Assembly (NCBI RefSeq): GCF_023897065.1
Contig: NZ_JAMHIV010000021.1
Location: 124,001 to 188,000, forward strand
Source: Crossiella sp. SN42
GTDB lineage: Bacteria; Actinomycetota; Actinomycetes; Mycobacteriales; Pseudonocardiaceae
Direction of reading: 5' to 3'
Length of the DNA: 64,000 bases
Under the pieces are notes generated by a model, which made no database searches, was not told the DNA's origin, and saw nothing but the letters and a program-made list of their open reading frames with translations. Shown one piece after another: positions 1 to 64,000 of the stretch. Each line of letters opens with the position of its first letter. Position 1 is the stretch's first letter. The translations under genes and the position numbers were made by a program.

Positions 1-163
1 GGTCCAGGCAGGCGTGCCTGCGGCTGACCGCGTCGCTGGGCAGCGCGATGTCCCCGGCCCGGCCCACCGCGGACCGGCCGGGCGGCACCAGGAAGACGAA
101 GCGGTTCATCGCGCCCCGGGAGACCACGGTGAACCGGGGCTCGTGCGCGGCTGGATCGGCCAT
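1..163 (-). CDS. FHA-domain protein, N-terminal part (runs off the window)
   Basis: Reading leftward from an ATG at 163, with a GGGGGAGGA-type ribosome site just upstream, about 54 codons are visible before the window edge. Residues near the edge read VGRAGDIALPSDAVSRRHA, the typical start of a forkhead-associated phosphopeptide-binding domain (the Gly-Arg and Ser-Arg-His positions are present). FHA proteins bind phosphothreonine and usually work with Ser/Thr kinases or secretion systems. The rest of the gene, including any partner domains, is outside the window, so the role is open. It is divergent from the aldo/keto reductase, sharing about 170 bp of promoter region. Confidence 0.75.
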   Translation of the reverse strand, partial: MADPAAHEPRFTVVSRGAMNRFVFLVPPGRSAVGRAGDIALPSDAVSRRHACLD

Positions 164-331
164 GTGTCCTCCCCCAGAGCAAGAGGTGCACACAGGGTCC
201 GGATCTCGCTGACCAGGTCATACCGCCATCCAGGTGCGCCAACTGCCCGAAAGGGACGGCCCGGGCAAGGGTGGTCCGGTTGGCCTAGCGCGGTTAAGTT
301 GGGCAACCGACCCATCTCCCGGAGGAGCAGC

Positions 332-1357
332 GTGTCCTACCTGGCCGACTCCGCGCGTTACGACCAGCTCAGCTACCGCCGCTCCGGCCGCAGCGGCCTC
401 AAGCTGCCCGCCGTCTCGCTGGGCCTGTGGCAGAACTTCGGTGGTGACCGGCCGTACGAGACCGGGCGGGCCATCGTGCGGCGGGCCTTCGACCTCGGGG
501 TGACGCACTTCGACCTGGCCAACAACTACGGCCCGCCCTACGGCAGCGCCGAGGAGAACTTCGGCCGGATGCTGGCCGAGGACCTGCGCCCGTACCGGGA
601 CGAGCTGGTGATCTCCACGAAAGCCGGATACGACATGTGGCCTGGTCCGTACGGGGACTGGGGTTCCCGCAAGTACCTGCTGGCCTCGCTGGACCAGTCG
701 CTGGAGCGGCTCGGCCTGGACTACGTGGACATCTTCTACTCGCACCGGGCCGACCCGGAGACCCCGCTGGAAGAAACCATGGGCGCGCTGGCGACCGCGG
801 TGAACAGCGGGCGGGCGCTCTACGCCGGCATCTCCTCCTACTCCGCCGAGCGGACCGCGGCGGCGGCCGCGCTGCTGCGGGAGATGGGGGTGCCGCTGCT
901 GATCCACCAGCCGTCGTACTCGATGTTCAACCGGTGGATCGAGTCCGAACTGCTGGACGTGCTGGCAGAGGTGGGCGCGGGCTGCATCGCGTTCTCGCCG
1001 CTGGGGCAGGGCATGCTGACCGACCGCTACCTCAACGGGGTGCCCGAGGGGTCGCGGGCCAGCCGGGACGGGTCGCTGTCCACCGGGTTGCTCACCGAGG
1101 ACAACCTGGCGCGGATCAGGGCGCTCAACAAGATCGCCCGGTCCAGGGGGCAGTCGCTGGCGCAGCTGGCCATCTCCTGGACGCTGCGGGACTCGCGGGT
1201 CACCTCGGCGCTGATCGGGGCCAGCTCGGTGGCGCAGCTGGAGCAGAACCTGGCGGCGACGCGGAACCTGGACTTCAGCGCGGACGAGCTGGTGGAGATC
1301 GACAAGTACGCGGTGGACGCCGGCATCAACCTGTGGGCGGAGTCCTCGGCGAGCTGA
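332..1357 (+). CDS. Aldo/keto reductase, MgrA/YghZ (L-glyceraldehyde 3-phosphate reductase) type
   Basis: The 341-residue product is a single AKR barrel, NADPH-dependent and probably cytosolic. The catalytic tetrad is visible: Asp and Tyr in FDLANNYG (about residues 60-67), Lys in STKAGY (about 95) and His in YSHR (about 137). The long loop after the Tyr and the motif YDMWPGPYGDWGSRKYL match the YghZ/MgrA subgroup, which reduces L-glyceraldehyde 3-phosphate or related aldehydes. The GTG at 332 is chosen because GGAGGAG lies at 321-327; an open frame extends upstream to 14 but has no AKR similarity. The stop abuts the stop of the convergent ADP-ribosylglycohydrolase. The physiological substrate is not shown by context. 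Confidence 0.88.
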   Translation: MSYLADSARYDQLSYRRSGRSGLKLPAVSLGLWQNFGGDRPYETGRAIVRRAFDLGVTHFDLANNYGPPYGSAEENFGRMLAEDLRPYRDELVISTKAGYDMWPGPYGDWGSRKYLLASLDQSLERLGLDYVDIFYSHRADPETPLEETMGALATAVNSGRALYAGISSYSAERTAAAAALLREMGVPLLIHQPSYSMFNRWIESELLDVLAEVGAGCIAFSPLGQGMLTDRYLNGVPEGSRASRDGSLSTGLLTEDNLARIRALNKIARSRGQSLAQLAISWTLRDSRVTSALIGASSVAQLEQNLAATRNLDFSADELVEIDKYAVDAGINLWAESSAS

Positions 1358-2449
1358 TCACTCCGGCAGCAGGTAGTGCTCCTCGTCGAAGGGCAGGCCC
1401 GCGCAGGAGGCGGCCAGGTCGCGGCCGGTCTGCTCGATCACGTCGCACAGCTCCAGCCTGCCCACCCACTCCCTGGGCAGCACCGCGGTGCCGTGCAGGG
1501 CGCCCAGGATGTTGCCGGTGATCGCGGCGGTGGAGTCGCTGTCGCCGGAGTGGTTGGCGGCCAGCCGCAGCGCGTCCGGGAACTGCTCGGCGCGGCGGTG
1601 GGTCAGCGCGGCGTAGACCCCGATGGCCAGCGCCTCCGGGCCGACCCAGCCCGCGCCCAGCCGCTCCACCGAGTTCGCCGACGGACCGCCGGCCGGCACC
1701 GGGCGGCCGAAGGCGCGGGCCTCGCGCACCCGCCTGGCCGCGGCCGAGTCGGCGGCGGCCAGTGCGGAGGCCGCCGCCAGGGCCAGGCCGGTCTCCTGGT
1801 CGTCGCGCAGCGCGCGGCCGGTGGCCTGGTCCACCGCATCCCCCAACGGGCGTTGACGGACCGCTACCAGGTGCACGATCAGGGCGAGGGCTCCGGCCGG
1901 GGCCCAGCCTGCGGGGTGACCGTGGGTGAGGGCGGCGAACTCGCAGCCCAGGGTGTAGGCGGTCTGCGGGGTGGGCGCGAAACCGGCCGGCGCGGCCCTG
2001 GCCACGCCGCCGCAGCCGCGGGAGTCGCTGGTGGTGTTGGGCAGGGTGGCCGACTGGAGCACCCGTAAGCAGGTCACCCCCGGCGCGCGGCTGGCGTACA
2101 TCCGCTTGTCCGCGAGCAGGCCGCGGGCCAGCGGGGCCGGGCCGTCCAGCTGCTGGGTGGTCAGCCAGCGGCGCAGGCTCTGCCACACCGTCTCGGTCGG
2201 CCCCCACACGCCCCGGTGCTTACCGCGCACCCAGGCGTGCAGGTAGCCCTCGGCGGTGAACAGGGACAGCTGGGTGTCGTCGGTGATCAGCGCCGGGCGC
2301 GGCGGGTCGGTGATGCCGGCTGGCCCGAACTCGCGGCGGATCTCCGGCCTGGCCAGGAACTCCACCGGGGCGCCCAGGGCGTCGCCGACCGCGCCGCCGA
2401 GCAGGCAGCCCGCGCCCCGGTCCAGGAGCGCCGTCGGATCTGCGGGCAC
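1358..2449 (-). CDS. ADP-ribosylglycohydrolase (DraG/ARH family)
   Basis: The 363-residue product has the family's metal-binding landmarks: GDALGAPVEF near residues 20-30, TDDTQLS near 55 and GDSDSTAAITGN near 300. These supply the Asp/Thr ligands of the binuclear magnesium site in DraG and ARH enzymes, which remove ADP-ribose from proteins or other acceptors. The length is usual for the family. The start is a GTG at 2449 with GGAGG about 5 bases upstream. It is divergent from the AfsR-type regulator (140 bp between starts) and ends base to base with the aldo/keto reductase. No ADP-ribosyltransferase partner is in the window, so it is likely a housekeeping or stand-alone hydrolase. Confidence 0.88.
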   Translation of the reverse strand: MPADPTALLDRGAGCLLGGAVGDALGAPVEFLARPEIRREFGPAGITDPPRPALITDDTQLSLFTAEGYLHAWVRGKHRGVWGPTETVWQSLRRWLTTQQLDGPAPLARGLLADKRMYASRAPGVTCLRVLQSATLPNTTSDSRGCGGVARAAPAGFAPTPQTAYTLGCEFAALTHGHPAGWAPAGALALIVHLVAVRQRPLGDAVDQATGRALRDDQETGLALAAASALAAADSAAARRVREARAFGRPVPAGGPSANSVERLGAGWVGPEALAIGVYAALTHRRAEQFPDALRLAANHSGDSDSTAAITGNILGALHGTAVLPREWVGRLELCDVIEQTGRDLAASCAGLPFDEEHYLLPE

Positions 2450-2590
2450 TTCGCCTCCGGCGTCCTCGGGTGGATGTCTCTGGTGAATCTCTCTGTGCAG
2501 ACCCTAACGAGCGATCCCCCGTCCGGGTCGTCCGTACTACTACGGAATGGCGTACCGCGACTTACCCAGGGGACGCCGAAAGGTCGTAAC

Positions 2591-5413
2591 GTGCCCACCG
2601 TGCGGCGCGAAGACAAGGTGGCGGAGACCTGCTCGTCAGGGCCGACGACCCAGCGCGTCGAATTCCGTCTGCTGGGGCCGGTGGAGCTCGTCCTGGACGG
2701 GGAACCGGTTCCGGTGGGTGGCTCCGGCGTGCGCTGCCTGCTCGCGGCGCTGGTGGCGGAACCGGGACAGGTGGTCAGCGCGGAACGAATCACCGAGGTG
2801 CTGTGGGACGGACGGCCCCCGGCGACCGCGCGCACCATCGTGCAGGGCTACGTCTCCCGGCTCCGCAAGCTTTTCACCGAGCTGGCGCTGCCTGTGTCCT
2901 TGGACACGCGGGCGCCCGGCTACCTGCTCCGGATGGACCCGGACCTGGTCGACGCGCACCGGGCGCGCGGCCTGGCCGCAGCCGCCCGGGACCTGCCGCC
3001 CGGCCCGCGCGCCGAGCTGCTCGGCCAGGTGCTCGACCTGTGGCGGGACGAGCCGCTGGCCGGTCTCGGCTCGCCGGTGCTGGCCAGGGAGCTGGCCCCG
3101 GAGCTGGTGGAGCTGCGGCTGACCGTGACCGAGGAGCACCTCGGCGCCCAGCTGGCCATGGGCAGGCACGAGGAGACCCTGCCGCGGATCCTCCAGCTGC
3201 ACGCCGACGAGCCGTTCCGGGAGCGGCTGGCCGAGTACGCGGTGCTCGCGCTCTACCGCTGCGGCCGCCGCACCGAGGCCCTGCGCGCCTACACCGGCTA
3301 CCAGCAGCGGATCGCCGCGAAGCTCGGCCTCGATCCCCGGCCCGAGCTGCGCGAACTGGCCGAGCGGGTGCGCACCGACGATCCGGCGCTGTGCGTGCAG
3401 CAGGCCGAGACCGCCACCGTCCCGCCCGCGCCCACCGAACTGCCCGCGCCCGCGTACGGGTTCACCGGCCGGGCCGCCGAGCAGACCTGGCTGGACGAGC
3501 TGGTGACCAGGGCCGAGCAGGCCGGGGAGTCCGCGGTCGGCGTGCTGGCCGGCGCCGGCGGCATCGGCAAGACCGCGCTCGCGCTGACCTGGGCCCGCCG
3601 GACCGCGAGCCGGTTCCGGGACGGGGTGCTCTTCGGCGCGCTGCGCGGCTTCGACCCCGAGCACCCGCCCGCCGAGACCGCCGAGCTGCTCCGGCAGTTC
3701 CTGCTGGAGCTGGGCCTGGCCCCCGGCGCGGTGCCGGTGCCCTTCGACGAACGCCTGGCGCTGTACCGCTCGATGCTGGCCGGGCGGCGGGTGCTGGTCC
3801 TGCTGGACGACGCCCGCGACTCCGAGCAGGTCCGCCCGCTGCTGCCGCCCGGCGGCGGCTCGCTGGCCCTGATCACCAGCAGGCGGCGGCTGGACGGCCT
3901 GGTGGTCAGCCACGGCGCGGGCATCCACACCCTGGGCACGCTGCCCCGCGCCGAGGGCGTCGCGCTGCTGGGGCGTGCGGGCCAGGCCGACCCGGCGGTG
4001 CTGGACGAGCTGGCCGCGCTGTGCGGGGACCTGCCGCTGGCGCTGCGGGTGGTCGCCGCCCGGCTGGCCGCCGCGGGCGACCCCGCCAAGCTGGCCGCCG
4101 AGCTGCGCGACGAGCAGCACCGGCTGGCCGGGCTGGAGGAGGAGGGCTCCTCGGTGCGCGGCGCCTTCGACATCTCCTACCGGGACCTCGCGCCGGAACC
4201 GGCCGCGGTGTTCCGCCTGCTCGGCCTGCACCCCGGCCCGGTGCTCACCCCCGACCTGGTGGCCGCGCTGGCCGGCACCACCCCGGCCGCGGCCCGGCGG
4301 GCGCTGCGCGCGCTCACCGCCGCGCACCTGCTGACCGAGTGGCGGCGGGACCGCTTCGCCCTGCACGACCTCATCCGGCTGCACGCCCGCGAGCTGGCCC
4401 GCACCGAGCTCAGCGAGGCCACCCGGCGAGCGGCCCAGCGGCGGCTCATCCACCACTACTGGCGCTGGTGCGCGCACGCCGCGGTGAAGTTCAGCCCGGC
4501 CACCCACGGTTTTGGCCTGCCGCCCGGCGAGGCGGCCGACCCGGTGCCGGACTGGGGCGCGGAGGAGGCGCTGCGCTGGTTCGAGGCGGAACGGGCCAAC
4601 GCGGTCGCGGTCATCCGGCTGGCCAAGGAAGAGGGCTTCCCCCGGGAGACCTGGCTGCTGGCCAGGCCGGTGTCGATGTACCTGGCGATGCGCGACCGGG
4701 TGGAGGACTGGATCAGCGTGAACGAGCTCGGCCTGGCCGCGGCCACCGCCGCCGGTGAGGGCGCTGGCGTGGCCATGATGCTCAACGGGCTCGGCGCGGC
4801 CTCGCACCGGCTGGGCCGCGAGGAGGAGTCCCTGCGCTACTACCAGGAGTCGCTGGCCGCGGCCACCGAGGCCGGTGACCGGCAGGCCGCCGCCCGCGCC
4901 GCCACCAACGTGGCTGGCGCGCTGGCCTGGCTGCGCCGCACCGAACAGGCCGAGGCGGCCGCCGCGGAGGCGATCCGGCGCAACCAGGAGATCGGCGACC
5001 GGCACTCCGAGTCCGCGATCAACAACACCCTCGGCGTGCTGGCCCTGGACTCCGGCAGGCCGGAGCGGGCCGAGGCCTACTTCCAGCGGGCGGTGGCCAT
5101 CGACGAGGAGATCGGCGACGACGGCTTCCGGGCCACCGCGCTGAACAACCTGGGCCGGGCGAGGCTGGCCCGCGGCGAGATCGACGGCGCGGCCGCGGCC
5201 AACCGGCAGGCCCTCGCACTGGCCATCAGCCACGGCATGAACCGGCAGGAGGCCTTCGCCAGGCGCGGACTCGGCGACGTCGCCTTCGCCACCGGGGACA
5301 TCCTGGCCGCGGCCACCCAGTGGCGGCGGGCGCTGGAGATCCTGGCCGCCTTCGACCGTGGTGAGGCCGAGACCGTGCGCACCAGGCTGGCCACCCTGGA
5401 GGCCGGCCGGTGA
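2591..5413 (+). CDS. AfsR/SARP-family transcriptional regulator (BTAD, NB-ARC, TPR), first of a tandem pair
   Basis: The 940-residue protein begins with an OmpR-type winged helix (about residues 22-95, FRLLGPVELVLDGEPV onward), then a bacterial transcriptional activation domain (about 100-245), an NB-ARC ATPase with Walker A GAGGIGKTAL near 320 and Walker B VLVLLDDA near 400, and TPR repeats over the last 250 residues. AfsR-like proteins activate secondary metabolism or development genes, with activity set by nucleotide binding and often phosphorylation. The GTG at 2591 has AAAGG 7 bases upstream; a GTG at 2618 is possible, and the open frame back to 2216 lacks homology. Its stop overlaps the start of the next regulator (GTGA), so the two are co-translated. 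No biosynthetic cluster is adjacent. Confidence 0.88.
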   Translation: MPTVRREDKVAETCSSGPTTQRVEFRLLGPVELVLDGEPVPVGGSGVRCLLAALVAEPGQVVSAERITEVLWDGRPPATARTIVQGYVSRLRKLFTELALPVSLDTRAPGYLLRMDPDLVDAHRARGLAAAARDLPPGPRAELLGQVLDLWRDEPLAGLGSPVLARELAPELVELRLTVTEEHLGAQLAMGRHEETLPRILQLHADEPFRERLAEYAVLALYRCGRRTEALRAYTGYQQRIAAKLGLDPRPELRELAERVRTDDPALCVQQAETATVPPAPTELPAPAYGFTGRAAEQTWLDELVTRAEQAGESAVGVLAGAGGIGKTALALTWARRTASRFRDGVLFGALRGFDPEHPPAETAELLRQFLLELGLAPGAVPVPFDERLALYRSMLAGRRVLVLLDDARDSEQVRPLLPPGGGSLALITSRRRLDGLVVSHGAGIHTLGTLPRAEGVALLGRAGQADPAVLDELAALCGDLPLALRVVAARLAAAGDPAKLAAELRDEQHRLAGLEEEGSSVRGAFDISYRDLAPEPAAVFRLLGLHPGPVLTPDLVAALAGTTPAAARRALRALTAAHLLTEWRRDRFALHDLIRLHARELARTELSEATRRAAQRRLIHHYWRWCAHAAVKFSPATHGFGLPPGEAADPVPDWGAEEALRWFEAERANAVAVIRLAKEEGFPRETWLLARPVSMYLAMRDRVEDWISVNELGLAAATAAGEGAGVAMMLNGLGAASHRLGREEESLRYYQESLAAATEAGDRQAAARAATNVAGALAWLRRTEQAEAAAAEAIRRNQEIGDRHSESAINNTLGVLALDSGRPERAEAYFQRAVAIDEEIGDDGFRATALNNLGRARLARGEIDGAAAANRQALALAISHGMNRQEAFARRGLGDVAFATGDILAAATQWRRALEILAAFDRGEAETVRTRLATLEAGR

Positions 5414-8217
5414 ACCAGGAGACGTTGCCGCCCTTGGAGTTCCGCGTGCTCGGCCCGGTCGAGCTGGTGGTCGGCGGCACCCCGCTGGCGATGGGCAGGG
5501 CGGGCGCGCGCTGCCTGCTGGCGCTGCTCGCGCTGGAGGTCAACCAGGTCGTCGGGCACGACCGGATCCAGGCCACGCTGTGGGAGGACGAGCCGCCGCC
5601 GACCGCGCGCACCGTGGTGCACGGGCACGTCTCCCGGCTGCGCAGGGTGCTCACCGAGGCCGACCCCGGCGGCTCGGTCACCCTGATCACGCACGCCTCC
5701 GGCTACCTGCTGCGCGCCGACCCCCGGCTGGTCGACTTGCACCGGGCCAGGGCGCTGCTCAGCGCCGCCCGCGGCGAGCCGGCCGCGCGCAGGCGGGAGC
5801 TGCTCAGCGAGGCGGTCAAGCTCTGGCGCGGCCCGGTGCTCAGCGATGTGCCCTCCTCCCAGGTGCTGCGCGATGTCGCGCCCGAGCTGGAGGAGCTGCG
5901 GCTGGTCGCGGTGGAGGAGTGGATCCAGGCCGAGCTGGACCTCGGCCGGCACGGCGAGGTGGTCGTGGAGCTCCAGCGGCTGGTCGCCGAGCAGCCGTTC
6001 CGGGAGCGGCTGGTCGGGCAGCTGGTGCTGGCGCTCTACCGCAGCGGGCGGCGGGCCGACGCGCTCGGCGCCTACCAGTCCTTCCGGGTCCGGCTGGTGG
6101 ACGAGCTGGGCATCGACCCCGGCCCCACCCTGCAGGAGCTGCACCGCCAGGTGCTCACCGACGAGCTCGCGCCCGACCCGGCCGCCCAGCGCCCGGTCTC
6201 GCCGCCCTCGGCGCTGCCCAGCGTGCCGGTGCAGCTGCCGCCCGCGCCCGCCGGGTTCACCGGCCGCAACGCCGAGCTGGCCTGGCTGAACCGGCTGGTC
6301 GGCATGGCCGACGGCCCGCGGATCGCGGTGCTGGCCGGCACCGCCGGGGTGGGCAAGAGCGCGCTCGCGCTGACCTGGGCGCAGCGGGCCGCCGCCGAGT
6401 TCCCGGACGGCCAGCTCTACGCCTCGCTGCGCGGGTTCGACCCCGAGCACGCGCCAGTGGACCCGGCCGAGGTGCTGCGGCACTTCCTGGTCGCCCTCGG
6501 CGTGCGGCCGGAGTCGGTGCCCGCGGAGTTCGACGAGCGGCTGGCGCTCTACCGCTCCACCATCGCCGGGCGGCGGATGCTGGTGCTGCTCGACGACGCG
6601 CACGACTCCGACCAGGTGCGCCCGCTGCTACCCACCAGCGGCGCGTTCACCGTGGTGACCAGCAGGCGGCGGCTGGACGGGCTGGTGGTGACCAACGGGG
6701 CCAGGGTGCTGCCGCTGGACACGCTGTCCATGGCCGACACCGTGCAGCTGATCAACCGGGTGGCCGGCGAGCGGCACTCCGAGCACGACCTGGCCCAGGT
6801 GCGGCGGCTGGCCGAGCTGTGCGGCAACCTGCCGCTGGCGCTGCGGATCGCCGCCGCCCGGCTCGCGGTCAACCCCGAACGCGAGGTCGGCGACCTGGTG
6901 GAGGAGCTGGCCGACGAGCACGAGCGGCTGGCCGCGCTGGACGTGGAGGAGACCGACACCTCGGTGCGCGGCGCCTTCGACCTGTCCTACCGCGACCTGC
7001 CGCCCCCGCACGCCAGCGTGTTCCGGCTGCTCGGCGGGCACCCCGGCCGGGACGTCTCGCCGTACCTGATGGCCACCATGGCCGAGGTCGGGGTGGCCCA
7101 GGCCCGGCGCTCGCTGCGCGCGCTGGCCGCCGCGCACCTGGTGATCGAACACGAGGTCGACCGGTTCTCCATGCACGACCTGATGCGGCTGTACGCCAGG
7201 GCGTTGTTCCGCAACGAGACCGAGGAGAAGGAGCGGGACAGCGCGCTGCGCGGCCTGCTCGACTACTACCTGGTGGTGGCCGACCGCGCGCGCAGGCTGA
7301 TGCGGCCCATCCTGGACGACCTGCGCCCCGGCCTGACCCGCCCGCACGTGCGGCAGCCGACCCTCAACGACCGGCAGCAGGCGCTGGCCTTCTTCGACGC
7401 CGAATGGGCCAACCTGACCTCGGTGGTGGTGCTCGCCGAGGAGTCCGGCCAGCACGAGGCCGCCTGGCAGCTGCCCACCATGCTCAACCCGTACCTGGAC
7501 GCGCGGTTCCCCTGGGAGGACGCGGTCAAGGTCAACCTGATCGGCCTGGAAGCGGCCAGGCTGCTGGGCAACCGGTGGGGCGAGGTGCGCATCCACACCG
7601 CGCTGGGCATGATCCACGGCAGGCGCGGGCTGCCCGAGCTGTCCCTGCACCACGACTCCACCGCCTACCGGATCGCCGAGGAGATCGGCGACCTGGCCTC
7701 GCTGGCGCTGCTGTCCAGCAACATGACCCAGTACCTGTACGAGACCGGCCGCAAGGACGAGGCGGTCGAGTCCTGCCGCCGGGCGATCGAGCTGAGCAGG
7801 CGGATCGGCAACTTCTTCGTGCTGCCCATCGCGCTGACCAACATGGCCGAGATCGCCATCCGGCACCGCGACCACGAACAGGCCCTGGTGCACCTGCGCG
7901 AAGCCCTCGACATCTACCGCGACTCCAACAACAACGACCGGATGGCCATCGTGCTCGGCGGCATGGGCGACGTCAGCCGGGACCTCGGCCGCCTGGACGA
8001 GGCCGAGCGGTACTACCGGGACGCGGTGGCCGCGGCCGAGGCCGCCGGTTCCAAACCGCAGGAAGCCCGGATGCTGATGGAGTTCGGCGAGGTGCTCGTC
8101 TCCCGCGGGGACCCCAGCGGGGCCAGGGTGGTCTGGCAACGCTCGCTGGAGCTCTACGAGGTGCTGCGACTGCCCGAGCTGGAGGTGCTGCGGGACCGGC
8201 TGGCCCAGCTCGGCTGA
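5410..8217 (+). CDS. AfsR/SARP-family transcriptional regulator, second of the tandem pair
   Basis: The 935-residue protein has the same architecture as its upstream neighbour: winged helix (FRVLGPVELVVGGTPL at the start), BTAD, NB-ARC with Walker A GTAGVGKSAL near residue 310 and VLVLLDDA near 390, and C-terminal TPRs. The two proteins align closely along their whole length, including GFDPEHAP, DERLALYRS and RRRLDGLVV, so they arose by tandem duplication. The GTG start lies inside the upstream stop (GTGA, 4-base overlap), implying translational coupling and perhaps hetero-oligomer formation. Transcription probably ends at the strong hairpin at 8437-8485. The target genes are not identifiable here. 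Confidence 0.88.
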   Translation: MNQETLPPLEFRVLGPVELVVGGTPLAMGRAGARCLLALLALEVNQVVGHDRIQATLWEDEPPPTARTVVHGHVSRLRRVLTEADPGGSVTLITHASGYLLRADPRLVDLHRARALLSAARGEPAARRRELLSEAVKLWRGPVLSDVPSSQVLRDVAPELEELRLVAVEEWIQAELDLGRHGEVVVELQRLVAEQPFRERLVGQLVLALYRSGRRADALGAYQSFRVRLVDELGIDPGPTLQELHRQVLTDELAPDPAAQRPVSPPSALPSVPVQLPPAPAGFTGRNAELAWLNRLVGMADGPRIAVLAGTAGVGKSALALTWAQRAAAEFPDGQLYASLRGFDPEHAPVDPAEVLRHFLVALGVRPESVPAEFDERLALYRSTIAGRRMLVLLDDAHDSDQVRPLLPTSGAFTVVTSRRRLDGLVVTNGARVLPLDTLSMADTVQLINRVAGERHSEHDLAQVRRLAELCGNLPLALRIAAARLAVNPEREVGDLVEELADEHERLAALDVEETDTSVRGAFDLSYRDLPPPHASVFRLLGGHPGRDVSPYLMATMAEVGVAQARRSLRALAAAHLVIEHEVDRFSMHDLMRLYARALFRNETEEKERDSALRGLLDYYLVVADRARRLMRPILDDLRPGLTRPHVRQPTLNDRQQALAFFDAEWANLTSVVVLAEESGQHEAAWQLPTMLNPYLDARFPWEDAVKVNLIGLEAARLLGNRWGEVRIHTALGMIHGRRGLPELSLHHDSTAYRIAEEIGDLASLALLSSNMTQYLYETGRKDEAVESCRRAIELSRRIGNFFVLPIALTNMAEIAIRHRDHEQALVHLREALDIYRDSNNNDRMAIVLGGMGDVSRDLGRLDEAERYYRDAVAAAEAAGSKPQEARMLMEFGEVLVSRGDPSGARVVWQRSLELYEVLRLPELEVLRDRLAQLG

Positions 8218-8436
8218 GGTGTTTTGTGGCCAATGCTGGGAAAACGCTGGTACGCGGCCGTCTCAGACGGCACACTGGAGGCTGCCCGCCAAGCCCCGCT
8301 GATCTCGTTTAGTTCGCGGTTAGGCTCCGTCAAGCGGGCCGTGGAATTCTCTGTGCTGTCGGTGGTTGGTTCGCGCTGCACCAGCGACATGGCGGCACTG
8401 GGGGAGCCTTCTGGGGGAGGTTCGTCGCCCACTTGG

Positions 8437-8485
8437 TCACACCCGGCATCCGCGTCCCCGGATGCCGGGTGTGATTGGTTTTTGG
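8437..8485 (+). terminator. Rho-independent terminator of the AfsR-pair operon
   Basis: A perfect 16 bp stem (TCACACCCGGCATCCG at 8437-8452 with its complement at 8459-8474) closes a 6-base loop and is followed by TTGGTTTTTGG. The stem strength and the T tract are classical. Confidence 0.85.
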
Positions 8486-8532
8486 GGCTGTCACATTGGC
8501 GTGCTCCGCACGCGGGATTTTTCGCTCTTGGA

Positions 8533-8601
8533 GTCGTGCGTTCGTGCCCTCGCCACACCCCCGAAGCAAGCTTCGGTGTGTCGAGGGCACGAACGCACGA
8601 C
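8533..8601. repeat. Long inverted repeat (20 bp perfect outer arms plus inner stem)
   Basis: The arm GTCGTGCGTTCGTGCCCTCG (8533-8552) is exactly complementary to 8582-8601. Inside, CCGAAG (8561-8566) pairs with CTTCGG (8571-8576) around a 4-base CAAG loop. TTTTTCGC shortly before the left arm and GCGAAAAA just after the right arm are also complementary. Neither strand has a T run after the stem, so it is not a simple terminator. Confidence 0.75.
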
Positions 8602-8603
8602 GC

Positions 8604-8629
8604 GAAAAAACCAAACCCACCGCTGGGTT
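8604..8629 (-). terminator. Terminator of the SGNH hydrolase gene
   Basis: On the minus strand a stem AACCCA-GCGG-TGGGTT (8614-8629) is followed by TGGTTTTTT. It lies 70 bases past the stop of the minus-strand hydrolase gene. Confidence 0.6.
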
Positions 8630-8698
8630 CAGAGCCCGGCGTGTCGCTGGCGCGCCACGCCTCTTTCGCGACAGGTCAGCCGTTTGTTGGGGTGTCGC

Positions 8699-9499
8699 TC
8701 AGGCCTTTTCGCAGAGTTCTGCCAGTTCTGGGCGCTTGGGCTCGATGCCGTCGGCGGAGGACCTGCCGGCCAGTCTGCGGCCGAGCCAGGGCACGAAGTG
8801 TTGCCTGGCCCATTTGATGTCGGCGCGGCGGAGGGTGAGCCAGTCCGGTGGGTTGGCGGGGGGCCAGGGTTCGGACCAGTTGGCGGTGACCGGGATGCCG
8901 AGTTCGGCGCAGGCGCGGAGGGCGACTCGCTCGTGGCCTTCGGGGGACAGGTGCAGGCGGTCTTCGCTCCAGGCGCGGGGGTCGTGCAGGACCGCCATTG
9001 ACCAGAGGTCGACTACGTAGCAGTTGTGGCGGTCGGCGATGGCGCGGAGGTGGGCGTTGTAGGTGGCTACCTTGCCGCGGACGCGGCGCATGATGGGCAC
9101 GTCCTTGGTGTCGAAGCCGGTGCAGATGACCACGTCGGCGCCGGCCGCGCGGAGCTGGGCGGTGGCCGCCTCGAACTCCACGGCCAGGGCGTCCGGGTCG
9201 CTGCCTGGGCGCAGGATGTCGTTGCCGCCTGCACAGAACGTGACCAGTTCCGGTTGCAGGGCCACCGCCACCGGCAGTTGCTCCTCGATGATCTGGCCGA
9301 GCAGTTTGCCCCGGATCGCGAGGTTCGCGTAGCGCAGGTGCGGGCGGGCCGTGGCCAGGTGACCGGCCAGACGGTCTGCCCAGCCACGGAAACTGCCGTC
9401 CGGCAACGGGTCGTCGAGGCCCTCGGTGAAGCTGTCGCCCAGCGCGGCGTAGGACCCCCAGAGGCCCGGCACGGCCTCCTCTTCTAGCGGCTTCTCCAT
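8699..9499 (-). CDS. SGNH/GDSL-family hydrolase (esterase or lipase-like)
   Basis: The 266-residue product has all SGNH blocks: block I GDSFTEG near residue 23 (nucleophile Ser), the block II Gly in NLAIRGK, block III AGGNDI (oxyanion Asn), and block V DRLHLSPEGH supplying catalytic Asp and His. No signal peptide is seen, so it is probably cytoplasmic. Such enzymes deacylate esters; the natural substrate cannot be predicted. The ATG at 9499 is the first good start, though its ribosome site is weak. It is divergent from the secreted protein gene at 9645, sharing a promoter region with a nested inverted repeat. Confidence 0.88.
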   Translation of the reverse strand: MEKPLEEEAVPGLWGSYAALGDSFTEGLDDPLPDGSFRGWADRLAGHLATARPHLRYANLAIRGKLLGQIIEEQLPVAVALQPELVTFCAGGNDILRPGSDPDALAVEFEAATAQLRAAGADVVICTGFDTKDVPIMRRVRGKVATYNAHLRAIADRHNCYVVDLWSMAVLHDPRAWSEDRLHLSPEGHERVALRACAELGIPVTANWSEPWPPANPPDWLTLRRADIKWARQHFVPWLGRRLAGRSSADGIEPKRPELAELCEKA

Positions 9500-9540
9500 C
9501 CGGCCAGCATGACAAGCGGAGCGCGACCTACGCTACCGTC

Positions 9541-9573
9541 AGTTACGATGGCGAAGGTTACTCGCCAGTAACT
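9541..9573. promoter_or_regulatory. Nested inverted repeat in a divergent promoter region, candidate operator
   Basis: AGTTAC-GA-TGGCGA (9541-9554) is mirrored by TCGCCA-GTAACT (9562-9573) around a 7-base spacer. It lies between the starts of the SGNH hydrolase and the secreted protein, where a regulator could act on both. Confidence 0.5.
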
Positions 9574-9644
9574 GTGGAAAGTCATCGGATGTCCGACCGA
9601 AAGTATGAGCCGAATGCCACGTGATTCTCGCAACACTTCGGGCC

Positions 9645-10526
9645 ATGCGTCGTGTTGTGATCGGGTCTTTGGCGGTGCTGCTGCTGGCGGCTCCGGCCGC
9701 GCAGGCCGCTCCGCAGGGGTGGCAACAGGTCGGCTCGGACATCCTCTCCGGGGTCAGCGGGGCCACCGTGCTGGCCCGCGGTGACGGGCGGGTCGAGTCG
9801 CTCATCGTGCGCGACAACAAGAAGCCGGGGCAGAACCGGATCGCCAGGGTGGTGCAGGCCGACGGGAAGAAGCCGGTGGTCCAGCCGCTGGAGTGGCGCG
9901 GTGAGCTGCCGGTGGACCTGGAGTCGATCGAGCCCGTGCCGGGGCGGGCAGGCGAGTTCATCACGCTGGCCAGCAAGGGCAAGGGTTTCCTGATCAAGCT
10001 CGGCGCCGGCGAGGCGTCCGTGCGGCAGACCTTCCAGGTGCCGGCGGGCCAGGCCGGTGACGACTACGAGAGCTTCGCGCTGGCCGCCGCGGGCGGCAGG
10101 ACGATCGCGCTGTGGGCGGACCGGGGCCTGGACAGCAGGCCGGCCACGCTCTACGCGGCCGAGTTCGACCTGGCGAAGCTGACCTTCGGTCCGGTGAGGT
10201 CCTCGGCGGTCCGGGTGCCCTACCCGAGGAAGAACGTGCGGCACATGTCCGACCTGGACGTGCTGCCCGACGGCGAGCTGGTCATCTCGGCCGCCTCGGA
10301 CATCGGGGACGACGGTCCGTTCGACTCCGCGACCTACTCGGCGGGCCGGGTGAGCGCGGGGGCGAACGGGGTGGCGCTGGAGGTCCGGAAGGAGCCGAGG
10401 CGGATCGGCACCTTCACCGGGCGCAAGATCGAGGCGCTGACCTGCCTGGACGCCAGGTGCGAGGAGATGTTGCTGGGCACCGATGACGAGAACAAGGGCG
10501 GCGCGCTGCGCCTCGCCACCAGGTGA
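9645..10526 (+). CDS. Secreted protein of unknown function
   Basis: The 293-residue product starts MRRVVIGSLAVLLLAAPAAQAAP, a clear Sec signal peptide with an AQA-type cleavage site near residue 22. The rest is rich in short beta-type segments (for example SDLDVLPDGELVISAASD) and looks like a small propeller, but I recognise no named family and no catalytic motif. The only Cys pair is near the C-terminus (CLDARC), probably a disulfide. The ATG at 9645 is preferred over an in-frame GTG at 9621 because it gives a normal signal peptide. It ends against the aminosugar operon, separated by a bidirectional terminator. Confidence 0.75.
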   Translation: MRRVVIGSLAVLLLAAPAAQAAPQGWQQVGSDILSGVSGATVLARGDGRVESLIVRDNKKPGQNRIARVVQADGKKPVVQPLEWRGELPVDLESIEPVPGRAGEFITLASKGKGFLIKLGAGEASVRQTFQVPAGQAGDDYESFALAAAGGRTIALWADRGLDSRPATLYAAEFDLAKLTFGPVRSSAVRVPYPRKNVRHMSDLDVLPDGELVISAASDIGDDGPFDSATYSAGRVSAGANGVALEVRKEPRRIGTFTGRKIEALTCLDARCEEMLLGTDDENKGGALRLATR

Positions 10527-10543
10527 GCCCGCTCCGGTGGAAA

Positions 10544-10581
10544 CCGCGGTGGTCCCGGCGCAGGGGCCGGGACCGCCGCGG
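10544..10581. terminator. Bidirectional terminator between convergent genes
   Basis: CCGCGGTGGTCCCGGC (10544-10559) pairs with GCCGGGACCGCCGCGG (10566-10581) with one mismatch and a 6-base loop. It separates the secreted-protein gene from the end of the kinase gene. Confidence 0.7.
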
Positions 10582-10585
10582 GAAC

Positions 10586-11638
10586 TCACACCGCGGCCGC
10601 TTCCTCCGCGCCACCGTCCACTGGAGCGCTCTCATCCTTGGCTGGGGCCAGGAAACCGGCCCGCAGCCGGGTTTCCGCTGCCCGGTCCGCGCCGAGCACG
10701 TCCAGCCCGGCCAGTGCCGCGCCGACCACCGGCGGCGGGTCCACCACGATGATCTCGGCCAGCGGGGCGACCGCCCGGCAGCGCTTGGCCACCTGCTCGA
10801 TCACGGCGGGACCGACGCCGGTGAGCACCCCGCCGCCGAGCACCACGTGCACCGGCTCGGCGGTGAGGTCGAGCTGCCGCAGGCTGACCGTGGCCAGCAC
10901 GCTGACCTCGTCGATCAGCCGGTCCACCACCTGCTGGGCCACCGCGTCGCCCTGCCCGGCCACCCGGAACAGCAGCGGGGACAGCTCGTGCAGCACGTCC
11001 TCGGACAGCTCGCCGAAGTGCAGCCGCTCGATCAGCTCCAGCAGGGTGGGCACCGCGAAGTGCTCGCGGATGGCGGGCAGCAGCGCGGTGGGCTCGCCGC
11101 GGCCGTCCTCGGCCCGCACCGCCAGCCACAGCGCCTCGCTGCCCAGGTGCGCGCCGCCGCCCCAGTCGCCGGAGATCCGGCCCAGCGCCGGGAAGCGGTG
11201 CACCCGGCCGTCCGGGGCCACCCCGACGCCGTTGATGCCCGCGCCGCAGACCACCGCCACGCCCGCGCCGGTGGGACTGCCCGCGCGCAGCAGGGCGAAG
11301 GTGTCGTTGGCCACCGTGGTGGTGGCCGACCAGCCGCGCGCGGTGATCGCCTCCTGGAGGAACTGCTCCTCCTTGGGCAGGTCCGCGCCCGCCAGGTAGG
11401 CCGAGGTGTGCGCGGCGAAGGGAGCCGTGCCGGCGTAGCCCGCCTGCCGGGCGGCCTCGACGATCAGGCTCTCGAAGGTGTCCAGGCCCCGCTGCATGCC
11501 CACCGTCTGCGGCGGCGAGCCGATGCCGCGGACCCGGGACAGCACCTCGCCGTCCCTGGCCACCAGCATCACATCGGTCTTGCTGTTGCCGCCGTCGATG
11601 GCCAGGACGAGATCGCTGACCTCGGGTCTCCCGCTCAT
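10586..11638 (-). CDS. csnK: BadF/BadG-type sugar kinase of the csn-like operon
   Basis: The 350-residue product is an ASKHA-fold kinase of the GlcNAc-kinase/BadF group: phosphate-1 loop DGGNSKTDVML (about residues 11-22), an adenosine/phosphate-2 region CGAGINGVG, and ISGDWGGGAHLG near 155. It is the last gene of the operon, its ATG overlapping the GH4 stop (ATGA). In the Streptomyces csn operon the kinase is thought to phosphorylate an imported aminosugar oligosaccharide or its product so that the GH4 enzyme can act. The name rests on gene order and family, not on sequence comparison. A second kinase of this broad family is at 21369-22328. Confidence 0.75.
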   Translation of the reverse strand: MSGRPEVSDLVLAIDGGNSKTDVMLVARDGEVLSRVRGIGSPPQTVGMQRGLDTFESLIVEAARQAGYAGTAPFAAHTSAYLAGADLPKEEQFLQEAITARGWSATTTVANDTFALLRAGSPTGAGVAVVCGAGINGVGVAPDGRVHRFPALGRISGDWGGGAHLGSEALWLAVRAEDGRGEPTALLPAIREHFAVPTLLELIERLHFGELSEDVLHELSPLLFRVAGQGDAVAQQVVDRLIDEVSVLATVSLRQLDLTAEPVHVVLGGGVLTGVGPAVIEQVAKRCRAVAPLAEIIVVDPPPVVGAALAGLDVLGADRAAETRLRAGFLAPAKDESAPVDGGAEEAAAV

Positions 11639-12900
11639 GCCTTCGCCCACGGCAGCAGGTCGGCGTTCTCCGCGACGAGCTGGTCGGCCAGCTTCTCCGC
11701 GATGCTCCACTGGCCGATCAGCGGGTGCGCGAGCAGCGCGTTGGCCACCCGGTCCCGGCCGCCGTGCAGCGCGGCCTCCAGGGCCAGGTACTCGTAGGCG
11801 GTGACGTGGCTGATCAGGCCCGAGTACTCGGGCTCGACCGGCTTGACCGGCAACGGCTTCGCGCCGTTGCGGTCCACAATGGACGGAACCTCGATCACCG
11901 CGTCGTCCGGCAGGAACGACAGCGTGCCGTTGTTCGGCACGTTGATCACGTGCTCCTCGCCCTGCTCGCCGCCGGTGAGCGCGTGCACCAGCTGGACCGC
12001 GGCCTCGGAGTAGTAGGCGCCGCCGCGCTGGGACAGCGCCTCCGGCTTGGTCACCACCGCGGGATCGGCGTAGACGCCCATCAGCTCCTTCTCCACCAGG
12101 CTGACCACCTCCGCGCGCGGCGGCTCGGTGCGCTGCTTGGCCACCACCTCGTCGTGGCTGTAGAAGTACTTGAGGTAGTAGGAGGGCACCACGCCCATCC
12201 GCCGCATCAGCTCGGCGGGCAGCCCGATGTGCTCGGCCACGTCCTCGCCGAACTCCGAGAGCAGCCTCGGCAGCACGTCCACGCCGTCCACCAGCACCTC
12301 GCGCTCCCAGGTCAGGTGGTTGAGGCCAATGTGGCCCAGCCGCACCTGTTCCGGGGCCGCGCCGAGCAGCTTGCCGACGTAGCGCTGGAAGCCGATGGCC
12401 ACGTTGCACAGGCCGACCGCCCGGAAACCGGCCTGCACCAAGGCTCTGGTGACGATGCCGACCGGGTTGGTGAAGTTGACGATCCAGGTGTCCGGCCCGG
12501 TGACCTTGCGCACCCGCTCGGCGATGTCGAGCACCACCGGGACCGTGCGCAGCGCCTTGGCCAGACCGCCCGCTCCGGTGGTCTCCTGCCCGACGCAGCC
12601 GCATTCCAGCGGGAAGGTCTCATCCGAGCGGCGGGCCTCCTGCCCGCCGACGCGCAGCTGCAGCAGCACCGCGGCCGCGCCCTCGGCGCCGGACTCCAGG
12701 TCCGTGGTGGTGCGGACCCTGGCCGGGTGTCCCGCGTGGTCGAGCAACCGCTGGCTGAACTCGCCGATCACCGCGAGCCGGTGCTCGTCCGGGTCGACCA
12801 GCACGATCTCGTCCACCGCAAGGCTGGTTCTGCGCCCGGCGATCCCGTCGATCAGCTCAGGGGTGTAGGTGGAGCCGCCTCCGACGACGGTGAGCTTCAT
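11635..12900 (-). CDS. csnH: GH4 family NAD-dependent 6-phospho-glycosidase
   Basis: The 421-residue product has the GH4 signature GGGSTYTPEL at residues 7-17 (NAD binding), CNVAIG near 165 (metal-binding Cys) and GLNHLTW near 190 (metal-binding His). GH4 enzymes cleave by an NAD- and manganese-dependent redox elimination and usually need a 6-phosphorylated substrate. Here the substrate comes through an ABC transporter rather than a PTS, so the neighbouring kinase must supply the phosphate. It sits between permease and kinase; AAGGG precedes the ATG, and the upstream stop is 2 bases away. Annotation as 6-phospho-beta-glucosidase would be usual; glucosaminide specificity is inferred from operon identity. 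Confidence 0.85.
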   Translation of the reverse strand: MKLTVVGGGSTYTPELIDGIAGRRTSLAVDEIVLVDPDEHRLAVIGEFSQRLLDHAGHPARVRTTTDLESGAEGAAAVLLQLRVGGQEARRSDETFPLECGCVGQETTGAGGLAKALRTVPVVLDIAERVRKVTGPDTWIVNFTNPVGIVTRALVQAGFRAVGLCNVAIGFQRYVGKLLGAAPEQVRLGHIGLNHLTWEREVLVDGVDVLPRLLSEFGEDVAEHIGLPAELMRRMGVVPSYYLKYFYSHDEVVAKQRTEPPRAEVVSLVEKELMGVYADPAVVTKPEALSQRGGAYYSEAAVQLVHALTGGEQGEEHVINVPNNGTLSFLPDDAVIEVPSIVDRNGAKPLPVKPVEPEYSGLISHVTAYEYLALEAALHGGRDRVANALLAHPLIGQWSIAEKLADQLVAENADLLPWAKA

Positions 12901-12902
12901 CG

Positions 12903-13796
12903 TTAACCCTTAACTCCGGTGAAGGTGATCCCTCGGACGAAGGACTTCTGCGCGAACAGGAACAGCACGATGGCGGGAACCATGATCAGCGCCGTGGCGG
13001 CCATCATCAGGTTCCACTCCACGGCGTGCTGGCCCCGGAACGAGGCCAGTGACAACGACAGCGGCCAGTTGGCCTTGTTCTCCCCGGTGTAGATCAGCGG
13101 ACCGAAGAAGTCGTTCCAGGTGTAGAGGAAGCAGAACAGCCCGGTGGCCGCGATTCCCGGGCGGGACATCGGGATGAGCACCCGCAGCACGGCGGTGAAC
13201 TCGTTGCAGCCGTCGATCTTGGCCGAGTCGATGTAGTCCTGCGGGATGGTCAGGAAGAACTGGCGCAGCAGGAACACGCTGAAGGCGTCGAAGAGGAAGT
13301 ACGGCACGATCAGCGGCCACAGCGTGCCGGTCAGGCCGAACTTGACCCACATGTCGTACAGCGGCACCGCCACCACCTGCGGCGGCAGCATCATCGCGGC
13401 CACCACCAGCAGGAAGACCCCGTTGCGGCCCTTCCACTTCAGCCTGGCCAGCGCGTAGGCCGCCGGGATCGCCGAGAGCAGCATGCCCGCGGTGGCCAGC
13501 AGCGAGTACATCAGGCTGTTGAGCGTGTACTCCAGCAGCGGCGCCTTCTCGAACACCCGGAAGAAGTTCTCCGGGTGCCAGGACTCCGGCCACAGGCTGG
13601 AGGACAGCGCCTGGCTGTCGGACATGAACGCGGTGAGGAAGACGAACACGATCGGCAGCGAGAAGGCCAGCGCCAGCGCGATGCCGATGCTGTGCGTGGC
13701 GATCCAGTACAACGTCTTCTGCCAGGAGCCACTGGGCTTCCGCTTCGGCGGGGGCCTGCGGCGGGTGGCAGGGCGTGTTGCGGTCGCGGTGGTCAC
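12903..13796 (-). CDS. csnG: Sugar ABC transporter permease 2 (MalG type, CUT1)
   Basis: The 297-residue product has six predicted membrane helices after a basic, Pro-rich cytoplasmic tail (PATRRRPPPKRKPSG). The EAA loop that contacts the ATPase is visible as YIDSAKIDGCNEFTAVLRV near residues 190-210. It pairs with the preceding permease to form the channel. Its GTG start overlaps the upstream stop (GTGA at 13793-13796), so the start is well fixed; the open frame upstream is a shadow of the other permease. No ATP-binding subunit is encoded nearby. Confidence 0.85.
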   Translation of the reverse strand: MTTATATRPATRRRPPPKRKPSGSWQKTLYWIATHSIGIALALAFSLPIVFVFLTAFMSDSQALSSSLWPESWHPENFFRVFEKAPLLEYTLNSLMYSLLATAGMLLSAIPAAYALARLKWKGRNGVFLLVVAAMMLPPQVVAVPLYDMWVKFGLTGTLWPLIVPYFLFDAFSVFLLRQFFLTIPQDYIDSAKIDGCNEFTAVLRVLIPMSRPGIAATGLFCFLYTWNDFFGPLIYTGENKANWPLSLSLASFRGQHAVEWNLMMAATALIMVPAIVLFLFAQKSFVRGITFTGVKG

Positions 13797-14779
13797 GAGC
13801 CCTCCTCGACGTGCGAGGCCCGACGCATCTGCCGCACCAGCAGCGCGGTGAAGGCGAAGGAGACGATGAACAGCAGGGTCGCCATGGCCGCCGCGTAACC
13901 CATGTTGAAGTAGCGGAAGCCCTGGACGTAGAGCCAGACCGGGAAGGTCAGGGTGGAGTTCTGCGGGAAGCCGATGTCCTTGGCGTTGCCCGCGACCTCG
14001 GCCGAACCGGAGGCCACCGAACCGGCCACCACGGCCTGGGTGAAGAACTGCAGGGCGAAGATCACCGAGTTCACCACGCCGAACATCAGCACCGGTGAGA
14101 TCGACGGCAGCGTGATGTAGAAGAACTTGCGGACCGGTCCGGCGCCGTCGATCTCGGCCGCCTCGTACTGCTCCTGCGGCACGTCCAGCAGGGCGGCCAG
14201 CAGGATGATCATCAGCTCGCCGGAGCCCCACAGCGCCAGGATGGTCAGCGCGGGCTTGGCCATCTCCGGGTCGGAGAACCACAGCCCGCCGTCGACGCCG
14301 AGGAACTTGAGGAACTTGTTGATCGGCCCGAACTCGGGGTTGAACAGGAAGACGAAGGTGATCGTGGCCGCCACCGGCGGGGCCAGCGAGGGCAGGTAGC
14401 ACAGGGTGCGGACCAGGCCGACCCCGCTCTTGAGCCGCGAGATCACCATGGCCGTGCCGAGCGCGAAGACCACCCGGCAGGTGGTCAGGATGACGACCAG
14501 CCAGAGCGTGTTCCACACCGCGACGCCCACCAGCGGCTCGCTGGTGAACATCCGGATGTAGTTGCCGAAGCCCAGCCACTCCGGTGCGTTGATCAGGTCG
14601 TACCTGGTGAAGGAGAAGTAGATGGTGGCGATCAGCGGGTAGCCGAAGAACACCGCGAACCCGATGATCGCCGGGGACATGAAGCCCAGGACGGTCAGGA
14701 AGTTCCGGCGCCGCCGCCCGGCCCGCCCCTTGCTGGGGACGGGCCGGGCGGCGCTCGCGCGCTCAAGCGTGGCGGTCAT
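13793..14779 (-). CDS. csnF: Sugar ABC transporter permease 1 (MalF type, CUT1)
   Basis: The 328-residue product has an N-terminal basic tail, six membrane helices and the EAA motif YEAAEIDGAGPVRKFFYITL near residue 205. With the second permease and the lipoprotein it forms a CUT1 importer for an oligosaccharide, probably glucosamine oligomers. The ATG at 14779 follows the lipoprotein stop by 4 bases. Confidence 0.85.
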   Translation of the reverse strand: MTATLERASAARPVPSKGRAGRRRRNFLTVLGFMSPAIIGFAVFFGYPLIATIYFSFTRYDLINAPEWLGFGNYIRMFTSEPLVGVAVWNTLWLVVILTTCRVVFALGTAMVISRLKSGVGLVRTLCYLPSLAPPVAATITFVFLFNPEFGPINKFLKFLGVDGGLWFSDPEMAKPALTILALWGSGELMIILLAALLDVPQEQYEAAEIDGAGPVRKFFYITLPSISPVLMFGVVNSVIFALQFFTQAVVAGSVASGSAEVAGNAKDIGFPQNSTLTFPVWLYVQGFRYFNMGYAAAMATLLFIVSFAFTALLVRQMRRASHVEEGS

Positions 14780-14783
14780 GGAA

Positions 14784-16124
14784 CTACTTACCGGCCTTCT
14801 GTGCCAGCGCGTCGTCGACCTGCGCGTCGACCTTCTTCAGCTCGGCCGCGATGTCGGTCACCTTGCCGGACTGCCACTTCTCGGCGAAGTCGTTGACCGC
14901 CTTGAGGTGCGCGTCGCCGATCGGGGTGGCCGGGTTGGACCAGAGCTTGCCGGAGCCGAAGATGTCCAGGAACGTCTTGAACTGCGGGGTGACCTCCAGC
15001 TTCGGGTCCTTCATGGAAGCCTCGGTGGTCGGGATGTTCTTGATCGCGTTGGACAGCTGCACCAGCGTGTCGGTGTCCAGCGACATCTGCTTGACCAGCT
15101 CCCAGGAGGCGCCGGGGTTCTTCACGCCCTTGGGGATGCCGATGATGGTGCCGGTGGCGAAACCGCCGCCGTAGAGCTCGGGCTTGCTGGGCGTCACCGG
15201 CGCGGGCGCGGTGCCGTAGTTGATGTCCTTGGCGTCACTGGCCAGGAAGGCGGTGCGGTACTCGCCGTCGAGCATCATGGCGAGCTTGCCCTTCTGGAAG
15301 GCGTGGTCGGCCGAGTACTCCTGGCCGAGGCCCGCCCGGAACTTCTCGATCTTGTCGTAGCCGTAGAAGTCGACCAGCTTCTTCTGGAACTCGAAGAGCT
15401 CCTTCCACTCCGGGCTGCCGGCCAGGTTGGACTTGCCGTCGGCGCCGAGGTAGCGGGCGCCGAACATCGGCGTCCAGTTCTGCGCCTGGTTGCGGTAGTG
15501 CGGGATCAGCGGCATGAAGCCGGCGACCTTGATCGAGCCGTCCTCGTTGAACTCGGTCAGCTTCTTGGTCGCCTCAAGCAGCTGGTCAGTCGTCTTCGGC
15601 GGCTCGGTCAGGCCCGCCTTGGCGAACATGTCCTTGTTGAAGTAGAAGGCGTAGATGTCGGTGAGCATCGGCATCGAGCACCGGTTGCCCTTGTACTCGG
15701 TGTAGTCCCGCACCGCCTTCGGGATGACGTTGAGGTCTGCCTTGTCCCGGTCGATGTAGGGCTGCAGGTTCTGGAAGCTGCCCGAGGAGCAGAACTGCCC
15801 GAGGTTGTCGGTGAAGAAGGAGATCGCCACGTCCGGCGGGTTGCCGCCGCGGATCGCGCCGGTGATCTTCTCGTCGTCCTGGGTGCCCTCGTGCTTGATC
15901 TCGAAGTTGGGGAACTTGGTCTTGATCCGGTTGAGCGCCTCGGTGACCGCCTTGTACTCGCGGCCCTCGAAGTTGCTGTAGACGGTCAGGGACAGCTTGT
16001 CGTCCTTGCCGGGCGCGGCGCCGGGCGCGCCGGTGCCACCGCCACCGCCGCCGGCACAGGCCGAGATGAGCAGCGCGGCTGCCGCCGTGGCGCTGAGCAG
16101 GACCGCGCGAGAGGTCTTGCGCAT
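14784..16124 (-). CDS. csnE: Sugar-binding lipoprotein of ABC transporter
   Basis: The 446-residue product carries a lipoprotein signal peptide with lipobox ISAC (Cys near residue 23), then a Gly-rich linker and a type 1 solute-binding domain (LTVYSNFEGREYKAVTEALN onward). It is anchored outside the membrane and delivers sugar to the two permeases encoded next. AGGAG precedes the ATG at 16124; the open frame continuing to 16478 is not part of the gene. It follows the ROK regulator gene after only 16 bases, so regulator and transporter are one transcript. Confidence 0.86.
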   Translation of the reverse strand: MRKTSRAVLLSATAAAALLISACAGGGGGGTGAPGAAPGKDDKLSLTVYSNFEGREYKAVTEALNRIKTKFPNFEIKHEGTQDDEKITGAIRGGNPPDVAISFFTDNLGQFCSSGSFQNLQPYIDRDKADLNVIPKAVRDYTEYKGNRCSMPMLTDIYAFYFNKDMFAKAGLTEPPKTTDQLLEATKKLTEFNEDGSIKVAGFMPLIPHYRNQAQNWTPMFGARYLGADGKSNLAGSPEWKELFEFQKKLVDFYGYDKIEKFRAGLGQEYSADHAFQKGKLAMMLDGEYRTAFLASDAKDINYGTAPAPVTPSKPELYGGGFATGTIIGIPKGVKNPGASWELVKQMSLDTDTLVQLSNAIKNIPTTEASMKDPKLEVTPQFKTFLDIFGSGKLWSNPATPIGDAHLKAVNDFAEKWQSGKVTDIAAELKKVDAQVDDALAQKAGK

Positions 16125-16140
16125 GCGAACTCCTGGGTTT

Positions 16141-17415
16141 TCAGTGTGGTGTCGGGGAAATGTGTCGAGCGCGCAGCGGGGGCCGTCGGGGGCCCGGTGG
16201 TGCTGCACCGGCGGGCTTGCGCAGCCCGCGAAACGGATCGGCTGTGGCGGCGACGAGTCCGAACACCTCTTCCCGCGCCAGGGCGAGCGCCGCGTGCAGT
16301 GCGCCGGAGCGCACCGGTTTCCCGGTGACCAACGAGGTGCGCACCGGAGTTCTCGGGGTGACCAGCTGGTGCAGCTCGGCCGCGACCATGGCGCTGAACC
16401 GCTCGCCACCGGCCTGCGCCGTCTCACCGGCCAGCAGCACCAGCTGCGGGTCGACCACGCTGACCACCCCGGCCACACCGGTGGCGATGCGCCGGGCCAG
16501 GTCGAGCAGGAAGGCCCGGCCGCCGTCGCCCGCCTCCACCGCCTTGCGCAGCGCGATGGCGCCGCTGCGCGCGGCCAGCCCGTGCGCCCTGGCCAGCTTG
16601 ACCACCGAACCGGTGGCCAGCAGGTCGCCGAGCCGGATGCCCGCGCGGTCCACGCCGGTGTCCGCGGTGGCCCGGTCCGGCACCCGCATGGAGTCGATCT
16701 CGCCCGCGCCGCCGGTGGCCCCGCGCAGCAGGTGGCGGTTGATCACCACCGCGGAGCCGAGCCCGGCGCTGATCCAGATCAGCACGAAGTCCCGCACGTC
16801 CCCGGCCCGGCCGGAGGTCATCTCCTCCAGCGCGACCAGGTTGACGTCGTTCTCCACCGTCACCGGCACCGAGAGCAGCTCGGTGAGCCTGCCCGGCACG
16901 TCGAAGCCCTCCCAGGTGCGCAGGTGCGGGGCGAAGCCGAGGTGCCCGGTGGCCGGGTTGACCCCGCCGGGCGCGCCGATGACCACCTGGCAGAGCCCGC
17001 CGGGGTCCACCCCGGCCCGGCCCGCCGCGGCGTTGAGCGCGGCCTGGAAGGCGGCCAGCACGGTGTCCTGGCCGCCGCGGGGCAGCGCGGTGTGGTGCTC
17101 GGCCAGCAGCGCGCCGGTGATGTCGGCGATGGCGATGTCCACCCCGCGCGGGGTGAGGTCCACCGCGGCCACGCTGGCCAGCGTGCCGTTGACGGTCCAG
17201 AGCTGGGCCCGTGGCCCCCGGCCGCCGCCGCGGAGCCCGGCGCGCACCACCGCGCCCTCGGTCTCCAGTCTTGTCAGCAGTGCGGCGGTTGCCGGTTTCG
17301 ACAGCCCGATCTGGACCTCCAGCTCGGACCGGGTGAGGGCGCCGTGCCGCAGCAACGCGTCGATGGCCGCGCGATCGTTGATCTCACGCAGCAGGCGCGG
17401 GCTACCGGCTCGCAT
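16141..17415 (-). CDS. csnR: ROK-family transcriptional repressor
   Basis: The 424-residue product has an N-terminal winged helix (about residues 15-70, LTRSELEVQIGLSKPATAAL) followed by a ROK sugar-binding domain. The region after GATGGAGEIDSM, where many ROK proteins have a CxCGxxGC zinc motif, has no Cys cluster, so zinc binding seems lost. It heads a six-gene operon in the order regulator, binding protein, two permeases, GH4, kinase, the order of csnR-K in Streptomyces coelicolor. It probably represses its own operon until aminosugar oligomers bind. AGGAGGG precedes the ATG at 17415. Confidence 0.85.
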   Translation of the reverse strand: MRAGSPRLLREINDRAAIDALLRHGALTRSELEVQIGLSKPATAALLTRLETEGAVVRAGLRGGGRGPRAQLWTVNGTLASVAAVDLTPRGVDIAIADITGALLAEHHTALPRGGQDTVLAAFQAALNAAAGRAGVDPGGLCQVVIGAPGGVNPATGHLGFAPHLRTWEGFDVPGRLTELLSVPVTVENDVNLVALEEMTSGRAGDVRDFVLIWISAGLGSAVVINRHLLRGATGGAGEIDSMRVPDRATADTGVDRAGIRLGDLLATGSVVKLARAHGLAARSGAIALRKAVEAGDGGRAFLLDLARRIATGVAGVVSVVDPQLVLLAGETAQAGGERFSAMVAAELHQLVTPRTPVRTSLVTGKPVRSGALHAALALAREEVFGLVAATADPFRGLRKPAGAAPPGPRRPPLRARHISPTPH

Positions 17416-17424
17416 GACCCTCCT

Positions 17425-17443
17425 GTCTGTTAACTTTCCAGAC
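17425..17443. promoter_or_regulatory. Candidate ROK operator upstream of the csn-like operon
   Basis: On the minus strand GTCTGGAAAGTTAACAGAC is an inverted repeat (GTCTG, 9 bases, CAGAC) just upstream of the ribosome site of the regulator. Its GGAAAGTTAAC core resembles, from memory, the AGGAAAGTTTCCT-like sites bound by CsnR. Confidence 0.45.
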
Positions 17444-17606
17444 GATTTCGGGTCACCGTAGTGACCACGCTCACCCGGGTCAACGGTCGGGACTCGTTTG
17501 TAACGTTCCTTACCGAACTGGGCAACATCCACTGGTCGGCGGATCGGCTTAGGTTCGCCTCACTTATCGGTGGGATCCGCGGCCGTGATGAGGCAGGCTG
17601 GTAGCT

Positions 17607-18284
17607 GTGGAACCCTCCGCCGACTCCCGCCAGGCCGCCGGTCAGGAATCCCTCGGCGCCCTGCTCGGGGGCCGTGGTGGCGCGGTCGACGCCACCCTGC
17701 CCCCGCTGGCCTTCGTGGTCGGCTGGCTGCTCGCCGACGAGTCGATCTGGATCGGTTCGGCGGTCGCGCTGGCCGTCGGCCTGGTCATCGCGACCTACCG
17801 GCTGGTCAAGGGCGACCGCCCGCGCGCGGTGCTGCTGGGCATGCTCGGCGTGTGCGCGGCCGCGCTGGTCGCCCTCTACACCGGCCGGGCCGCGGACTTC
17901 TTCCTGGTCCAGCTGCTCTCCAACGTGGCGAGCGCGCTGGCCTGGTCGGTCAGCATCGTGATCGGCTGGCCGCTGCTGGGCGTGGTGGTCGGCACCGCGC
18001 TCGGCCAGCGCACCCGCTGGCGCCGCGACCCGGACCTGCTGCGCGCCTACCGGCTGGCCAGCTGGGTCTGGGTCGGGCAGTACCTGGTGCGGATCGTGGT
18101 GTTCAGCTCGCTGTGGTGGATCAACGCGGTGGTCGCGCTCGGCGTGTCCAGGGTGGCGCTGAGCTGGCCGCTGGTGGCGCTGTGCGTGGCGGTCAGCGGC
18201 TGGGTGCTGTTCCGGGTGCTGCCGGGGGATCACCCCGGCATCCGGCATCCCCGGACGCCGGAGCAGACCGCTTCGATCCCCTGA
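17607..18284 (+). CDS. DUF3159 family integral membrane protein
   Basis: The 225-residue product has five or six hydrophobic helices and the DUF3159 pattern: an N-terminal LGALLGGRGGAVDATLPPL, VKGDRPRAVLLG in the first half, and a late RTRWRRDPDLLRAY before the final helices. The family is common in actinobacteria; the function is unknown. The GTG at 17607 has only a weak ribosome site. It is divergent from the ROK operon and lies upstream of, but is not obviously linked with, the ESX-type cassette. Confidence 0.8.
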   Translation: MEPSADSRQAAGQESLGALLGGRGGAVDATLPPLAFVVGWLLADESIWIGSAVALAVGLVIATYRLVKGDRPRAVLLGMLGVCAAALVALYTGRAADFFLVQLLSNVASALAWSVSIVIGWPLLGVVVGTALGQRTRWRRDPDLLRAYRLASWVWVGQYLVRIVVFSSLWWINAVVALGVSRVALSWPLVALCVAVSGWVLFRVLPGDHPGIRHPRTPEQTASIP

Positions 18285-18361
18285 TTGGTGCCCCGCCCCG
18301 TGGTAATTTGCCAGCGGGGACACGGCCCGTGCGCGACGGGTCACGGAGGGGAACAAAGGGG

Positions 18362-18751
18362 ATGGATCCGAGTAAGGACACCAGTGCGGCTGGTGGCTAC
18401 ATGTACGGCACCAGCAAGCCTGGTGACGGCCGGGCTGAGTTCAAGGTCAACAAAGACAACGTCCTGCAGGCCAGAGCGGCGATCCGGGGTGCGTTGCACA
18501 AGCACGGCGAGCAACTACGTGAGCATGTCCGGAACTTCCGCATGAAGCCGTGTGGAACGGACGTCGTCAGCACCGAGGTTGCCGAGGTCTGGAACTGGGT
18601 GCTAGATGAGGCACCGGACTCTGACCGTAACAAGATCTTGGATTATCTGAAGATGCTCAACGCACTGGTTGACAACCTCGAGAAGACAGCCAGGTTATAT
18701 GGCTATACCGATGAGGACATCGCCCGCGGCTTCCCAAGGAATACTGACTGA
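18362..18751 (+). CDS. Small hypothetical protein, first gene of an ESX-associated cassette
   Basis: The 129-residue product is soluble, charged and mostly helical (VLQARAAIRGALHKHGEQLR; ILDYLKMLNALVDNLEK). I recognise no named family, though size and helicity fit proteins found with PPE/WXG-like genes. A Gly-Tyr rich N-terminus (AAGGYMYGTSKPGDG) precedes the helices. A GGAGGGGAAC-type site precedes the ATG at 18362, and the stop overlaps the start of the lipoprotein gene (TGATG). Base composition is visibly less GC-rich than its neighbours, and Leu-112 uses the rare TTA codon (18695-18697), so translation may depend on the rare leucyl tRNA (bldA). Confidence 0.72.
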   Translation: MDPSKDTSAAGGYMYGTSKPGDGRAEFKVNKDNVLQARAAIRGALHKHGEQLREHVRNFRMKPCGTDVVSTEVAEVWNWVLDEAPDSDRNKILDYLKMLNALVDNLEKTARLYGYTDEDIARGFPRNTD

Positions 18752-19359
18752 TGCGCACTCGAACCTTGGTCACTCTGGCTGCAGCTGGCCTCCTGGCTTC
18801 TGGCTGTTCAACTGGTGGCAACACCCCTGGCGGCACCACTACACCCGCGGGGCTTGGCCTCACGACGACTACCACCACGTCAGTCGCCATCCCGAAGCGA
18901 CCGCGCGACCTAGCGGCCAACGGTATCCAGGCATGTGATGTGCTCACGCCTGAGCAGAAAGTCAAACTGAAGATAACTGACGCGAAGCCGGGCACTGGCG
19001 AACGAGCATCCACGGAGCCTTACTGTGCGTACTTCGTCGACCCGATCGGCAGCACGCTTCACTACGGTTTCAACGTTGCGCCGGTGTCCAACACCAGCCT
19101 GGAGTACTGGTTCCAGGGAGTGACGGCGACGGTCAAACTAATCGACGTTGCCGGCTTTCCGGCCGCCAGGGTCAGTTCGAAGAGCGGGACCGGCGGGACC
19201 GGCAATCAGTGCGGGATCAACATCGGGATTGCCGACGGCAAGACGCTCGGTGTGGAGGGCAGCCTGATCGAGGCGCCGTTCACTGAAGACCAGATGTGTG
19301 ACGAGACCGTCAAGGTGGCTGAGGCGGCGTTGGCCACGTTGATTCAGCACAACAAGTAG
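18751..19359 (+). CDS. DUF3558-family lipoprotein
   Basis: The 202-residue product has a lipoprotein signal (lipobox LASGC, Cys at 19), a Thr/Gly-rich linker, then a domain typical of DUF3558: ACDVLTPEQKVKL, PYCAYFVDP and a late CGINIGIADGKTLGV with paired Cys. It should be anchored on the outer face of the membrane. DUF3558 lipoproteins often sit next to EspG and PPE-like genes in Pseudonocardiaceae, as here. It overlaps the upstream gene by one base and precedes the PPE-like gene by 8 bases. Confidence 0.82.
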   Translation: MRTRTLVTLAAAGLLASGCSTGGNTPGGTTTPAGLGLTTTTTTSVAIPKRPRDLAANGIQACDVLTPEQKVKLKITDAKPGTGERASTEPYCAYFVDPIGSTLHYGFNVAPVSNTSLEYWFQGVTATVKLIDVAGFPAARVSSKSGTGGTGNQCGINIGIADGKTLGVEGSLIEAPFTEDQMCDETVKVAEAALATLIQHNK

Positions 19360-19367
19360 GGGGAGCC

Positions 19368-20579
19368 GTGTCCAAGCCGAGGGTGGGGCACCGCAACTGG
19401 GACCAGATGACGGTCGAGGAAGCGAAGAAGATCGCTGAGCAGCTCAAGAACGGGCCCGGCATCGGCGGGGTGCAGCAGACGCATCGGGCGCTGACCAACG
19501 CTGGGACTGCGCTCAAGGAGCTGGACTTCGACATCCGGATCGCGTTGCAGAAGATCGGGATCGCCTGGAGTGGCGGTGCCGCGGAACTGGCCACCGCGGT
19601 GATGGACCGGATGGGCAAGGTCAGTGCGGATGCGGGCAACCGGTCGCAGGCGTCCGGGGCGAGTGTGCAGAACCAGGGGCAGAACTGGGCGGACACCAAG
19701 AACAAGGCGCCCAGCGGCGACGATCTCACCAACAAGGCCACCGAGAACTGGTTCGAGCGCAACGTCACCCGGCCGCTCGGCTTCGACACCGACGTCACCG
19801 CCAGGGAAGCGCAGATCAAGGAGAAGCTCAAGCAGTTCGGTGAGGCCATGCGCTCCTACGAGAACGGCTCGCGGGACCGGGCCGACACCGGGCATCGGCC
19901 ATTGCCGGAGATGCCGGTGCTGACCGCCGCCGCGCCGGACGCGCCGCCCCCGCCGCCACCGCCGATCAACCCGGGCATCCGCGACCCCAAGCGGCCTGGG
20001 GGCCGTGGTGGCGCGCAGGGGCAGGGCAATCGGACTCAGCCGGGTGGGCAGCCCCCCGGAGGGCAGGGGCAGCTTCCGCCCGGTGTCAGCCCGCCGCCAA
20101 CTGCTCCGCCGGGGCAGAACCCCGGTCCGATCGACGGCACCCCTCCGGTCTGGGACATCCCGGGTCCGCCGCCGGTGACGCAGCCGGGGCCACAGCCGCC
20201 GGTGATCTCCCCGCCGGGCCAGGGTCCTGGTCCGGTTTCCGGGCCGCCTGCCGGCATTGTGTTCGCTCCTGGTGGCCAGGGCGGGACTGGTGGTTCTGGT
20301 GGTGCGACCGTGGGTGGTCCTGGGGGCCGGGCTCCCGGAGCAGGAGCTCTCGGTGCTGGAGGCAGTGCGGGTATCGGTTCTGGTGCTGCGGCCGGCGGCC
20401 GAGTTGCGGTTAGTGGGCAGCGGCCGGGGTCGCCGGGGTCGCTGTTGCAGCCCGCGGCGCCGACTGGTGGCGCGGCACGGGGCGAGGAGGACAAGGAACA
20501 CAGCCGGAAGTTCTGGCAGCCCTCCGACGAGCCGTTCGCTGATGATCGATCGGTCGCGCCGCCGGTGATCGGGGAGTAG
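19368..20579 (+). CDS. PPE/WXG100-like ESX substrate with Pro/Gly-rich C-terminus
   Basis: The 403-residue product has a helical N-terminal half (about residues 1-170) with features of PPE/WXG proteins: MTVEEAKKIAEQLKNGPG, a central IGIAWSGGAAELA turn equivalent to WxG, and a YENGSRDRAD tail. Residues from about 185 are low complexity: a PPPPPPP run, then Gly/Pro/Gln repeats and an Ala/Gly stretch. Such proteins leave through type VII (ESX) systems as heterodimers. The GTG start has GGGGGAG 4 bases upstream. The adjacent EspG supports ESX dependence, but no EccB-E or MycP gene is in the window. Confidence 0.78.
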   Translation: MSKPRVGHRNWDQMTVEEAKKIAEQLKNGPGIGGVQQTHRALTNAGTALKELDFDIRIALQKIGIAWSGGAAELATAVMDRMGKVSADAGNRSQASGASVQNQGQNWADTKNKAPSGDDLTNKATENWFERNVTRPLGFDTDVTAREAQIKEKLKQFGEAMRSYENGSRDRADTGHRPLPEMPVLTAAAPDAPPPPPPPINPGIRDPKRPGGRGGAQGQGNRTQPGGQPPGGQGQLPPGVSPPPTAPPGQNPGPIDGTPPVWDIPGPPPVTQPGPQPPVISPPGQGPGPVSGPPAGIVFAPGGQGGTGGSGGATVGGPGGRAPGAGALGAGGSAGIGSGAAAGGRVAVSGQRPGSPGSLLQPAAPTGGAARGEEDKEHSRKFWQPSDEPFADDRSVAPPVIGE

Positions 20580-20603
20580 AGCACCTCTTTGTCGCACAAC
20601 ACA

Positions 20604-21362
20604 ATGCAGTGGACCGAACTGTCCACGGTGGAGTTCGCGCTGCTCTGGGACGCGGAACGGCTCGGCGAGCGGCATCTCGTGCTAGACGTGCCGGGACTCG
20701 GGATCGACCCTGAACAGAGCAGCAGGCGCGCCCGTCAAGCATGGCAGACGCTGGAGCGGCGGGGCCTGGCCCGGCGGGAACGGGCTGCCGACGAACTGGC
20801 GGACACACTGGGGTTGCTCGCCTATCACCGCAAGGCGGTGGACGGCCGGATCTGGGCGCCGCAACAGCACACCCGGTGCCTGGCCACGGCTCGCGGCGAG
20901 GCGGGCGCGCTCGCGGTGTGGCGTGATGACACCGTGTGGTTGAGCCGGATCCGGGGAACGGCGCTCGCTGAAGTTGCGGTGCTGGTCGCCGGTGAGCTGC
21001 GACCAGGCACTGGCCGGGCGGTCAGCGTACGGCGCTCGGTGCTGCACGAGGCGGATGCCGCCGCGCCGGCGGATGAGCTGGCGTTCGCCGAGCGGCTGGC
21101 CTCGGGCGGGCTGCGCCGGGACGACGCTCGCGTGCTGGCGACCATGCTCAACGGTGTCACCGCGCACGGTCAGTTCGGCGCCGAGGTGCGGCCGGACGGT
21201 GGTGCGCGGGTCCGGGCGGACCGGATCGTCGCGTTTCACAGCACCGCCGCCGGCTACTACCTGCGCAATCCGGAGCAGGAATGGACGACGGTCGCGCCTG
21301 CTGACAACCGGCTGCTCAGCGACTATCTGCGCCGACTGCTAGCTGGGCTGGAGCCGCGCTGA
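20604..21362 (+). CDS. EspG-family ESX chaperone
   Basis: The 252-residue product matches the EspG pattern: an N-terminal LSTVEFALLWDAERLGERHLVL, a winged middle part, late FHSTAAGYYLR and a C-terminal LSDYLRRLLAGL helix. EspG proteins bind PPE-type substrates in the cytosol and keep them soluble for ESX export; the gene just upstream is the probable client. The ATG at 20604 is preferred over a TTG at 20589, since EspG proteins usually begin a few residues before this strand. No good ribosome site is seen for either, so it may be coupled to the upstream gene, 24 bases away. Confidence 0.8.
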   Translation: MQWTELSTVEFALLWDAERLGERHLVLDVPGLGIDPEQSSRRARQAWQTLERRGLARRERAADELADTLGLLAYHRKAVDGRIWAPQQHTRCLATARGEAGALAVWRDDTVWLSRIRGTALAEVAVLVAGELRPGTGRAVSVRRSVLHEADAAAPADELAFAERLASGGLRRDDARVLATMLNGVTAHGQFGAEVRPDGGARVRADRIVAFHSTAAGYYLRNPEQEWTTVAPADNRLLSDYLRRLLAGLEPR

Positions 21363-21368
21363 TCGTGC

Positions 21369-22328
21369 TCACGACCCGCTGAGCTTGCGGTGCAACGCTT
21401 GGGCCTGCTCGTCGGTGACCGAGTCCAGCGCGGCCAGCCAGGCCGCCCCGGTGGTGCCGTCCGCGGCCACCCGCACCGGCCCGCCCGCGCGGCTGGTCAG
21501 CTCGGCGCGCACCCGGTCGCCGACCGGGGTGGCCGCGGTGACCAGGCTGCCGGTGAGCACCACCGGGCTGGTGTCGCCGGGGTTCCTGGTGGCCAGTGCG
21601 GTCTCGGTGAGGTGCGCCGCGCCGCGCTCGACGATGTCGGCCGCCGCCTCATCGGTGGCCGCGTGCGCGCTGACCAGCGGGGCGAACCCGGCCAGCCGGA
21701 TCGGTGACTCGGCGTTCACCGCGGTGATCAGTGTCCGGCGGGCCTGCACCTGGTCCGGGTCGGGCGCGAGGCCGGCGTGTGCGAAGACCGCGGTGCCCAG
21801 GGTGCCCAGCTCGGTCCCGGCCTCCACCCGGCGCAGGGTGGCCCGGACCGCCTCCCGGCCCAGCCAGTAGGCCGAGCCCTCATCGCCCAGCAGCCAGCCG
21901 AAGCCGCCCGCGGTGGCCACCATCCGGTGCCCGGAGATGCGGGCCGCGATCGAGCCGGTGCCCGCGACCAGCACGGTGCCCTCGCCGGTGGCCGCGGCGG
22001 TGGCGAAGGCCGCCTCGCAGTCGGCGACCACCTTGATCGGGCAGGTCAGGCCGGTGGCGCGGAGGGCGGCCTCGAACAGCGTGCGGACCGAGGGGTCGGC
22101 CATCTTGGCCGCCCCGGCGATGCCCAGCACCAGCGCGCCGACCCCGGCCGGGTCGCTGCCGCCGAGGGCCTGGCCGACCGCCTGGGCCACCCTGGCCGCG
22201 GCCACCCCCGGCGGGTGCGCGTTCGGGTTGCCGCCCTCGGCCCGGCCGGTGCCCAGGCGGGCGCCGGCGTCGGAGATCAACAGGGCCCGGGTGGTGGTCG
22301 CGCCGGTGTCCACGCCGAGGAAGTTCAT
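21369..22328 (-). CDS. N-acetylglucosamine kinase-like protein (BadF/BadG/BcrA/BcrD family)
   Basis: The 319-residue product is an ASKHA kinase: GVDTGATTTRALL at residues 4-16 (phosphate-1), AGTGSIAARISG near 123 and GGFGWLLGDEGSAYWLG near 140-156, close to the eukaryotic and bacterial GlcNAc kinase pattern. It probably phosphorylates GlcNAc (or glucosamine) at O6, feeding nagA at 35729. It is transcribed away from a HAD phosphatase and its stop lies 7 bases from the EspG stop. No DasR-type site is seen upstream, unlike nagA; an imperfect inverted repeat is present instead. Confidence 0.8.
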   Translation of the reverse strand: MNFLGVDTGATTTRALLISDAGARLGTGRAEGGNPNAHPPGVAAARVAQAVGQALGGSDPAGVGALVLGIAGAAKMADPSVRTLFEAALRATGLTCPIKVVADCEAAFATAAATGEGTVLVAGTGSIAARISGHRMVATAGGFGWLLGDEGSAYWLGREAVRATLRRVEAGTELGTLGTAVFAHAGLAPDPDQVQARRTLITAVNAESPIRLAGFAPLVSAHAATDEAAADIVERGAAHLTETALATRNPGDTSPVVLTGSLVTAATPVGDRVRAELTSRAGGPVRVAADGTTGAAWLAALDSVTDEQAQALHRKLSGS

Positions 22329-22369
22329 CGTCACCCGCTCAGATTGATGGCTGGAGTTGTAGATAGTTT

Positions 22370-22391
22370 TCCGGTTGAGTGGCAAACTGGA
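22370..22391. promoter_or_regulatory. Imperfect inverted repeat in the kinase/phosphatase divergent promoter
   Basis: TCCGGTT (22370-22376) and AACTGGA (22385-22391) form an inverted repeat with one mismatch, flanked further out by TTGT and ACAA. It could be a shared operator. Confidence 0.35.
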
Positions 22392-22437
22392 CAACAATTA
22401 ACTGAAAAATTCCTGGGGAGGAACAGGGGGCGGCGCC

Positions 22438-23049
22438 GTGTTCCATCTGGACGTGCCACCACTACTACCGGGGCACCGGAGCTTCGACGCGTTGGTCTTC
22501 GATCTCGACGGCACGCTGGTCGACTCGCACGCGGTGCACCGGGCCGCGCTGCGTGAGGTGTTCGCCAGGCACGGGTTGAGTGTGCCCGCCGCGGCCGGTG
22601 AACCGGAGGGGATCGCGTTCACCGACTGGGCGGCGCGGCTGGTCGCCCGCGGTTTCCTGCCCAAGGACCTGCCCGTGCGCGAGCTCCAGCAGGAGTGCCA
22701 GCGCGCGGTGCTCACCCGGCTGGCCGAGGTGCGCGAGGTGCCCAGGGTGGTCGCGATGGCCCGCTGGGCGCAGGGCCGGGTGCCGACCGCGGTGACCACC
22801 AGCTGCAGCCGGGGCACCGCGCAGGCCATCCTGCTGGCCACCGGGCTGCGCGGGCTGTTCGACGTGCTGATCACCCGCGAGCAGGTCATGCGCGGCAAAC
22901 CGGCCCCCGACCTGTTCCTGCTGGCCGCCACCGTGCTCGGCGCGGTGCCCGCCCGCTGCCTGGTGTTCGAGGACACCGAGAGCGGGCTGTACGCGGCCGG
23001 GCGGGCCGGCATGCCCGCGGTGGACATCCGACCGCACCGCTCACGCTGA
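22438..23049 (+). CDS. HAD-superfamily sugar phosphatase or phosphoglucomutase-like protein
   Basis: The 203-residue product has the four HAD motifs: FDLDGTLVDSH (nucleophile Asp near residue 22), the Thr/Ser of TAVTTSCSRG, the Lys of MRGKPAPD, and VFEDTESGL. The cap insertion after motif I places it in the subfamily IA group with beta-phosphoglucomutases and hexitol or sugar phosphatases. The GTG at 22438 has GGGAGGAAC upstream. It is divergent from the GlcNAc-kinase-like gene, so dephosphorylation or mutation of a sugar phosphate in the same metabolism is plausible. Its 3' end overlaps the end of the convergent subtilase gene by 9 bp. Confidence 0.82.
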   Translation: MFHLDVPPLLPGHRSFDALVFDLDGTLVDSHAVHRAALREVFARHGLSVPAAAGEPEGIAFTDWAARLVARGFLPKDLPVRELQQECQRAVLTRLAEVREVPRVVAMARWAQGRVPTAVTTSCSRGTAQAILLATGLRGLFDVLITREQVMRGKPAPDLFLLAATVLGAVPARCLVFEDTESGLYAAGRAGMPAVDIRPHRSR

Positions 23050-26037
23050 CCCCAGCACCTGCGCGCGCCCGCCACCGGCGTTGTGGTGGTGCAGCACCAG
23101 CAGTTCGGGCCACCCGACGGTGTGCTGCTGCAACAGGAGGCTGTTGCCCGGCTGGGCCGCGTAGACCAGCGCCGGTGTGCCGGAGCCCTTGGTGAACACC
23201 CTGGGGTGCAAGGGATCGAAGGCCATGGGGGTGCTGATCCGGCCCTCGCCCCACGGGCCCTGGATGCCCGCGGTGTAGGTCAGCGGCGCGGAGTTCGCCT
23301 CCGGCGCGATGTTCAGCGCGAGCAGGGACACCGGCAGCACCAGCACATCGCTGTCGTAGAGGTTGGCGTCGGTGTCGCCGCCGAGCCCGTTGAGCGGCTG
23401 CACGTCCACGGTCACCGGGCCTTCCGGCACGGTCAGGTCGTCGGTGCGGGCCACCAGCAGGTCGGTGCCGGGCACCCTGGTCGCGATCACCCGGAACTCG
23501 GGCTTGTCGTCGCCGGTGGTGCTGATCTCCACGTACGGCGTGACCCTGGCGCCGAGCAGCGTCCACTCCCGCTTGGCGGCCAGGCCGAAGCCGAGCAGGC
23601 CGCGGGCGCCTTCCAGCGGGGCGGTGGAGGTCGCGCCCACGTGCCGCAGCTCGCCGCTGGAACTGCCGTGCAGCTCGAACACGCTCGCCAGGGACCGGTA
23701 GCCGAGGCTGCCCGCGCCCTGGTTCAGGCCCTCGCCGGTGAACCGCAGCAGCCGCCGCCCCGAGCTGCGCACCAGCTCGATCCCGGTGCGCGCCACCGGT
23801 TTTGGCGCGGCGTGCACCGGAACGCGCAGCGCGGGGCCGGTGTCCGGGGTGAGCAGCAGGCGGCCGGAGACATCGGGCAGGAACTGCCGGGGCAGGTCCT
23901 CCTGGGTGGCGGCCACGGTGGGATCGGGGTTGCGCCGCAACACCTTTGGCTCCACGTCCAGGGTGACGGTGACCTGCGCCGCGCCGCCCGCCGGGACATT
24001 GACCTGCGCGGGCTCGACCCTGATCCGCGCGCCGGGCATGGTGGTGGCCGCCGCGTAGCCGGTACGCACCGTGCGCGCGCCGCCCTTGCTGCGGATGACC
24101 ACCTTGCGGGACAACGAGATCGGCTGCTCCGCGGGCACCGTGCCGAAGGAGACGCTGACCGACTCCGGCGCGTCCGCGGCGTAGGCGAGCAGCTCGGTCT
24201 CCAGCGCGGCCATCGCCTGCACCCGGCCCGCGCCCACCCGCCGCGGACCGGCCACCGCGTTGCCCTGCCGGAGGTCCGCGCCCGCGGTGTTCATCAGCGC
24301 GGCCTTGAGCTCGGCCGGGGTGAAGTCCGGCCGCCGCTGCCGCAGCAGCGCGGCCAGTCCGGCCACGTGCGGCGCGGACATCGAGGTGCCGGTCTGCACG
24401 GACACCCCGTCACCGGTGCCGCTGGCCGCGGAGGCGATGGTCTCGCCCGGCGCGGCCAGATCCGGCTTCACCGAGGGGAAGTGCACGCCGCGGGCGGAGG
24501 TCGGGCTGATCGTGTCGGTCAGCTCCGGCCTGCGCGCGGGCACCGCGTTGCGGCCCTCGGCGGTCAGCCGCACCCGCAGCGTGCCGGCCCGCGCGGCCTC
24601 GGCCAGGCCCGCGCCGCCGGTCGCGGTGAACTGGAACACCGGCAGCTCCGGCACCCCGTTGATGCCCACGCTGAAGTCGTCCACAGTGGACGAAAGCAGC
24701 ACCCCGGCGGCCCCGGCCAGCTGCGCCCAGGTGGCCCTCGGCGCGGAGCCGCAGGCGCGGCGGGTGTCCTCCTCCGCCCAGTCCAGCCAGACCAGCTTGT
24801 CCCTGGCCGCCGTGGCCTCGTCGGCGGAGTACTCGCGGCAGCCGTCGGCGTTGCCGGGCAGGGTGACCACCGGGCGGTCCAGGTTGAGCCGGTGGTAGTC
24901 GGCGTAGGCCACGCTGAACTGGCCGATCCGTTGTCCGGCAACGGGTTGCGGGGCCAGCACGGTGGCCGCGTCGCGCAGCAGGTAGGCGTCCCTGCTGTTG
25001 GCCACGGTGAGCGCGGCCGGGGTGTTGCCGGGGGAGCCGCTGACCCCGTACAGGTCGCCGCCGTTGCCCGCCGAGGCGACCACCAGCGTGCCTGCCGCGG
25101 TCAGCTTGCGCACGAACAGCGCCTCCGGGCTGTCCGGATCGCCGAAGTCGCTGCCCAGGGACAGGTTCACCACGTCCAGCCGGTCCGAGGGGTCGCCGTC
25201 GCCGTCCGGGTCCAGCGCCCGGTCCAGGGCCGCGGTGACCAGCTCGGTGCCGCCGGTGCAGCCGAAGACCTTGATCGCGTACAGCTTCGCCCGCGGCGCC
25301 GCGCCCGGCCCGATCCGCAGGTCGGCCACGTCCGCCGCGGCCGGGTCGGTGACCGGGCTGCCGTCCTTGCGCACGCCGAACCCGGCCGCGCTGCCCGCCA
25401 CGTGCGTGCCGTGCCCGCCGCAGGACATCGGGTCCGCGTCCGGCTTCGGCGGGATGCCGCGCACCGGGTCGTAGGCGTCCCCGGCCAGGTCGGTGCCGCC
25501 GATGACCTTGGCGGTGGGGAACCGGCCGGGGCCGCCGAAGTCGGCGTGCCGGTAGTCGATGCCGTCGTCCACGATGCCGATCCGCACGCCCTCGCCGAGC
25601 ACGCCCAGCCGCTGCCAGGCGGTGACCGCGCCGGTCAGCGGCCCGGTGCCGGCGTTGGCGCGGAAGTGCCGGGTGGCCGGGCGCACCGAGCGCACCGCGG
25701 CGTCCTGCGCCAACTCGCGCAGCGCGGCCGCCTCCGCGCGGACCAGCAGTCCGGCCACCGCGGTGGTCCGGTGCAGCAGCCTGGCCCGGTTGTCCCTGGT
25801 CCGCAGCTTGGTGACCAGGTCCTCGCCGCCGCGCGCGCCGGTCAGCTCCAGGAAGGCGGTGACCGGACCGGACTTGCCCGCTAGCGTGGTGTCCGGTCCC
25901 ATGTCTGGTAGCGCTCCCAGCCGAGGCCCGCCCAGGCCAGGGGCCAGCAGCGGCTCCGAGAGCGCCCCCGCGGGCACGGCACCGCCGGCGCAGAGCAGCG
26001 CGGCGAGGCTGAGTAGGGCAAGACTGCGCTTATTCAT
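23041..26037 (-). CDS. Secreted subtilisin-like serine protease (S8), about 1000 residues
   Basis: The 998-residue preproprotein begins with a Sec signal peptide (MNKRSLALLSLAALLCAGG) and a propeptide ending near residue 130. The catalytic triad is clear: Asp in GIVDDGIDY near 157, His in GGHGTHVAGS near 210, oxyanion Asn in ASAGNGG near 324 and Ser in GTSMSAPHVAG near 552. A PA-type insertion lies between Asn and Ser (about 380-490), and some 400 residues of beta-rich C-terminal domains follow. Lactocepin and C5a-peptidase type enzymes share this layout. The ATG at 26037 gives a normal signal. It probably degrades extracellular protein; no inhibitor or immunity gene is adjacent. Confidence 0.87.
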   Translation of the reverse strand: MNKRSLALLSLAALLCAGGAVPAGALSEPLLAPGLGGPRLGALPDMGPDTTLAGKSGPVTAFLELTGARGGEDLVTKLRTRDNRARLLHRTTAVAGLLVRAEAAALRELAQDAAVRSVRPATRHFRANAGTGPLTGAVTAWQRLGVLGEGVRIGIVDDGIDYRHADFGGPGRFPTAKVIGGTDLAGDAYDPVRGIPPKPDADPMSCGGHGTHVAGSAAGFGVRKDGSPVTDPAAADVADLRIGPGAAPRAKLYAIKVFGCTGGTELVTAALDRALDPDGDGDPSDRLDVVNLSLGSDFGDPDSPEALFVRKLTAAGTLVVASAGNGGDLYGVSGSPGNTPAALTVANSRDAYLLRDAATVLAPQPVAGQRIGQFSVAYADYHRLNLDRPVVTLPGNADGCREYSADEATAARDKLVWLDWAEEDTRRACGSAPRATWAQLAGAAGVLLSSTVDDFSVGINGVPELPVFQFTATGGAGLAEAARAGTLRVRLTAEGRNAVPARRPELTDTISPTSARGVHFPSVKPDLAAPGETIASAASGTGDGVSVQTGTSMSAPHVAGLAALLRQRRPDFTPAELKAALMNTAGADLRQGNAVAGPRRVGAGRVQAMAALETELLAYAADAPESVSVSFGTVPAEQPISLSRKVVIRSKGGARTVRTGYAAATTMPGARIRVEPAQVNVPAGGAAQVTVTLDVEPKVLRRNPDPTVAATQEDLPRQFLPDVSGRLLLTPDTGPALRVPVHAAPKPVARTGIELVRSSGRRLLRFTGEGLNQGAGSLGYRSLASVFELHGSSSGELRHVGATSTAPLEGARGLLGFGLAAKREWTLLGARVTPYVEISTTGDDKPEFRVIATRVPGTDLLVARTDDLTVPEGPVTVDVQPLNGLGGDTDANLYDSDVLVLPVSLLALNIAPEANSAPLTYTAGIQGPWGEGRISTPMAFDPLHPRVFTKGSGTPALVYAAQPGNSLLLQQHTVGWPELLVLHHHNAGGGRAQVLGSA
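24679..24691. repeat. Iterated palindrome GTCCACAGTGGAC (copy in subtilase gene)
   Basis: Perfect 6 bp arms around one A, inside the coding region; one of six copies of this motif in the window. Confidence 0.6.
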
Positions 26038-26084
26038 CCGAGGTGTTCACCGTTCAATTGCTGCTTGGTGGCCATTGGGGCTAG

Positions 26085-26119
26085 ACATCGGGTCGGCTAA
26101 GGCGATATACATCGGATGT
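26085..26119. promoter_or_regulatory. Candidate GntR operator of the L-fucose operon
   Basis: A perfect palindrome ACATCGGATGT (26109-26119) lies 37 bases before the first fucose gene, with a partial copy ACATCGGGTC (26085-26094) 24 bases upstream. A 10-of-11 match (ACCTCGGATGT) is in the promoter of the linked GntR gene at 35523-35533. Confidence 0.55.
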
Positions 26120-26155
26120 CTGGGGATGGCTCCGGAGACGACGAGGAGTGACACC

Positions 26156-27022
26156 GTGCAGCTGCTGCGGCTTGGCGATCCTGGCAACGAGTCGCCCGCG
26201 GTGCGGGCCGAGGACGGCACGCTCCACGACCTGCGCCCGCTGACCGCCGACCTCACCGGCGAGTTCCTGGCCGCGGACGGGCTGGCCCGCACCGCCGCGG
26301 CGCTGGCCGCAGGCGAGCTGCCCGTGCTGGCCGATCCCGGCGACGGCTCCGGCCTGCGGGTCGGCCCGCCGATCGCGCGGCCCGGCAAGATCGTCTGCAT
26401 CGGCCTCAACTACCGCGACCACGCCGAGGAGACCGGGGCGGAGCTGCCCGCCGAGCCGGTGGTGTTCATGAAGGCTCCGGACACCTTGGCCGGGCCGTAC
26501 GACGAGGTGCTGGTGCCGCGCGGCTCGGTGAAGACGGACTGGGAAGTGGAACTCGGTGTGATCATCGGCAGCACCGCCCGGTACCTGGAGGACCACCAGA
26601 GCGCGCTGGCCTGCGTGGCCGGGTACGCGGTCTCCCACGACGTCTCCGAGCGCGAGTTCCAGCTGGAGCGCGGCGGTACCTGGGACAAGGGCAAGAGCTG
26701 CGAGACCTTCAACCCGCTCGGCCCGTACCTGGTGCCGGCCGGCGAGGTCGGCGACGTGCAGTCGCTGTCGCTGAAGCTCTCGGTCAACGGCGTGCCCCGG
26801 CAGGACGGCAGCACCAAGAACATGATCTTCTCGGTGGCCGAGTGCATCCGGTACCTGAGCCAGTTCATGGTGCTGCGGCCCGGCGACCTGATCAACACCG
26901 GCACCCCGGCCGGGGTCGCGCTCGGCCAGCCAGAGCCCAAGCCCTACCTGCGCGGCGGCGATGTGGTGGAACTGGAGATCGAGGGCCTTGGCAAGCAGCG
27001 GCAGACCTTTGGGCAGGCCTGA
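26156..27022 (+). CDS. Fumarylacetoacetate hydrolase-family protein, probable 2,4-diketo-3-deoxy-L-fuconate hydrolase
   Basis: The 288-residue product has the FAH fold: [16 protein letters not shown] near residue 83, [13 protein letters not shown], then the metal ligand Glu residues in [11 protein letters not shown] and an Asp in [10 protein letters not shown]. The late [11 protein letters not shown] loop is typical. In the oxidative L-fucose route this enzyme splits 2,4-diketo-3-deoxy-L-fuconate into pyruvate and L-lactate; specificity here comes from context. It opens a nine-gene operon, with GAGGAG 7 bases before the GTG at 26156; the longer open frame from 25559 is a shadow of the subtilase. 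The fuconate dehydratase starts 2 bases after its stop. Confidence 0.87.
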
Positions 27023-27023
27023 C

Positions 27024-28322
27024 ATGTCCTTGATCACCTCGGTGGACGTGCTCGACGTCCGCTTCCCCACCTCGCGCGAGCTGGACGGCTCGGACGCGAT
27101 GAACCCCGACCCCGACTACTCCGCCGCCTACGTGGTGCTGAGCACCGACGACGGCGCGCGCGGCTACGGCTTCGCCTTCACCATCGGCCGCGGCAACGAC
27201 GTGCAGGCCGCCGCGATCCAGGCGCTGTCCCCGCACCTGATCGGCCAGCCGGCGCCGACCGGCGCGGCCGAGCTGGGCGCGCTGTCCCAGCGGCTGATCG
27301 GCGACTCGCAGCTGCGCTGGCTGGGCCCGGAGAAGGGCGTGGTGCACATGGCGGTCGGCGCGGTGGTCAACGCCGCCTGGGACCTGGCCGCCCGCGCCGC
27401 CGGGCTGCCGCTGTGGCGCTTCCTGGCCGAGCTGACCCCGGAGGAGATCGTCAGCCTGGTCGACTTCCGCTACCTGCGCGACGTGCTCACCCCGCCGCAG
27501 GCCCTGCTGATGCTGAAGAAGGCGGAGCAGGGCAAGGCCGAGCGGATCGAGAAGCTGCTGGCCGAGGGCTACCCGGCCTACACCACCTCGCCCGGCTGGC
27601 TGGGTTACAGCGACGAGAAGCTGACCAGGCTCACCCGCGAGGCGCTGACCGACGGCTTCGGGATGATCAAGCTCAAGGTGGGCGGCAACCTGGAAGACGA
27701 CGTGCGCCGGATGAAGCTGGCGCGCGAGGTGGTCGGGCCGGACTACCCGATCGCGGTGGACGCCAACCAGCGCTGGGACGTGGGCGACGCGGTGACCTGG
27801 ATGCAGGCCCTCGCCCCGTACGACCCGTACTGGATCGAGGAGCCCACCTCGCCGGATGACGTGCTCGGCCACCAGGCCATCGCGCGCGCGGTCCGCCCGA
27901 TCAAGGTGGCCACCGGCGAGCACGTGCACAACCGGGTGATGTTCAAGCAGCTGCTGGCCGCGGACGCGATCGACGTGCTCCAGCTGGACGCGGCCAGGGT
28001 CGGCGGGGTCAACGAGAACCTGGCCATCCTGCTGCTCGCGGCCAAGTTCGGCGTGCCGGTCTGCCCGCACGCCGGCGGCGTCGGGCTGTGCGAACTGGTG
28101 CAACACCTGGCGATGTTCGACTACGTTGCCGTCTCGGGGACGCAGGAGGGGCGGATGATCGAGTGGGTGGACCACCTGCACGAGCACTTCGTCGACCCGG
28201 CCACCGTGCGCGACGGCCGGTACCGGACGCCGACCGCGCCCGGGTTCTCCGCGGAGATGAAACCCGCCACCCTGCACGGATTCCGCTACCCGGACGGTCC
28301 TGAGTGGACGGAGACGCCCTGA
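27024..28322 (+). CDS. L-fuconate dehydratase (enolase superfamily)
   Basis: The 432-residue product has an N-terminal capping domain with [12 protein letters not shown] and a mandelate-racemase-type barrel: base lysines in GMIKLKVGG near 215, metal ligands Asp in [10 protein letters not shown], Glu in [10 protein letters not shown] and Glu in ATGEHVHNR, and the acid/base His in CPHAGGVGL. The run [17 protein letters not shown] is characteristic of L-fuconate dehydratases (FucD, and mammalian ENOSF1). It converts L-fuconate to 2-keto-3-deoxy-L-fuconate. The start ATG lies 2 bases after the FAH stop, and its stop overlaps the next start (TGATG). Confidence 0.9.
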
Positions 28323-29077
28323 TGAGCAGCGAGTTCGACGGACTGGTCGCCGTGGTCACCGGCGGCGCGTCCGGCATCGGCCTGGCCACCGCGCGGACGC
28401 TGTCCGCGCGGGGTGCGAAGGTCGCCTGCCTCGACCTCAACCCGGAGGTCCCCGCGCCGCTGTTCGGCGTGCGCTGCGACGTCGCCGACGATGCCACCGT
28501 GGTCGCCGCGATCGACGCGGTGATCGCCGAGCTCGGCCGGATCGACGTGCTGGTGAACAACGCCGGGATCGGCGCGCAGGGCGATGTCGGCGCGAACACC
28601 GACGAGGAATGGGCCAGGGTGCTCGACATCAACGTGGTCGGCATGGCCAGGGTCAGCCGGGCCGCGCTGCCGCACCTGCGCCGCTCGCCGGCCGCCGCGA
28701 TCGTGAACACCTGCTCCATCGCCGCCTGGGCCGGACTGCCCCAGCGGGCGCTGTACTCGGCCAGCAAGGGCGCGGTCTACGGCCTCACCCTGGCCATGGC
28801 CGCCGACCACGTGCGCGAGGGCATCCGGGTCAACTGCGTCGCGCCGGGCACCGTGGACACCCCCTGGGTGGGCCGCCTGCTCGACGCCGCGGCGGACCCG
28901 GCGGCCGAGCGCGCCGCGCTCCAGGCCCGCCAGCCCACCGGCCGCCTGGTTTCCGCCGACGAGGTGGCCAACGCCATCGCCTACCTCGCCGGACCCGCTT
29001 CGGGTGCCACCGTCGGCACCGTGCTCGCCGTGGACGGCGGGATGCACGGACTGCGGCTGCGGCCGCAGCCCAGTTGA
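28322..29077 (+). CDS. Short-chain dehydrogenase, probable 2-keto-3-deoxy-L-fuconate dehydrogenase
   Basis: The 251-residue classical SDR shows TGGASGIG (NAD binding, residues 14-21), LVNNAGIG near 80, catalytic Ser in NTCSIAAW, Tyr and Lys in YSASKGAVYG near 145-149, and a C-terminal VDGGMHG. DLN after the second strand favours NAD(H). In this pathway it would oxidise 2-keto-3-deoxy-L-fuconate at C4 to the 2,4-diketo acid cleaved by the first gene product. L-fucose dehydrogenase activity is the alternative, but an AKR for that step is present downstream. The ATG at 28322 overlaps the dehydratase stop; upstream starts in the same frame lie inside the dehydratase. Confidence 0.85.
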   Translation: MSSEFDGLVAVVTGGASGIGLATARTLSARGAKVACLDLNPEVPAPLFGVRCDVADDATVVAAIDAVIAELGRIDVLVNNAGIGAQGDVGANTDEEWARVLDINVVGMARVSRAALPHLRRSPAAAIVNTCSIAAWAGLPQRALYSASKGAVYGLTLAMAADHVREGIRVNCVAPGTVDTPWVGRLLDAAADPAAERAALQARQPTGRLVSADEVANAIAYLAGPASGATVGTVLAVDGGMHGLRLRPQPS

Positions 29078-29112
29078 GGTAGATCCACACCAGCGAGTCA
29101 AGGAGGACCGTG

Positions 29113-30150
29113 GTGCGTTCCGACGTCCGCAGGGCAGGGGCCGCTGCCGCCGCGCTGGCCATCGTGTTGGCGGGTTGCGGCACCACGAAAAGCCCAGGGG
29201 GCCAGCAGGGCGCCAGTGGCCCGGGTCAGGTCGGCGCCACCGTGCCGCTGCTGACCTCGCCGTTCTGGCAGGCCTACAACAACTACGTGCCGAAGATGGC
29301 CACCGAGTCCGGGGTGGAGGCGCTGCCCACGGTCAACGCCAACTCCGACCCGGCCAAGCTGATCACCGACATGACCAACCTGCTCAACCAGGGCGTCAAG
29401 GGCCTGGTGGTCACCCCGCTGGACTCCGCCGCGGTGGTCGCCGGACTGGCCCAGGCCGAGCGCAAGGGCGTGCCGGTGGTCGCGGTGGACGTGGCCCCGG
29501 AGAGCGGCAAGGTGGCCATGGTGGTGCGCGCGGACAACCGCGCCTACGGCACCAAGGCCTGCGAGCACATCGGCGGCAAGGTCAAGCAGGGCAAGGTCGT
29601 GCAGATCCAGGGCGACCTGGCCTCGGTCAACGGCCGGGACCGCTCCGAGGCCTTCCGCGAGTGCATGACCGCCAAGTTCCCCGGCATCCAGATCCTGGAC
29701 CTGCCCGCGGAGTGGAAGGCGGAGAAGGCCTCCTCCGGCCTGGAGTCGCTGCTCACCGCGAACCCGGACATCAAGGGCGTCTACATGCAGGCGGGTGGGG
29801 TGTACCTGGCGCCGACGCTGCAGGCGTTGAAGCGCAAGGACCTGCTGCACCCGGTGGGCCACCCCAAGCACGTGGTGGCGGTCAGCAACGACGGCATCCC
29901 GCAGGAGTTCGAGGCCATCCGCAAGGGCGAGATCGACGCCACGGTGTCCCAGCCCGCCGACGCCTACGCCAAGTACGGCATGTACTGGATCAAGAAGGCG
30001 ATGGCGGGGGAGACCTTCAAGGCCGGTCCGACCGACCACGGCAGCACCATCGTCGAGGTCCGGCCGGGCATCCTGGAGGACCAGCTGCCCGCGCCGCTGG
30101 TGACCAAGGAGAACGTGGACGACAAGTCGCTGTGGGGCAACCAGCTGTGA
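29113..30150 (+). CDS. Sugar-binding lipoprotein (RbsB type, CUT2 ABC transporter)
   Basis: The 345-residue product has a lipoprotein signal (lipobox VLAGC) and a periplasmic-binding-protein I fold: GATVPLLTSPFWQAYNNYV, LITDMTNLLNQGVKGLVVTP and VPVVAVDVAPE. It should capture the pathway sugar (L-fucose or a relative) outside the cell. AGGAGG lies at 29101-29106, which suits the GTG at 29113 better than the GTG at 29110. A 35-base gap to the dehydrogenase gene is the largest in the operon. The stop overlaps the ATPase start (GTGA). Confidence 0.85.
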   Translation: MRSDVRRAGAAAAALAIVLAGCGTTKSPGGQQGASGPGQVGATVPLLTSPFWQAYNNYVPKMATESGVEALPTVNANSDPAKLITDMTNLLNQGVKGLVVTPLDSAAVVAGLAQAERKGVPVVAVDVAPESGKVAMVVRADNRAYGTKACEHIGGKVKQGKVVQIQGDLASVNGRDRSEAFRECMTAKFPGIQILDLPAEWKAEKASSGLESLLTANPDIKGVYMQAGGVYLAPTLQALKRKDLLHPVGHPKHVVAVSNDGIPQEFEAIRKGEIDATVSQPADAYAKYGMYWIKKAMAGETFKAGPTDHGSTIVEVRPGILEDQLPAPLVTKENVDDKSLWGNQL

Positions 30151-31661
30151 GCGCACCCACCGCGCCGGTGGTCGAAGCGCTGGGCATCACCCGGCGCTTC
30201 GGCCCCACCACCGCGCTCCACGATGTCGGGATCACCGTCCGCCCCGGTGAGTCGCACGCCCTGGTGGGGCGCAACGGGGCAGGCAAGTCCACCCTGGTGT
30301 CCGTCCTCACCGGACTGTCCAAACCAGACAGTGGAACGGTCGCGTTCAACGGCGAGCCCGCGCCCCCGGTGGCCGACCGGGAAGCCTGGCGGCAGCGGGT
30401 GGCCTGCGTGTACCAGCACTCCACCGTCATCCCCGAGCTGACCGTGGCGGAGAACCTGTTCCTCAACCGGCAGCCGGCCAGCCGCGGCGTGATCCGCTGG
30501 TCCGCGCTGCGCGCCGGGGCCGCCGAGCTGCTGGCCGCCTGGGGCGTGGACGTCTCGGTGGACGCGCTGGCCGGTGAGCTGGACGTGGAGCAGCGGCAGC
30601 TGGTGGAGATCGCCCGCGCGCTGTCCTACGGCGCCCGGTTCATCATCCTGGACGAGCCCACCGCGCAGCTGGACAGCCACGCGATCAGCAGGCTGTTCGA
30701 GCGCATGCACCAGCTGCAGGCCGCGGGGGTGACCTTCCTGTTCATCTCCCACCACCTGCAAGAGGTCTACGAGGTGTGCCAGGCGGTGACCGTGCTGCGC
30801 GATGCCAGGCACATCGTCACCGCCCCGGTCAGCGAGCTCTCCCGGAGCCAGCTGGTGGACGCGATGACCGGCGAGTCCGGCGGGCTCGCGGTGACCGACG
30901 CGGCCGACCGGGAACCCTTGCCGGACAACGCCCCGGTCGCACTCACCGTGCGGGGGCTCGGCGGTGACGGCTTCGCGGGCATCTCCTTCGAGCTGCGCCG
31001 CGGCGAGGTGCTCGGGCTGGCCGGCAGCAACGCCAGCGGCAAGCACCAGGTCGCGGAAACCGTGTACGGGCTGCGAAAACCGGTCGCGGGCACGGTGCTG
31101 GTGGCCGGCGCCCCGCTCAAGCCGGGCGACGTCTCGGCCGCGCTGCACGCCGGGATCGGCTGCGTGCCCAGGTCGCGGCACGACCAGGGCCTGGTGCTGG
31201 GCATGTCCATCGGCGACAACGCCACCATGAGCGTGCTGGACCGGCTCGGCGTGGCCGGGCTGGCCGCGCCGAAAACCGTGCGCGCCAAGGGGAACACCGC
31301 GATCGCCGAGTACGGCGTGGTGGCCAAGGAGGCCGACCAGCCGGTCAGCGACCTCTCCGGCGGCAACCAGCAGAAGGTCGTGATGGCCCGCGCGCTGGCC
31401 AACGACCCGGACGTGCTGATCATGATCAACCCCACCGCCGGGGTCGATGTGAAGTCCAAACAGGCCCTGCTGGCCGTGGTCGACCGGGCCAGGGCCGAGG
31501 GCAAGGCGGTGCTGGTCGTCAGCGACGAGCTGGACGACCTGCGCCCCTGTGACCGGGTGCTCGTGATGCGCGCCGGCACCCTGGCCGCCGAACACCAGGC
31601 AGGCTGGGCCGATGGCCAGCTCGTGGCCTCCATCGAAGGAGTCGAACTCGATGGCGAATGA
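30147..31661 (+). CDS. Sugar ABC transporter ATP-binding protein (RbsA/MglA type, two NBDs)
   Basis: The 504-residue product has two ATPase domains. The first has Walker A GRNGAGKST near residue 45, a signature region LDVEQRQLVEIARAL and Walker B FIILDEPTAQLD. The second is degenerate: Walker A is GSNASGKHQ, with His at the usual Ser/Thr, and Walker B reads VLIMINPTAGVD, lacking both the Asp and the catalytic Glu, although LSGGNQQK is kept. One active site is usual for RbsA proteins, but the loss here is more marked. It overlaps the binding-protein gene by 4 bp and the permease gene by 11 bp. Confidence 0.88.
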   Translation: MSAPTAPVVEALGITRRFGPTTALHDVGITVRPGESHALVGRNGAGKSTLVSVLTGLSKPDSGTVAFNGEPAPPVADREAWRQRVACVYQHSTVIPELTVAENLFLNRQPASRGVIRWSALRAGAAELLAAWGVDVSVDALAGELDVEQRQLVEIARALSYGARFIILDEPTAQLDSHAISRLFERMHQLQAAGVTFLFISHHLQEVYEVCQAVTVLRDARHIVTAPVSELSRSQLVDAMTGESGGLAVTDAADREPLPDNAPVALTVRGLGGDGFAGISFELRRGEVLGLAGSNASGKHQVAETVYGLRKPVAGTVLVAGAPLKPGDVSAALHAGIGCVPRSRHDQGLVLGMSIGDNATMSVLDRLGVAGLAAPKTVRAKGNTAIAEYGVVAKEADQPVSDLSGGNQQKVVMARALANDPDVLIMINPTAGVDVKSKQALLAVVDRARAEGKAVLVVSDELDDLRPCDRVLVMRAGTLAAEHQAGWADGQLVASIEGVELDGE

Positions 31662-32679
31662 CACCGCCGTGCAGAACACCCCCGCGGCAGGCAAGTCCGC
31701 GCCACCACGACGGATCCGGCTGGCCAGGCTGCGTGACCTGGCGCTGCTGCCCGCGCTCGCGGTGGTGGTGCTGATCGGCGGACTGGTCAACGACCGCTTC
31801 CTCACCACGGACAACCTGGTCGCGGTGCTCGGCGCCTCGGCCGCGCTGGCCATGGTGGTGCTGGGCGAGACGCTGGTGCTGCTGACCGGCAAGTTCGACC
31901 TGTCGCTGGAGTCCACCGTGGGCATCGCGCCCGCGGTCGGCGCGCTGCTGGCCATCCCGGCGGCCAGCGGCATCGGCTGGTTCGACGACCCGCTGCCCGC
32001 CTGGCTGGCCATCCTCGCGGGGCTGGTGGTGGGCGCGGTGGTGGGGCTGTTCAACGGTTTCCTGGTGGTCAAGCTCCAGCTCAACGCGTTCATCGTGACC
32101 CTGGCGATGCTGATCATCCTGCGCGGCCTGCTGGTCGGCTCCACCGAGGGCAAGACCCTGTTCCAGATGCCGGAGGCCTTCTTCGCGCTGGCCACCACCA
32201 CCTTCCTCGGCCTGCCCATCTCGGTGTGGCTGGCCGGGATCGCCTACCTGGTGGCCGGGTTCCTGTTGCGCTACCACCGGATCGGCCGCGCGCTCTACGC
32301 CATCGGCGGCAACGCCCAGGCCGCCCGCGCCGCCGGTATCCGGGTGGACCGGATCGCGTGGTCGGTGTTCGTGGTGGCCGGGGTGCTGGCCGCGATCGGC
32401 GGGCTGATCCAGACCGGTTACGTGGGCGCGCTCAGCGCGGGCCAGGGCGACCGGATGATCTTCACCGTGTTCGCCGCGGCGGTCATCGGAGGCATCTCCC
32501 TCGACGGCGGCAAGGGCACCCTGTTCGGCGCGCTCACCGGCGTGCTGCTGCTCGGCGTGGTGGACAACCTGCTCACCGCGGCCCAGGTGCCCTCGTTCTG
32601 GATCCAGGCGGTCTACGGCGCGGTCATCCTCGGCGCGCTGATGCTGGCCAGGATCGCCAGCGGGAAGGCGCAGACCTGA
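31651..32679 (+). CDS. Sugar ABC transporter permease (RbsC type)
   Basis: The 342-residue product has eight to ten hydrophobic helices and RbsC landmarks: LLTGKFDLSLESTVG (the usual GGIDLSVG region), LNAFIVTLAMLIILRG and YAIGGNAQAARAAGIRVDR. It forms the channel as a homodimer with the two-domain ATPase. The ATG at 31651 has AAGGAG 10 bases upstream and lies within the end of the ATPase gene; its stop overlaps the mutarotase start (TGATG). Confidence 0.87.
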   Translation: MANDTAVQNTPAAGKSAPPRRIRLARLRDLALLPALAVVVLIGGLVNDRFLTTDNLVAVLGASAALAMVVLGETLVLLTGKFDLSLESTVGIAPAVGALLAIPAASGIGWFDDPLPAWLAILAGLVVGAVVGLFNGFLVVKLQLNAFIVTLAMLIILRGLLVGSTEGKTLFQMPEAFFALATTTFLGLPISVWLAGIAYLVAGFLLRYHRIGRALYAIGGNAQAARAAGIRVDRIAWSVFVVAGVLAAIGGLIQTGYVGALSAGQGDRMIFTVFAAAVIGGISLDGGKGTLFGALTGVLLLGVVDNLLTAAQVPSFWIQAVYGAVILGALMLARIASGKAQT

Positions 32680-32987
32680 TGGAGACGGTGCTGCACACCA
32701 GGCTCAAGCCGGGCAAGGAAGCCGAGTACGAGCGGGTGCACGCGAGCATCCCGCCGGAGCTGGACCTCGCGCTGCGCGAGGCCGGGGTCCGCTCCTGGCG
32801 GATCTGGCGCAGCGGCCGCGACCTGTTCCACCTGGTGGACTGCGCGGACTACGAGGCCATGCGGGCGCACCTGCGCGAGCACCCGGCCAACGTGCCCTGG
32901 CAGGCCAGGATGGCCGAGCTGCTGGAGGTGCCCGACGACTACTCGGGCGCCGAACCCGAGATCCGACTCGTCTGGGAGCTGCCGTGA
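32679..32987 (+). CDS. L-rhamnose/L-fucose mutarotase (PF05336 family)
   Basis: The 102-residue product matches the RhaM-type mutarotase: HTRLKPGKEAEYERVHASIP at the start, WRIWRSGRDLFHLVDC in the middle and a C-terminal LVWELP. It interconverts the anomers of a 6-deoxyhexose, supplying the form used by the dehydrogenase. The classical L-fucose mutarotase is FucU, a different fold, so use of the rhamnose-type enzyme is notable. Length is normal. It overlaps the permease by one base and the AKR gene by 4 bp. Confidence 0.87.
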   Translation: METVLHTRLKPGKEAEYERVHASIPPELDLALREAGVRSWRIWRSGRDLFHLVDCADYEAMRAHLREHPANVPWQARMAELLEVPDDYSGAEPEIRLVWELP

Positions 32988-33979
32988 GGACCGCGAAACT
33001 GGGCCGCACCACGGTGCCGGTGACCGCGCTGGGCTTCGGCGCCGCGCCGATCGGCAACCTCTACCGCCCGGTGCCCGACGCGGACGCGCACGCCGCGGTC
33101 CGGGCCGCCTGGGACGCCGGGGTGCGCTACTTCGACACCGCGCCGCACTACGGCCTCGGCCTGTCCGAACGCCGCCTCGGCGCGGTGCTGGCCGAGCACC
33201 CGAGGGACGAGTTCACCGTCTCCACCAAGGTCGGCCGCCTGCTCACCGAGTACGACGGCGGTGGTGACGACCTGGCCGACGGCTTCGCCGTGCCGGCCAC
33301 CCACCGCCGGGTGTGGGACTTCAGCGCCGACGGCGTGCGCCGCTCGCTGGAGTCCTCTTTGGACAGACTGGGCCTGGACCGGGTCGACGTGGTGCTGCTG
33401 CACGACCCGGACAACCACTGGGCCGAGGCGGCCGGAAAGGGCTTCCCGGCCCTGGCCGAGCTGCGCGACCAGGGCGTGGTCGGCGCGATCGGCGTGGGCA
33501 TGAACCAGTGGCAGCTGCCTGCCCGGTTCATCCGCGAGACCGACATCGACGTGGTGATGCTGGCCGGTCGCTACACGTTGCTGGAGCAGCCAGCCGCGGC
33601 GGAGTTCCTGCCGCTGTGCCTGGAGCGCAACGTTTCCGTGCTGGCCGCGGGCGTGTTCAACTCCGGCCTGCTCTCCCGGCACGAGATCCCGGTCAACGCC
33701 AAGTACAACTACGCCGAAGCGCCGCCGGAGCTGGTGGACCGGGCCAGGGCGGTCGCCGCGGTGTGCGAGCGGCACGGCGTCACGCTGCCGCAGGCCGCCA
33801 TCCAGTTCGCCTTCGGCCACCCGGCGGTCGCCTCGGTGGTCATCGGCGCCCGCACCGGCGAGCAGATGCGGCAGAACGCCGAGCTGGTCGCCAACCCGGT
33901 GCCGCCGGAGCTGTGGGCCGAGCTGCGCGAGCGGGAACTGCTGGCCGCGGACGTGTCCGGGCCAGGTGAGCAGGCATGA
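32984..33979 (+). CDS. Aldo/keto reductase, probable L-fucose dehydrogenase (D-threo-aldose 1-dehydrogenase)
   Basis: The 331-residue AKR has Asp and Tyr in FDTAPHYGLGLSERRLG near residues 47-63, Lys in STKVGR near 81 and His in VVLLHDPD near 137. This pattern is typical of D-threo-aldose/L-fucose dehydrogenases, which oxidise L-fucose at C1 to L-fucono-lactone. Its place between mutarotase and lactonase supports this. GTGA overlaps with the mutarotase stop fix the start. It is unlike the AKR at 332, which belongs to another subgroup. Confidence 0.85.
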   Translation: MRTAKLGRTTVPVTALGFGAAPIGNLYRPVPDADAHAAVRAAWDAGVRYFDTAPHYGLGLSERRLGAVLAEHPRDEFTVSTKVGRLLTEYDGGGDDLADGFAVPATHRRVWDFSADGVRRSLESSLDRLGLDRVDVVLLHDPDNHWAEAAGKGFPALAELRDQGVVGAIGVGMNQWQLPARFIRETDIDVVMLAGRYTLLEQPAAAEFLPLCLERNVSVLAAGVFNSGLLSRHEIPVNAKYNYAEAPPELVDRARAVAAVCERHGVTLPQAAIQFAFGHPAVASVVIGARTGEQMRQNAELVANPVPPELWAELRERELLAADVSGPGEQA

Positions 33980-34869
33980 GGATCGACGCCCACCACCACC
34001 TGTGGGACCTGTCGGTGCGCGCCCAGGACTGGCTGGCCGGACCGGAGATGGCGCCGATCAACCGGAGCTTCCTGCTGCCCGACCTGCACCAGGTCACCGC
34101 GGTCACCGGCATCGGGGCCACCGTGCTGGTGCAGACCATCACGGTGTCCGAGGAGACCCCGGAGTTCCTGGCCTTGGCCGAGGCGTCGGAGATCGTGGCC
34201 GCGGTGGTCGGCTGGACCGACCTGACCGCGCCGGAGGTGGCGGACGCCCTGGCCGCGCTGAAGTCCGGCCACGGCGGGCGCTGGCTGCGCGGCATCCGGC
34301 ACCAGGTGCAGGGCGAGCCGGACCCGCGCTGGCTGTGCCGCCCGGACGTGCGCAGGGGCCTGTCCGCGGTGGCCGGGGCCGGGCTCAGCTACGACCTGCT
34401 CACCCGGCCGCACCAGCTGCCCGCCGCCATCGAGACGGTCCGGGCGCTGCCACAGCTGGAGTTCGTGCTCGACCACTGCTCGAAGCCGCCGATCGCCAGC
34501 GGCGAGCTGGAATCTTGGGCTGCTGACCTGCGCGCGCTGGCCGCCCTGCCCAACGTCACCTGCAAGCTGTCCGGCCTGGTCACCGAGGCCGACTGGACAC
34601 AGTGGACGGTCGACCAGCTCCGTCCTTACACCGAGGTGGTGCTGGACGCCTTTGGCCCCGAACGGGTGATGTTCGGCTCGGACTGGCCGGTCTGCCTGCT
34701 CGCCGCGCCCTACGCCACCGTGCTGGAGACAGCCGAGGTACTCACCGATCGGCTCACGCCATCAGAACGGGCCGCCGTGTTCGGCGGCACCGCCCAGCGG
34801 GTGTACGCGATCGAGCAGTCATCCGAGGTTGCGCAGCCACTGCTCGACACCGGCGACGTGCACGGTTGA
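33976..34869 (+). CDS. Amidohydrolase-family L-fuconolactonase (COG3618)
   Basis: The 297-residue product begins MRIDAHHHLWDL, the metal-binding HxH of the COG3618 lactonases, with GIRHQVQGEPDPRWL, FVLDHCSKP near 160 and the metal-ligand Asp in MFGSDWPVCLL near 235. It hydrolyses L-fucono-lactone to L-fuconate for the dehydratase. It is the last gene of the operon (ATGA overlap with the AKR) and its final 51 bases overlap the end of the convergent GntR gene, so the two transcripts are complementary at their 3' ends. Confidence 0.87.
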   Translation: MRIDAHHHLWDLSVRAQDWLAGPEMAPINRSFLLPDLHQVTAVTGIGATVLVQTITVSEETPEFLALAEASEIVAAVVGWTDLTAPEVADALAALKSGHGGRWLRGIRHQVQGEPDPRWLCRPDVRRGLSAVAGAGLSYDLLTRPHQLPAAIETVRALPQLEFVLDHCSKPPIASGELESWAADLRALAALPNVTCKLSGLVTEADWTQWTVDQLRPYTEVVLDAFGPERVMFGSDWPVCLLAAPYATVLETAEVLTDRLTPSERAAVFGGTAQRVYAIEQSSEVAQPLLDTGDVHG

Positions 34870-35493
34870 CCAGGAGCGGGCCAGCTCCGGCTCGTGCGCG
34901 GCCAGCGCGTCCACGATCGCCCGGTGCTCGGCCACGGTCCGGTCCACCGCCCCGCCCTGGGCGATGCCGCGCCAGATCCGGGCCCGCACGGTCGGTCCGG
35001 CCAGCGTGTCCAGCAGCTGGGCCAGGTAGGCGTTTCCCGCGGACTGGGCGATCCGGCGGTGGAACTCCAGGTCCAGCTCGACCAGGCGCTCCACCGAGTC
35101 GGACTGCTCGGTCTCCTCGCACAGCTCGCGCAGCGCGGCGATGTCCTTCTCCTCGATGCGCACCGCGGCGATGGCCGCGCAGGCCGGTTCCAGCACCCGG
35201 CGGACCTCCAGAACCTCCAGCACGGACTCCTCGCCGCGGTGCAGGTCCAGCACGAAGCTCAGCGCGCCGAGCAGCTCGTCCGCGCGCAGGCTGGAGACGT
35301 AGGTGCCGTCACCCTGCCGCACATCCAGCACCCGGACCAGCGACAACGCCTTCACCGCCTCGCGCAGCGAGTTCCGGGACAGGCCAAGCCGCTCGGCCAG
35401 GTCGGCCTCCCTGGGCAGCCGGTCGCCCGGCTTCAGCTCGCCGGAGACGATCATTTCCTTGACGCGCAAGATGGCGTCGTCGGTAACGGCCAC
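34819..35493 (-). CDS. GntR-family regulator (FCD/FadR subfamily), probable L-fucose operon repressor
   Basis: The 224-residue product has a GntR winged helix (LKPGDRLPREADLAERLGLS followed by RNSLREAVKAL, about residues 20-65) and an FCD effector domain with the metal-site pattern ELDLEFHRRIAQSAGN and a late AEHRAIVDAL. It is convergent with the fucose operon and overlaps it. The GTG at 35493 is chosen for GGGGG 7 bases upstream; an open frame extends to 35553 but would cover the likely operator at 35523-35533. That operator matches the palindrome before the fucose genes, suggesting autoregulation and operon control. Confidence 0.83.
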   Translation of the reverse strand: MAVTDDAILRVKEMIVSGELKPGDRLPREADLAERLGLSRNSLREAVKALSLVRVLDVRQGDGTYVSSLRADELLGALSFVLDLHRGEESVLEVLEVRRVLEPACAAIAAVRIEEKDIAALRELCEETEQSDSVERLVELDLEFHRRIAQSAGNAYLAQLLDTLAGPTVRARIWRGIAQGGAVDRTVAEHRAIVDALAAHEPELARSWSTVHVAGVEQWLRNLG

Positions 35494-35522
35494 TGCCACC
35501 CCCGTTTCGCGAGCCGGTACAC

Positions 35523-35533
35523 ACCTCGGATGT
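35523..35533. promoter_or_regulatory. Candidate GntR autoregulatory operator
   Basis: ACCTCGGATGT matches the fucose-operon palindrome ACATCGGATGT at 10 of 11 positions and lies 30 bases upstream of the GntR start. Confidence 0.5.
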
Positions 35534-35600
35534 TTCGCTCCAGTATGCGCCATGCCGCACGATCAGTTGCGCATTGCTCCATTTGGCGTAATCTGGGCCT

Positions 35601-35634
35601 GCCCGCCTCACCCCGCCCCCTCGGTGAGGCGGGC
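35601..35634. terminator. Strong hairpin between gntR and nagA
   Basis: GCCCGCCTCACC (35601-35612) and GGTGAGGCGGGC (35623-35634) form a perfect 12 bp stem with a 10-base loop. There is no T run on either side, so it may be an insulator or a leader structure rather than a classical terminator. Confidence 0.5.
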
Positions 35635-35703
35635 TCTGCTGTGTAAAGGGTCCCACCGTTCCTTCGTAGCTGGACGAATGCGCACACGTCGGGTTACCGT
35701 CAT

Positions 35704-35719
35704 AATGGTCTAAACCATT
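35704..35719. promoter_or_regulatory. DasR-responsive element (dre) at nagA
   Basis: AATGGTCTAAACCATT has the dre core TGGTCTARACCA seen in DasR operators (consensus near AGTGGTCTAGACCACT). It directly abuts the nagA ribosome site (GGAGGG), so bound DasR would block expression. A dasR gene is at 45258. Confidence 0.8.
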
Positions 35720-35728
35720 GGAGGGTCA

Positions 35729-36919
35729 TTGGACGCCGTAGTCGCTGCCCCGAAGGCGCTGTTGGGCAATGCCCTCTCCGGTCCGGTGACACTACGCATC
35801 CGCGACGGCGAGATCGTCGAGGTCGCGGAGAACCCCGGCTACCGAGGTGAGACCGAGGGCCTGCTCAGCCCCGGCCTGGTGGACGTGCAGATCAACGGTG
35901 CGGTCGGGGTGGACTTCGCCGACGTGGACGCCGCCGGGATGGCCACCGTGTCCGCGGCCCTGCCGCGCACCGGCGTGACCCGGTTCCTGCCCACCCTGAT
36001 CACCGCCCCGCTGCCGGAGGTCCTGCGCCAGGCGCACCAGGTCCTGGCCGCCGCGGCCGCCCTGCCCGCCGGCGCGGGCGCGCGTCCGCTGGGCCTGCAC
36101 TTCGAGGGCCCGTTCCTGTCCCCGCTGCGGCACGGCGTGCACAACCCCGAGGTGATGGAACCGCCCAGCGCGGACCGGATCGAGCGCATCCTGGCCGACC
36201 CCGCGGTGCACGCGGCCCTGCGCCTGGTCACCCTGGCCCCCGAGCAGCCGGGCGGCTTCGAGGCCGTCCGCCGCCTCACCGAAGCCGGCGTGCTGGTCGC
36301 GGTGGGCCACACCGACGCCACCGGCGCGCAGACCCGCCAGGCCGCGGACCTGGGCGCGCGCATGATCACCCACCTGTTCAACGCCCAGCGCCCCCTCGGC
36401 CACCGCGAGCCGGGCGTCCCCGGCATCGGCCTGGTCGACCCCCGCTACACCCTCGGCCTGATCGCCGACCTGGCCCACGTCGACGGCGACATCTGCAAAC
36501 TGGTCTTCAACGCCGCCCCCGGCCGCGTCGCCCTGGTCACCGACGCGGTGGCCGCCGCGGGCATGCCCCCGGGCCGCTACCAGCTCGGCGGCGAGGACGT
36601 GGTGCTCACCGAGGAAGGCGTCCCCCGCTCCCCGGCAGGCACCATCGCCGGTAGCGCCCTGACCCTGGACCGCGCCATCCGCAACATGGTCGGCCTCGGC
36701 ATCGACCCAGCCGTCGCCCTGCACGCCGCCACCACCGTCCCCGCCGACGTCCTCGGCGAGCCGACCCTGGGCCGCATCGCGCCCGGCGCGCGGGCGGACC
36801 TGGTGCTGTGGGACGCGGACCTGCACCCGCGCAAGGTGTGGGTGGAGGGCGAGCTGGTCTTCGACGCGGAGGAGTCCGCCCGCAGCACGGTCGCCCGCCT
36901 GCCCGCGGCAGGCAACTGA
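35729..36919 (+). CDS. nagA: N-acetylglucosamine-6-phosphate deacetylase
   Basis: The 396-residue product has the NagA pattern: GLVDVQINGAVGVDF, metal Glu in LHFEGPFLSP near residue 127, metal His in GHTDATGAQ near 194, THLFNAQRPLGHREPG near 213 and catalytic Asp in LVTDAVAAAGMP near 272, with SPAGTIAGSALTLD late. It removes acetate from GlcNAc-6-phosphate, the step before deamination. The start is a TTG at 35729 with GGAGGG 4 bases upstream. A DasR operator immediately precedes it, linking it to the dasABC cluster 3 kb away. Confidence 0.92.
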   Translation: MDAVVAAPKALLGNALSGPVTLRIRDGEIVEVAENPGYRGETEGLLSPGLVDVQINGAVGVDFADVDAAGMATVSAALPRTGVTRFLPTLITAPLPEVLRQAHQVLAAAAALPAGAGARPLGLHFEGPFLSPLRHGVHNPEVMEPPSADRIERILADPAVHAALRLVTLAPEQPGGFEAVRRLTEAGVLVAVGHTDATGAQTRQAADLGARMITHLFNAQRPLGHREPGVPGIGLVDPRYTLGLIADLAHVDGDICKLVFNAAPGRVALVTDAVAAAGMPPGRYQLGGEDVVLTEEGVPRSPAGTIAGSALTLDRAIRNMVGLGIDPAVALHAATTVPADVLGEPTLGRIAPGARADLVLWDADLHPRKVWVEGELVFDAEESARSTVARLPAAGN

Positions 36920-36941
36920 ATCTTCCACCGCACAGGTGGGG

Positions 36942-36993
36942 GCGAGAGAGAACACGAGGGCCTCTGCACCGCAACCCGGGCAGGGGCTCTCGC
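36942..36993 (+). terminator. Composite hairpin after nagA, possible terminator
   Basis: GCGAGAG (36942-36948) pairs with CTCTCGC (36987-36993), or GCCTCTGC (36960-36967) with GCAGGGGC (36980-36987) using a G:U pair. There is no T run. Confidence 0.4.
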
Positions 36994-37036
36994 TATGCCC
37001 GGACCGGCCTGACCCGGCATCATGACTGGCATGAGA

Positions 37037-37053
37037 GTAGGCTCCAAGCCTAC
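37037..37053. promoter_or_regulatory. Inverted repeat before the AbiE pair, candidate AbiEi operator
   Basis: GTAGGCT-CCA-AGCCTAC is perfect and ends 13 bases before the AbiEi start, next to its ribosome site. AbiEi antitoxins are known to repress their own promoters by binding inverted repeats. Confidence 0.55.
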
Positions 37054-37066
37054 GGAGGTGCCACTC

Positions 37067-37711
37067 ATGAGTAGGCGACAACCGGGTCGACTGCCATCAC
37101 GGCTACTCCGCCGCCCGCTGCGCCTCCTCCGGCCCCAGGACGCGGCAGAGAGCTACACGAACCCTCGCGCGGAGTTTGTCCGCCTTGCCAAGGCGGGAGT
37201 CCTGCACCGGGTGGCGACGGGTTACTACGTGCCGGTCCCCGATGATCACCTCGACCGTGCGTGGCTGCCAGAGCTGGAGTCCGTGGCACTGGGCACCGCG
37301 GCAGCCGACGAGGGAATCGGCACCGTCGCCCTGATGGGACTGAGTGCCGCGCGGATACACGGAGCCCTGCCGCGTGCGGTCGGGGTGGCCGTGGTCGCGG
37401 CGTCCCGCCACCGGGCGCCGCTGAGACTGGCCGACCGTGACGCGACTGTCCTTTATGTACGGCGTGACGTCTCACGGATCGACGTCGAGCGCCGTGACCT
37501 CGAACTGGGACAGGGCTGGGTGACCACGGCCGAGCAGACCGTGCTGGACCTGGCCGCCCGTCCCGAACTGGGCGGTTTGCCTGCCGAGGCCCGGGAAGCG
37601 ATCCGTGGGTTGCTGCCGATGACCGATCGGCAACTGTTGGCCGAACTGGCCGCCGCGCAACGACGGCGCGCCACCCTGACCCGACTGCTCAGGGAGACCG
37701 GCAGTGCTTGA
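37067..37711 (+). CDS. Type IV toxin-antitoxin, AbiEi-family antitoxin
   Basis: The 214-residue product has an N-terminal winged helix (about residues 25-65: NPRAEFVRLAKAGVLHRVATG and on to YYVPVP), followed by the AbiEi domain with MGLSAARIHGALPR and TTAEQTVLDLAARP. AbiEi neutralises AbiEii without touching it and represses the operon. The ATG at 37067 has CGGAGG about 8 bases upstream; in-frame ATGs at 37022 and 37031 would cover the inverted repeat. Its stop overlaps the toxin start by 8 bp. The pair lies between nagA and an unrelated gene, as an inserted cassette would. Confidence 0.82.
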   Translation: MSRRQPGRLPSRLLRRPLRLLRPQDAAESYTNPRAEFVRLAKAGVLHRVATGYYVPVPDDHLDRAWLPELESVALGTAAADEGIGTVALMGLSAARIHGALPRAVGVAVVAASRHRAPLRLADRDATVLYVRRDVSRIDVERRDLELGQGWVTTAEQTVLDLAARPELGGLPAEAREAIRGLLPMTDRQLLAELAAAQRRRATLTRLLRETGSA

Positions 37712-38462
37712 TCCGGACGAGGAGTTCGGGGTCGCCCAGCGGTTCGGCGTCGCGCGCGCCCAGGTGCGCCGCGACCACCTGATCTCGCACCTGCTCGCCG
37801 CGCTCAGCGAACACGTCGCCGAGCAGGTTGTCTTCTTCGGCGGCACCGCCCTCTCCCGGAGTTTTGTGCCAGAAGGACGATTGTCCGAGGACATCGACCT
37901 GATCGCGGTCGGACGTCGGCGCGATGTCGTCAGCGCGGTGGAGCAATGCCTGGTGCGGGGAACACGTCGCGAGTACCCCGGACTTCGCTGGCGACAACGG
38001 CTCAGCGAGGTGCGTGATGTCGAGCCCGCCCTGCTGACCGCCCCGGACGGCACGACCGTTCGTGTGCAACTGCTCAACCCGGTCGGATACCCGGCATGGC
38101 CGACCGCGCCGAGAGCGCTTGACCAGCGCTATTCAGACGCACCGCCGGCGACACTCGTCATACCCGCACTCGAGTCGTTCGTCGCGTGGAAAACCGTCGC
38201 CTGGCTGGACCGCGCCGCATCCCGTGACCTGTACGACCTGTGGTCGCTGGCCCGTCTCGGCGCGATCGACCACAACTCCGCGACTCTGTTCGCCCGCCAT
38301 GGACCGACGAACAAACCACCGGCCCCCGCGATGTTCGCCACCGCACCCGAAGAGGCCGAGTGGCGCCGGGATCTCAGCGAACAGACCCAGCTCCACGTCA
38401 CGGCCGCCGAAGCGCTGGCCACGGTCCGCGACGCCTGGCGTGACGCGGTCACGACCAGCTGA
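37704..38462 (+). CDS. Type IV toxin-antitoxin, AbiEii nucleotidyltransferase-like toxin
   Basis: The 252-residue product has the nucleotidyltransferase signature FFGGTALSRSF near residue 50 and SEDIDLIAVG near 67 (the DxD metal pair), and later ESFVAWKTVAWLDRAASRDLYDL, the conserved Lys and Asp/Tyr block of AbiEii. AbiEii-type toxins are nucleotidyltransferases; some modify tRNA acceptor ends and stop growth, as in phage defence by abortive infection. The GTG start lies inside the antitoxin gene. Confidence 0.85.
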   Translation: MLDPDEEFGVAQRFGVARAQVRRDHLISHLLAALSEHVAEQVVFFGGTALSRSFVPEGRLSEDIDLIAVGRRRDVVSAVEQCLVRGTRREYPGLRWRQRLSEVRDVEPALLTAPDGTTVRVQLLNPVGYPAWPTAPRALDQRYSDAPPATLVIPALESFVAWKTVAWLDRAASRDLYDLWSLARLGAIDHNSATLFARHGPTNKPPAPAMFATAPEEAEWRRDLSEQTQLHVTAAEALATVRDAWRDAVTTS

Positions 38463-38471
38463 CCGGTCCGC

Positions 38472-39347
38472 TCATGTCAGCAACCGCGCCAACAGGAACG
38501 GCTCCGTCCCCGCCAGCCCCACCGAGGCGTACAGCGTGACGTCCCCGTCCGCCCGCCGCCCCACCTGAGCCCCACTCGCGACCGCCCCCAGCGACACCAC
38601 CTCCCGCCCCGCCAGCAACGCCGAGGGCCGGTACCCGTCGAGCTGCGCGGGCGAGTCGGTGAACACCGCGTCCGCCCGCTCCACCAGATCCACCCCGAAC
38701 TCCGCCCGCCCCACCTGCTTCGGCCCCACGGTCGTCACCGCCGTCCCCGGCGAGATCCACCCCGCCTCGATCACCGGTGCCCCGGCCGAGGTCGCCAGCA
38801 CCACGATGTCCCGCTCCACCACCGCCTCCCGCGCCGAGCCCACCGCCTCCGCGGCCACCCCCAGCTCCGCCTGGACCCGCTCCGCGAACGCCCGCCGCCG
38901 CCCCGGATCCCGCGAGAACACCCGCACCCCCGTTAGCTCCCGCACCCCACTGATCGCCCACACCTGCGTCCACGCCTGGGCTCCCGCGCCCACCAGCCCC
39001 ACGGTCCGCGCCTGCGGCCGCGCCAGCAGATCCACCGCCAGCCCGCCCAGCGCGCCGGTCCGGTGGCTGCCCAGCTCCTTGCCCACGGCCAGTCCCAGCA
39101 GCTCGCCGGAGGGCTCGGCGTGCAGGGCGACGAGCTGGGGAGCGTCGAGATGTGTTGGGTAGGAACGGAATCCGTACCACTGGCCGATGAGCCTGCCCGC
39201 GGTGAAGGTCTGCACGCCTGCGTGTACGCGGGGCGGGGCGAGGAGATCGCCGCGTTCGGCGGACAGGACGGCTTCGCGCATGGCGGAGACGGCGAGGGCG
39301 GGGGTGAGGCGGGCCAGGATCGCGGCGTCGTCCAGGACGGTGGTCAT
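38472..39347 (-). CDS. Ornithine cyclodeaminase / mu-crystallin family protein
   Basis: The 291-residue product has the OCD fold: N-terminal MREAVLSAERGDLLAPPR, a Rossmann segment TVGLVGAGAQAWTQVWAI near residue 115, and VLATSAGAPVIEAGWISPG. Members oxidise or deaminate amino acids (ornithine, alanine, iminoacids) with NAD(P)H. The usual ornithine-binding Lys/Asp pair cannot be confirmed by eye, so the substrate is open. The ATG at 39347 is chosen because the family begins here; its ribosome site is weak. It ends 9 bases from the AbiEii stop and follows the terminator of the das operon. Confidence 0.82.
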   Translation of the reverse strand: MTTVLDDAAILARLTPALAVSAMREAVLSAERGDLLAPPRVHAGVQTFTAGRLIGQWYGFRSYPTHLDAPQLVALHAEPSGELLGLAVGKELGSHRTGALGGLAVDLLARPQARTVGLVGAGAQAWTQVWAISGVRELTGVRVFSRDPGRRRAFAERVQAELGVAAEAVGSAREAVVERDIVVLATSAGAPVIEAGWISPGTAVTTVGPKQVGRAEFGVDLVERADAVFTDSPAQLDGYRPSALLAGREVVSLGAVASGAQVGRRADGDVTLYASVGLAGTEPFLLARLLT

Positions 39348-39389
39348 GGCCGCGATTCTGCAAGCTCCAGCTTCCTGGAGGCCAACGAC

Positions 39390-39425
39390 AACGCGGCGCA
39401 CCCCCAGCCGGGGATGCGCCGCGTT
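39390..39425 (-). terminator. Terminator-like hairpin at the end of the das operon
   Basis: AACGCGGCGCA (39390-39400) pairs exactly with TGCGCCGCGTT (39415-39425), and CCCC/GGGG pair inside. It lies 10 bases past the stop of the SIS-domain gene. Confidence 0.65.
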
Positions 39426-39434
39426 CTCGGGTGT

Positions 39435-40484
39435 TCAGCGGGTCTTCGTGACCTTGTTCAGCCCGCGCGGGTTGTCCGGGTCCCCGCCCCGCGCCAGCGC
39501 CAGGCCCAGCGCGAGCCGCTGCACCGGCAGGATCTCCAGCACCGGGGCCAGCTCCTCCGCGGTGGCCGGCACCCCGATCCGGTAAGCCGCCGCGACCACA
39601 TCGGCCGCCGAGCCGACCGCGAGGATGTCCGCGCCCCGGCCCTGCACGACCTCCAGCACCTCGCGCATGGCCGCGCCGCCCTGGCCCGCGCTGGTGATGG
39701 CCAGCACCGCGGTCTCGCTGTCGACCGCGGCGACCGGGCCGTGCAGCAGGTCGGCGCCGCTGTAGGCCCGTGCGGACAGGTAGCTGGTCTCGGCGAGTTT
39801 GAGGGCGGCCTCGGCGGCGGTGGCCGAGGAGTAGCCGCGGCCGGTGGTGACCACGCGGTTGGCGAAGCGGTAGCGCTGGACGGCCTCGGCGACCGCGGGT
39901 TCGGCCAGGGCGAGCGCCGAGTCGGCCAGGTCGCCCAGGTTGGCCGCGTGTTCGGCGGTGCCGCCGCGGACGGCGTCGATGAGCAGGTACAGGGCCAGCA
40001 GGGTGGCGCTGTAGGTCTTGGTGGCGGCCACCGCGAGCTCCTTGCCCGCGCCGATGTCCACCGAGAGCTCGGTGACCTGGTTCAGCGGGGAGTCCGGGGT
40101 GTTGGTGACGGCCACGGTGAGCGCGCCCCGCCTGCGCGCGGCCTCGGTGGCCTCGACCAGGTCGGGGGAGCCGCCGCTCTGGCTGACCGAGACCCACAGC
40201 ACGTCGGTCAGGTCCGGCTGGGCGCCGTAGAGCGTGGTGGTGGACGGGGACACCAGGCCGGCGGGCAGCTGGAGCAGGACCTCGGTCAGGTACTTGGCGT
40301 AGAGCGCGCCGTGGTCGCTGGAACCGCGGGCGGCGAAGAGCACGAACCGCGGGCGGCGCTCGGCGATCTGCGCGGCCACCGCGGCGATCTCCGCCCGCCG
40401 GGCCAGCAGGCCCCGGAACACCTCGGGCTGGGCCGCGATCTCGGCGGCCATGTGCGCGCCGGGCACGGTCTCTGTCGACGTCAT
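39435..40484 (-). CDS. SIS-domain glucosamine-6-phosphate deaminase/isomerase (GlmS C-domain type)
   Basis: The 349-residue product has two SIS domains: FAARGSSDHGALYAKY near residue 55, SVSQSGGSPDLVEA near 100, KTYSATLLALYLL, then TTGRGYSSATAAEAALKLAE near 210 and the C-terminal NPRGLNKVTKTR typical of GlmS-like isomerases and NagB-II deaminases. It lacks the glutaminase domain of GlmS, so it probably deaminates GlcN-6-phosphate made by NagA. It is the last gene after the GH3 enzyme (ATGA overlap), with GGAGG upstream. Two DasR-type sites lie 100-150 bases upstream, inside the GH3 gene. Confidence 0.85.
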   Translation of the reverse strand: MTSTETVPGAHMAAEIAAQPEVFRGLLARRAEIAAVAAQIAERRPRFVLFAARGSSDHGALYAKYLTEVLLQLPAGLVSPSTTTLYGAQPDLTDVLWVSVSQSGGSPDLVEATEAARRRGALTVAVTNTPDSPLNQVTELSVDIGAGKELAVAATKTYSATLLALYLLIDAVRGGTAEHAANLGDLADSALALAEPAVAEAVQRYRFANRVVTTGRGYSSATAAEAALKLAETSYLSARAYSGADLLHGPVAAVDSETAVLAITSAGQGGAAMREVLEVVQGRGADILAVGSAADVVAAAYRIGVPATAEELAPVLEILPVQRLALGLALARGGDPDNPRGLNKVTKTR

Positions 40485-41932
40485 CGCCTGTCCTCCCTCG
40501 CCGTGTTCGCGGCGAGCAGCTCGGCGGCGGCGCGCAGGCACACGTACGCGCTGCCGTGGGTGTCGATACGGGCGACGCTGCCCAGGTCCGGACCAGGCAC
40601 CCCCGTCTCGACGTGCACTAGGTCTAGACCAATGCTAGCAAGTTCGACGACAAGTCGCCGCACTTCAGCGTGCCGGTGCGCGTCCCTGGTGACAACCACC
40701 ACCGGGGAACCGTGCGCTGAACCGAGGATTTCGTCCCGGCCATCCGGGCCTGGCCGCAGCACCCGGGTGCCCGGCAGCAGCTCGCTCAGGTGCGGGCCCA
40801 GGCCCCAGGGCACCGCGCCGACCGCGATGCTCGGGTCCACCTCCAGGTCCACCACCAGCGGCGGCCCGGCCAGCTTCAGCTCCCCGCGCACCTCGACCGC
40901 CCGCCGCGCGGCCCGCAGCCCGAGGTCGCCATCCGGCACCGGACCGCCGGTGACCGGGCCACCCAGTGACGCCGCCCGCGCCGCGGCCCCGGCCAGCAGC
41001 TCCTCGCTCAACCGTCCACTGTGGACAGCCGCCACGATCGCCTCGGCCAGCCGGTCCACCACCTCGGCGTCGGCCAGCTCGCCGCCCACGCACAGCAGGT
41101 CCGCGCCGGCCAGCAGCGCCTGCACCGCGCCGTCGCTGATCCCGGCGGTGCCGGAGACCGCGTTCATCTCCAGCGCGTCAGTGACCACCGCGCCGGTGAA
41201 GCCCAGCTCGCCGCGCAGCACCTCGGTCACCGCGTGCCGGTTCAGCGTGGCAGGCGACTCGCCCCAGGCCGGGATCACCAGGTGGCCGGTCATCACCGAG
41301 CGCACCCCGGCGGCGATCGCGGCCCGGAACGGCACCAGCTCGACCGTGCGCAACTGCTCCTCGGTCCGGTCCAGCACCGGCAGCTCGCGGTGCGAGTCCG
41401 CGGTGGAGGCGCCGTGGCCGGGGAAGTGCTTGGCGCAGGCGGCCACCCCGGACTGCTGGATGCCCGCGATGAACGCGGCCACCTGGGCCGCGGCCGCGTG
41501 CGGCTCGCGGCCGAAGGCGCGCACGCCGATGATCGGGTCCGCCGCGGCCAGGGTCAGGTCCGCGCAGGGCGCCAGGTCCAGGGTCACCCCGCAGGCGGCC
41601 AGCCTGGCCCCGAGCGCCGCGCCGACCTCCCTGGTCAGCTCGAGGTCGCCGATCGCACCCAGCGCGTGCGGACCCGGCAGCGCGGAGCCGCGCGCGGCGT
41701 CCAGCCGGGTCACGTCGCCGCTCTCCTCGTCGATGGCCACCACCACTTCGGGCCGCTCGGCCCGAAGGGACGCGCTCAGCGCGGCCACCTGCTCGTCGTC
41801 CACCACGTTGCGGCCGAACAGCAGCACGCCGCCGAGGCCGTCAGCGACCCGGCGGCGCACCCAGTCCGGCGCGCTCGTCCCGGCGAACCCCGGCAGCAGC
41901 ACGGCGTCGGCCAAGCGTCGCAGACCATCCAC
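40481..41932 (-). CDS. dasD: GH3 beta-N-acetylglucosaminidase
   Basis: The 483-residue product has the NagZ-type GH3 features: VVAIDEESGDVTRLD near residue 65, KHFPGHGASTADSH near 167-180 (the His/Asp general acid dyad), and nucleophile Asp in VVTDALEMNAV near 249. A second, smaller domain follows. No signal peptide is seen, so it cleaves imported chitobiose or similar in the cytosol. The start is GTG at 41932 with AAGGGA upstream. It is downstream of dasABC, as dasD is in Streptomyces. The codons at 40619-40633 include two rare CTA Leu codons that create a DasR-type site. Confidence 0.88.
   Translation of the reverse strand: MDGLRRLADAVLLPGFAGTSAPDWVRRRVADGLGGVLLFGRNVVDDEQVAALSASLRAERPEVVVAIDEESGDVTRLDAARGSALPGPHALGAIGDLELTREVGAALGARLAACGVTLDLAPCADLTLAAADPIIGVRAFGREPHAAAAQVAAFIAGIQQSGVAACAKHFPGHGASTADSHRELPVLDRTEEQLRTVELVPFRAAIAAGVRSVMTGHLVIPAWGESPATLNRHAVTEVLRGELGFTGAVVTDALEMNAVSGTAGISDGAVQALLAGADLLCVGGELADAEVVDRLAEAIVAAVHSGRLSEELLAGAAARAASLGGPVTGGPVPDGDLGLRAARRAVEVRGELKLAGPPLVVDLEVDPSIAVGAVPWGLGPHLSELLPGTRVLRPGPDGRDEILGSAHGSPVVVVTRDAHRHAEVRRLVVELASIGLDLVHVETGVPGPDLGSVARIDTHGSAYVCLRAAAELLAANTAREDRR
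40582..40597. promoter_or_regulatory. Possible DasR element inside the GH3 gene
   Basis: CCAGGTCCGGACCAGG contains a perfect GGTCCGGACC palindrome like the core of the second dasA site. It uses ordinary codons, so coincidence is possible. Confidence 0.4.
40618..40633. promoter_or_regulatory. DasR-responsive element inside the GH3 gene
   Basis: CTAGGTCTAGACCAAT carries the perfect dre core GGTCTAGACC, 134 bases upstream of the SIS-domain gene. In frame it reads ATT GGT CTA GAC CTA GTG; two rare CTA codons so close suggest selection for the site. Confidence 0.65.
41014..41026. repeat. Iterated palindrome GTCCACTGTGGAC (copy in GH3 gene)
   Basis: Exact copy of the 13-base palindrome with T at the centre, within coding sequence. 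Confidence 0.6.
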
Positions 41933-41938
41933 TGTGGA
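41928..41938. repeat. Iterated palindrome core TCCACTGTGGA at the GH3 start
   Basis: The 11-base core of the motif spans the start codon of the GH3 gene (41930-41932). Confidence 0.5.
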
Positions 41939-42772
41939 CTATCCCTTCACGGCGCCGGCGGTGTTCCCGGCCACCAGGTTGCGCTGGACGATCAGGAAGT
42001 AGATGAGCACGGGCAGCGCGAAGACCACCGAGGCGGCCATGGTGCCGCCCCAGTCGGTGCCGAAGACGGTGCTGAACGTGGACAGCCACACCGGCAGCGT
42101 CTGGTTGCTCTGGTCCCGCATCAGCACCAGGGCGAAGAGGAACTCGTTCCAGGCGGTGATGAAGGAGAACACCGAGGTGCTCACCAGCGCCGGTCCCAGC
42201 AGCGGCAGGGTGACCCGGCGGAAGGCGCCCCAGCGGGAGCAGCCGTCCACCATGGCCGCCTCCTCCAGGTCCACCGGGATGCCGTTGACGAAGCCACGCA
42301 GCGTCCAGATGGTGAACGGCAGCGTGGTGGCCACGTTGACCAGCAGCAGCGCGGGCAGCATGTTGAGCAGGCCGACATCGCGCATCAGCAGGTACATCGG
42401 GATCAGCAGCGCCTCCAGCGGCGCCAGCTGCGCGATCAGCACCAGCAGCACAAAACCCTTGCGGCCGCGGAAACGCAGGCGGCACAACGGGATCGCGGCC
42501 AGGATGCCCGCGGCCACCGCGCACAGCATGGCGCCGACGGCCACGATCAGGCTGTTGGTGAGGAAGTTGGTGAAGCCCGGCCTGGTCACCGCGGTGACGA
42601 AGTTGTCGAAGGTGACCGAGGTCGGGAACAGGTCGTAGTCGGTGGTCAGGTTCGAGTTCGTCGGCCGCAGGGACGAGTTGATCATCCAGTAGGTCGGGAA
42701 GAAGAACAGCCCGGCCAGCAGCAGCGCGACCCCGGTCAGCAGGGTCCGCTGCGCACGGTTCTTGGTCCTCAC
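41939..42772 (-). CDS. dasC: Chitobiose-type ABC transporter permease 2
   Basis: The 277-residue product has six membrane helices and the EAA loop DLEEAAMVDGCSRWGAFRRV near residue 175. It is the MalG-type partner of DasB. GTGA overlap with dasB (42769-42772) fixes the GTG start; the longer open frame to 43288 is a shadow. The GH3 gene starts 6 bases after its stop. No ATPase gene is present, so a shared ATPase such as MsiK must energise it. Confidence 0.87.
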   Translation of the reverse strand: MRTKNRAQRTLLTGVALLLAGLFFFPTYWMINSSLRPTNSNLTTDYDLFPTSVTFDNFVTAVTRPGFTNFLTNSLIVAVGAMLCAVAAGILAAIPLCRLRFRGRKGFVLLVLIAQLAPLEALLIPMYLLMRDVGLLNMLPALLLVNVATTLPFTIWTLRGFVNGIPVDLEEAAMVDGCSRWGAFRRVTLPLLGPALVSTSVFSFITAWNEFLFALVLMRDQSNQTLPVWLSTFSTVFGTDWGGTMAASVVFALPVLIYFLIVQRNLVAGNTAGAVKG

Positions 42773-43752
42773 AGCGCACCCTCCTGACGCCGGATGAGCA
42801 GTCGCATGTACTGCCCGACCAGCACGGTCAGCACCAGGATCATCAGCACCGCGACCGCGGCGGCCACACCGAAGTGGCTGCCGGAGATGCCCTTGATGTA
42901 CTGCAGCACCGACAGCGTGGTGCTCTCCCCGTCCGGGCCGCCCTGCCGGATCGCCCAGACCTGGGTGAACACCTTGAAGTCCCACAGGATCGACTGGAAG
43001 GTGGCCAGGCCGACCATCGGCGCCAGCGCGGGCCAGGTGACCGCGCGGAAGCCCTGCCAGCCCGAGGCGCCGTCGATGCCGGCCGCCTCGTACAGGTCGC
43101 CGGGGATGGACAGCAGCCCCGCGTACAGGGTGAAGGCGATGAACGGCACCCCCTGCCAGATGATCAGCAGCGCGATCACGGTCAGCGTGGAGGCCCCGGA
43201 GGAGAACCAGGAGAAGCCCTGGAAGGAGTCGAAGCCGATCAGCACCAGGGTCTTGTTCAGGATGCCGAAGTTCTGGTCGAAGATCCACTGGAACACCGTG
43301 GTGGCGGCCAGGATGGGCATCGCCCAGGCCAGCACCAGGCTGATCTGCAGCACCAGCCGGACCACCGGCCCGATCTGGCGCATCAGCAGCGCGATCAGCA
43401 GGCCGACCCCGACGGTGCCCACCACGCAGGCCGTGGTGAAGGCCACCGTGCGCAGGGTGATCAGCCAGAACTCGGGGTCGCCGAGGACCTCCGCGTAGTT
43501 GTCGAAGCCGTTCCAGACCACCTCGCCGCGCACCAGCTCGCCCAGGTCGAGCTTGCGGAAGCTGATCAGGATGACCTGGATCGCCGGCCAGCCCAGCAGG
43601 ACCAGCAGCGCGATGATCGCGGGCGCGATCAGCAGGTAGGGCAACAGGGTGTCGCCGAGTGAGCGCCGGCGCGCACGCCGACCGGGTCCATCCGCAGACG
43701 GTGCCGGCGGGGTCGCCCCCGCCGGCACCGTGGTGTCCACTGTCGCGGTCAT
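42769..43752 (-). CDS. dasB: Chitobiose-type ABC transporter permease 1
   Basis: The 327-residue product has a cytoplasmic Pro/Arg-rich tail, six membrane helices and the EAA motif LYEAAGIDGASGWQGFRAV near residue 225. It is the MalF-type CUT1 permease paired with DasC. It starts 4 bases after the dasA stop and lies in the conserved dasABC-dasD order next to dasR. Confidence 0.87.
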   Translation of the reverse strand: MTATVDTTVPAGATPPAPSADGPGRRARRRSLGDTLLPYLLIAPAIIALLVLLGWPAIQVILISFRKLDLGELVRGEVVWNGFDNYAEVLGDPEFWLITLRTVAFTTACVVGTVGVGLLIALLMRQIGPVVRLVLQISLVLAWAMPILAATTVFQWIFDQNFGILNKTLVLIGFDSFQGFSWFSSGASTLTVIALLIIWQGVPFIAFTLYAGLLSIPGDLYEAAGIDGASGWQGFRAVTWPALAPMVGLATFQSILWDFKVFTQVWAIRQGGPDGESTTLSVLQYIKGISGSHFGVAAAVAVLMILVLTVLVGQYMRLLIRRQEGAL

Positions 43753-43756
43753 CGCG

Positions 43757-45034
43757 CTACTTGCCCGCGAGCGCCTGCTGGATCGCCGTGTTCGCGTCCG
43801 CGGTGGCCTGGTCCAGGGTCTTCGCCCCGGTCAGGTACGCGGTCATCATGGTCTTGATCGGGTTCGCCCCCGCCTCCACCGAGCCCCAGTTCGGGCTGGC
43901 CGGGACCGCCTTGCCGTTGACCGCGGCCTTGGCCATCGCGGCCGAGACCGGGTCGCTGTTGAGCGCGCTGGTGTCCTTGGTCGAGCCGGGGATCATGCCG
44001 GCCTTGACCAGCTGCTGCTGGTACTTCTCCGTGGCGAGCAGCTTCAGGTAGTCCTTGGCCAGGTCGGCGTTCTTGCTGCCGGCCGGGATGGCCAGGTTGG
44101 ACCCGCCCTGGAACACCGGCGTGGTGCTGCCGGGGGCCTTGCCGGGAATGGGGAACCCACTGGTCAGCTTGGTCATCTCGGGGTTCTCCTTGGCCGCGGT
44201 GGCGACCTCCCACGGCAGGCCGACGATCATGCCGACCTTGCCCTTGCCGTACACGCCTGCCTGCGGGGGCTTCTCCTCGTCGGCGTCCTTGGGCGCCTTG
44301 GTGCCGGAGACCTCCACCAGCTTCTTGTAGAACTCCAGCCCGGCCTTGGCCTCGGGGGTGTTCAGCGTGGCGGTGAACTTGGTGCCCTCCTGCTTGGCCA
44401 CGTCACCGCCCTCGCCCCAGATGAAGGACAGCAGGGTGTACCAGTTCTGGCCGGCCAGGTAGAGCGGCTGGAACTCGGGGTCGTCCTTGTGCGCGGCCTT
44501 GAGCTTCTCGATCGCGGTCAGCCACTCGGCCTGCGAGGAAGGCGGGGTGATGCCTGCCTTCTCGAACAGGTCCTTGCGGTAGAGCACCAGCCGGTTGGCC
44601 GCGTAGAACGGCACCGCGAACTGCTTGCCGTCCCAGGTGCCGGAGGCCTTCAGGCCCTCGCTCCAGTTCGCCCCGCCCAGGCCGGCCGCGTCCGCGGTCA
44701 GGTCGGTGAGCACCTTCTGCTCAGCGAACTTCGGGGACTGGGTGTTGCCGATCTCGAGCACGTCCGGCGGGTTGGTGCCGGCCAGCGCGGTGTTCAGCTT
44801 GTCCTGGATGCCAGTCCACTGCTGGATCTCGTACTTGACCTTGACGCCCGGGTGGGCCGCCTCGAACTCCTTGTGCATCTCGTCGGTCAGCGTCGTCGGC
44901 GCGGAGCCGCTCATCAGCCACACGACGAGTTCCTTGCTGCTTCCCTGGCCCGAGCCTGAGCCCGAGCCCGCACAACCGGAGACCGTCAGTGCTGCTGCCA
45001 CAGCACTCACGGCTACCTTTGTCCAGCGCTTCAC
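43757..45034 (-). CDS. dasA: Chitobiose-type sugar-binding lipoprotein
   Basis: The 425-residue product has a lipoprotein signal (lipobox VSGC near residue 21), a Gly/Ser linker and a type 1 binding domain (ELVVWLMSGSAPTTLTDEMH, NPPDVLEIGNTQSPKFAEQ). In Streptomyces DasA binds N,N'-diacetylchitobiose. The start is a GTG at 45034. Two DasR operators lie 57 and 81 bases upstream in the gap shared with dasR, as expected for this operon. It should be induced by chitin breakdown products through release of DasR. Confidence 0.88.
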   Translation of the reverse strand: MKRWTKVAVSAVAAALTVSGCAGSGSGSGQGSSKELVVWLMSGSAPTTLTDEMHKEFEAAHPGVKVKYEIQQWTGIQDKLNTALAGTNPPDVLEIGNTQSPKFAEQKVLTDLTADAAGLGGANWSEGLKASGTWDGKQFAVPFYAANRLVLYRKDLFEKAGITPPSSQAEWLTAIEKLKAAHKDDPEFQPLYLAGQNWYTLLSFIWGEGGDVAKQEGTKFTATLNTPEAKAGLEFYKKLVEVSGTKAPKDADEEKPPQAGVYGKGKVGMIVGLPWEVATAAKENPEMTKLTSGFPIPGKAPGSTTPVFQGGSNLAIPAGSKNADLAKDYLKLLATEKYQQQLVKAGMIPGSTKDTSALNSDPVSAAMAKAAVNGKAVPASPNWGSVEAGANPIKTMMTAYLTGAKTLDQATADANTAIQQALAGK

Positions 45035-45090
45035 CGTTGCCGCCCTTCTTCAGCCCGGTCAGACCGTGTCACGCTGGCCGGGCGCGCTGA

Positions 45091-45106
45091 AGTGGTGTAG
45101 ACCAAT
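45091..45106. promoter_or_regulatory. DasR-responsive element 1 at dasA
   Basis: AGTGGTGTAGACCAAT is one base off the dre core TGGTCTAGACCA. It lies between dasA and dasR. Confidence 0.8.
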
Positions 45107-45114
45107 GCGCTGAG

Positions 45115-45130
45115 AGTGGTCCGGACCACA
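45115..45130. promoter_or_regulatory. DasR-responsive element 2 at dasA
   Basis: AGTGGTCCGGACCACA contains the perfect 14 bp palindrome GTGGTCCGGACCAC. It is 24 bases from the first site, suggesting binding on the same face of the helix by two dimers. Confidence 0.82.
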
Positions 45131-45257
45131 TGTCCTGTCAAGACAGTTGCGAAGACGTTGTAAAGACGTTCCGAGGGCTGGGCGGCGCCGTTGTCCGACC
45201 TACCGGCATGCTGAACCACTAGAAAGGTATGGGGGCGCCAATGCCGAGGAGGAGGAC

Positions 45258-46010
45258 ATGCTGGACGTGACGTCGGCTGAGGCGGGCGTGAACCCGCGCA
45301 CCCAGCGGGAGCCGAAGTACTGGGGACTGAAGCGACATCTGCTCGATCTGCTGCGCTCGCTCCCGCCGGGCTCGCCGATCCCGACCGAGCGCTCGCTGGC
45401 CGCGGACTTCGACGTGTCCCGGACCACGGTTCGGCAAGCGCTTGCCGAGCTGACCGTGGAGGGCAGGCTGCTCAGGGTGCAGGGCAAAGGCACCTTCGCG
45501 GCCGCGCCGAAGGTGGCTCAGCGGTTGCAGCTGAGCTCCTACACCGAGGACATGCGGGCCCAGGGCCGCCAGCCGGCCTCCAGGCTGCTGGAGGCCAGCG
45601 AACAGCCCGCCGAGGCGGAGCTGGCGAGGTTGCTCGGGGTCCGGCCGGGGGCCAAGGTGCTCCGGCTGCGGCGGCTCCGGCTGGCTGATGGCGAGCCGAT
45701 GGCCATCGAGCTGACCCACCTCGCGCTGGGCCGCTTCCGTGGCCTGCGCCGCTACATCGGCGCAGGTGGATCGCTGTACCAGGTGCTGCGCGAGCGCTTC
45801 GGCGTGGAGATGGGGCACGCGGACGAGACCATCGAGACCGCGCTGGCCACCCCGGAGGAGGCGGAGCTGCTCGGCGCCGACATCGGCCTGCCGATGCTGC
45901 TGCTGTCCCGGCACTCCTTCGACACCGACGGCAAGCCGGTGGAGTGGGTGCGTTCGATCTACCGGGGCGACCGGTACAAGTTCGTCGCCCGGTTGAACCC
46001 TCCTGGTTGA
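45258..46010 (+). CDS. dasR: GntR/HutC-family global regulator DasR
   Basis: The 250-residue product follows the DasR sequence closely: [20 protein letters not shown] at residues about 18-37, [20 protein letters not shown] (winged helix), [27 protein letters not shown], and the UTRA domain ending [20 protein letters not shown]. DasR represses chitin and aminosugar genes and is released by GlcN-6-phosphate; in Streptomyces it also links nutrition to development and antibiotics. The ATG at 45258 has AGGAGGAGG upstream. It is divergent from dasA, the conserved arrangement. Confidence 0.93.
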
Positions 46011-46016
46011 TCCATC

Positions 46017-46062
46017 CCCGGCATTGTGCGTCCAAGGGCCACCGCGAGCGCACAATGCCGGG
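46017..46062. repeat. 14 bp inverted repeat spanning the MFS start codon
   Basis: CCCGGCATTGTGCG (46017-46030) and CGCACAATGCCGGG (46049-46062) are perfect complements 18 bases apart. The ATG of the MFS gene (46055) is inside the right arm. It may be an operator, a translational switch or a terminator for dasR. Confidence 0.65.
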
Positions 46063-47521
46063 CATGGAGTGGAACAGCGGCCAGGCGCGGGCCATCCTGG
46101 CCACCACCATCCTCGGTTCGGGGATGGCGATGCTGGACGGCACCATCGTCAACGTGGCCCTGCCCGCGATCGGGCACGAGTTCACCGCCTCGGTCAGCGG
46201 CTTGCAGTGGATCCTGGACGGCTACCTGCTCACGCTGGCCGCGCTGATCCTCATCGCGGGCGCGCTGGGCGACCGTTACGGCCGCCGCCGGGTGTTCCTG
46301 ATCGGGGTGGTCTGGTTCGGGCTGGCCTCGCTGCTGTGCGGCCTCGCGCCGACCACCGAGCTGTTGGTGCTGGCCAGGGTCTTGCAGGGGGTCGGGGGAG
46401 CGCTGCTCACCCCCGGTTCGCTGGCGATCTTGCAGGCCAGCTTCCCCCGTGAGCTGCGGGCCCGCGCGATCGGCGCCTGGTCCGGGCTCTCCGGCCTGGC
46501 CGCGGTGCTCGGGCCGCTGGTGGGCGGGCTGCTGGTGCAGGCGGGGTCCTGGCGGCTGGCCTTCCTGATCAACCTGCCGCTGGCCGCGGTCTGCGTCTGG
46601 CTGGCCCTCAAGCACGTGCCGGAGACCGCCTCCGGCGACCACGAACGGGTGGACTTCCTCGGCTCCGCGGTGGGCGCGCTCGGCCTGGCCGGGCTGACCG
46701 CGGCCCTGGTGGAGGGGCCGCCGAGGGGGATCGGCGACCCGCTGGTGCTGGGCTGCCTGGTGCTCGGGGCGGCCGCGATGACCGTCTTCGTGCTGATGCA
46801 GGTGCGCGGCAGGCACCCGCTGGTCCCGCCGCAGCTGTTCGCCAACCGGACGTTTGTGCTCTCCAACGGCCTGACCTTCCTGGTCTACGCGGCCCTGGGC
46901 GGGGTGATGATGCTGCTGGTCCTCCAGCTCCAGGTCTCCCTGCACTACTCGCCGACCGCGGCCGGACTGGCCGGGCTGCCCATCTCGCTGATCATGCTGG
47001 TGTTCTCCGCCCGCTCCGGCCGGCTGGCCCAGCGCTTCGGGCCGCGGCTCCAGCTGGTGCTCGGCCCGCTGCTGATCGCGGCGGGCATCCTGCTGCTCAA
47101 CCTGGTGGTGCCCGGCGCGAGCTACCTGTTCGGCGTGCTGCCCGGCGTGCTGGTCTTCGGTGCCGGGCTGGCCCTGGCGGTGGCCCCGGTGACCGCGACC
47201 GTGCTGGCCGCGGCGCCGGAGAAGCACGCGGGCGCGGCCTCCGGGGTGAACAACGCGGTGGCCCGCACCGGCGGCCTGCTCGCGGTCGCGGTGCTGCCCG
47301 CGCTGGCCGGTCTGCACGGCGCGGAGTACGCGAACCCGGTGGCGCTGACCGCGGGCTGGCACATCGCGCTGACCGTGTGCGCGGCGTTGTGCGCGGCCGG
47401 TGGTTTGTTCGCCTTCGGCGTGGACAACCGGGTGCTGGGGCAGGAAAAGCCGGCGGACTGCCTCAGCTGCGGGGTGGACGCTCCGCCAACGCACGCCAAC
47501 ACCGCGTCACAAAACGCGTGA
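46055..47521 (+). CDS. MFS drug exporter, DHA2 (EmrB/QacA) family, 14 membrane helices
   Basis: The 488-residue product has motif A GDRYGRRRVFLIG near residue 70, motif C-like LGPLVGGLLVQAGSWRLAFLI near 150-170 (typical of antiporters), LDGTIVNVALPAIG in helix 1 and about 14 hydrophobic segments. It should pump a drug or metabolite out with protons. The ATG at 46055 or 46064 could start the protein; neither has a good ribosome site, and the first lies in a 14 bp inverted repeat. Its proximity to dasR (44 bases) raises co-transcription, but no regulator is divergent. Confidence 0.87.
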   Translation: MPGMEWNSGQARAILATTILGSGMAMLDGTIVNVALPAIGHEFTASVSGLQWILDGYLLTLAALILIAGALGDRYGRRRVFLIGVVWFGLASLLCGLAPTTELLVLARVLQGVGGALLTPGSLAILQASFPRELRARAIGAWSGLSGLAAVLGPLVGGLLVQAGSWRLAFLINLPLAAVCVWLALKHVPETASGDHERVDFLGSAVGALGLAGLTAALVEGPPRGIGDPLVLGCLVLGAAAMTVFVLMQVRGRHPLVPPQLFANRTFVLSNGLTFLVYAALGGVMMLLVLQLQVSLHYSPTAAGLAGLPISLIMLVFSARSGRLAQRFGPRLQLVLGPLLIAAGILLLNLVVPGASYLFGVLPGVLVFGAGLALAVAPVTATVLAAAPEKHAGAASGVNNAVARTGGLLAVAVLPALAGLHGAEYANPVALTAGWHIALTVCAALCAAGGLFAFGVDNRVLGQEKPADCLSCGVDAPPTHANTASQNA

Positions 47522-47645
47522 GTCTACTGTGCACTGTCCATTGAGGACACTGTGTCAGTGCTCACTCCTGGCCAACCAATGGAGTGTCCGCGCCGTCGTC
47601 TTCGTTGTAAGGGAGTAACCGGGAAGAGCTATTCGCAAGGGAAAG

Positions 47646-48503
47646 ATGAGCGGCGAGGACAAGCGGAACCGTCCGGATGTCAGTTTCACCCAGGTGATCG
47701 CAGGCGCGCTGGCGGCGGTGACCGCGGCGGCGCTGGGCGCGCAGCTGGGGGTGGCCGGCACGATCATCGGGGCCGCGGTGGCCAGTGTGGTGGGCACCGT
47801 GGGCACCGCGCTCTACCAGCACTCGCTGGAACGCAGCCGGGCCGCGGCCAAGGCCCTGCGCACCGCGGCCGCGCCGACCGCGCTGGCCGCCGCCGCGCTG
47901 GCGGCACGGGCCGCGGAGAAGGCGGACCGGGAGGGCCGGACCGAGGAGAGCGCGGCCGCGGCTGAGGCGGCCGAGACCAAGGAGTCCAAGGCCCAGCAGC
48001 CCGAGGCCGAGCAGTCCGGGACCCCACAGTCCAAGACCCCGGAGCCTGAGCGGGAGGCCGCGCCGGAGTCCGGGCGGCGGCCCTGGTACCGGCGCTGGCA
48101 GCTGGTCGCGGCGGTGACCGCGCTGATCTTCGCCATCGGCATGGGCGGTGTGCTGCTGATCGAGCTGGCCACTGGAGCGCCGCTGTCCGGCAAGGCGGGC
48201 GGCGGGCGGACCACGGTCGGCGAGCTGTTCGGCCCGGGTGACCGGAAACCGACCACCAAGCCGGGCAACCCAACGCCGTCCAGCTCCGTCTCCACTACGG
48301 AGAGCACGACGCCGGAAGCCCCGACCAGCACCAGCCAGCACGCCCCGCCGACCAGCACGTCCAGCCAGCCACCGAGCACCACGTCCAGCTCTCCGCCCAC
48401 CACCACGACCTCGAACCAGCCGAGCAGCGCGGCTCGCCCGCCGAGCAGCACGCCGCCGCCCACGGGCACGCCCGCGGAGCGGAACTCGCCGACCGGCCCT
48501 TGA
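47646..48503 (+). CDS. Hypothetical membrane protein with Ser/Thr/Pro-rich C-terminus
   Basis: The 285-residue product has a hydrophobic Ala/Gly-rich stretch at about residues 17-58, a charged Ala/Glu-rich middle (RAAEKADREGRTEESAAAAE), a single clear membrane helix near 155-175 (LVAAVTALIFAIGMGGVLLI) preceded by RRPWYRRW, and a low-complexity Thr/Ser/Pro tail likely to span the cell wall. No enzymatic motif is seen and I do not recognise a family. AAGGGAAAG precedes the ATG. It is a stand-alone gene between the MFS exporter and the S1 proteases. Confidence 0.72.
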   Translation: MSGEDKRNRPDVSFTQVIAGALAAVTAAALGAQLGVAGTIIGAAVASVVGTVGTALYQHSLERSRAAAKALRTAAAPTALAAAALAARAAEKADREGRTEESAAAAEAAETKESKAQQPEAEQSGTPQSKTPEPEREAAPESGRRPWYRRWQLVAAVTALIFAIGMGGVLLIELATGAPLSGKAGGGRTTVGELFGPGDRKPTTKPGNPTPSSSVSTTESTTPEAPTSTSQHAPPTSTSSQPPSTTSSSPPTTTTSNQPSSAARPPSSTPPPTGTPAERNSPTGP

Positions 48504-48862
48504 TCACATTGGGCGGAACGGCCTAGCGGCGTTAGTGCAAGCTGCCCACGACCGAGGTCGCGATGTGACACGACACGCCCACGGATGGACCACTGCTGAC
48601 ACGTGTTCCTCCTTTCGGCGGATGCCCGGGGTAGGTCTGTGTCTTTAACGTCCCCCAAAAGTGATGAAGCGATGACGCTGCGTCACTAATGGTCACTGGC
48701 GGAGAGGACGGGCTGATGGACCTCTCGTTTCCGGTCTCGCAACCGATGGCGTCTCGCCGGTGGCCTCCACTTCGTTGAGCCATACCCCGAAAAGGGCCGT
48801 CGACCCCTGCATTCCCCCTGCCATCGACGGCCCGGTGTCTCACCAACACGAGAGGGCTACGG
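48504..48862. other. 359 bp intergenic region with leader hairpin before the first S1 protease
   Basis: I see no gene; a minus-strand open frame crossing it is a shadow of the protease gene. It holds an inverted repeat GGGCCGTCGA (48794-48803) / TCGACGGCCC (48824-48833), which would be in the 5' leader of the protease transcript, and AT-richer stretches around 48640-48700 that could hold the promoter. Confidence 0.6.
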
Positions 48863-49987
48863 ATGAAGATCGCAGTCGCAGCACGCGCCGCAGGCGTCGC
48901 GCTGCTGGCCACCGGTGCGGTTGTCGCGGGCGGCCTGCCCGCCGCGGCGGACAGCTTCGCTTCCCCAGAAATGCTGCAGGCCATGCAGCGCGACCTCGGG
49001 CTGACCGCCGAGCAGGCGGCCGACCGGGTGGCCAGTGAGCTCAAGGCCACCGAGGTCGAGAAGTCCGTGCGGGACGCCCTCGGCGGCGCCTTCGCCGGCG
49101 CGCACTTCGACGAGGGCAGCGCCAAGCTCGTGGTCAGCGTGACCGACGCGGCCAAGGCCGCCGCGGTCGAGGCCGCGGGCGCCACCGCCAAGGTCGTGTC
49201 GCGCACCGCGGCTGCCCTGGACGGGGTGAAGGGCGCGCTGGACGCGGCCGAGTCGAGCCTGCCCAAGGGCGTGACCGGCTGGTACGTCGACGTCAAGAGC
49301 AACAACGTGGTGGTCAACGTGCAGCCGGGCGCGGCGAAGGAGGCCCGCGCGCAGCTGGCCGCGCTGCCGGAGGCCGCCGCGATCAAGGTCGTGGAGACCG
49401 ACGAGGCGCCGGTCCCGCTCTACGACGTGCGCGGTGGCGACGCCTACTACATGGGCGGCGGCCGCTGCTCGATCGGCTTCTCGGTGCAGGGCGGCTTCGT
49501 CACCGCCGGGCACTGCGGCCGGACCGGCACCGCGACCCAGGGCTTCAACCGGGTCGCCCAGGGCACCTTCCGCGGCTCGACCTTCCCCGGCAACGGCGAC
49601 TTCGGCTGGGTCGCGACCAACTCGAACTGGACCCCTCGGGGCGTGGTGAACCGCTACAGCGGCTCCACCACCGTCCGGGTGGCCGGTTCCACCGAGTCCG
49701 CGGTCGGCGCGTCCATCTGCCGCTCCGGCTCGACCACCGGCTGGCGCTGCGGCACCGTCCAGGCCAAGAACCAGACGGTGCGCTACCCGCAGGGCGCGGT
49801 GACCGGCATGACCCGCACCAACGCCTGCGCCGAGCCCGGTGACTCCGGCGGCTCGTGGCTGTCCGGCACCCAGGCCCAGGGTGTGACCTCCGGCGGCTCC
49901 GGCAACTGCTCCTCCGGCGGCACCACGTTCTTCCAGCCGGTGAACGAGATCCTCAGCGCGTACGGGCTCCGGCTCGTCACAAGCTGA
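48863..49987 (+). CDS. Secreted S1-family serine protease (streptogrisin/alpha-lytic type), copy 1
   Basis: The 374-residue preproprotein has a signal peptide (AGVALLATGAVVAGGLPAAA), a propeptide of about 170 residues with the foldase-like pattern of alpha-lytic proteases (LGLTAEQAADRVASELK), and a mature domain from about residue 190. His is in TAGHCG near 216, Asp in GDFGWV near 246, Ser in GDSGGSW near 328. The ATG has GAGGG upstream. It acts outside the cell on protein substrates; the propeptide should be removed on folding. A similar gene follows after 205 bases. Confidence 0.88.
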   Translation: MKIAVAARAAGVALLATGAVVAGGLPAAADSFASPEMLQAMQRDLGLTAEQAADRVASELKATEVEKSVRDALGGAFAGAHFDEGSAKLVVSVTDAAKAAAVEAAGATAKVVSRTAAALDGVKGALDAAESSLPKGVTGWYVDVKSNNVVVNVQPGAAKEARAQLAALPEAAAIKVVETDEAPVPLYDVRGGDAYYMGGGRCSIGFSVQGGFVTAGHCGRTGTATQGFNRVAQGTFRGSTFPGNGDFGWVATNSNWTPRGVVNRYSGSTTVRVAGSTESAVGASICRSGSTTGWRCGTVQAKNQTVRYPQGAVTGMTRTNACAEPGDSGGSWLSGTQAQGVTSGGSGNCSSGGTTFFQPVNEILSAYGLRLVTS

Positions 49988-50040
49988 CCGTAAGGGTGCG
50001 GCGGGCCGGCGCCCTGCAAGCCGGTCCGCCAGCACCCGCC

Positions 50041-50080
50041 GAAAGGCGTCCGCGGGATCCCTGCCCCGCGGGCGCCTTTC
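50041..50080 (+). terminator. Terminator after the first S1 protease
   Basis: GAAAGGCGTCCGCGGG (50041-50056) pairs with CCCGCGGGCGCCTTTC (50065-50080), one mismatch, 8-base loop. Confidence 0.75.
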
Positions 50081-50192
50081 ACTGTCAATTCTTCGAACCC
50101 AGTTCGTTCGACCCCTTGGCAAAGTCACAAACCGTCGCTAGCTTTCCCCCGTCTGGTCTAACAAGGTGGCCCGATAGAGGGAAGGCGCTCGG

Positions 50193-51425
50193 ATGAAGCG
50201 ACGTTCGGTCACTGGCCTGCTGGCGGTGACGGTGCTGGCCGGTCTCGCGGTCGGCGCGCCCGCCACGGCAGCCGCCAGCGCTGGACCCACCGCGGCCCCG
50301 GCCCGCGCTGCCGGCGGCGCCGCGCCCCTGGCCCACGCTTCCAGCCTCGTCACGGCACTGGCCCGCGATCTTGGCCTCAGCGTGGCGCAGGCCGCGACCA
50401 GGCTGAGCCAGGAACGCCGCGCCGAGCGCATCGCCGGCGACCTCCGGGCCCGTCTCGTCAGCTTCGCCGGTTCCTGGTTCGACCCGGCCACCGGATCGGC
50501 CGTGGTCGGCGTGACCGAACCCGCCGAGGCCGAGACCGTGCGCGCCACCGGCGCCACCCCGCGTCTGCTGCGCCACACCGCCTCGGCCCTGACCGCGGCC
50601 AAGGCCGAACTGGACGCCCGGCAGGCCCCGCCCGAGGTCACCAGCTTCCACGTGGACGAGCCGGGCAACCGGGTCGTGGTCACCGTCCTCCCCGGCGGCC
50701 GGGCCGCGGCCGAGCGGTTCGCCGCGGGCACCCAGGCCGTGCAGGTCGTGGAGAGCGCCGCCGCGCCCGCGACCACCGGTGACCTGGCCGGTGGCGGCGC
50801 GATCTACATGAGCGGCGCGGCCGGTGGCCGCTGCTCGGCCGGGTTCACCGCGCACACCGCGGACGGCCAGCCCCGGCTGCTCACCGCCGGGCACTGCGCG
50901 GACGGCGGCAGCCTGGTCAACGGCCTGGGCAACGTCAAGATCGGCGAGTTCTCCCGGGTCAACTGGAAGGACCAGAACGACTTCGCCGAGGTGACCGTGG
51001 AACCGGCGGCCTGGACGCTGCTGCCCCAGGTCAGCACGCACGACGGCGGCGCGGTGACGATCAAGGGCGCGGACCGGGCCGCGGTCGGGGCCAGCCTGTG
51101 CAAGTCCGGCTCCACCAGCAAGTGGACCTGCGGCGTGGTCACCGCCCGCGACGTCACGGTCAAGTACGGCCAGATCGACGGCTCCACCATCACCGTGCGC
51201 GGCCTGGTGCAGCACAACGCCTGCGTGGAGCCCGGCGACTCCGGCGGCTCGAACGTCTCCGGCGACCAGGCCCAGGGCATCACCAGCGGCGCCAAGCTCT
51301 ACGACGCCAACGGCGACGGCCGCAACGACAGCTGCCTGGCCAAGCGCGGCGAGGAGTCGGTGTCCTGGTACCAGCCGGTGGACGAGGCGCTCGCCACCTA
51401 CCGGCTGACCCTGGCCACCGGCTGA
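50193..51425 (+). CDS. Secreted S1-family serine protease (streptogrisin type), copy 2
   Basis: The 410-residue product is a paralogue of the previous protease: signal peptide (GLLAVTVLAGLAVGAPATAA), propeptide (DLGLSVAQAATRLSQERRAE) and a mature domain with His in TAGHCAD near 233, Asp in NDFAEV near 263 and Ser in GDSGGSN near 350. It has an additional loop (KLYDANGDGRNDSC) near the C-terminus. GAGGGAAG precedes the ATG. The two proteases are separately terminated, so each probably has its own promoter. Confidence 0.87.
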   Translation: MKRRSVTGLLAVTVLAGLAVGAPATAAASAGPTAAPARAAGGAAPLAHASSLVTALARDLGLSVAQAATRLSQERRAERIAGDLRARLVSFAGSWFDPATGSAVVGVTEPAEAETVRATGATPRLLRHTASALTAAKAELDARQAPPEVTSFHVDEPGNRVVVTVLPGGRAAAERFAAGTQAVQVVESAAAPATTGDLAGGGAIYMSGAAGGRCSAGFTAHTADGQPRLLTAGHCADGGSLVNGLGNVKIGEFSRVNWKDQNDFAEVTVEPAAWTLLPQVSTHDGGAVTIKGADRAAVGASLCKSGSTSKWTCGVVTARDVTVKYGQIDGSTITVRGLVQHNACVEPGDSGGSNVSGDQAQGITSGAKLYDANGDGRNDSCLAKRGEESVSWYQPVDEALATYRLTLATG

Positions 51426-51488
51426 GGCTGCCCTGCGTGCGGCGTGTTGTCAGCCCCCCGACCGCGCCGCACCCGGGTTGGTAGGCGA

Positions 51489-51526
51489 CCGTGGCATTCC
51501 CGCGCTCTCTCGCGGGAACGCCACGG
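51489..51526. terminator. Bidirectional terminator between protease 2 and thiE
   Basis: CCGTGGCATTCCCGCG (51489-51504) pairs with CGCGGGAA and GCCACGG (to 51526) with one bulged base and a 6-base loop. Confidence 0.75.
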
Positions 51527-51531
51527 CCGCC

Positions 51532-52185
51532 TCAGTGGAGCCGTTCCTTCAGCCGCGCCGCGGCCGCCTTCGGGTCTGAAGCCTCGGTGATCACCCGGAC
51601 CACCACGATCCGGTCCGCCCCGGCCTCGAGCACCTCGGGCAGCCGCTGCTCGTCGATGCCGCCGATGGCGAACCACGGCCGCTGGTGCCCGGCCGCCGCG
51701 GTGTGCCGCACCAGGTCGAGACCGGGCGCGGGACGGCCGGGTTTGGTCGGGGTCGGCCAGCACGGGCCGGTGCAGAAGTAGTCCACGCCCGGCTCGGCCG
51801 CCGCGGCGTCGGACTGCTCGTTGTCATGGGTGGACCGGCCGATCACCACGTCCTCGCCCACGATCCGCCGGGCCAGCGGCACCGGCAGGTCGTCCTGGCC
51901 CAGGTGCAGCACATCGGCCCCGGCGGCCAGCGCGATGTCCGCCCGGTCGTTCACCGCCAGCAGCACGTCGTGCCGCGCGCAGGCCTCGGCGAAGACCGCC
52001 AGCAGCCGCAGTTCCTCGGCCGCCTCCAGGCCCTTCTCCCGCAGCTGCACGATGTCCACGCCGCCGGAGAGGGCGGCGTCGAGGAACTCCGGCAGGTCAC
52101 CGCGATCCCGGCGGCCGTCGGTGCACAGGTACAGCCGCGCCGCACGCAGCCGCTGGCGAATCTGTTGTCCGTCAAGTCCAGGCAC
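51532..52185 (-). CDS. thiE: Thiamine-phosphate synthase
   Basis: The 217-residue TIM barrel joins HMP-pyrophosphate with the thiazole phosphate. Landmarks are [10 protein letters not shown] near residue 45, [20 protein letters not shown] near 75-95, GRSTH near 113, the [16 protein letters not shown] loop (the usual form is GPxxxTxTK) and FAIGGID near 165. The GTG at 52185 is chosen: it leaves room for a promoter before the divergent TPP riboswitch, whereas the open frame to 52242 would run into it. It is divergent from thiO-thiS-thiG. Confidence 0.9.
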
Positions 52186-52239
52186 GACACCGGAGCCTAT
52201 GCGCTCCCAGTTCTGCCTGCTACGGTGGAATTCGGTCCG

Positions 52240-52325
52240 CACGGGAGCCCGGTAGCACTGGGCTGAGAGGGAGCCTGCTGGCTCCGACCGTCGAACCTGA
52301 TCCGGGTCATGCCGGCGCAGGGAGC
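52240..52325 (+). promoter_or_regulatory. TPP riboswitch (THI element) of thiO-thiS-thiG
   Basis: The conserved THI segments are present in order: GGGCTGAGAGGGAG (52260-52273) and ACCTGATCCGGGTCATGCCG (52296-52315), then GCGCAGGGAG. Thiamine pyrophosphate binding should shut off translation or transcription of the following genes. Confidence 0.93.
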
Positions 52326-52334
52326 GTGAGATTC

Positions 52335-53435
52335 GTGTCGAAGGCAGTCGTCGTCGTGGGTGGCGGCGTGATCGGTCTGTCCATCGCCTGGCAGCTGGCC
52401 ACGGCGGGGTTCGCCGTCCGGGTGGTCGATCCGGCGCCGGGCACCGGCTCGTCCTGGGTGGCAGGCGGCATGCTCGCGCCGGTCACCGAGGCCTGGCCGG
52501 GGGAGGAGGACCTGCTCACGCTGGGCGCGGCCTCGCTGCGGCGCTGGCCGGAGTTCGCCGCGCGGCTGCACACCGCGGCGGGCCGGGATCCCGGCCTGCA
52601 CACCGCGGGCACGCTGGCGGTCGGGGTGGACGCGGCCGACCGGGACGAGCTGGTCCGGCTGGCCGAGTTCCTGACCTCGCTGGGCCGAGAGGTACGTCAG
52701 CTGTCCGCGCGCGAGGTGCGGCGGCTGGAGCCCTCGCTCGGGCCCTCGGTCCGCAGTGGACTGGACGTGCCGGAGGACCTGTCCGTGGACAACCGGCTGC
52801 TGCTGGCCGCGCTGCGCGCCGCGTGCACCGCCACCGGGGTGGAGTTCATCGCGGTCGAGGTCGCGGAAACCCTGCCTGGCAAGGTCCTTCTGGTCAACGG
52901 GTCCACAGTGGACAGTGATGTCACGGTGCTCGCGGCCGGGGCCTGGAGTGCGCGGCTGTGCCCCCGGCTGGACGGCCTGATCCGGCCGGTGAAGGGCGAG
53001 ATCCTGCGGCTGCGGCACCGGCACGGCGCGCTGCGGCCGCCCGCGCGCACCATCCGCGGCCTGGTCCGCGGCAAGCCGGTCTACCTGGTGCCCCGGCCGG
53101 ACAACGGGCTGGTGCTGGGCGCCACCCAGTACGAGGCCGGGTTCGACACCGAGGTGGTCACCGGGGGCGTGCGCGACCTGCTGCGCGACGCCGAGGAGCT
53201 GGTGCCGGCCATCGCCGAGTACGCGCTCCTCGAGTGCGCGGCGGGGCTGCGGCCCGGCAGCGTGGACAACCTGCCCCTGCTCGGCTGGCTGGAACCCGGC
53301 CTGCTGGTGGCTACCGGGCACCACCGCAACGGCATCCTGCTCGCCCCGGTCACCGCCGAGGTGGTGCTGGACCTGGTGGCGGGCAAGGAGATCACCCCCG
53401 AAGCACAGGCAGCCGACCCCGGGAGGAGCAGATGA
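52335..53435 (+). CDS. thiO: Glycine oxidase ThiO
   Basis: The 366-residue FAD-dependent oxidase has the dinucleotide motif [18 protein letters not shown] at the N-terminus, [11 protein letters not shown] near residue 45, TVLAAGAW near 200 and a C-terminal [12 protein letters not shown]. It makes dehydroglycine (iminoacetate) for thiazole synthesis. The GTG at 52335 has GGGAG about 10 bases upstream at the riboswitch end; a GTG at 52326 is closer than usual. It overlaps thiS (ATGA). Confidence 0.9.
52901..52913. repeat. Iterated palindrome GTCCACAGTGGAC (copy in thiO)
   Basis: Exact copy, in frame as part of STVD in thiO. Confidence 0.6.
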
Positions 53436-53632
53436 AGGTACGGGTCAACGGCACGGACCGCCAGCTCGGCGAGCAGGCCACCGTGGCCGAGGTGCTGACC
53501 CTGCTGGCCGCGCCCAGCACGGGCATCGCGGTCGCCCTTGACGGCGCGGTGGTGCCGAGGGCGAGCTGGGCGGAGACCGAGCTGCGCGAGGGCTCGGTGG
53601 TGGAAGTGCTCACTGCGGTTCAGGGAGGTTGA
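53432..53632 (+). CDS. thiS: Sulfur carrier protein ThiS
   Basis: The 66-residue ubiquitin-like protein ends in Gly-Gly (AVQGG), the site of adenylation and thiocarboxylate formation. It carries sulfur to ThiG. GGAGGAG precedes the ATG, which overlaps the thiO stop; thiG starts directly after its stop. Confidence 0.92.
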   Translation: MKVRVNGTDRQLGEQATVAEVLTLLAAPSTGIAVALDGAVVPRASWAETELREGSVVEVLTAVQGG

Positions 53633-54394
<762 letters not shown>

Positions 54395-54401
54395 ACCAGC
54401 G

Positions 54402-54444
54402 CACTGACGGGGAAGACGGCGGTCGTCGTCTCCCCCGTCGCAGT
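54402..54444. terminator. Bidirectional terminator between thiG and thiD
   Basis: CACTGACGGGG pairs with CCCCGTCGCAGTG (one bulge), and GACG/CGTC pair inside. It separates two convergent thiamine transcripts. Confidence 0.7.
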
Positions 54445-54446
54445 GG

Positions 54447-57057
<2,611 letters not shown>

Positions 57058-57091
57058 GTGTTGTGTTGTGGTGGTGGGCCGCACGGGCCCT

Positions 57092-58108
57092 CTAGGCACC
57101 ATAGTGAGCGATGGGCGTGCTGACCACACCGCTCGCCGGGTGAAATGTGCGCAGTACCCCGTCTGCCAACTCGGCGAAGGAGCCGGTCGCCGGGTTGTGC
57201 GCGGTGGGCTGGATGCCCTCCACCAGCCCGATCCGTTGTCCAGTGCCCGGATCCCAGGTCTCCAGCCCCGCCGCCGCGCTGACGTGCAGCTTGCCCGCGT
57301 GCGCCCACATCGGCCCGTCCAGACCGGTCAGGCTGCCGACCAGCTCGCGGCTGGGCGCGTCGTAGAGGTGGGTGACCACTGCCCGGTCCGCCTCGTGGTG
57401 GATCCGCTGCAACGCCACCGTGTTGTCGTCCAGCCAGGCCACCGGGATGTCCCACATGTAGTCATCGGTGTCCAGGTAGGGCATCCGCTCGGGCACGTGG
57501 GTGTCCCCGCCCAGCCAGGCCGTCACGTCGATGAGCGAGGGGGCGGGGGCCGGGTGCCAGAACCAGCCGTCGGCGAGCAGCCAGCGCCCGGAAGGGCTGG
57601 CGTGCAGCGCGCCGTGGAAGTAGCTGATGCTGGTCTCCGGACAGGGGCCGCCAGCCGGCCAGTGTGAGGTGACCTCGCGCTCGGTCAGCAGTTCGCCGCT
57701 GGGCAGCGCGAAGGCGTCCACCCGGTTCCAGTCGGTCTGCGCGACCAGCACGTCGCCCGGCAGGAAGGCCACCCCGAACGGCACTGTGTACACCTCCCAG
57801 CCCTCGTCCCGGTGCAGCGCGAACACCTCGTGCCCCGCCGCCAGGTCCACCAGCGACCCGTGCCAGCCGTAGTCGTCAGTCACCGCCGCGAACCGGCCGT
57901 CCGCCGAGGTGTGCAACCCGAAGCCCCGCCTCCGGCCCCCGAAGTCCTCGGGCTCCGTCGCGTACTCCCAGGACACGAAGTCGGCGACCACCTCCGCTTC
58001 GCCGGACTCGCTCAGCCGGACGAGGTGGTCGTTGGCCTCGTTGATGGTCAGCCAGCCGTCCGGCAGTGGCGCCAGCCGCCGGTGGGTGTGCCGGATCGCG
58101 TACTTCAC
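57092..58108 (-). CDS. Hypothetical protein, propeller-like
   Basis: The 338-residue product has no signal peptide and no recognised motif. It has repeated patterns of short strands with Gly/Asp/Trp turns (FGLHTSADGRFAAVTDDYGW, ALHASPSGRWLLADGWFW, LDGPMWAHAGKLHVSAAAG) suggestive of a beta-propeller with ligand or protein-binding role. The GTG at 58108 is the likely start. It stands alone, divergent from the Phd/RelE pair and downstream of nothing obvious. Function unknown. Confidence 0.72.
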   Translation of the reverse strand: MKYAIRHTHRRLAPLPDGWLTINEANDHLVRLSESGEAEVVADFVSWEYATEPEDFGGRRRGFGLHTSADGRFAAVTDDYGWHGSLVDLAAGHEVFALHRDEGWEVYTVPFGVAFLPGDVLVAQTDWNRVDAFALPSGELLTEREVTSHWPAGGPCPETSISYFHGALHASPSGRWLLADGWFWHPAPAPSLIDVTAWLGGDTHVPERMPYLDTDDYMWDIPVAWLDDNTVALQRIHHEADRAVVTHLYDAPSRELVGSLTGLDGPMWAHAGKLHVSAAAGLETWDPGTGQRIGLVEGIQPTAHNPATGSFAELADGVLRTFHPASGVVSTPIAHYGA

Positions 58109-58171
58109 TCGTTCATCATCGCGCTGCGGGCGAGTGAATATTCTTCTGCGCCCGCCCTGGTCGACAATCTG

Positions 58172-58185
58172 TATAGAATTCTATA
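58172..58185. promoter_or_regulatory. Perfect 14 bp AT-rich palindrome before the Phd/RelE pair
   Basis: TATAGAATTCTATA, followed by TATAGTTTTCGC, is very AT-rich for this genome and lies 10 bases before the antitoxin ATG. It probably serves as promoter and autoregulatory operator. Confidence 0.65.
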
Positions 58186-58195
58186 TAGTTTTCGC

Positions 58196-58504
58196 ATGAC
58201 CCTGTTACGAGACGCGCAGGAAGTCACCGTCACCGAAGCAAGCAAACGCGGAGTGGCGGGGCTGGTCGCCGACGCCGAGCACGGTGAGGCTCTCGTGGTC
58301 ACTCGCCATCGTCGGCCGGTGGCCGCCGTCGTTGGTGTCAACCGGCTGGCTGAGATCGAGGAGGCGACCGCGGATCTTCGGGACCTGGCGCTCGTGCTTG
58401 CCCGGTCGGCCACCGACACGGGACGGCGCACGTCGCTCGACGACGTGCTGACCGCCTTCGGGCACTCCCGGGAATCGCTCGCCGAGGTGGAGGACGACGA
58501 GTAG
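58196..58504 (+). CDS. Phd/YefM-family antitoxin
   Basis: The 102-residue product has the Phd/YefM N-terminal DNA-binding domain (VTVTEASKRGVAGLVADAEH, ALVVTRHRRPVAAVVGVNRL) and an acidic, helical C-terminus (RESLAEVEDDE) that would wrap the toxin. The ATG at 58196 has no strong ribosome site and lies very near the promoter palindrome, so the mRNA may be leaderless. The toxin starts 3 bases after its stop. Confidence 0.83.
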   Translation: MTLLRDAQEVTVTEASKRGVAGLVADAEHGEALVVTRHRRPVAAVVGVNRLAEIEEATADLRDLALVLARSATDTGRRTSLDDVLTAFGHSRESLAEVEDDE

Positions 58505-58507
58505 CCG

Positions 58508-59026
58508 ATGGCGGAAGTCGCTTTCACCGACGCGGCCATCGACGACCTGCGTCGGCTCGGCCCGGATGTGGTCCCCAAGATCCTCAAGAAGATCCTGATG
58601 CTGCTCGACGACCCAGAGGCCGGTCATCCCCTGGGCGGGAAGCTCACCGGGTTCCGCAAGCTGGTGGTCGGTCGCAACCACTGGCGTGTCGTGTACCGCC
58701 TCACCGAGGACGGGGTGGTCGAGATCTGTGAGATCTGGTGTGTCGGGGTCAGATCCGATGCTGAGGTCTACGCGGAGGCGACCGCGCGAGTGGCCGGTGC
58801 GGCCGAGGGCAACCCGGCACTGGCGCGTCTGGCGGATGTGGTCGAGCGGCTTGGCCGGTTGTCGGGCGAGGTGACCGTGGCGGCGGAGCCACGGGGCGAG
58901 CCGGTGCCTGACTGGCTCGCCCAGCGGCTCATCCACACCGCGGGCATCGCGCCGGAGAAGGTCGCCGCGCTCGATCTTGAGCAGGCTGTCGACCTCTGGA
59001 CGGGGTTCATCAGCCGGCCGCGATGA
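58508..59026 (+). CDS. RelE/ParE-family toxin with a C-terminal extension
   Basis: Residues 1-85 form a RelE/ParE domain: VAFTDAAIDDLRRLGPDVVPKI, GHPLGGKLTGFRKLVVGRNH and WRVVYRLTEDGVVEICEIW. Such toxins are about 90 residues; this one is 172. The additional 87 residues are helical (ARLADVVERLGRLSGEV, WLAQRLIHTAGIAPEKVAAL, LEQAVDLWTGFISRPR) and match nothing I recognise. It likely cleaves mRNA on ribosomes, or acts on gyrase if ParE-like. The ATG follows the antitoxin stop by 3 bases. Confidence 0.8.
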   Translation: MAEVAFTDAAIDDLRRLGPDVVPKILKKILMLLDDPEAGHPLGGKLTGFRKLVVGRNHWRVVYRLTEDGVVEICEIWCVGVRSDAEVYAEATARVAGAAEGNPALARLADVVERLGRLSGEVTVAAEPRGEPVPDWLAQRLIHTAGIAPEKVAALDLEQAVDLWTGFISRPR

Positions 59027-59036
59027 CGGCAGGTGG

Positions 59037-59609
59037 TCAGTGGCCGAAGGGGTCTTCGACCTCGCCCGGCATCCAGCTCAGCCCGTCCACGCCCCAGCCG
59101 TTGGCCTTGAGCATCTTCTTCGCGGCGCGCTTGTGCCTGCCGGTCAGCCGGTCCAGGTACAGGTAGCCGTCCAGGTGGTCGGTCTCGTGCTGGAGGCAGC
59201 GGGCGAAGAAGCCCTTGCCCTGGATCTCGACCGGGTTGCCGTGGCCGTCGAAGCCGGTGACCTTGGCCCAGTCGGCGCGGCCGGTGGGGAAGGCCTCGCC
59301 GGGGGCGGAGAGGCAGCCCTCGATGTCGTCCTCCTCGTCGGGCATGCCCTCGGGGATCTCGGTGGTGGTCAGCACCGGGTTGACCACCTCGCCCTTGAAC
59401 CAGTTGCCCTCGTCGTCGTGGCAGTTGTAGACGAACAGGCGCAGGTCCACCCCGATCTGGTTGGCCGCGAGACCCACACCGTTGGCCGCGGCCATGGTGT
59501 CGTACATGTCGGCGATCAGGGTGCGCAGCTCCTCGTCGAAGGTCTCCACGGGGCGCGTCGGGTTGTGCAGCACGGGGTTACCGGCGATGACGATGGGGTG
59601 CACGGCCAT
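59037..59609 (-). CDS. def: Peptide deformylase
   Basis: The 190-residue metalloenzyme has all three motifs: [10 protein letters not shown] near residue 44, EGCLSAPG near 97 (Cys metal ligand) and QHETDHLDG near 139 (two His and catalytic Glu). It removes formyl groups from new proteins. A divergent DUF3263 gene and the following LytR_C gene match the def-Rv0430-Rv0431 order of mycobacteria. Confidence 0.94.
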
Positions 59610-59743
59610 GCCCGGAAGCCTATCGGCGTGTCGGGTGGACGCGCCGGGCTGTGCCCCAGCCTGTGTCAGGGTTACGTGGTGTAATGGGTGAACCGGAAAA
59701 TGACAGCCGTGGGATTCGCCGATCGGTGAGTGCGAGGAGCCGG

Positions 59744-60049
59744 ATGGACGCCGCAGAGGTCAGGGCGAGGTCCTGTGACCAGGACACAGGCCCGGCGGCG
59801 CTCAGCGAGCGGGAGCTCGAGGTGCTCGCCTTCGAGCGCCAGTGGTGGAAGTACGCGGGTGCCAAGGAACAGGCCATCCGCGAGATCTTCGACATGTCCG
59901 CGACCCGCTACTACCAGGTGCTCAACGCGCTGATCGACAAGCAGGAGGCCCTCGCGGCCGACCCGATGCTCATCAAGCGCCTGCGCCGGTTGCGCGCCAG
60001 TCGCCAGCGCACCAGGGCCGCCCGGCGACTGGGCATCGAGCCGATCTGA
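59744..60049 (+). CDS. DUF3263 protein
   Basis: The 101-residue product has the helical DUF3263 core: [40 protein letters not shown] and [17 protein letters not shown], suggesting a helix-turn-helix DNA-binding protein. The ATG at 59744 has GAGGAG 6 bases upstream; an ATG at 59684 is possible. It is next to def and a LytR_C gene as in mycobacteria (Rv0430). The cellular role is not established. Confidence 0.85.
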
Positions 60050-60095
60050 TACTTCTTTCCGCCACTGCTGACATCAGCGTTCTCGGAGGCAATGC

Positions 60096-60752
60096 ATGAG
60101 CTCGGTGGAGCCGTCCAGCGCATCCCGCCCACTGCGGGTCGCGGGGCTGGCGGCCCTAGGCGTCGCGGGCGTCGCACTCGTGCTGGGCGTCGTGACCCTG
60201 TTCGCCAACAACGGCACCGAGGATCCGCAGAACGGCGCCCAACCCGGGCCGACCACCAGCACCTCGGCCGACCCCGGCCAGCCGACCACCAGCAGCGGTG
60301 ACCCGGCGCCGACCAGCACCACCTCCGCGGAACCGCCGCCGAGCACCTCGTCCTCGACCAGCCAGCAGCCGACGCCGAGCACCAGCGCCGGGCCGCCGCC
60401 GGGGACCAGCAACCAGCCGCCGCCGAACCCGCCGAAGGCGCCGGTGCGGGTGTACAACAACTCCAACGTGAAGAACCTGGCCGACCACGCCGCCGAGGAC
60501 CTGCGCAACGCCGGCTACCCGATAGACGAGGTCGGCAACTACTCCTCGGGGATCATCCCGACCACCACGGTCTACTACCGGCCGGGCACCGACGAGGAAG
60601 CCGCGGCGAAGTCCCTCGCCAGGGCCTTCGGCATCCGCGCCGAGCCGCGCTTCGACGGTCTCAAGGACGCCAAGCCCGGCCTGATCATGATCGTGACCAG
60701 GGAGTACAAGCCCGGCAGCGGCGGCGGCAAGGACGGCGGCAACATCAAGTAG
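60096..60752 (+). CDS. LytR_C-domain membrane-anchored protein
   Basis: The 218-residue product has one membrane helix (about residues 15-37), a Pro/Ser/Thr-rich linker and a LytR C-terminal domain from about 115 (VRVYNNSNVKNLADHAAEDL, ARAFGIRAEPRFDGL). It should sit outside the membrane near the cell wall. It corresponds in position and type to Rv0431 of M. tuberculosis. It follows DUF3263 after 46 bases, probably in one transcript. Confidence 0.85.
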   Translation: MSSVEPSSASRPLRVAGLAALGVAGVALVLGVVTLFANNGTEDPQNGAQPGPTTSTSADPGQPTTSSGDPAPTSTTSAEPPPSTSSSTSQQPTPSTSAGPPPGTSNQPPPNPPKAPVRVYNNSNVKNLADHAAEDLRNAGYPIDEVGNYSSGIIPTTTVYYRPGTDEEAAAKSLARAFGIRAEPRFDGLKDAKPGLIMIVTREYKPGSGGGKDGGNIK

Positions 60753-60774
60753 CCGCCGCCGGCGCCCCGGTGGC

Positions 60775-62997
60775 TCAGTCGCCCTGGCGGTGCCGGTCGG
60801 CGTAGGCGGCCAGGCTGGCCAGCTGCGCCGGGTCCAGCGACGGGCGGACCGCCTTGCGCGCGGTGTCCAGGTGCGCCGGGGTGACCTCGGCGGCCTCCAA
60901 CGACTCGCGCATCGCGGTCAGCGCGGCCTCCCTGATGAGTGCCGCGCAGTCGGCCGCGGAGTAGCCGTCCAGCTCGATGGCCAGCGCGGGCAGGTCCACC
61001 TCCGCGGTCAGCGGGGTGTGCCGGGCCGCCGACTTGAGGATCTCCGCGCGCGCCTCGGCGTCCGGCGGCGGCACGTAGACCAGGCGCTCCAGCCGTCCCG
61101 GCCGCAGCAGCGCCGGGTCGATCAGCTCCGGCCGGTTGGTCGCGCCGATGATCACCACGTCGTTCAGCGGCTCCACCCCGTCCAGCTCGGTGAGCAGGGC
61201 GGCCACCACCCGGTCGCCGACGCCGGAGTCCGAGGACTGGCCGCGGCGCGGCGCGAGCGCGTCCACCTCGTCCAGGAACAGCAGGGTGGGCGCGGCGTCG
61301 GCGGCGCGGCGGAACAGCTCGCGCACCGCCCGCTCGGACTCGCCGACCCACTTGTCCATCAGCTCGGCGCCCTTGACCGACATCACGTTCACCCGCCCCG
61401 ACCCGGCCAGCGCGCGCACCAGGAAGGTCTTGCCGCAGCCGGGCGGGCCGTACAGCAGCACCCCGCGCGGGGGCTGCACGCCGAGGCGGGCGAAGGAGTC
61501 CGGGTACTGCAACGGCCACAGCACCGACTCGGTGAGGGCCTGCTTGACCTCGGTCATGTCGCCGACGTCGTCCAGGGTCAGCCCGCCGGTGGCCAGTGCG
61601 TCCGAGGCGGACATGGAGATCGGCCGCACGGTCTGCGCCGCGCCGAGCAGGTCCTCCTGGCCGATCCGCGGTTCGGCCGCCTCCCGCTGGCGCAGCGCGG
61701 CCCGCACCGCGGCGTCCCGGCGCAGCGCGACCAGGTCGGCCACCACGAAGCCCGGGGTGCGCTCGGCGACCACGGACAGGTCCACCCCGTCCTCCAGCGG
61801 GGCCTCGCGCAGCAGCACCCGCAACAGCTCGGTGCGGGTGCGGGCATCCGGCGGCGGCACGGTCAGCTCGCGGTCCACCAGGTCGGGATCGCGCAGCTTC
61901 GGGTGGGTGCCCTCGGGCGAGGCGGTGGTGGCCACGATGGCCAGCCCGGTGGTGTCCACCGCGGCGCGCAGCGCGTCCAGCACCACGGTGGCCAGCGGCG
62001 GCGGGTCGTTGGCAGGCAGCAGTGCCTCGATGTCGGCGATGAGCAGCACGCACGGGGTGTTGCGCCGGGCCTTGGCCACCGCGGCGTTGATCGCGTCGTG
62101 CGCGCGCTGGCTGGCCGCGGCGGGTTCGAGCGCGGCGGCGCTGGGCGCGACCAGCTCGATCACCTCCGCGTCCACCGCGGCGGCCACCGAGCGGACCAAG
62201 GTCGACTTGCCGACCCCTTCCGGCCCGCTGACCAGCACACCGAGCCGGGCCGACGCGCCGAGCCTGGCCAGCAGTTCGGGGCGGCGGAAGGACAGTTCCA
62301 GCCATTCGGTCAGCCGCCGGGCCGCGTCCTGCGCGCCCACCAGGTCGGCCACCGGCAGCGGCGGCGCGGCGGGCGCGGGCGGCGCGATGGCCGCCGGGGC
62401 CGGGATCGCGGGCCTGGCGGCGGGCGGCGGCTCGCCGGTGCGCGCGCCGTCCCGCCAGCTGACCACGGTGGAGGGCTGCACCGCGACCACGCCCGCCGGC
62501 TCGGTGGCGGTGATGGTGAGCAGCTCGTTGGTCCAGGTCAGCCCGATCGCGCGGGACAGCTTCTGGCGCGCCGCGCTGACGTCGGAGCCGGGCGGCGGGG
62601 CCAGGTCCTGGGGCAGCAGGGACACCGCGTCGCCGGTGGTGATGACCTTGCCGATCAGCGCCAGCCGCACGGTCTCCGGCGAGACCCCGGTGCTGGCCAG
62701 CCGGGACCCGGACACGGTGACCGCGCGGGCGGCGGCCACCGACACCGGCGCGACCACCACCTCCGAGCCCTCGGTCAGGCCCAGGTTGGACATGGTGATG
62801 TCGTCGGTGAGCACCACCCCGGTCGGCACGTTCCCGTCGGCGGCCGCGGCCAGCGCCGCGGTCACCCTGGTGCCGGTCAGCCGGACCGCGTCCCAGGCCC
62901 GCAGGCCCAGCGCGTCCAGCACCTCGGGGTGCAGCCGCACCACACCGCGGCGGGTGTCCAGTGCGGAAGGGGAGTGCCGGACCGTCAGCGTGATCAC
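60775..62997 (-). CDS. CDC48/p97-like AAA ATPase
   Basis: The 740-residue product has an N-domain of about 200 residues (VRLHPEVLDALGLRAWDAVRL, double-psi barrel type), a first AAA domain with Walker A SGPEGVGKSTL near 258 but a weakened Walker B (LLIADIEALL, no DE pair), and a second with Walker A LYGPPGCGKTFLVRAL near 515, Walker B LLFLDEVDALAPRRG near 570 and SRH TNRPELIDPALLRPGRLERL. It should unfold proteins as a hexamer. The GTG at 62997 is 10 bases from pssA. The Rv0435c-pssA-psd order is conserved in mycobacteria. Confidence 0.9.
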   Translation of the reverse strand: MITLTVRHSPSALDTRRGVVRLHPEVLDALGLRAWDAVRLTGTRVTAALAAAADGNVPTGVVLTDDITMSNLGLTEGSEVVVAPVSVAAARAVTVSGSRLASTGVSPETVRLALIGKVITTGDAVSLLPQDLAPPPGSDVSAARQKLSRAIGLTWTNELLTITATEPAGVVAVQPSTVVSWRDGARTGEPPPAARPAIPAPAAIAPPAPAAPPLPVADLVGAQDAARRLTEWLELSFRRPELLARLGASARLGVLVSGPEGVGKSTLVRSVAAAVDAEVIELVAPSAAALEPAAASQRAHDAINAAVAKARRNTPCVLLIADIEALLPANDPPPLATVVLDALRAAVDTTGLAIVATTASPEGTHPKLRDPDLVDRELTVPPPDARTRTELLRVLLREAPLEDGVDLSVVAERTPGFVVADLVALRRDAAVRAALRQREAAEPRIGQEDLLGAAQTVRPISMSASDALATGGLTLDDVGDMTEVKQALTESVLWPLQYPDSFARLGVQPPRGVLLYGPPGCGKTFLVRALAGSGRVNVMSVKGAELMDKWVGESERAVRELFRRAADAAPTLLFLDEVDALAPRRGQSSDSGVGDRVVAALLTELDGVEPLNDVVIIGATNRPELIDPALLRPGRLERLVYVPPPDAEARAEILKSAARHTPLTAEVDLPALAIELDGYSAADCAALIREAALTAMRESLEAAEVTPAHLDTARKAVRPSLDPAQLASLAAYADRHRQGD

Positions 62998-63007
62998 CCT
63001 GACGACA

Positions 63008-63991
63008 CTAGTCGGGCCGCGAGTCCCTGCGCCGCCGTTCGTTGCGACGCAGGCCCAGCTGCCGCCAGTGGCCGCGCTGGCCGTCCGGCCGGTCCGGGGT
63101 CACCAGCAGGTCGCCGTCCGCGCCCCGCCGTCCGCGCCGGACCGCCTTGACCGCGGCCCCGGCCACCCGGCGGCGCAGCGGCGGCCGCAGGCCCAGCCTG
63201 CGGGTGCTGCGCCGGATCGCCCGCCGCTCCTTGGCAGGCACGTCCCAGGCCTCGGGGTGCTTGGCCAGCCAGCGGTAGCGGTAGATCGCATACGGCACGT
63301 GCGCCAGGTAGACCACCGCGGCCACGGCGAGCAGCAGGAACGGGTAGTTGATCACGATCGCGGCGGCGATGCAGACCAGCGCCAGCAGCGGCGCGATGGC
63401 CTTCGGCGAGACCTTGACCGTCTTCAGCGACAGCGTGGGCACCCGGCTGATCAGCAGGCCCGCGATGAACACCATCCAGACGTAGAGCGCCACCGGGTGG
63501 GTCCACCAGCCTCGGCTGGTCTCCAGGGTCACCACCAGCGGCAGCAGCGCCACCAGCGCGCCTGCCGGGGCGGGCACGCCGACGAAGAACTCCTTGGTGA
63601 ACGGCGGTTGCTCGGTGTCGTCCAGCAGCGTGTTGAACCTGGCCAGCCGCAACACCATGCACACCACGTAGACCAGGGCCGCGGTCCAGCCGGTCGGGTT
63701 GCCGTCGAAGCCCCAGACGAAGAGCACCAGCGCGGGCGCGACGCCGAAGGAGATGGCGTCGGCCAGCGAGTCCAGCTCGGCGCCCATCTTGGAGGTGGCG
63801 TCCAGCATCCGGGCCAGGCGGCCGTCCAGGCTGTCCAGGATCGCGGCCGCGCCGATGGCGATCACCGCGAACTGGAACTGCTTCTGCAGGGCGAACTGCA
63901 CCGCGGACAGCCCGGCGCACAGCGCCAGCACGGTGATCGCGTTGGGCAGCAGCCGCACCCCGGGTGCGGTCCGCGCGGGCACCTCAGGCAC
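63008..63991 (-). CDS. pssA: CDP-diacylglycerol-serine O-phosphatidyltransferase (start near the window edge)
   Basis: The 327-residue membrane enzyme has the CDP-alcohol phosphotransferase motif: DSLDGRLARMLDATSKMGAE and the following DSLADAISFG (about residues 53-82), with six or more membrane helices. It makes phosphatidylserine, later converted to phosphatidylethanolamine. The C-terminal 60 residues are Arg-rich (RRTRRLGLRPPLRRR region) and longer than usual. The GTG at 63991 is the first start in view; a start beyond the window is possible. The AAA ATPase follows in the same operon. Confidence 0.9.
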   Translation of the reverse strand: MPEVPARTAPGVRLLPNAITVLALCAGLSAVQFALQKQFQFAVIAIGAAAILDSLDGRLARMLDATSKMGAELDSLADAISFGVAPALVLFVWGFDGNPTGWTAALVYVVCMVLRLARFNTLLDDTEQPPFTKEFFVGVPAPAGALVALLPLVVTLETSRGWWTHPVALYVWMVFIAGLLISRVPTLSLKTVKVSPKAIAPLLALVCIAAAIVINYPFLLLAVAAVVYLAHVPYAIYRYRWLAKHPEAWDVPAKERRAIRRSTRRLGLRPPLRRRVAGAAVKAVRRGRRGADGDLLVTPDRPDGQRGHWRQLGLRRNERRRRDSRPD

Positions 63992-64000
63992 CCGCGGGAA

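Follow-up and report, generated by a model that had tools for sequence, protein, structure and literature searches.

A predicted DasR-repressed promoter within the 3' end of a GH3 gene, ahead of a SIS-domain gene, in Crossiella sp. SN42

The 3' end of a dasD-like GH3 gene in Crossiella sp. SN42 is predicted, from sequence comparison, to be an intragenic promoter that is repressed by DasR and serves the SIS-domain gene downstream, and this reading is considered probable. The DNA analyzed, referred to here as the window, is a stretch of 64,000 nt, and all positions follow its numbering (Table 1). It contains a das-type locus in which dasR lies on the plus strand and the divergent dasA, dasB, dasC, GH3 and SIS genes all lie on the minus strand; the das gene names are assigned by analogy. 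The GH3 protein scores 203.3 bits against NCBIfam NF003740 (cut-off 207). The SIS protein matches PDB 8eol (E 1.2e-42) and resembles the NagB-II SIS-type deaminase (NF046059; PDB 8eol) over nearly its whole length, but it scores only 200.4 bits against the curated NF046059 family, under the cut-off of 430, and is for this reason labelled NagB-II-like only. The stop of the GH3 gene overlaps the start of the SIS gene. Between nagA and the das operon, at 37022-38462, a probable type IV toxin-antitoxin pair is encoded by an AbiEii gene and a gene that is AbiEi-like (23.7 bits, cut-off 22.2).

Table 1. Features of the das-type locus and of the predicted intragenic element, in window numbering.
Feature	Position	Strand	Basis
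GH3 gene, dasD-like, beta-N-acetylhexosaminidase-like; harbours the element	40481..41932	-	Pfam PF00933, E 9.3e-71
SIS-domain gene, NagB-II-like glucosamine-6-phosphate deaminase; proposed promoter target	39435..40484	-	Pfam PF01380
DasR orthologue gene, divergent from dasA; start codon provisional	45237..46007	+	best PDB match S. coelicolor DasR 4zs8, E 6.8e-95
Predicted DasR operator (dre) core GGTCTAGACC, GH3 codons 435-438 (G-L-D-L)	40621..40630	-	sequence and orthologue comparison
-10-like box TANNNT, here TAGCAT; one base separates it from the operator downstream	40632..40637	-	orthologue comparison
Hexamer GCGGCG at the -35 position, 18 nt ahead of the -10 box; doubtful	40656..40661	-	alignment
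Second palindrome GGTCCGGACC, GH3 codons 447-450 (G-P-D-L); doubtful as operator	40585..40594	-	sequence
Shine-Dalgarno-like GGGAGGAC ahead of the SIS ATG	40490..40497	-	sequence; role inferred
dre of the dasA promoter, TGGTCTACACCA	45093..45104	-	motif match
Second dre at dasA, TGGTCCGGACCA	45117-45128	as listed with the dasA dre	motif match
dre-like site before nagA, TGGTCTAAACCA	35706..35717	+	motif match

The initial annotation had reported a palindrome with a perfect dre core at 40618-40633 within a dasD-like gene. CTAGGTCTAGACCAAT is indeed found there on the plus strand, and on the minus strand the GH3 frame reads ATT GGT CTA GAC CTA GTG, as had been claimed. The distance of 134 bases given for the SIS gene is recovered when counted from 40618 to the SIS start at 40484; the core GGTCTAGACC itself sits 137 nt ahead of that start. 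This core is exact, and the whole site has one mismatch to the 12-mer TGGTCTAGACCA, which, with its core, we take to be the dre consensus; a DasR orthologue is encoded in the same window. The CTA leucine codons are as rare as had been stated, with 4 among the 506 Leu codons of 11 window genes, two of them in this site. The same genes have ATT at 2 of 133 Ile codons, and one of those two is at the site. Third-position GC content (GC3) of GH3 codons 418-438 is 0.48, compared with a gene mean of 0.92, and is the lowest of any 21-codon window in the gene (tied windows start at 418-422).

GH3 orthologues with and without a neighboring SIS gene were compared. A search of 200 family genomes gave GH3 relatives in 195, and the top 82 places by score (L005-L086), one of them the window's own, were used. 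At a threshold of at least 55% identity 64 orthologues were retained: 39 in which a SIS gene of the same orientation lies at most 400 nt from GH3 (SIS+) and 25 without (SIS-). The 18 rows left out before counting (L069, a truncated match, and L070-L086, below 55% identity) all lack the core, GGTCTAAACC and GGTCTGGACC forms in GH3, and only L069 has a SIS gene downstream. Expectation was set by shuffling synonymous codons within each gene 2000 times, a procedure that ignores shared ancestry; the 39 SIS+ rows include near relatives (five of the window's own genus with the window counted, nine of genus g8 and eight of g21), and genus counts and a tree answer this problem only in part. Rows in the 39-row shuffle tests were not selected by operator.

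The exact core is present in 22 of the 39 SIS+ orthologues, in eight genera, against a shuffle mean of 0.09 and a maximum of 2. Four further SIS+ rows, three of g22 and one of g17, carry it with one mismatch. Counted as at least nine of ten bases, the operator occurs in 10 of 13 SIS+ genera and is absent from g8, g7 and g43. No core was found in the GH3 gene of any of the 25 SIS- orthologues. The alignment of dasD homologues that had been suggested as a check thus finds the dre core kept beyond synonymous expectation, in shuffles that ignore ancestry, and the comparison supports both a DasR-type operator, as predicted from sequence, and the proposed local link to the downstream SIS gene.

A -10-like box was noticed in the alignment first and tested afterwards. 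TANNNT stands at this position in 32/39 SIS+ rows (mean 1.40 and maximum 6 in 2000 synonymous shuffles, ancestry ignored) and in 0/25 SIS- rows, 14 of which are ungapped here and 11 gapped. It is found in 10 of 13 SIS+ genera and is missing from g12, g7, g43 and two of the nine g8 rows. The box crosses a codon border: the last base of codon 432 is T in 33/39 rows, which encode A, V, G or T there, and the first base of codon 433 is A in 32/39, with S, K, N, R or T as the encoded residue. The TA of these two codons falls outside the 12-mer. TANNNT, ATT at codon 434 and at least nine of ten operator bases occur together in 25/39 rows (mean 0.02 and maximum 1 in 2000 shuffles). In order, the conserved unit consists of a hexamer at the -35 position, 18 nt, TANNNT, one base and the operator.

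The -35 position is less clear. TCGCGA, TCGACA or TCGCCA occupies it in 23/39 SIS+ rows, a set of hexamers chosen after inspection, and the window's genus has GCGGCG or GCGACA. The final base of codon 424, which lies here, is T in 24/39 rows (1000 shuffles: mean 1.86, maximum 7). A TTGACA-like hexamer, taken as at least four of six bases, was seen in only 8/39 rows (shuffle mean 1.85, maximum 7), and a sigma-70 scan of 39400-45300 found no promoter.

Neighboring operators were examined with a dre-like site defined as one that differs from the 12-mer at two positions or fewer. In all 13 SIS+ regions, from 11 genera other than the window's (g34, g32, g2, g22, g21, g17, three of g8, g11, g29, g7 and g43; the g12 contig is too short), dasR lies beside dasA. 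Ahead of dasA, a dre-like site is present in these 13 regions, in the window and in three SIS- regions, and in 14 of the 17 it follows CAT. For this reason the ATT of codon 434 may be operator flank as much as -10. At nagA, the first base of TGGTCTAAACCA is the last T of CATAAT, and the 10-bp core comes directly after CATAAT. In the three SIS- regions, L134, L135 and L136 (g16, g27 and g45), dasR was not found beside dasA in the stretch examined and the dre-like site is kept.

A GH3 tree was built from 48 of the 64 rows, with SIS- genera thinned to three rows each, on approximately the first 425 residues, so that the site region was excluded. With a midpoint root, site-bearing rows lie on either side of the deepest split, and SIS- rows cluster with site-bearing g1 (the window's own genus) and g34; some branches are long, including those of g12, g7 and g29. 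The SIS- rows belong to three genera, g16, g27 and g45, and because these may be one group the tie between SIS gene and site rests on few events. In the simplest reading of the sequences, the element would be old; it would have gone together with the SIS gene in g16, g27 and g45, been lost as well in g7 and g43, and in g8 have lost only its operator. Among the SIS- genera, g45 has dre-like sites 35-126 nt past the GH3 stop in five of seven rows (L038, L042, L050, L054 and L068). In L042 and L054, the two of these loci that were scanned, the next gene encodes a CBM2-containing GH18 chitinase, and a GH18 gene likewise follows GH3 in L051, a g45 row without the dre-like site.

Genus g8 is informative about function. 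Seven of its nine rows have TANNNT and none has the operator, although two rows, L039 (the deepest) and L020, retain eight of ten operator bases; in the three g8 regions examined, dasR and the dre-like site at dasA are retained. Because g8 has the -10-like box without the operator, a promoter rather than a roadblock is argued to be the basic function. Repressors on DNA are able to stall RNA polymerase, and the operator does lie on the route of read-through transcription, so that DasR bound within GH3 might simply halt transcripts coming from the dasA promoter, with no start point here. Because a dre also sits at the dasA promoter itself, such a roadblock would act mainly at low incoming transcription. 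The roadblock, which the initial annotation had offered as one role for DasR, is not preferred and appears unlikely: a -10-like box outside the operator is part of what is conserved, and g8 keeps this box without an operator despite its dasR and dasA sites.

The same genus has a separate peculiarity. In seven of nine g8 rows (L019, L020, L023, L027, L030, L031 and L039) a TTA leucine codon, the sole TTA of each GH3 gene, stands at aligned codon 431, directly before the -10-like box. TTA codons are bldA-dependent in streptomycetes, and the g8 promoter sequence might thus place GH3 translation under the bldA tRNA.

Codon choice around the site is equally unusual in the orthologues. ATT is found at codon 434 in 25/39 SIS+ rows (2000 synonymous shuffles: mean 2.32, maximum 8), and these are all of the 25 SIS+ rows with Ile there. 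In the 22 site-bearing genes, codon surprisal, averaged per codon over seven-codon windows (sd 0.45), peaks at 3.25 bits in the one that starts at codon 430, with the values at codons 435-438 being circular because these genes were selected by operator. The peak in g8 is in the seven codons from 428 (2.99), whereas in SIS- genes windows at this place reach 0.34 and the maximum lies elsewhere. The stretch of lowest GC3 begins at codons 410-440 in 32/39 SIS+ genes as compared to 1/25 SIS- genes. In a plain nucleotide scan for excess conservation across 26 rows, the stretch with the site is 20th among 1429 and one starting 2 nt earlier is 4th. Pairwise codon identity, scanned along GH3, left the site outside its top 12, since by that measure an invariant ATT column scores little above an invariant ATC column.

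Rare codons of this kind could slow ribosomes ahead of the SIS start, and the peptide IGLDL, which is common among SIS+ rows, could itself be what is selected; the motif after it, VETGxPG, is common to SIS+ and SIS- rows. A translational pause or a protein motif is nevertheless an improbable substitute for selection on DNA. Specific letters are kept and not rarity alone, the conserved letters at codons 432 and 433 span a codon border despite varying residues, and IGLDL is not retained in SIS- orthologues. The orthologue comparison supports the earlier suggestion of selection for the DNA site over codon preference.

The bare motif is not rare. The genome contains 17 copies of GGTCTAGACC and likewise 17 of the reversed control, so motif counts show no excess over chance; it is conservation that exceeds chance. 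Similarly, in a phylum sample TANNATTGGTCTAGACC occurs in 2/396 genomes, as does its reversed control. The two are the window's own and G231, where the match lies in a 2.1-kb locus without a GH3 match, and among the rows listed there is no further genome of the window's family. A scan for TANNATTGGTCTAGACCTNGTG of the genome_contigs collection (84,980 species, from which records of or near the window's genome were possibly excluded) gave 17 places, 16 of them inside a GH3 orthologue. A SIS gene is seen downstream in 15 of these 16, and the remaining locus, L100, ends before that point. The records belong to Saccharothrix (10, one of them a MAG), Allokutzneria (2), and Crossiella, Solihabitans, Umezawaea and Goodfellowiella (1 each). 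The 17th place, L103, is from a MAG named only as Actinomycetes and has neither GH3 nor SIS. Simulations described in the available part of PMC6397444 argue that many intragenic sites may come from drift, and the equal counts of motif and control would fit such an origin. A chance look-alike is very unlikely here, since 10 of 13 sampled SIS+ genera have the site, exact or with one mismatch, at this one position, far above synonymous shuffles.

The second palindrome is doubtful as an operator. The gap between the two cores is 26 bases and not the 31 first reported. GGTCCGGACC is exact in 10/39 SIS+ rows (shuffle mean 2.92, maximum 10) and has at least nine of ten bases in 25 (mean 21.05, maximum 28), and GGT is used at codon 447 in 19/39 (mean 5.76, maximum 13). 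It is not retained within the window's own genus, and its exact form only equals the shuffle maximum, so the plural in the description of operators is not supported. In the RNA fold of lowest energy the first palindrome pairs with the second, as an attenuator or coupling hairpin in the GH3-SIS message would have it, but such an RNA element is highly improbable given a fold energy no better than that of shuffles (z 0.09, no extra stability) and the poor conservation of the second palindrome.

The intragenic promoter remains the preferred reading, and we infer the transcription start, DasR binding, the effect on deaminase level and the physiology as follows. RNA polymerase would use the TANNNT box (TAGCAT here) with the hexamer 18 nt upstream, so that the 3' end of GH3 would double as promoter-operator for the SIS (NagB-II-like) gene. 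DasR on GGTCTAGACC would cover the expected start, at about 40625, and exclude the polymerase. When GlcN-6P or GlcNAc-6P rises, DasR would leave the operator, and the resulting message would have a leader of approximately 140 nt with its own Shine-Dalgarno sequence. This would supply extra deaminase on top of dasABC-dasD read-through. Selection on the DNA of the element would force the very rare codons and probably also part of the peptide IGLDL.

Regulatory DNA within coding sequence that serves an operon is familiar from the E. coli trp internal promoter and lac O2. Unlike these, promoter and operator here stand together and seemingly shape residues and codons in many genera. In Streptomyces, GlcN-6P and GlcNAc-6P release DasR, according to the part of PMC12680351 available, and in S. 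erythraea GlcNAc genes including nagB-II are repressed by DasR, according to that of PMC11076491. The dre sites of the Streptomyces and Saccharopolyspora GlcNAc regulon share with the present site the kind of core, a DasR orthologue and amino-sugar genes. In contrast to them, the present site is locked within the coding sequence, and into the codons, of another gene, with its proposed target starting 137 nt downstream. DasR also binds inside genes, cpk and cda, in S. coelicolor, as given in the accessible portion of PMC4398421. The likeness is in intragenic position; those are antibiotic synthase genes, with a conserved promoter unmentioned in that portion, whereas here a putative site and a -10-like box are conserved across genera. 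The titles and abstract openings surveyed on DasR and on intragenic or internal promoters, mostly from outside subscription journals, make no mention of such an element.

Taken jointly, the promoter-operator may have dictated IGLDL and its codons ever since the sampled GH3-SIS lineages had a common ancestor, with the peptide drifting after SIS loss in g16, g27 and g45 and the g8 promoter outliving its operator, thereby freeing the deaminase from DasR there; the chances that this full account holds are judged even. Intragenic operator matches are often dismissed as drift, and sequence comparison separates this one from drift, with natural controls in orthologues that lack the target gene and in a genus that has the -10 without the operator. 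If the proposal is true, the deaminase that removes GlcN-6P, one of the DasR signals, would have a private, DasR-switched supply, which would be a feedback point in the GlcNAc cascade, a cascade tied to antibiotic production in related bacteria. Regulatory DNA would then also fix amino acids of an enzyme, and caution would be called for when das operon genes are recoded or replaced.
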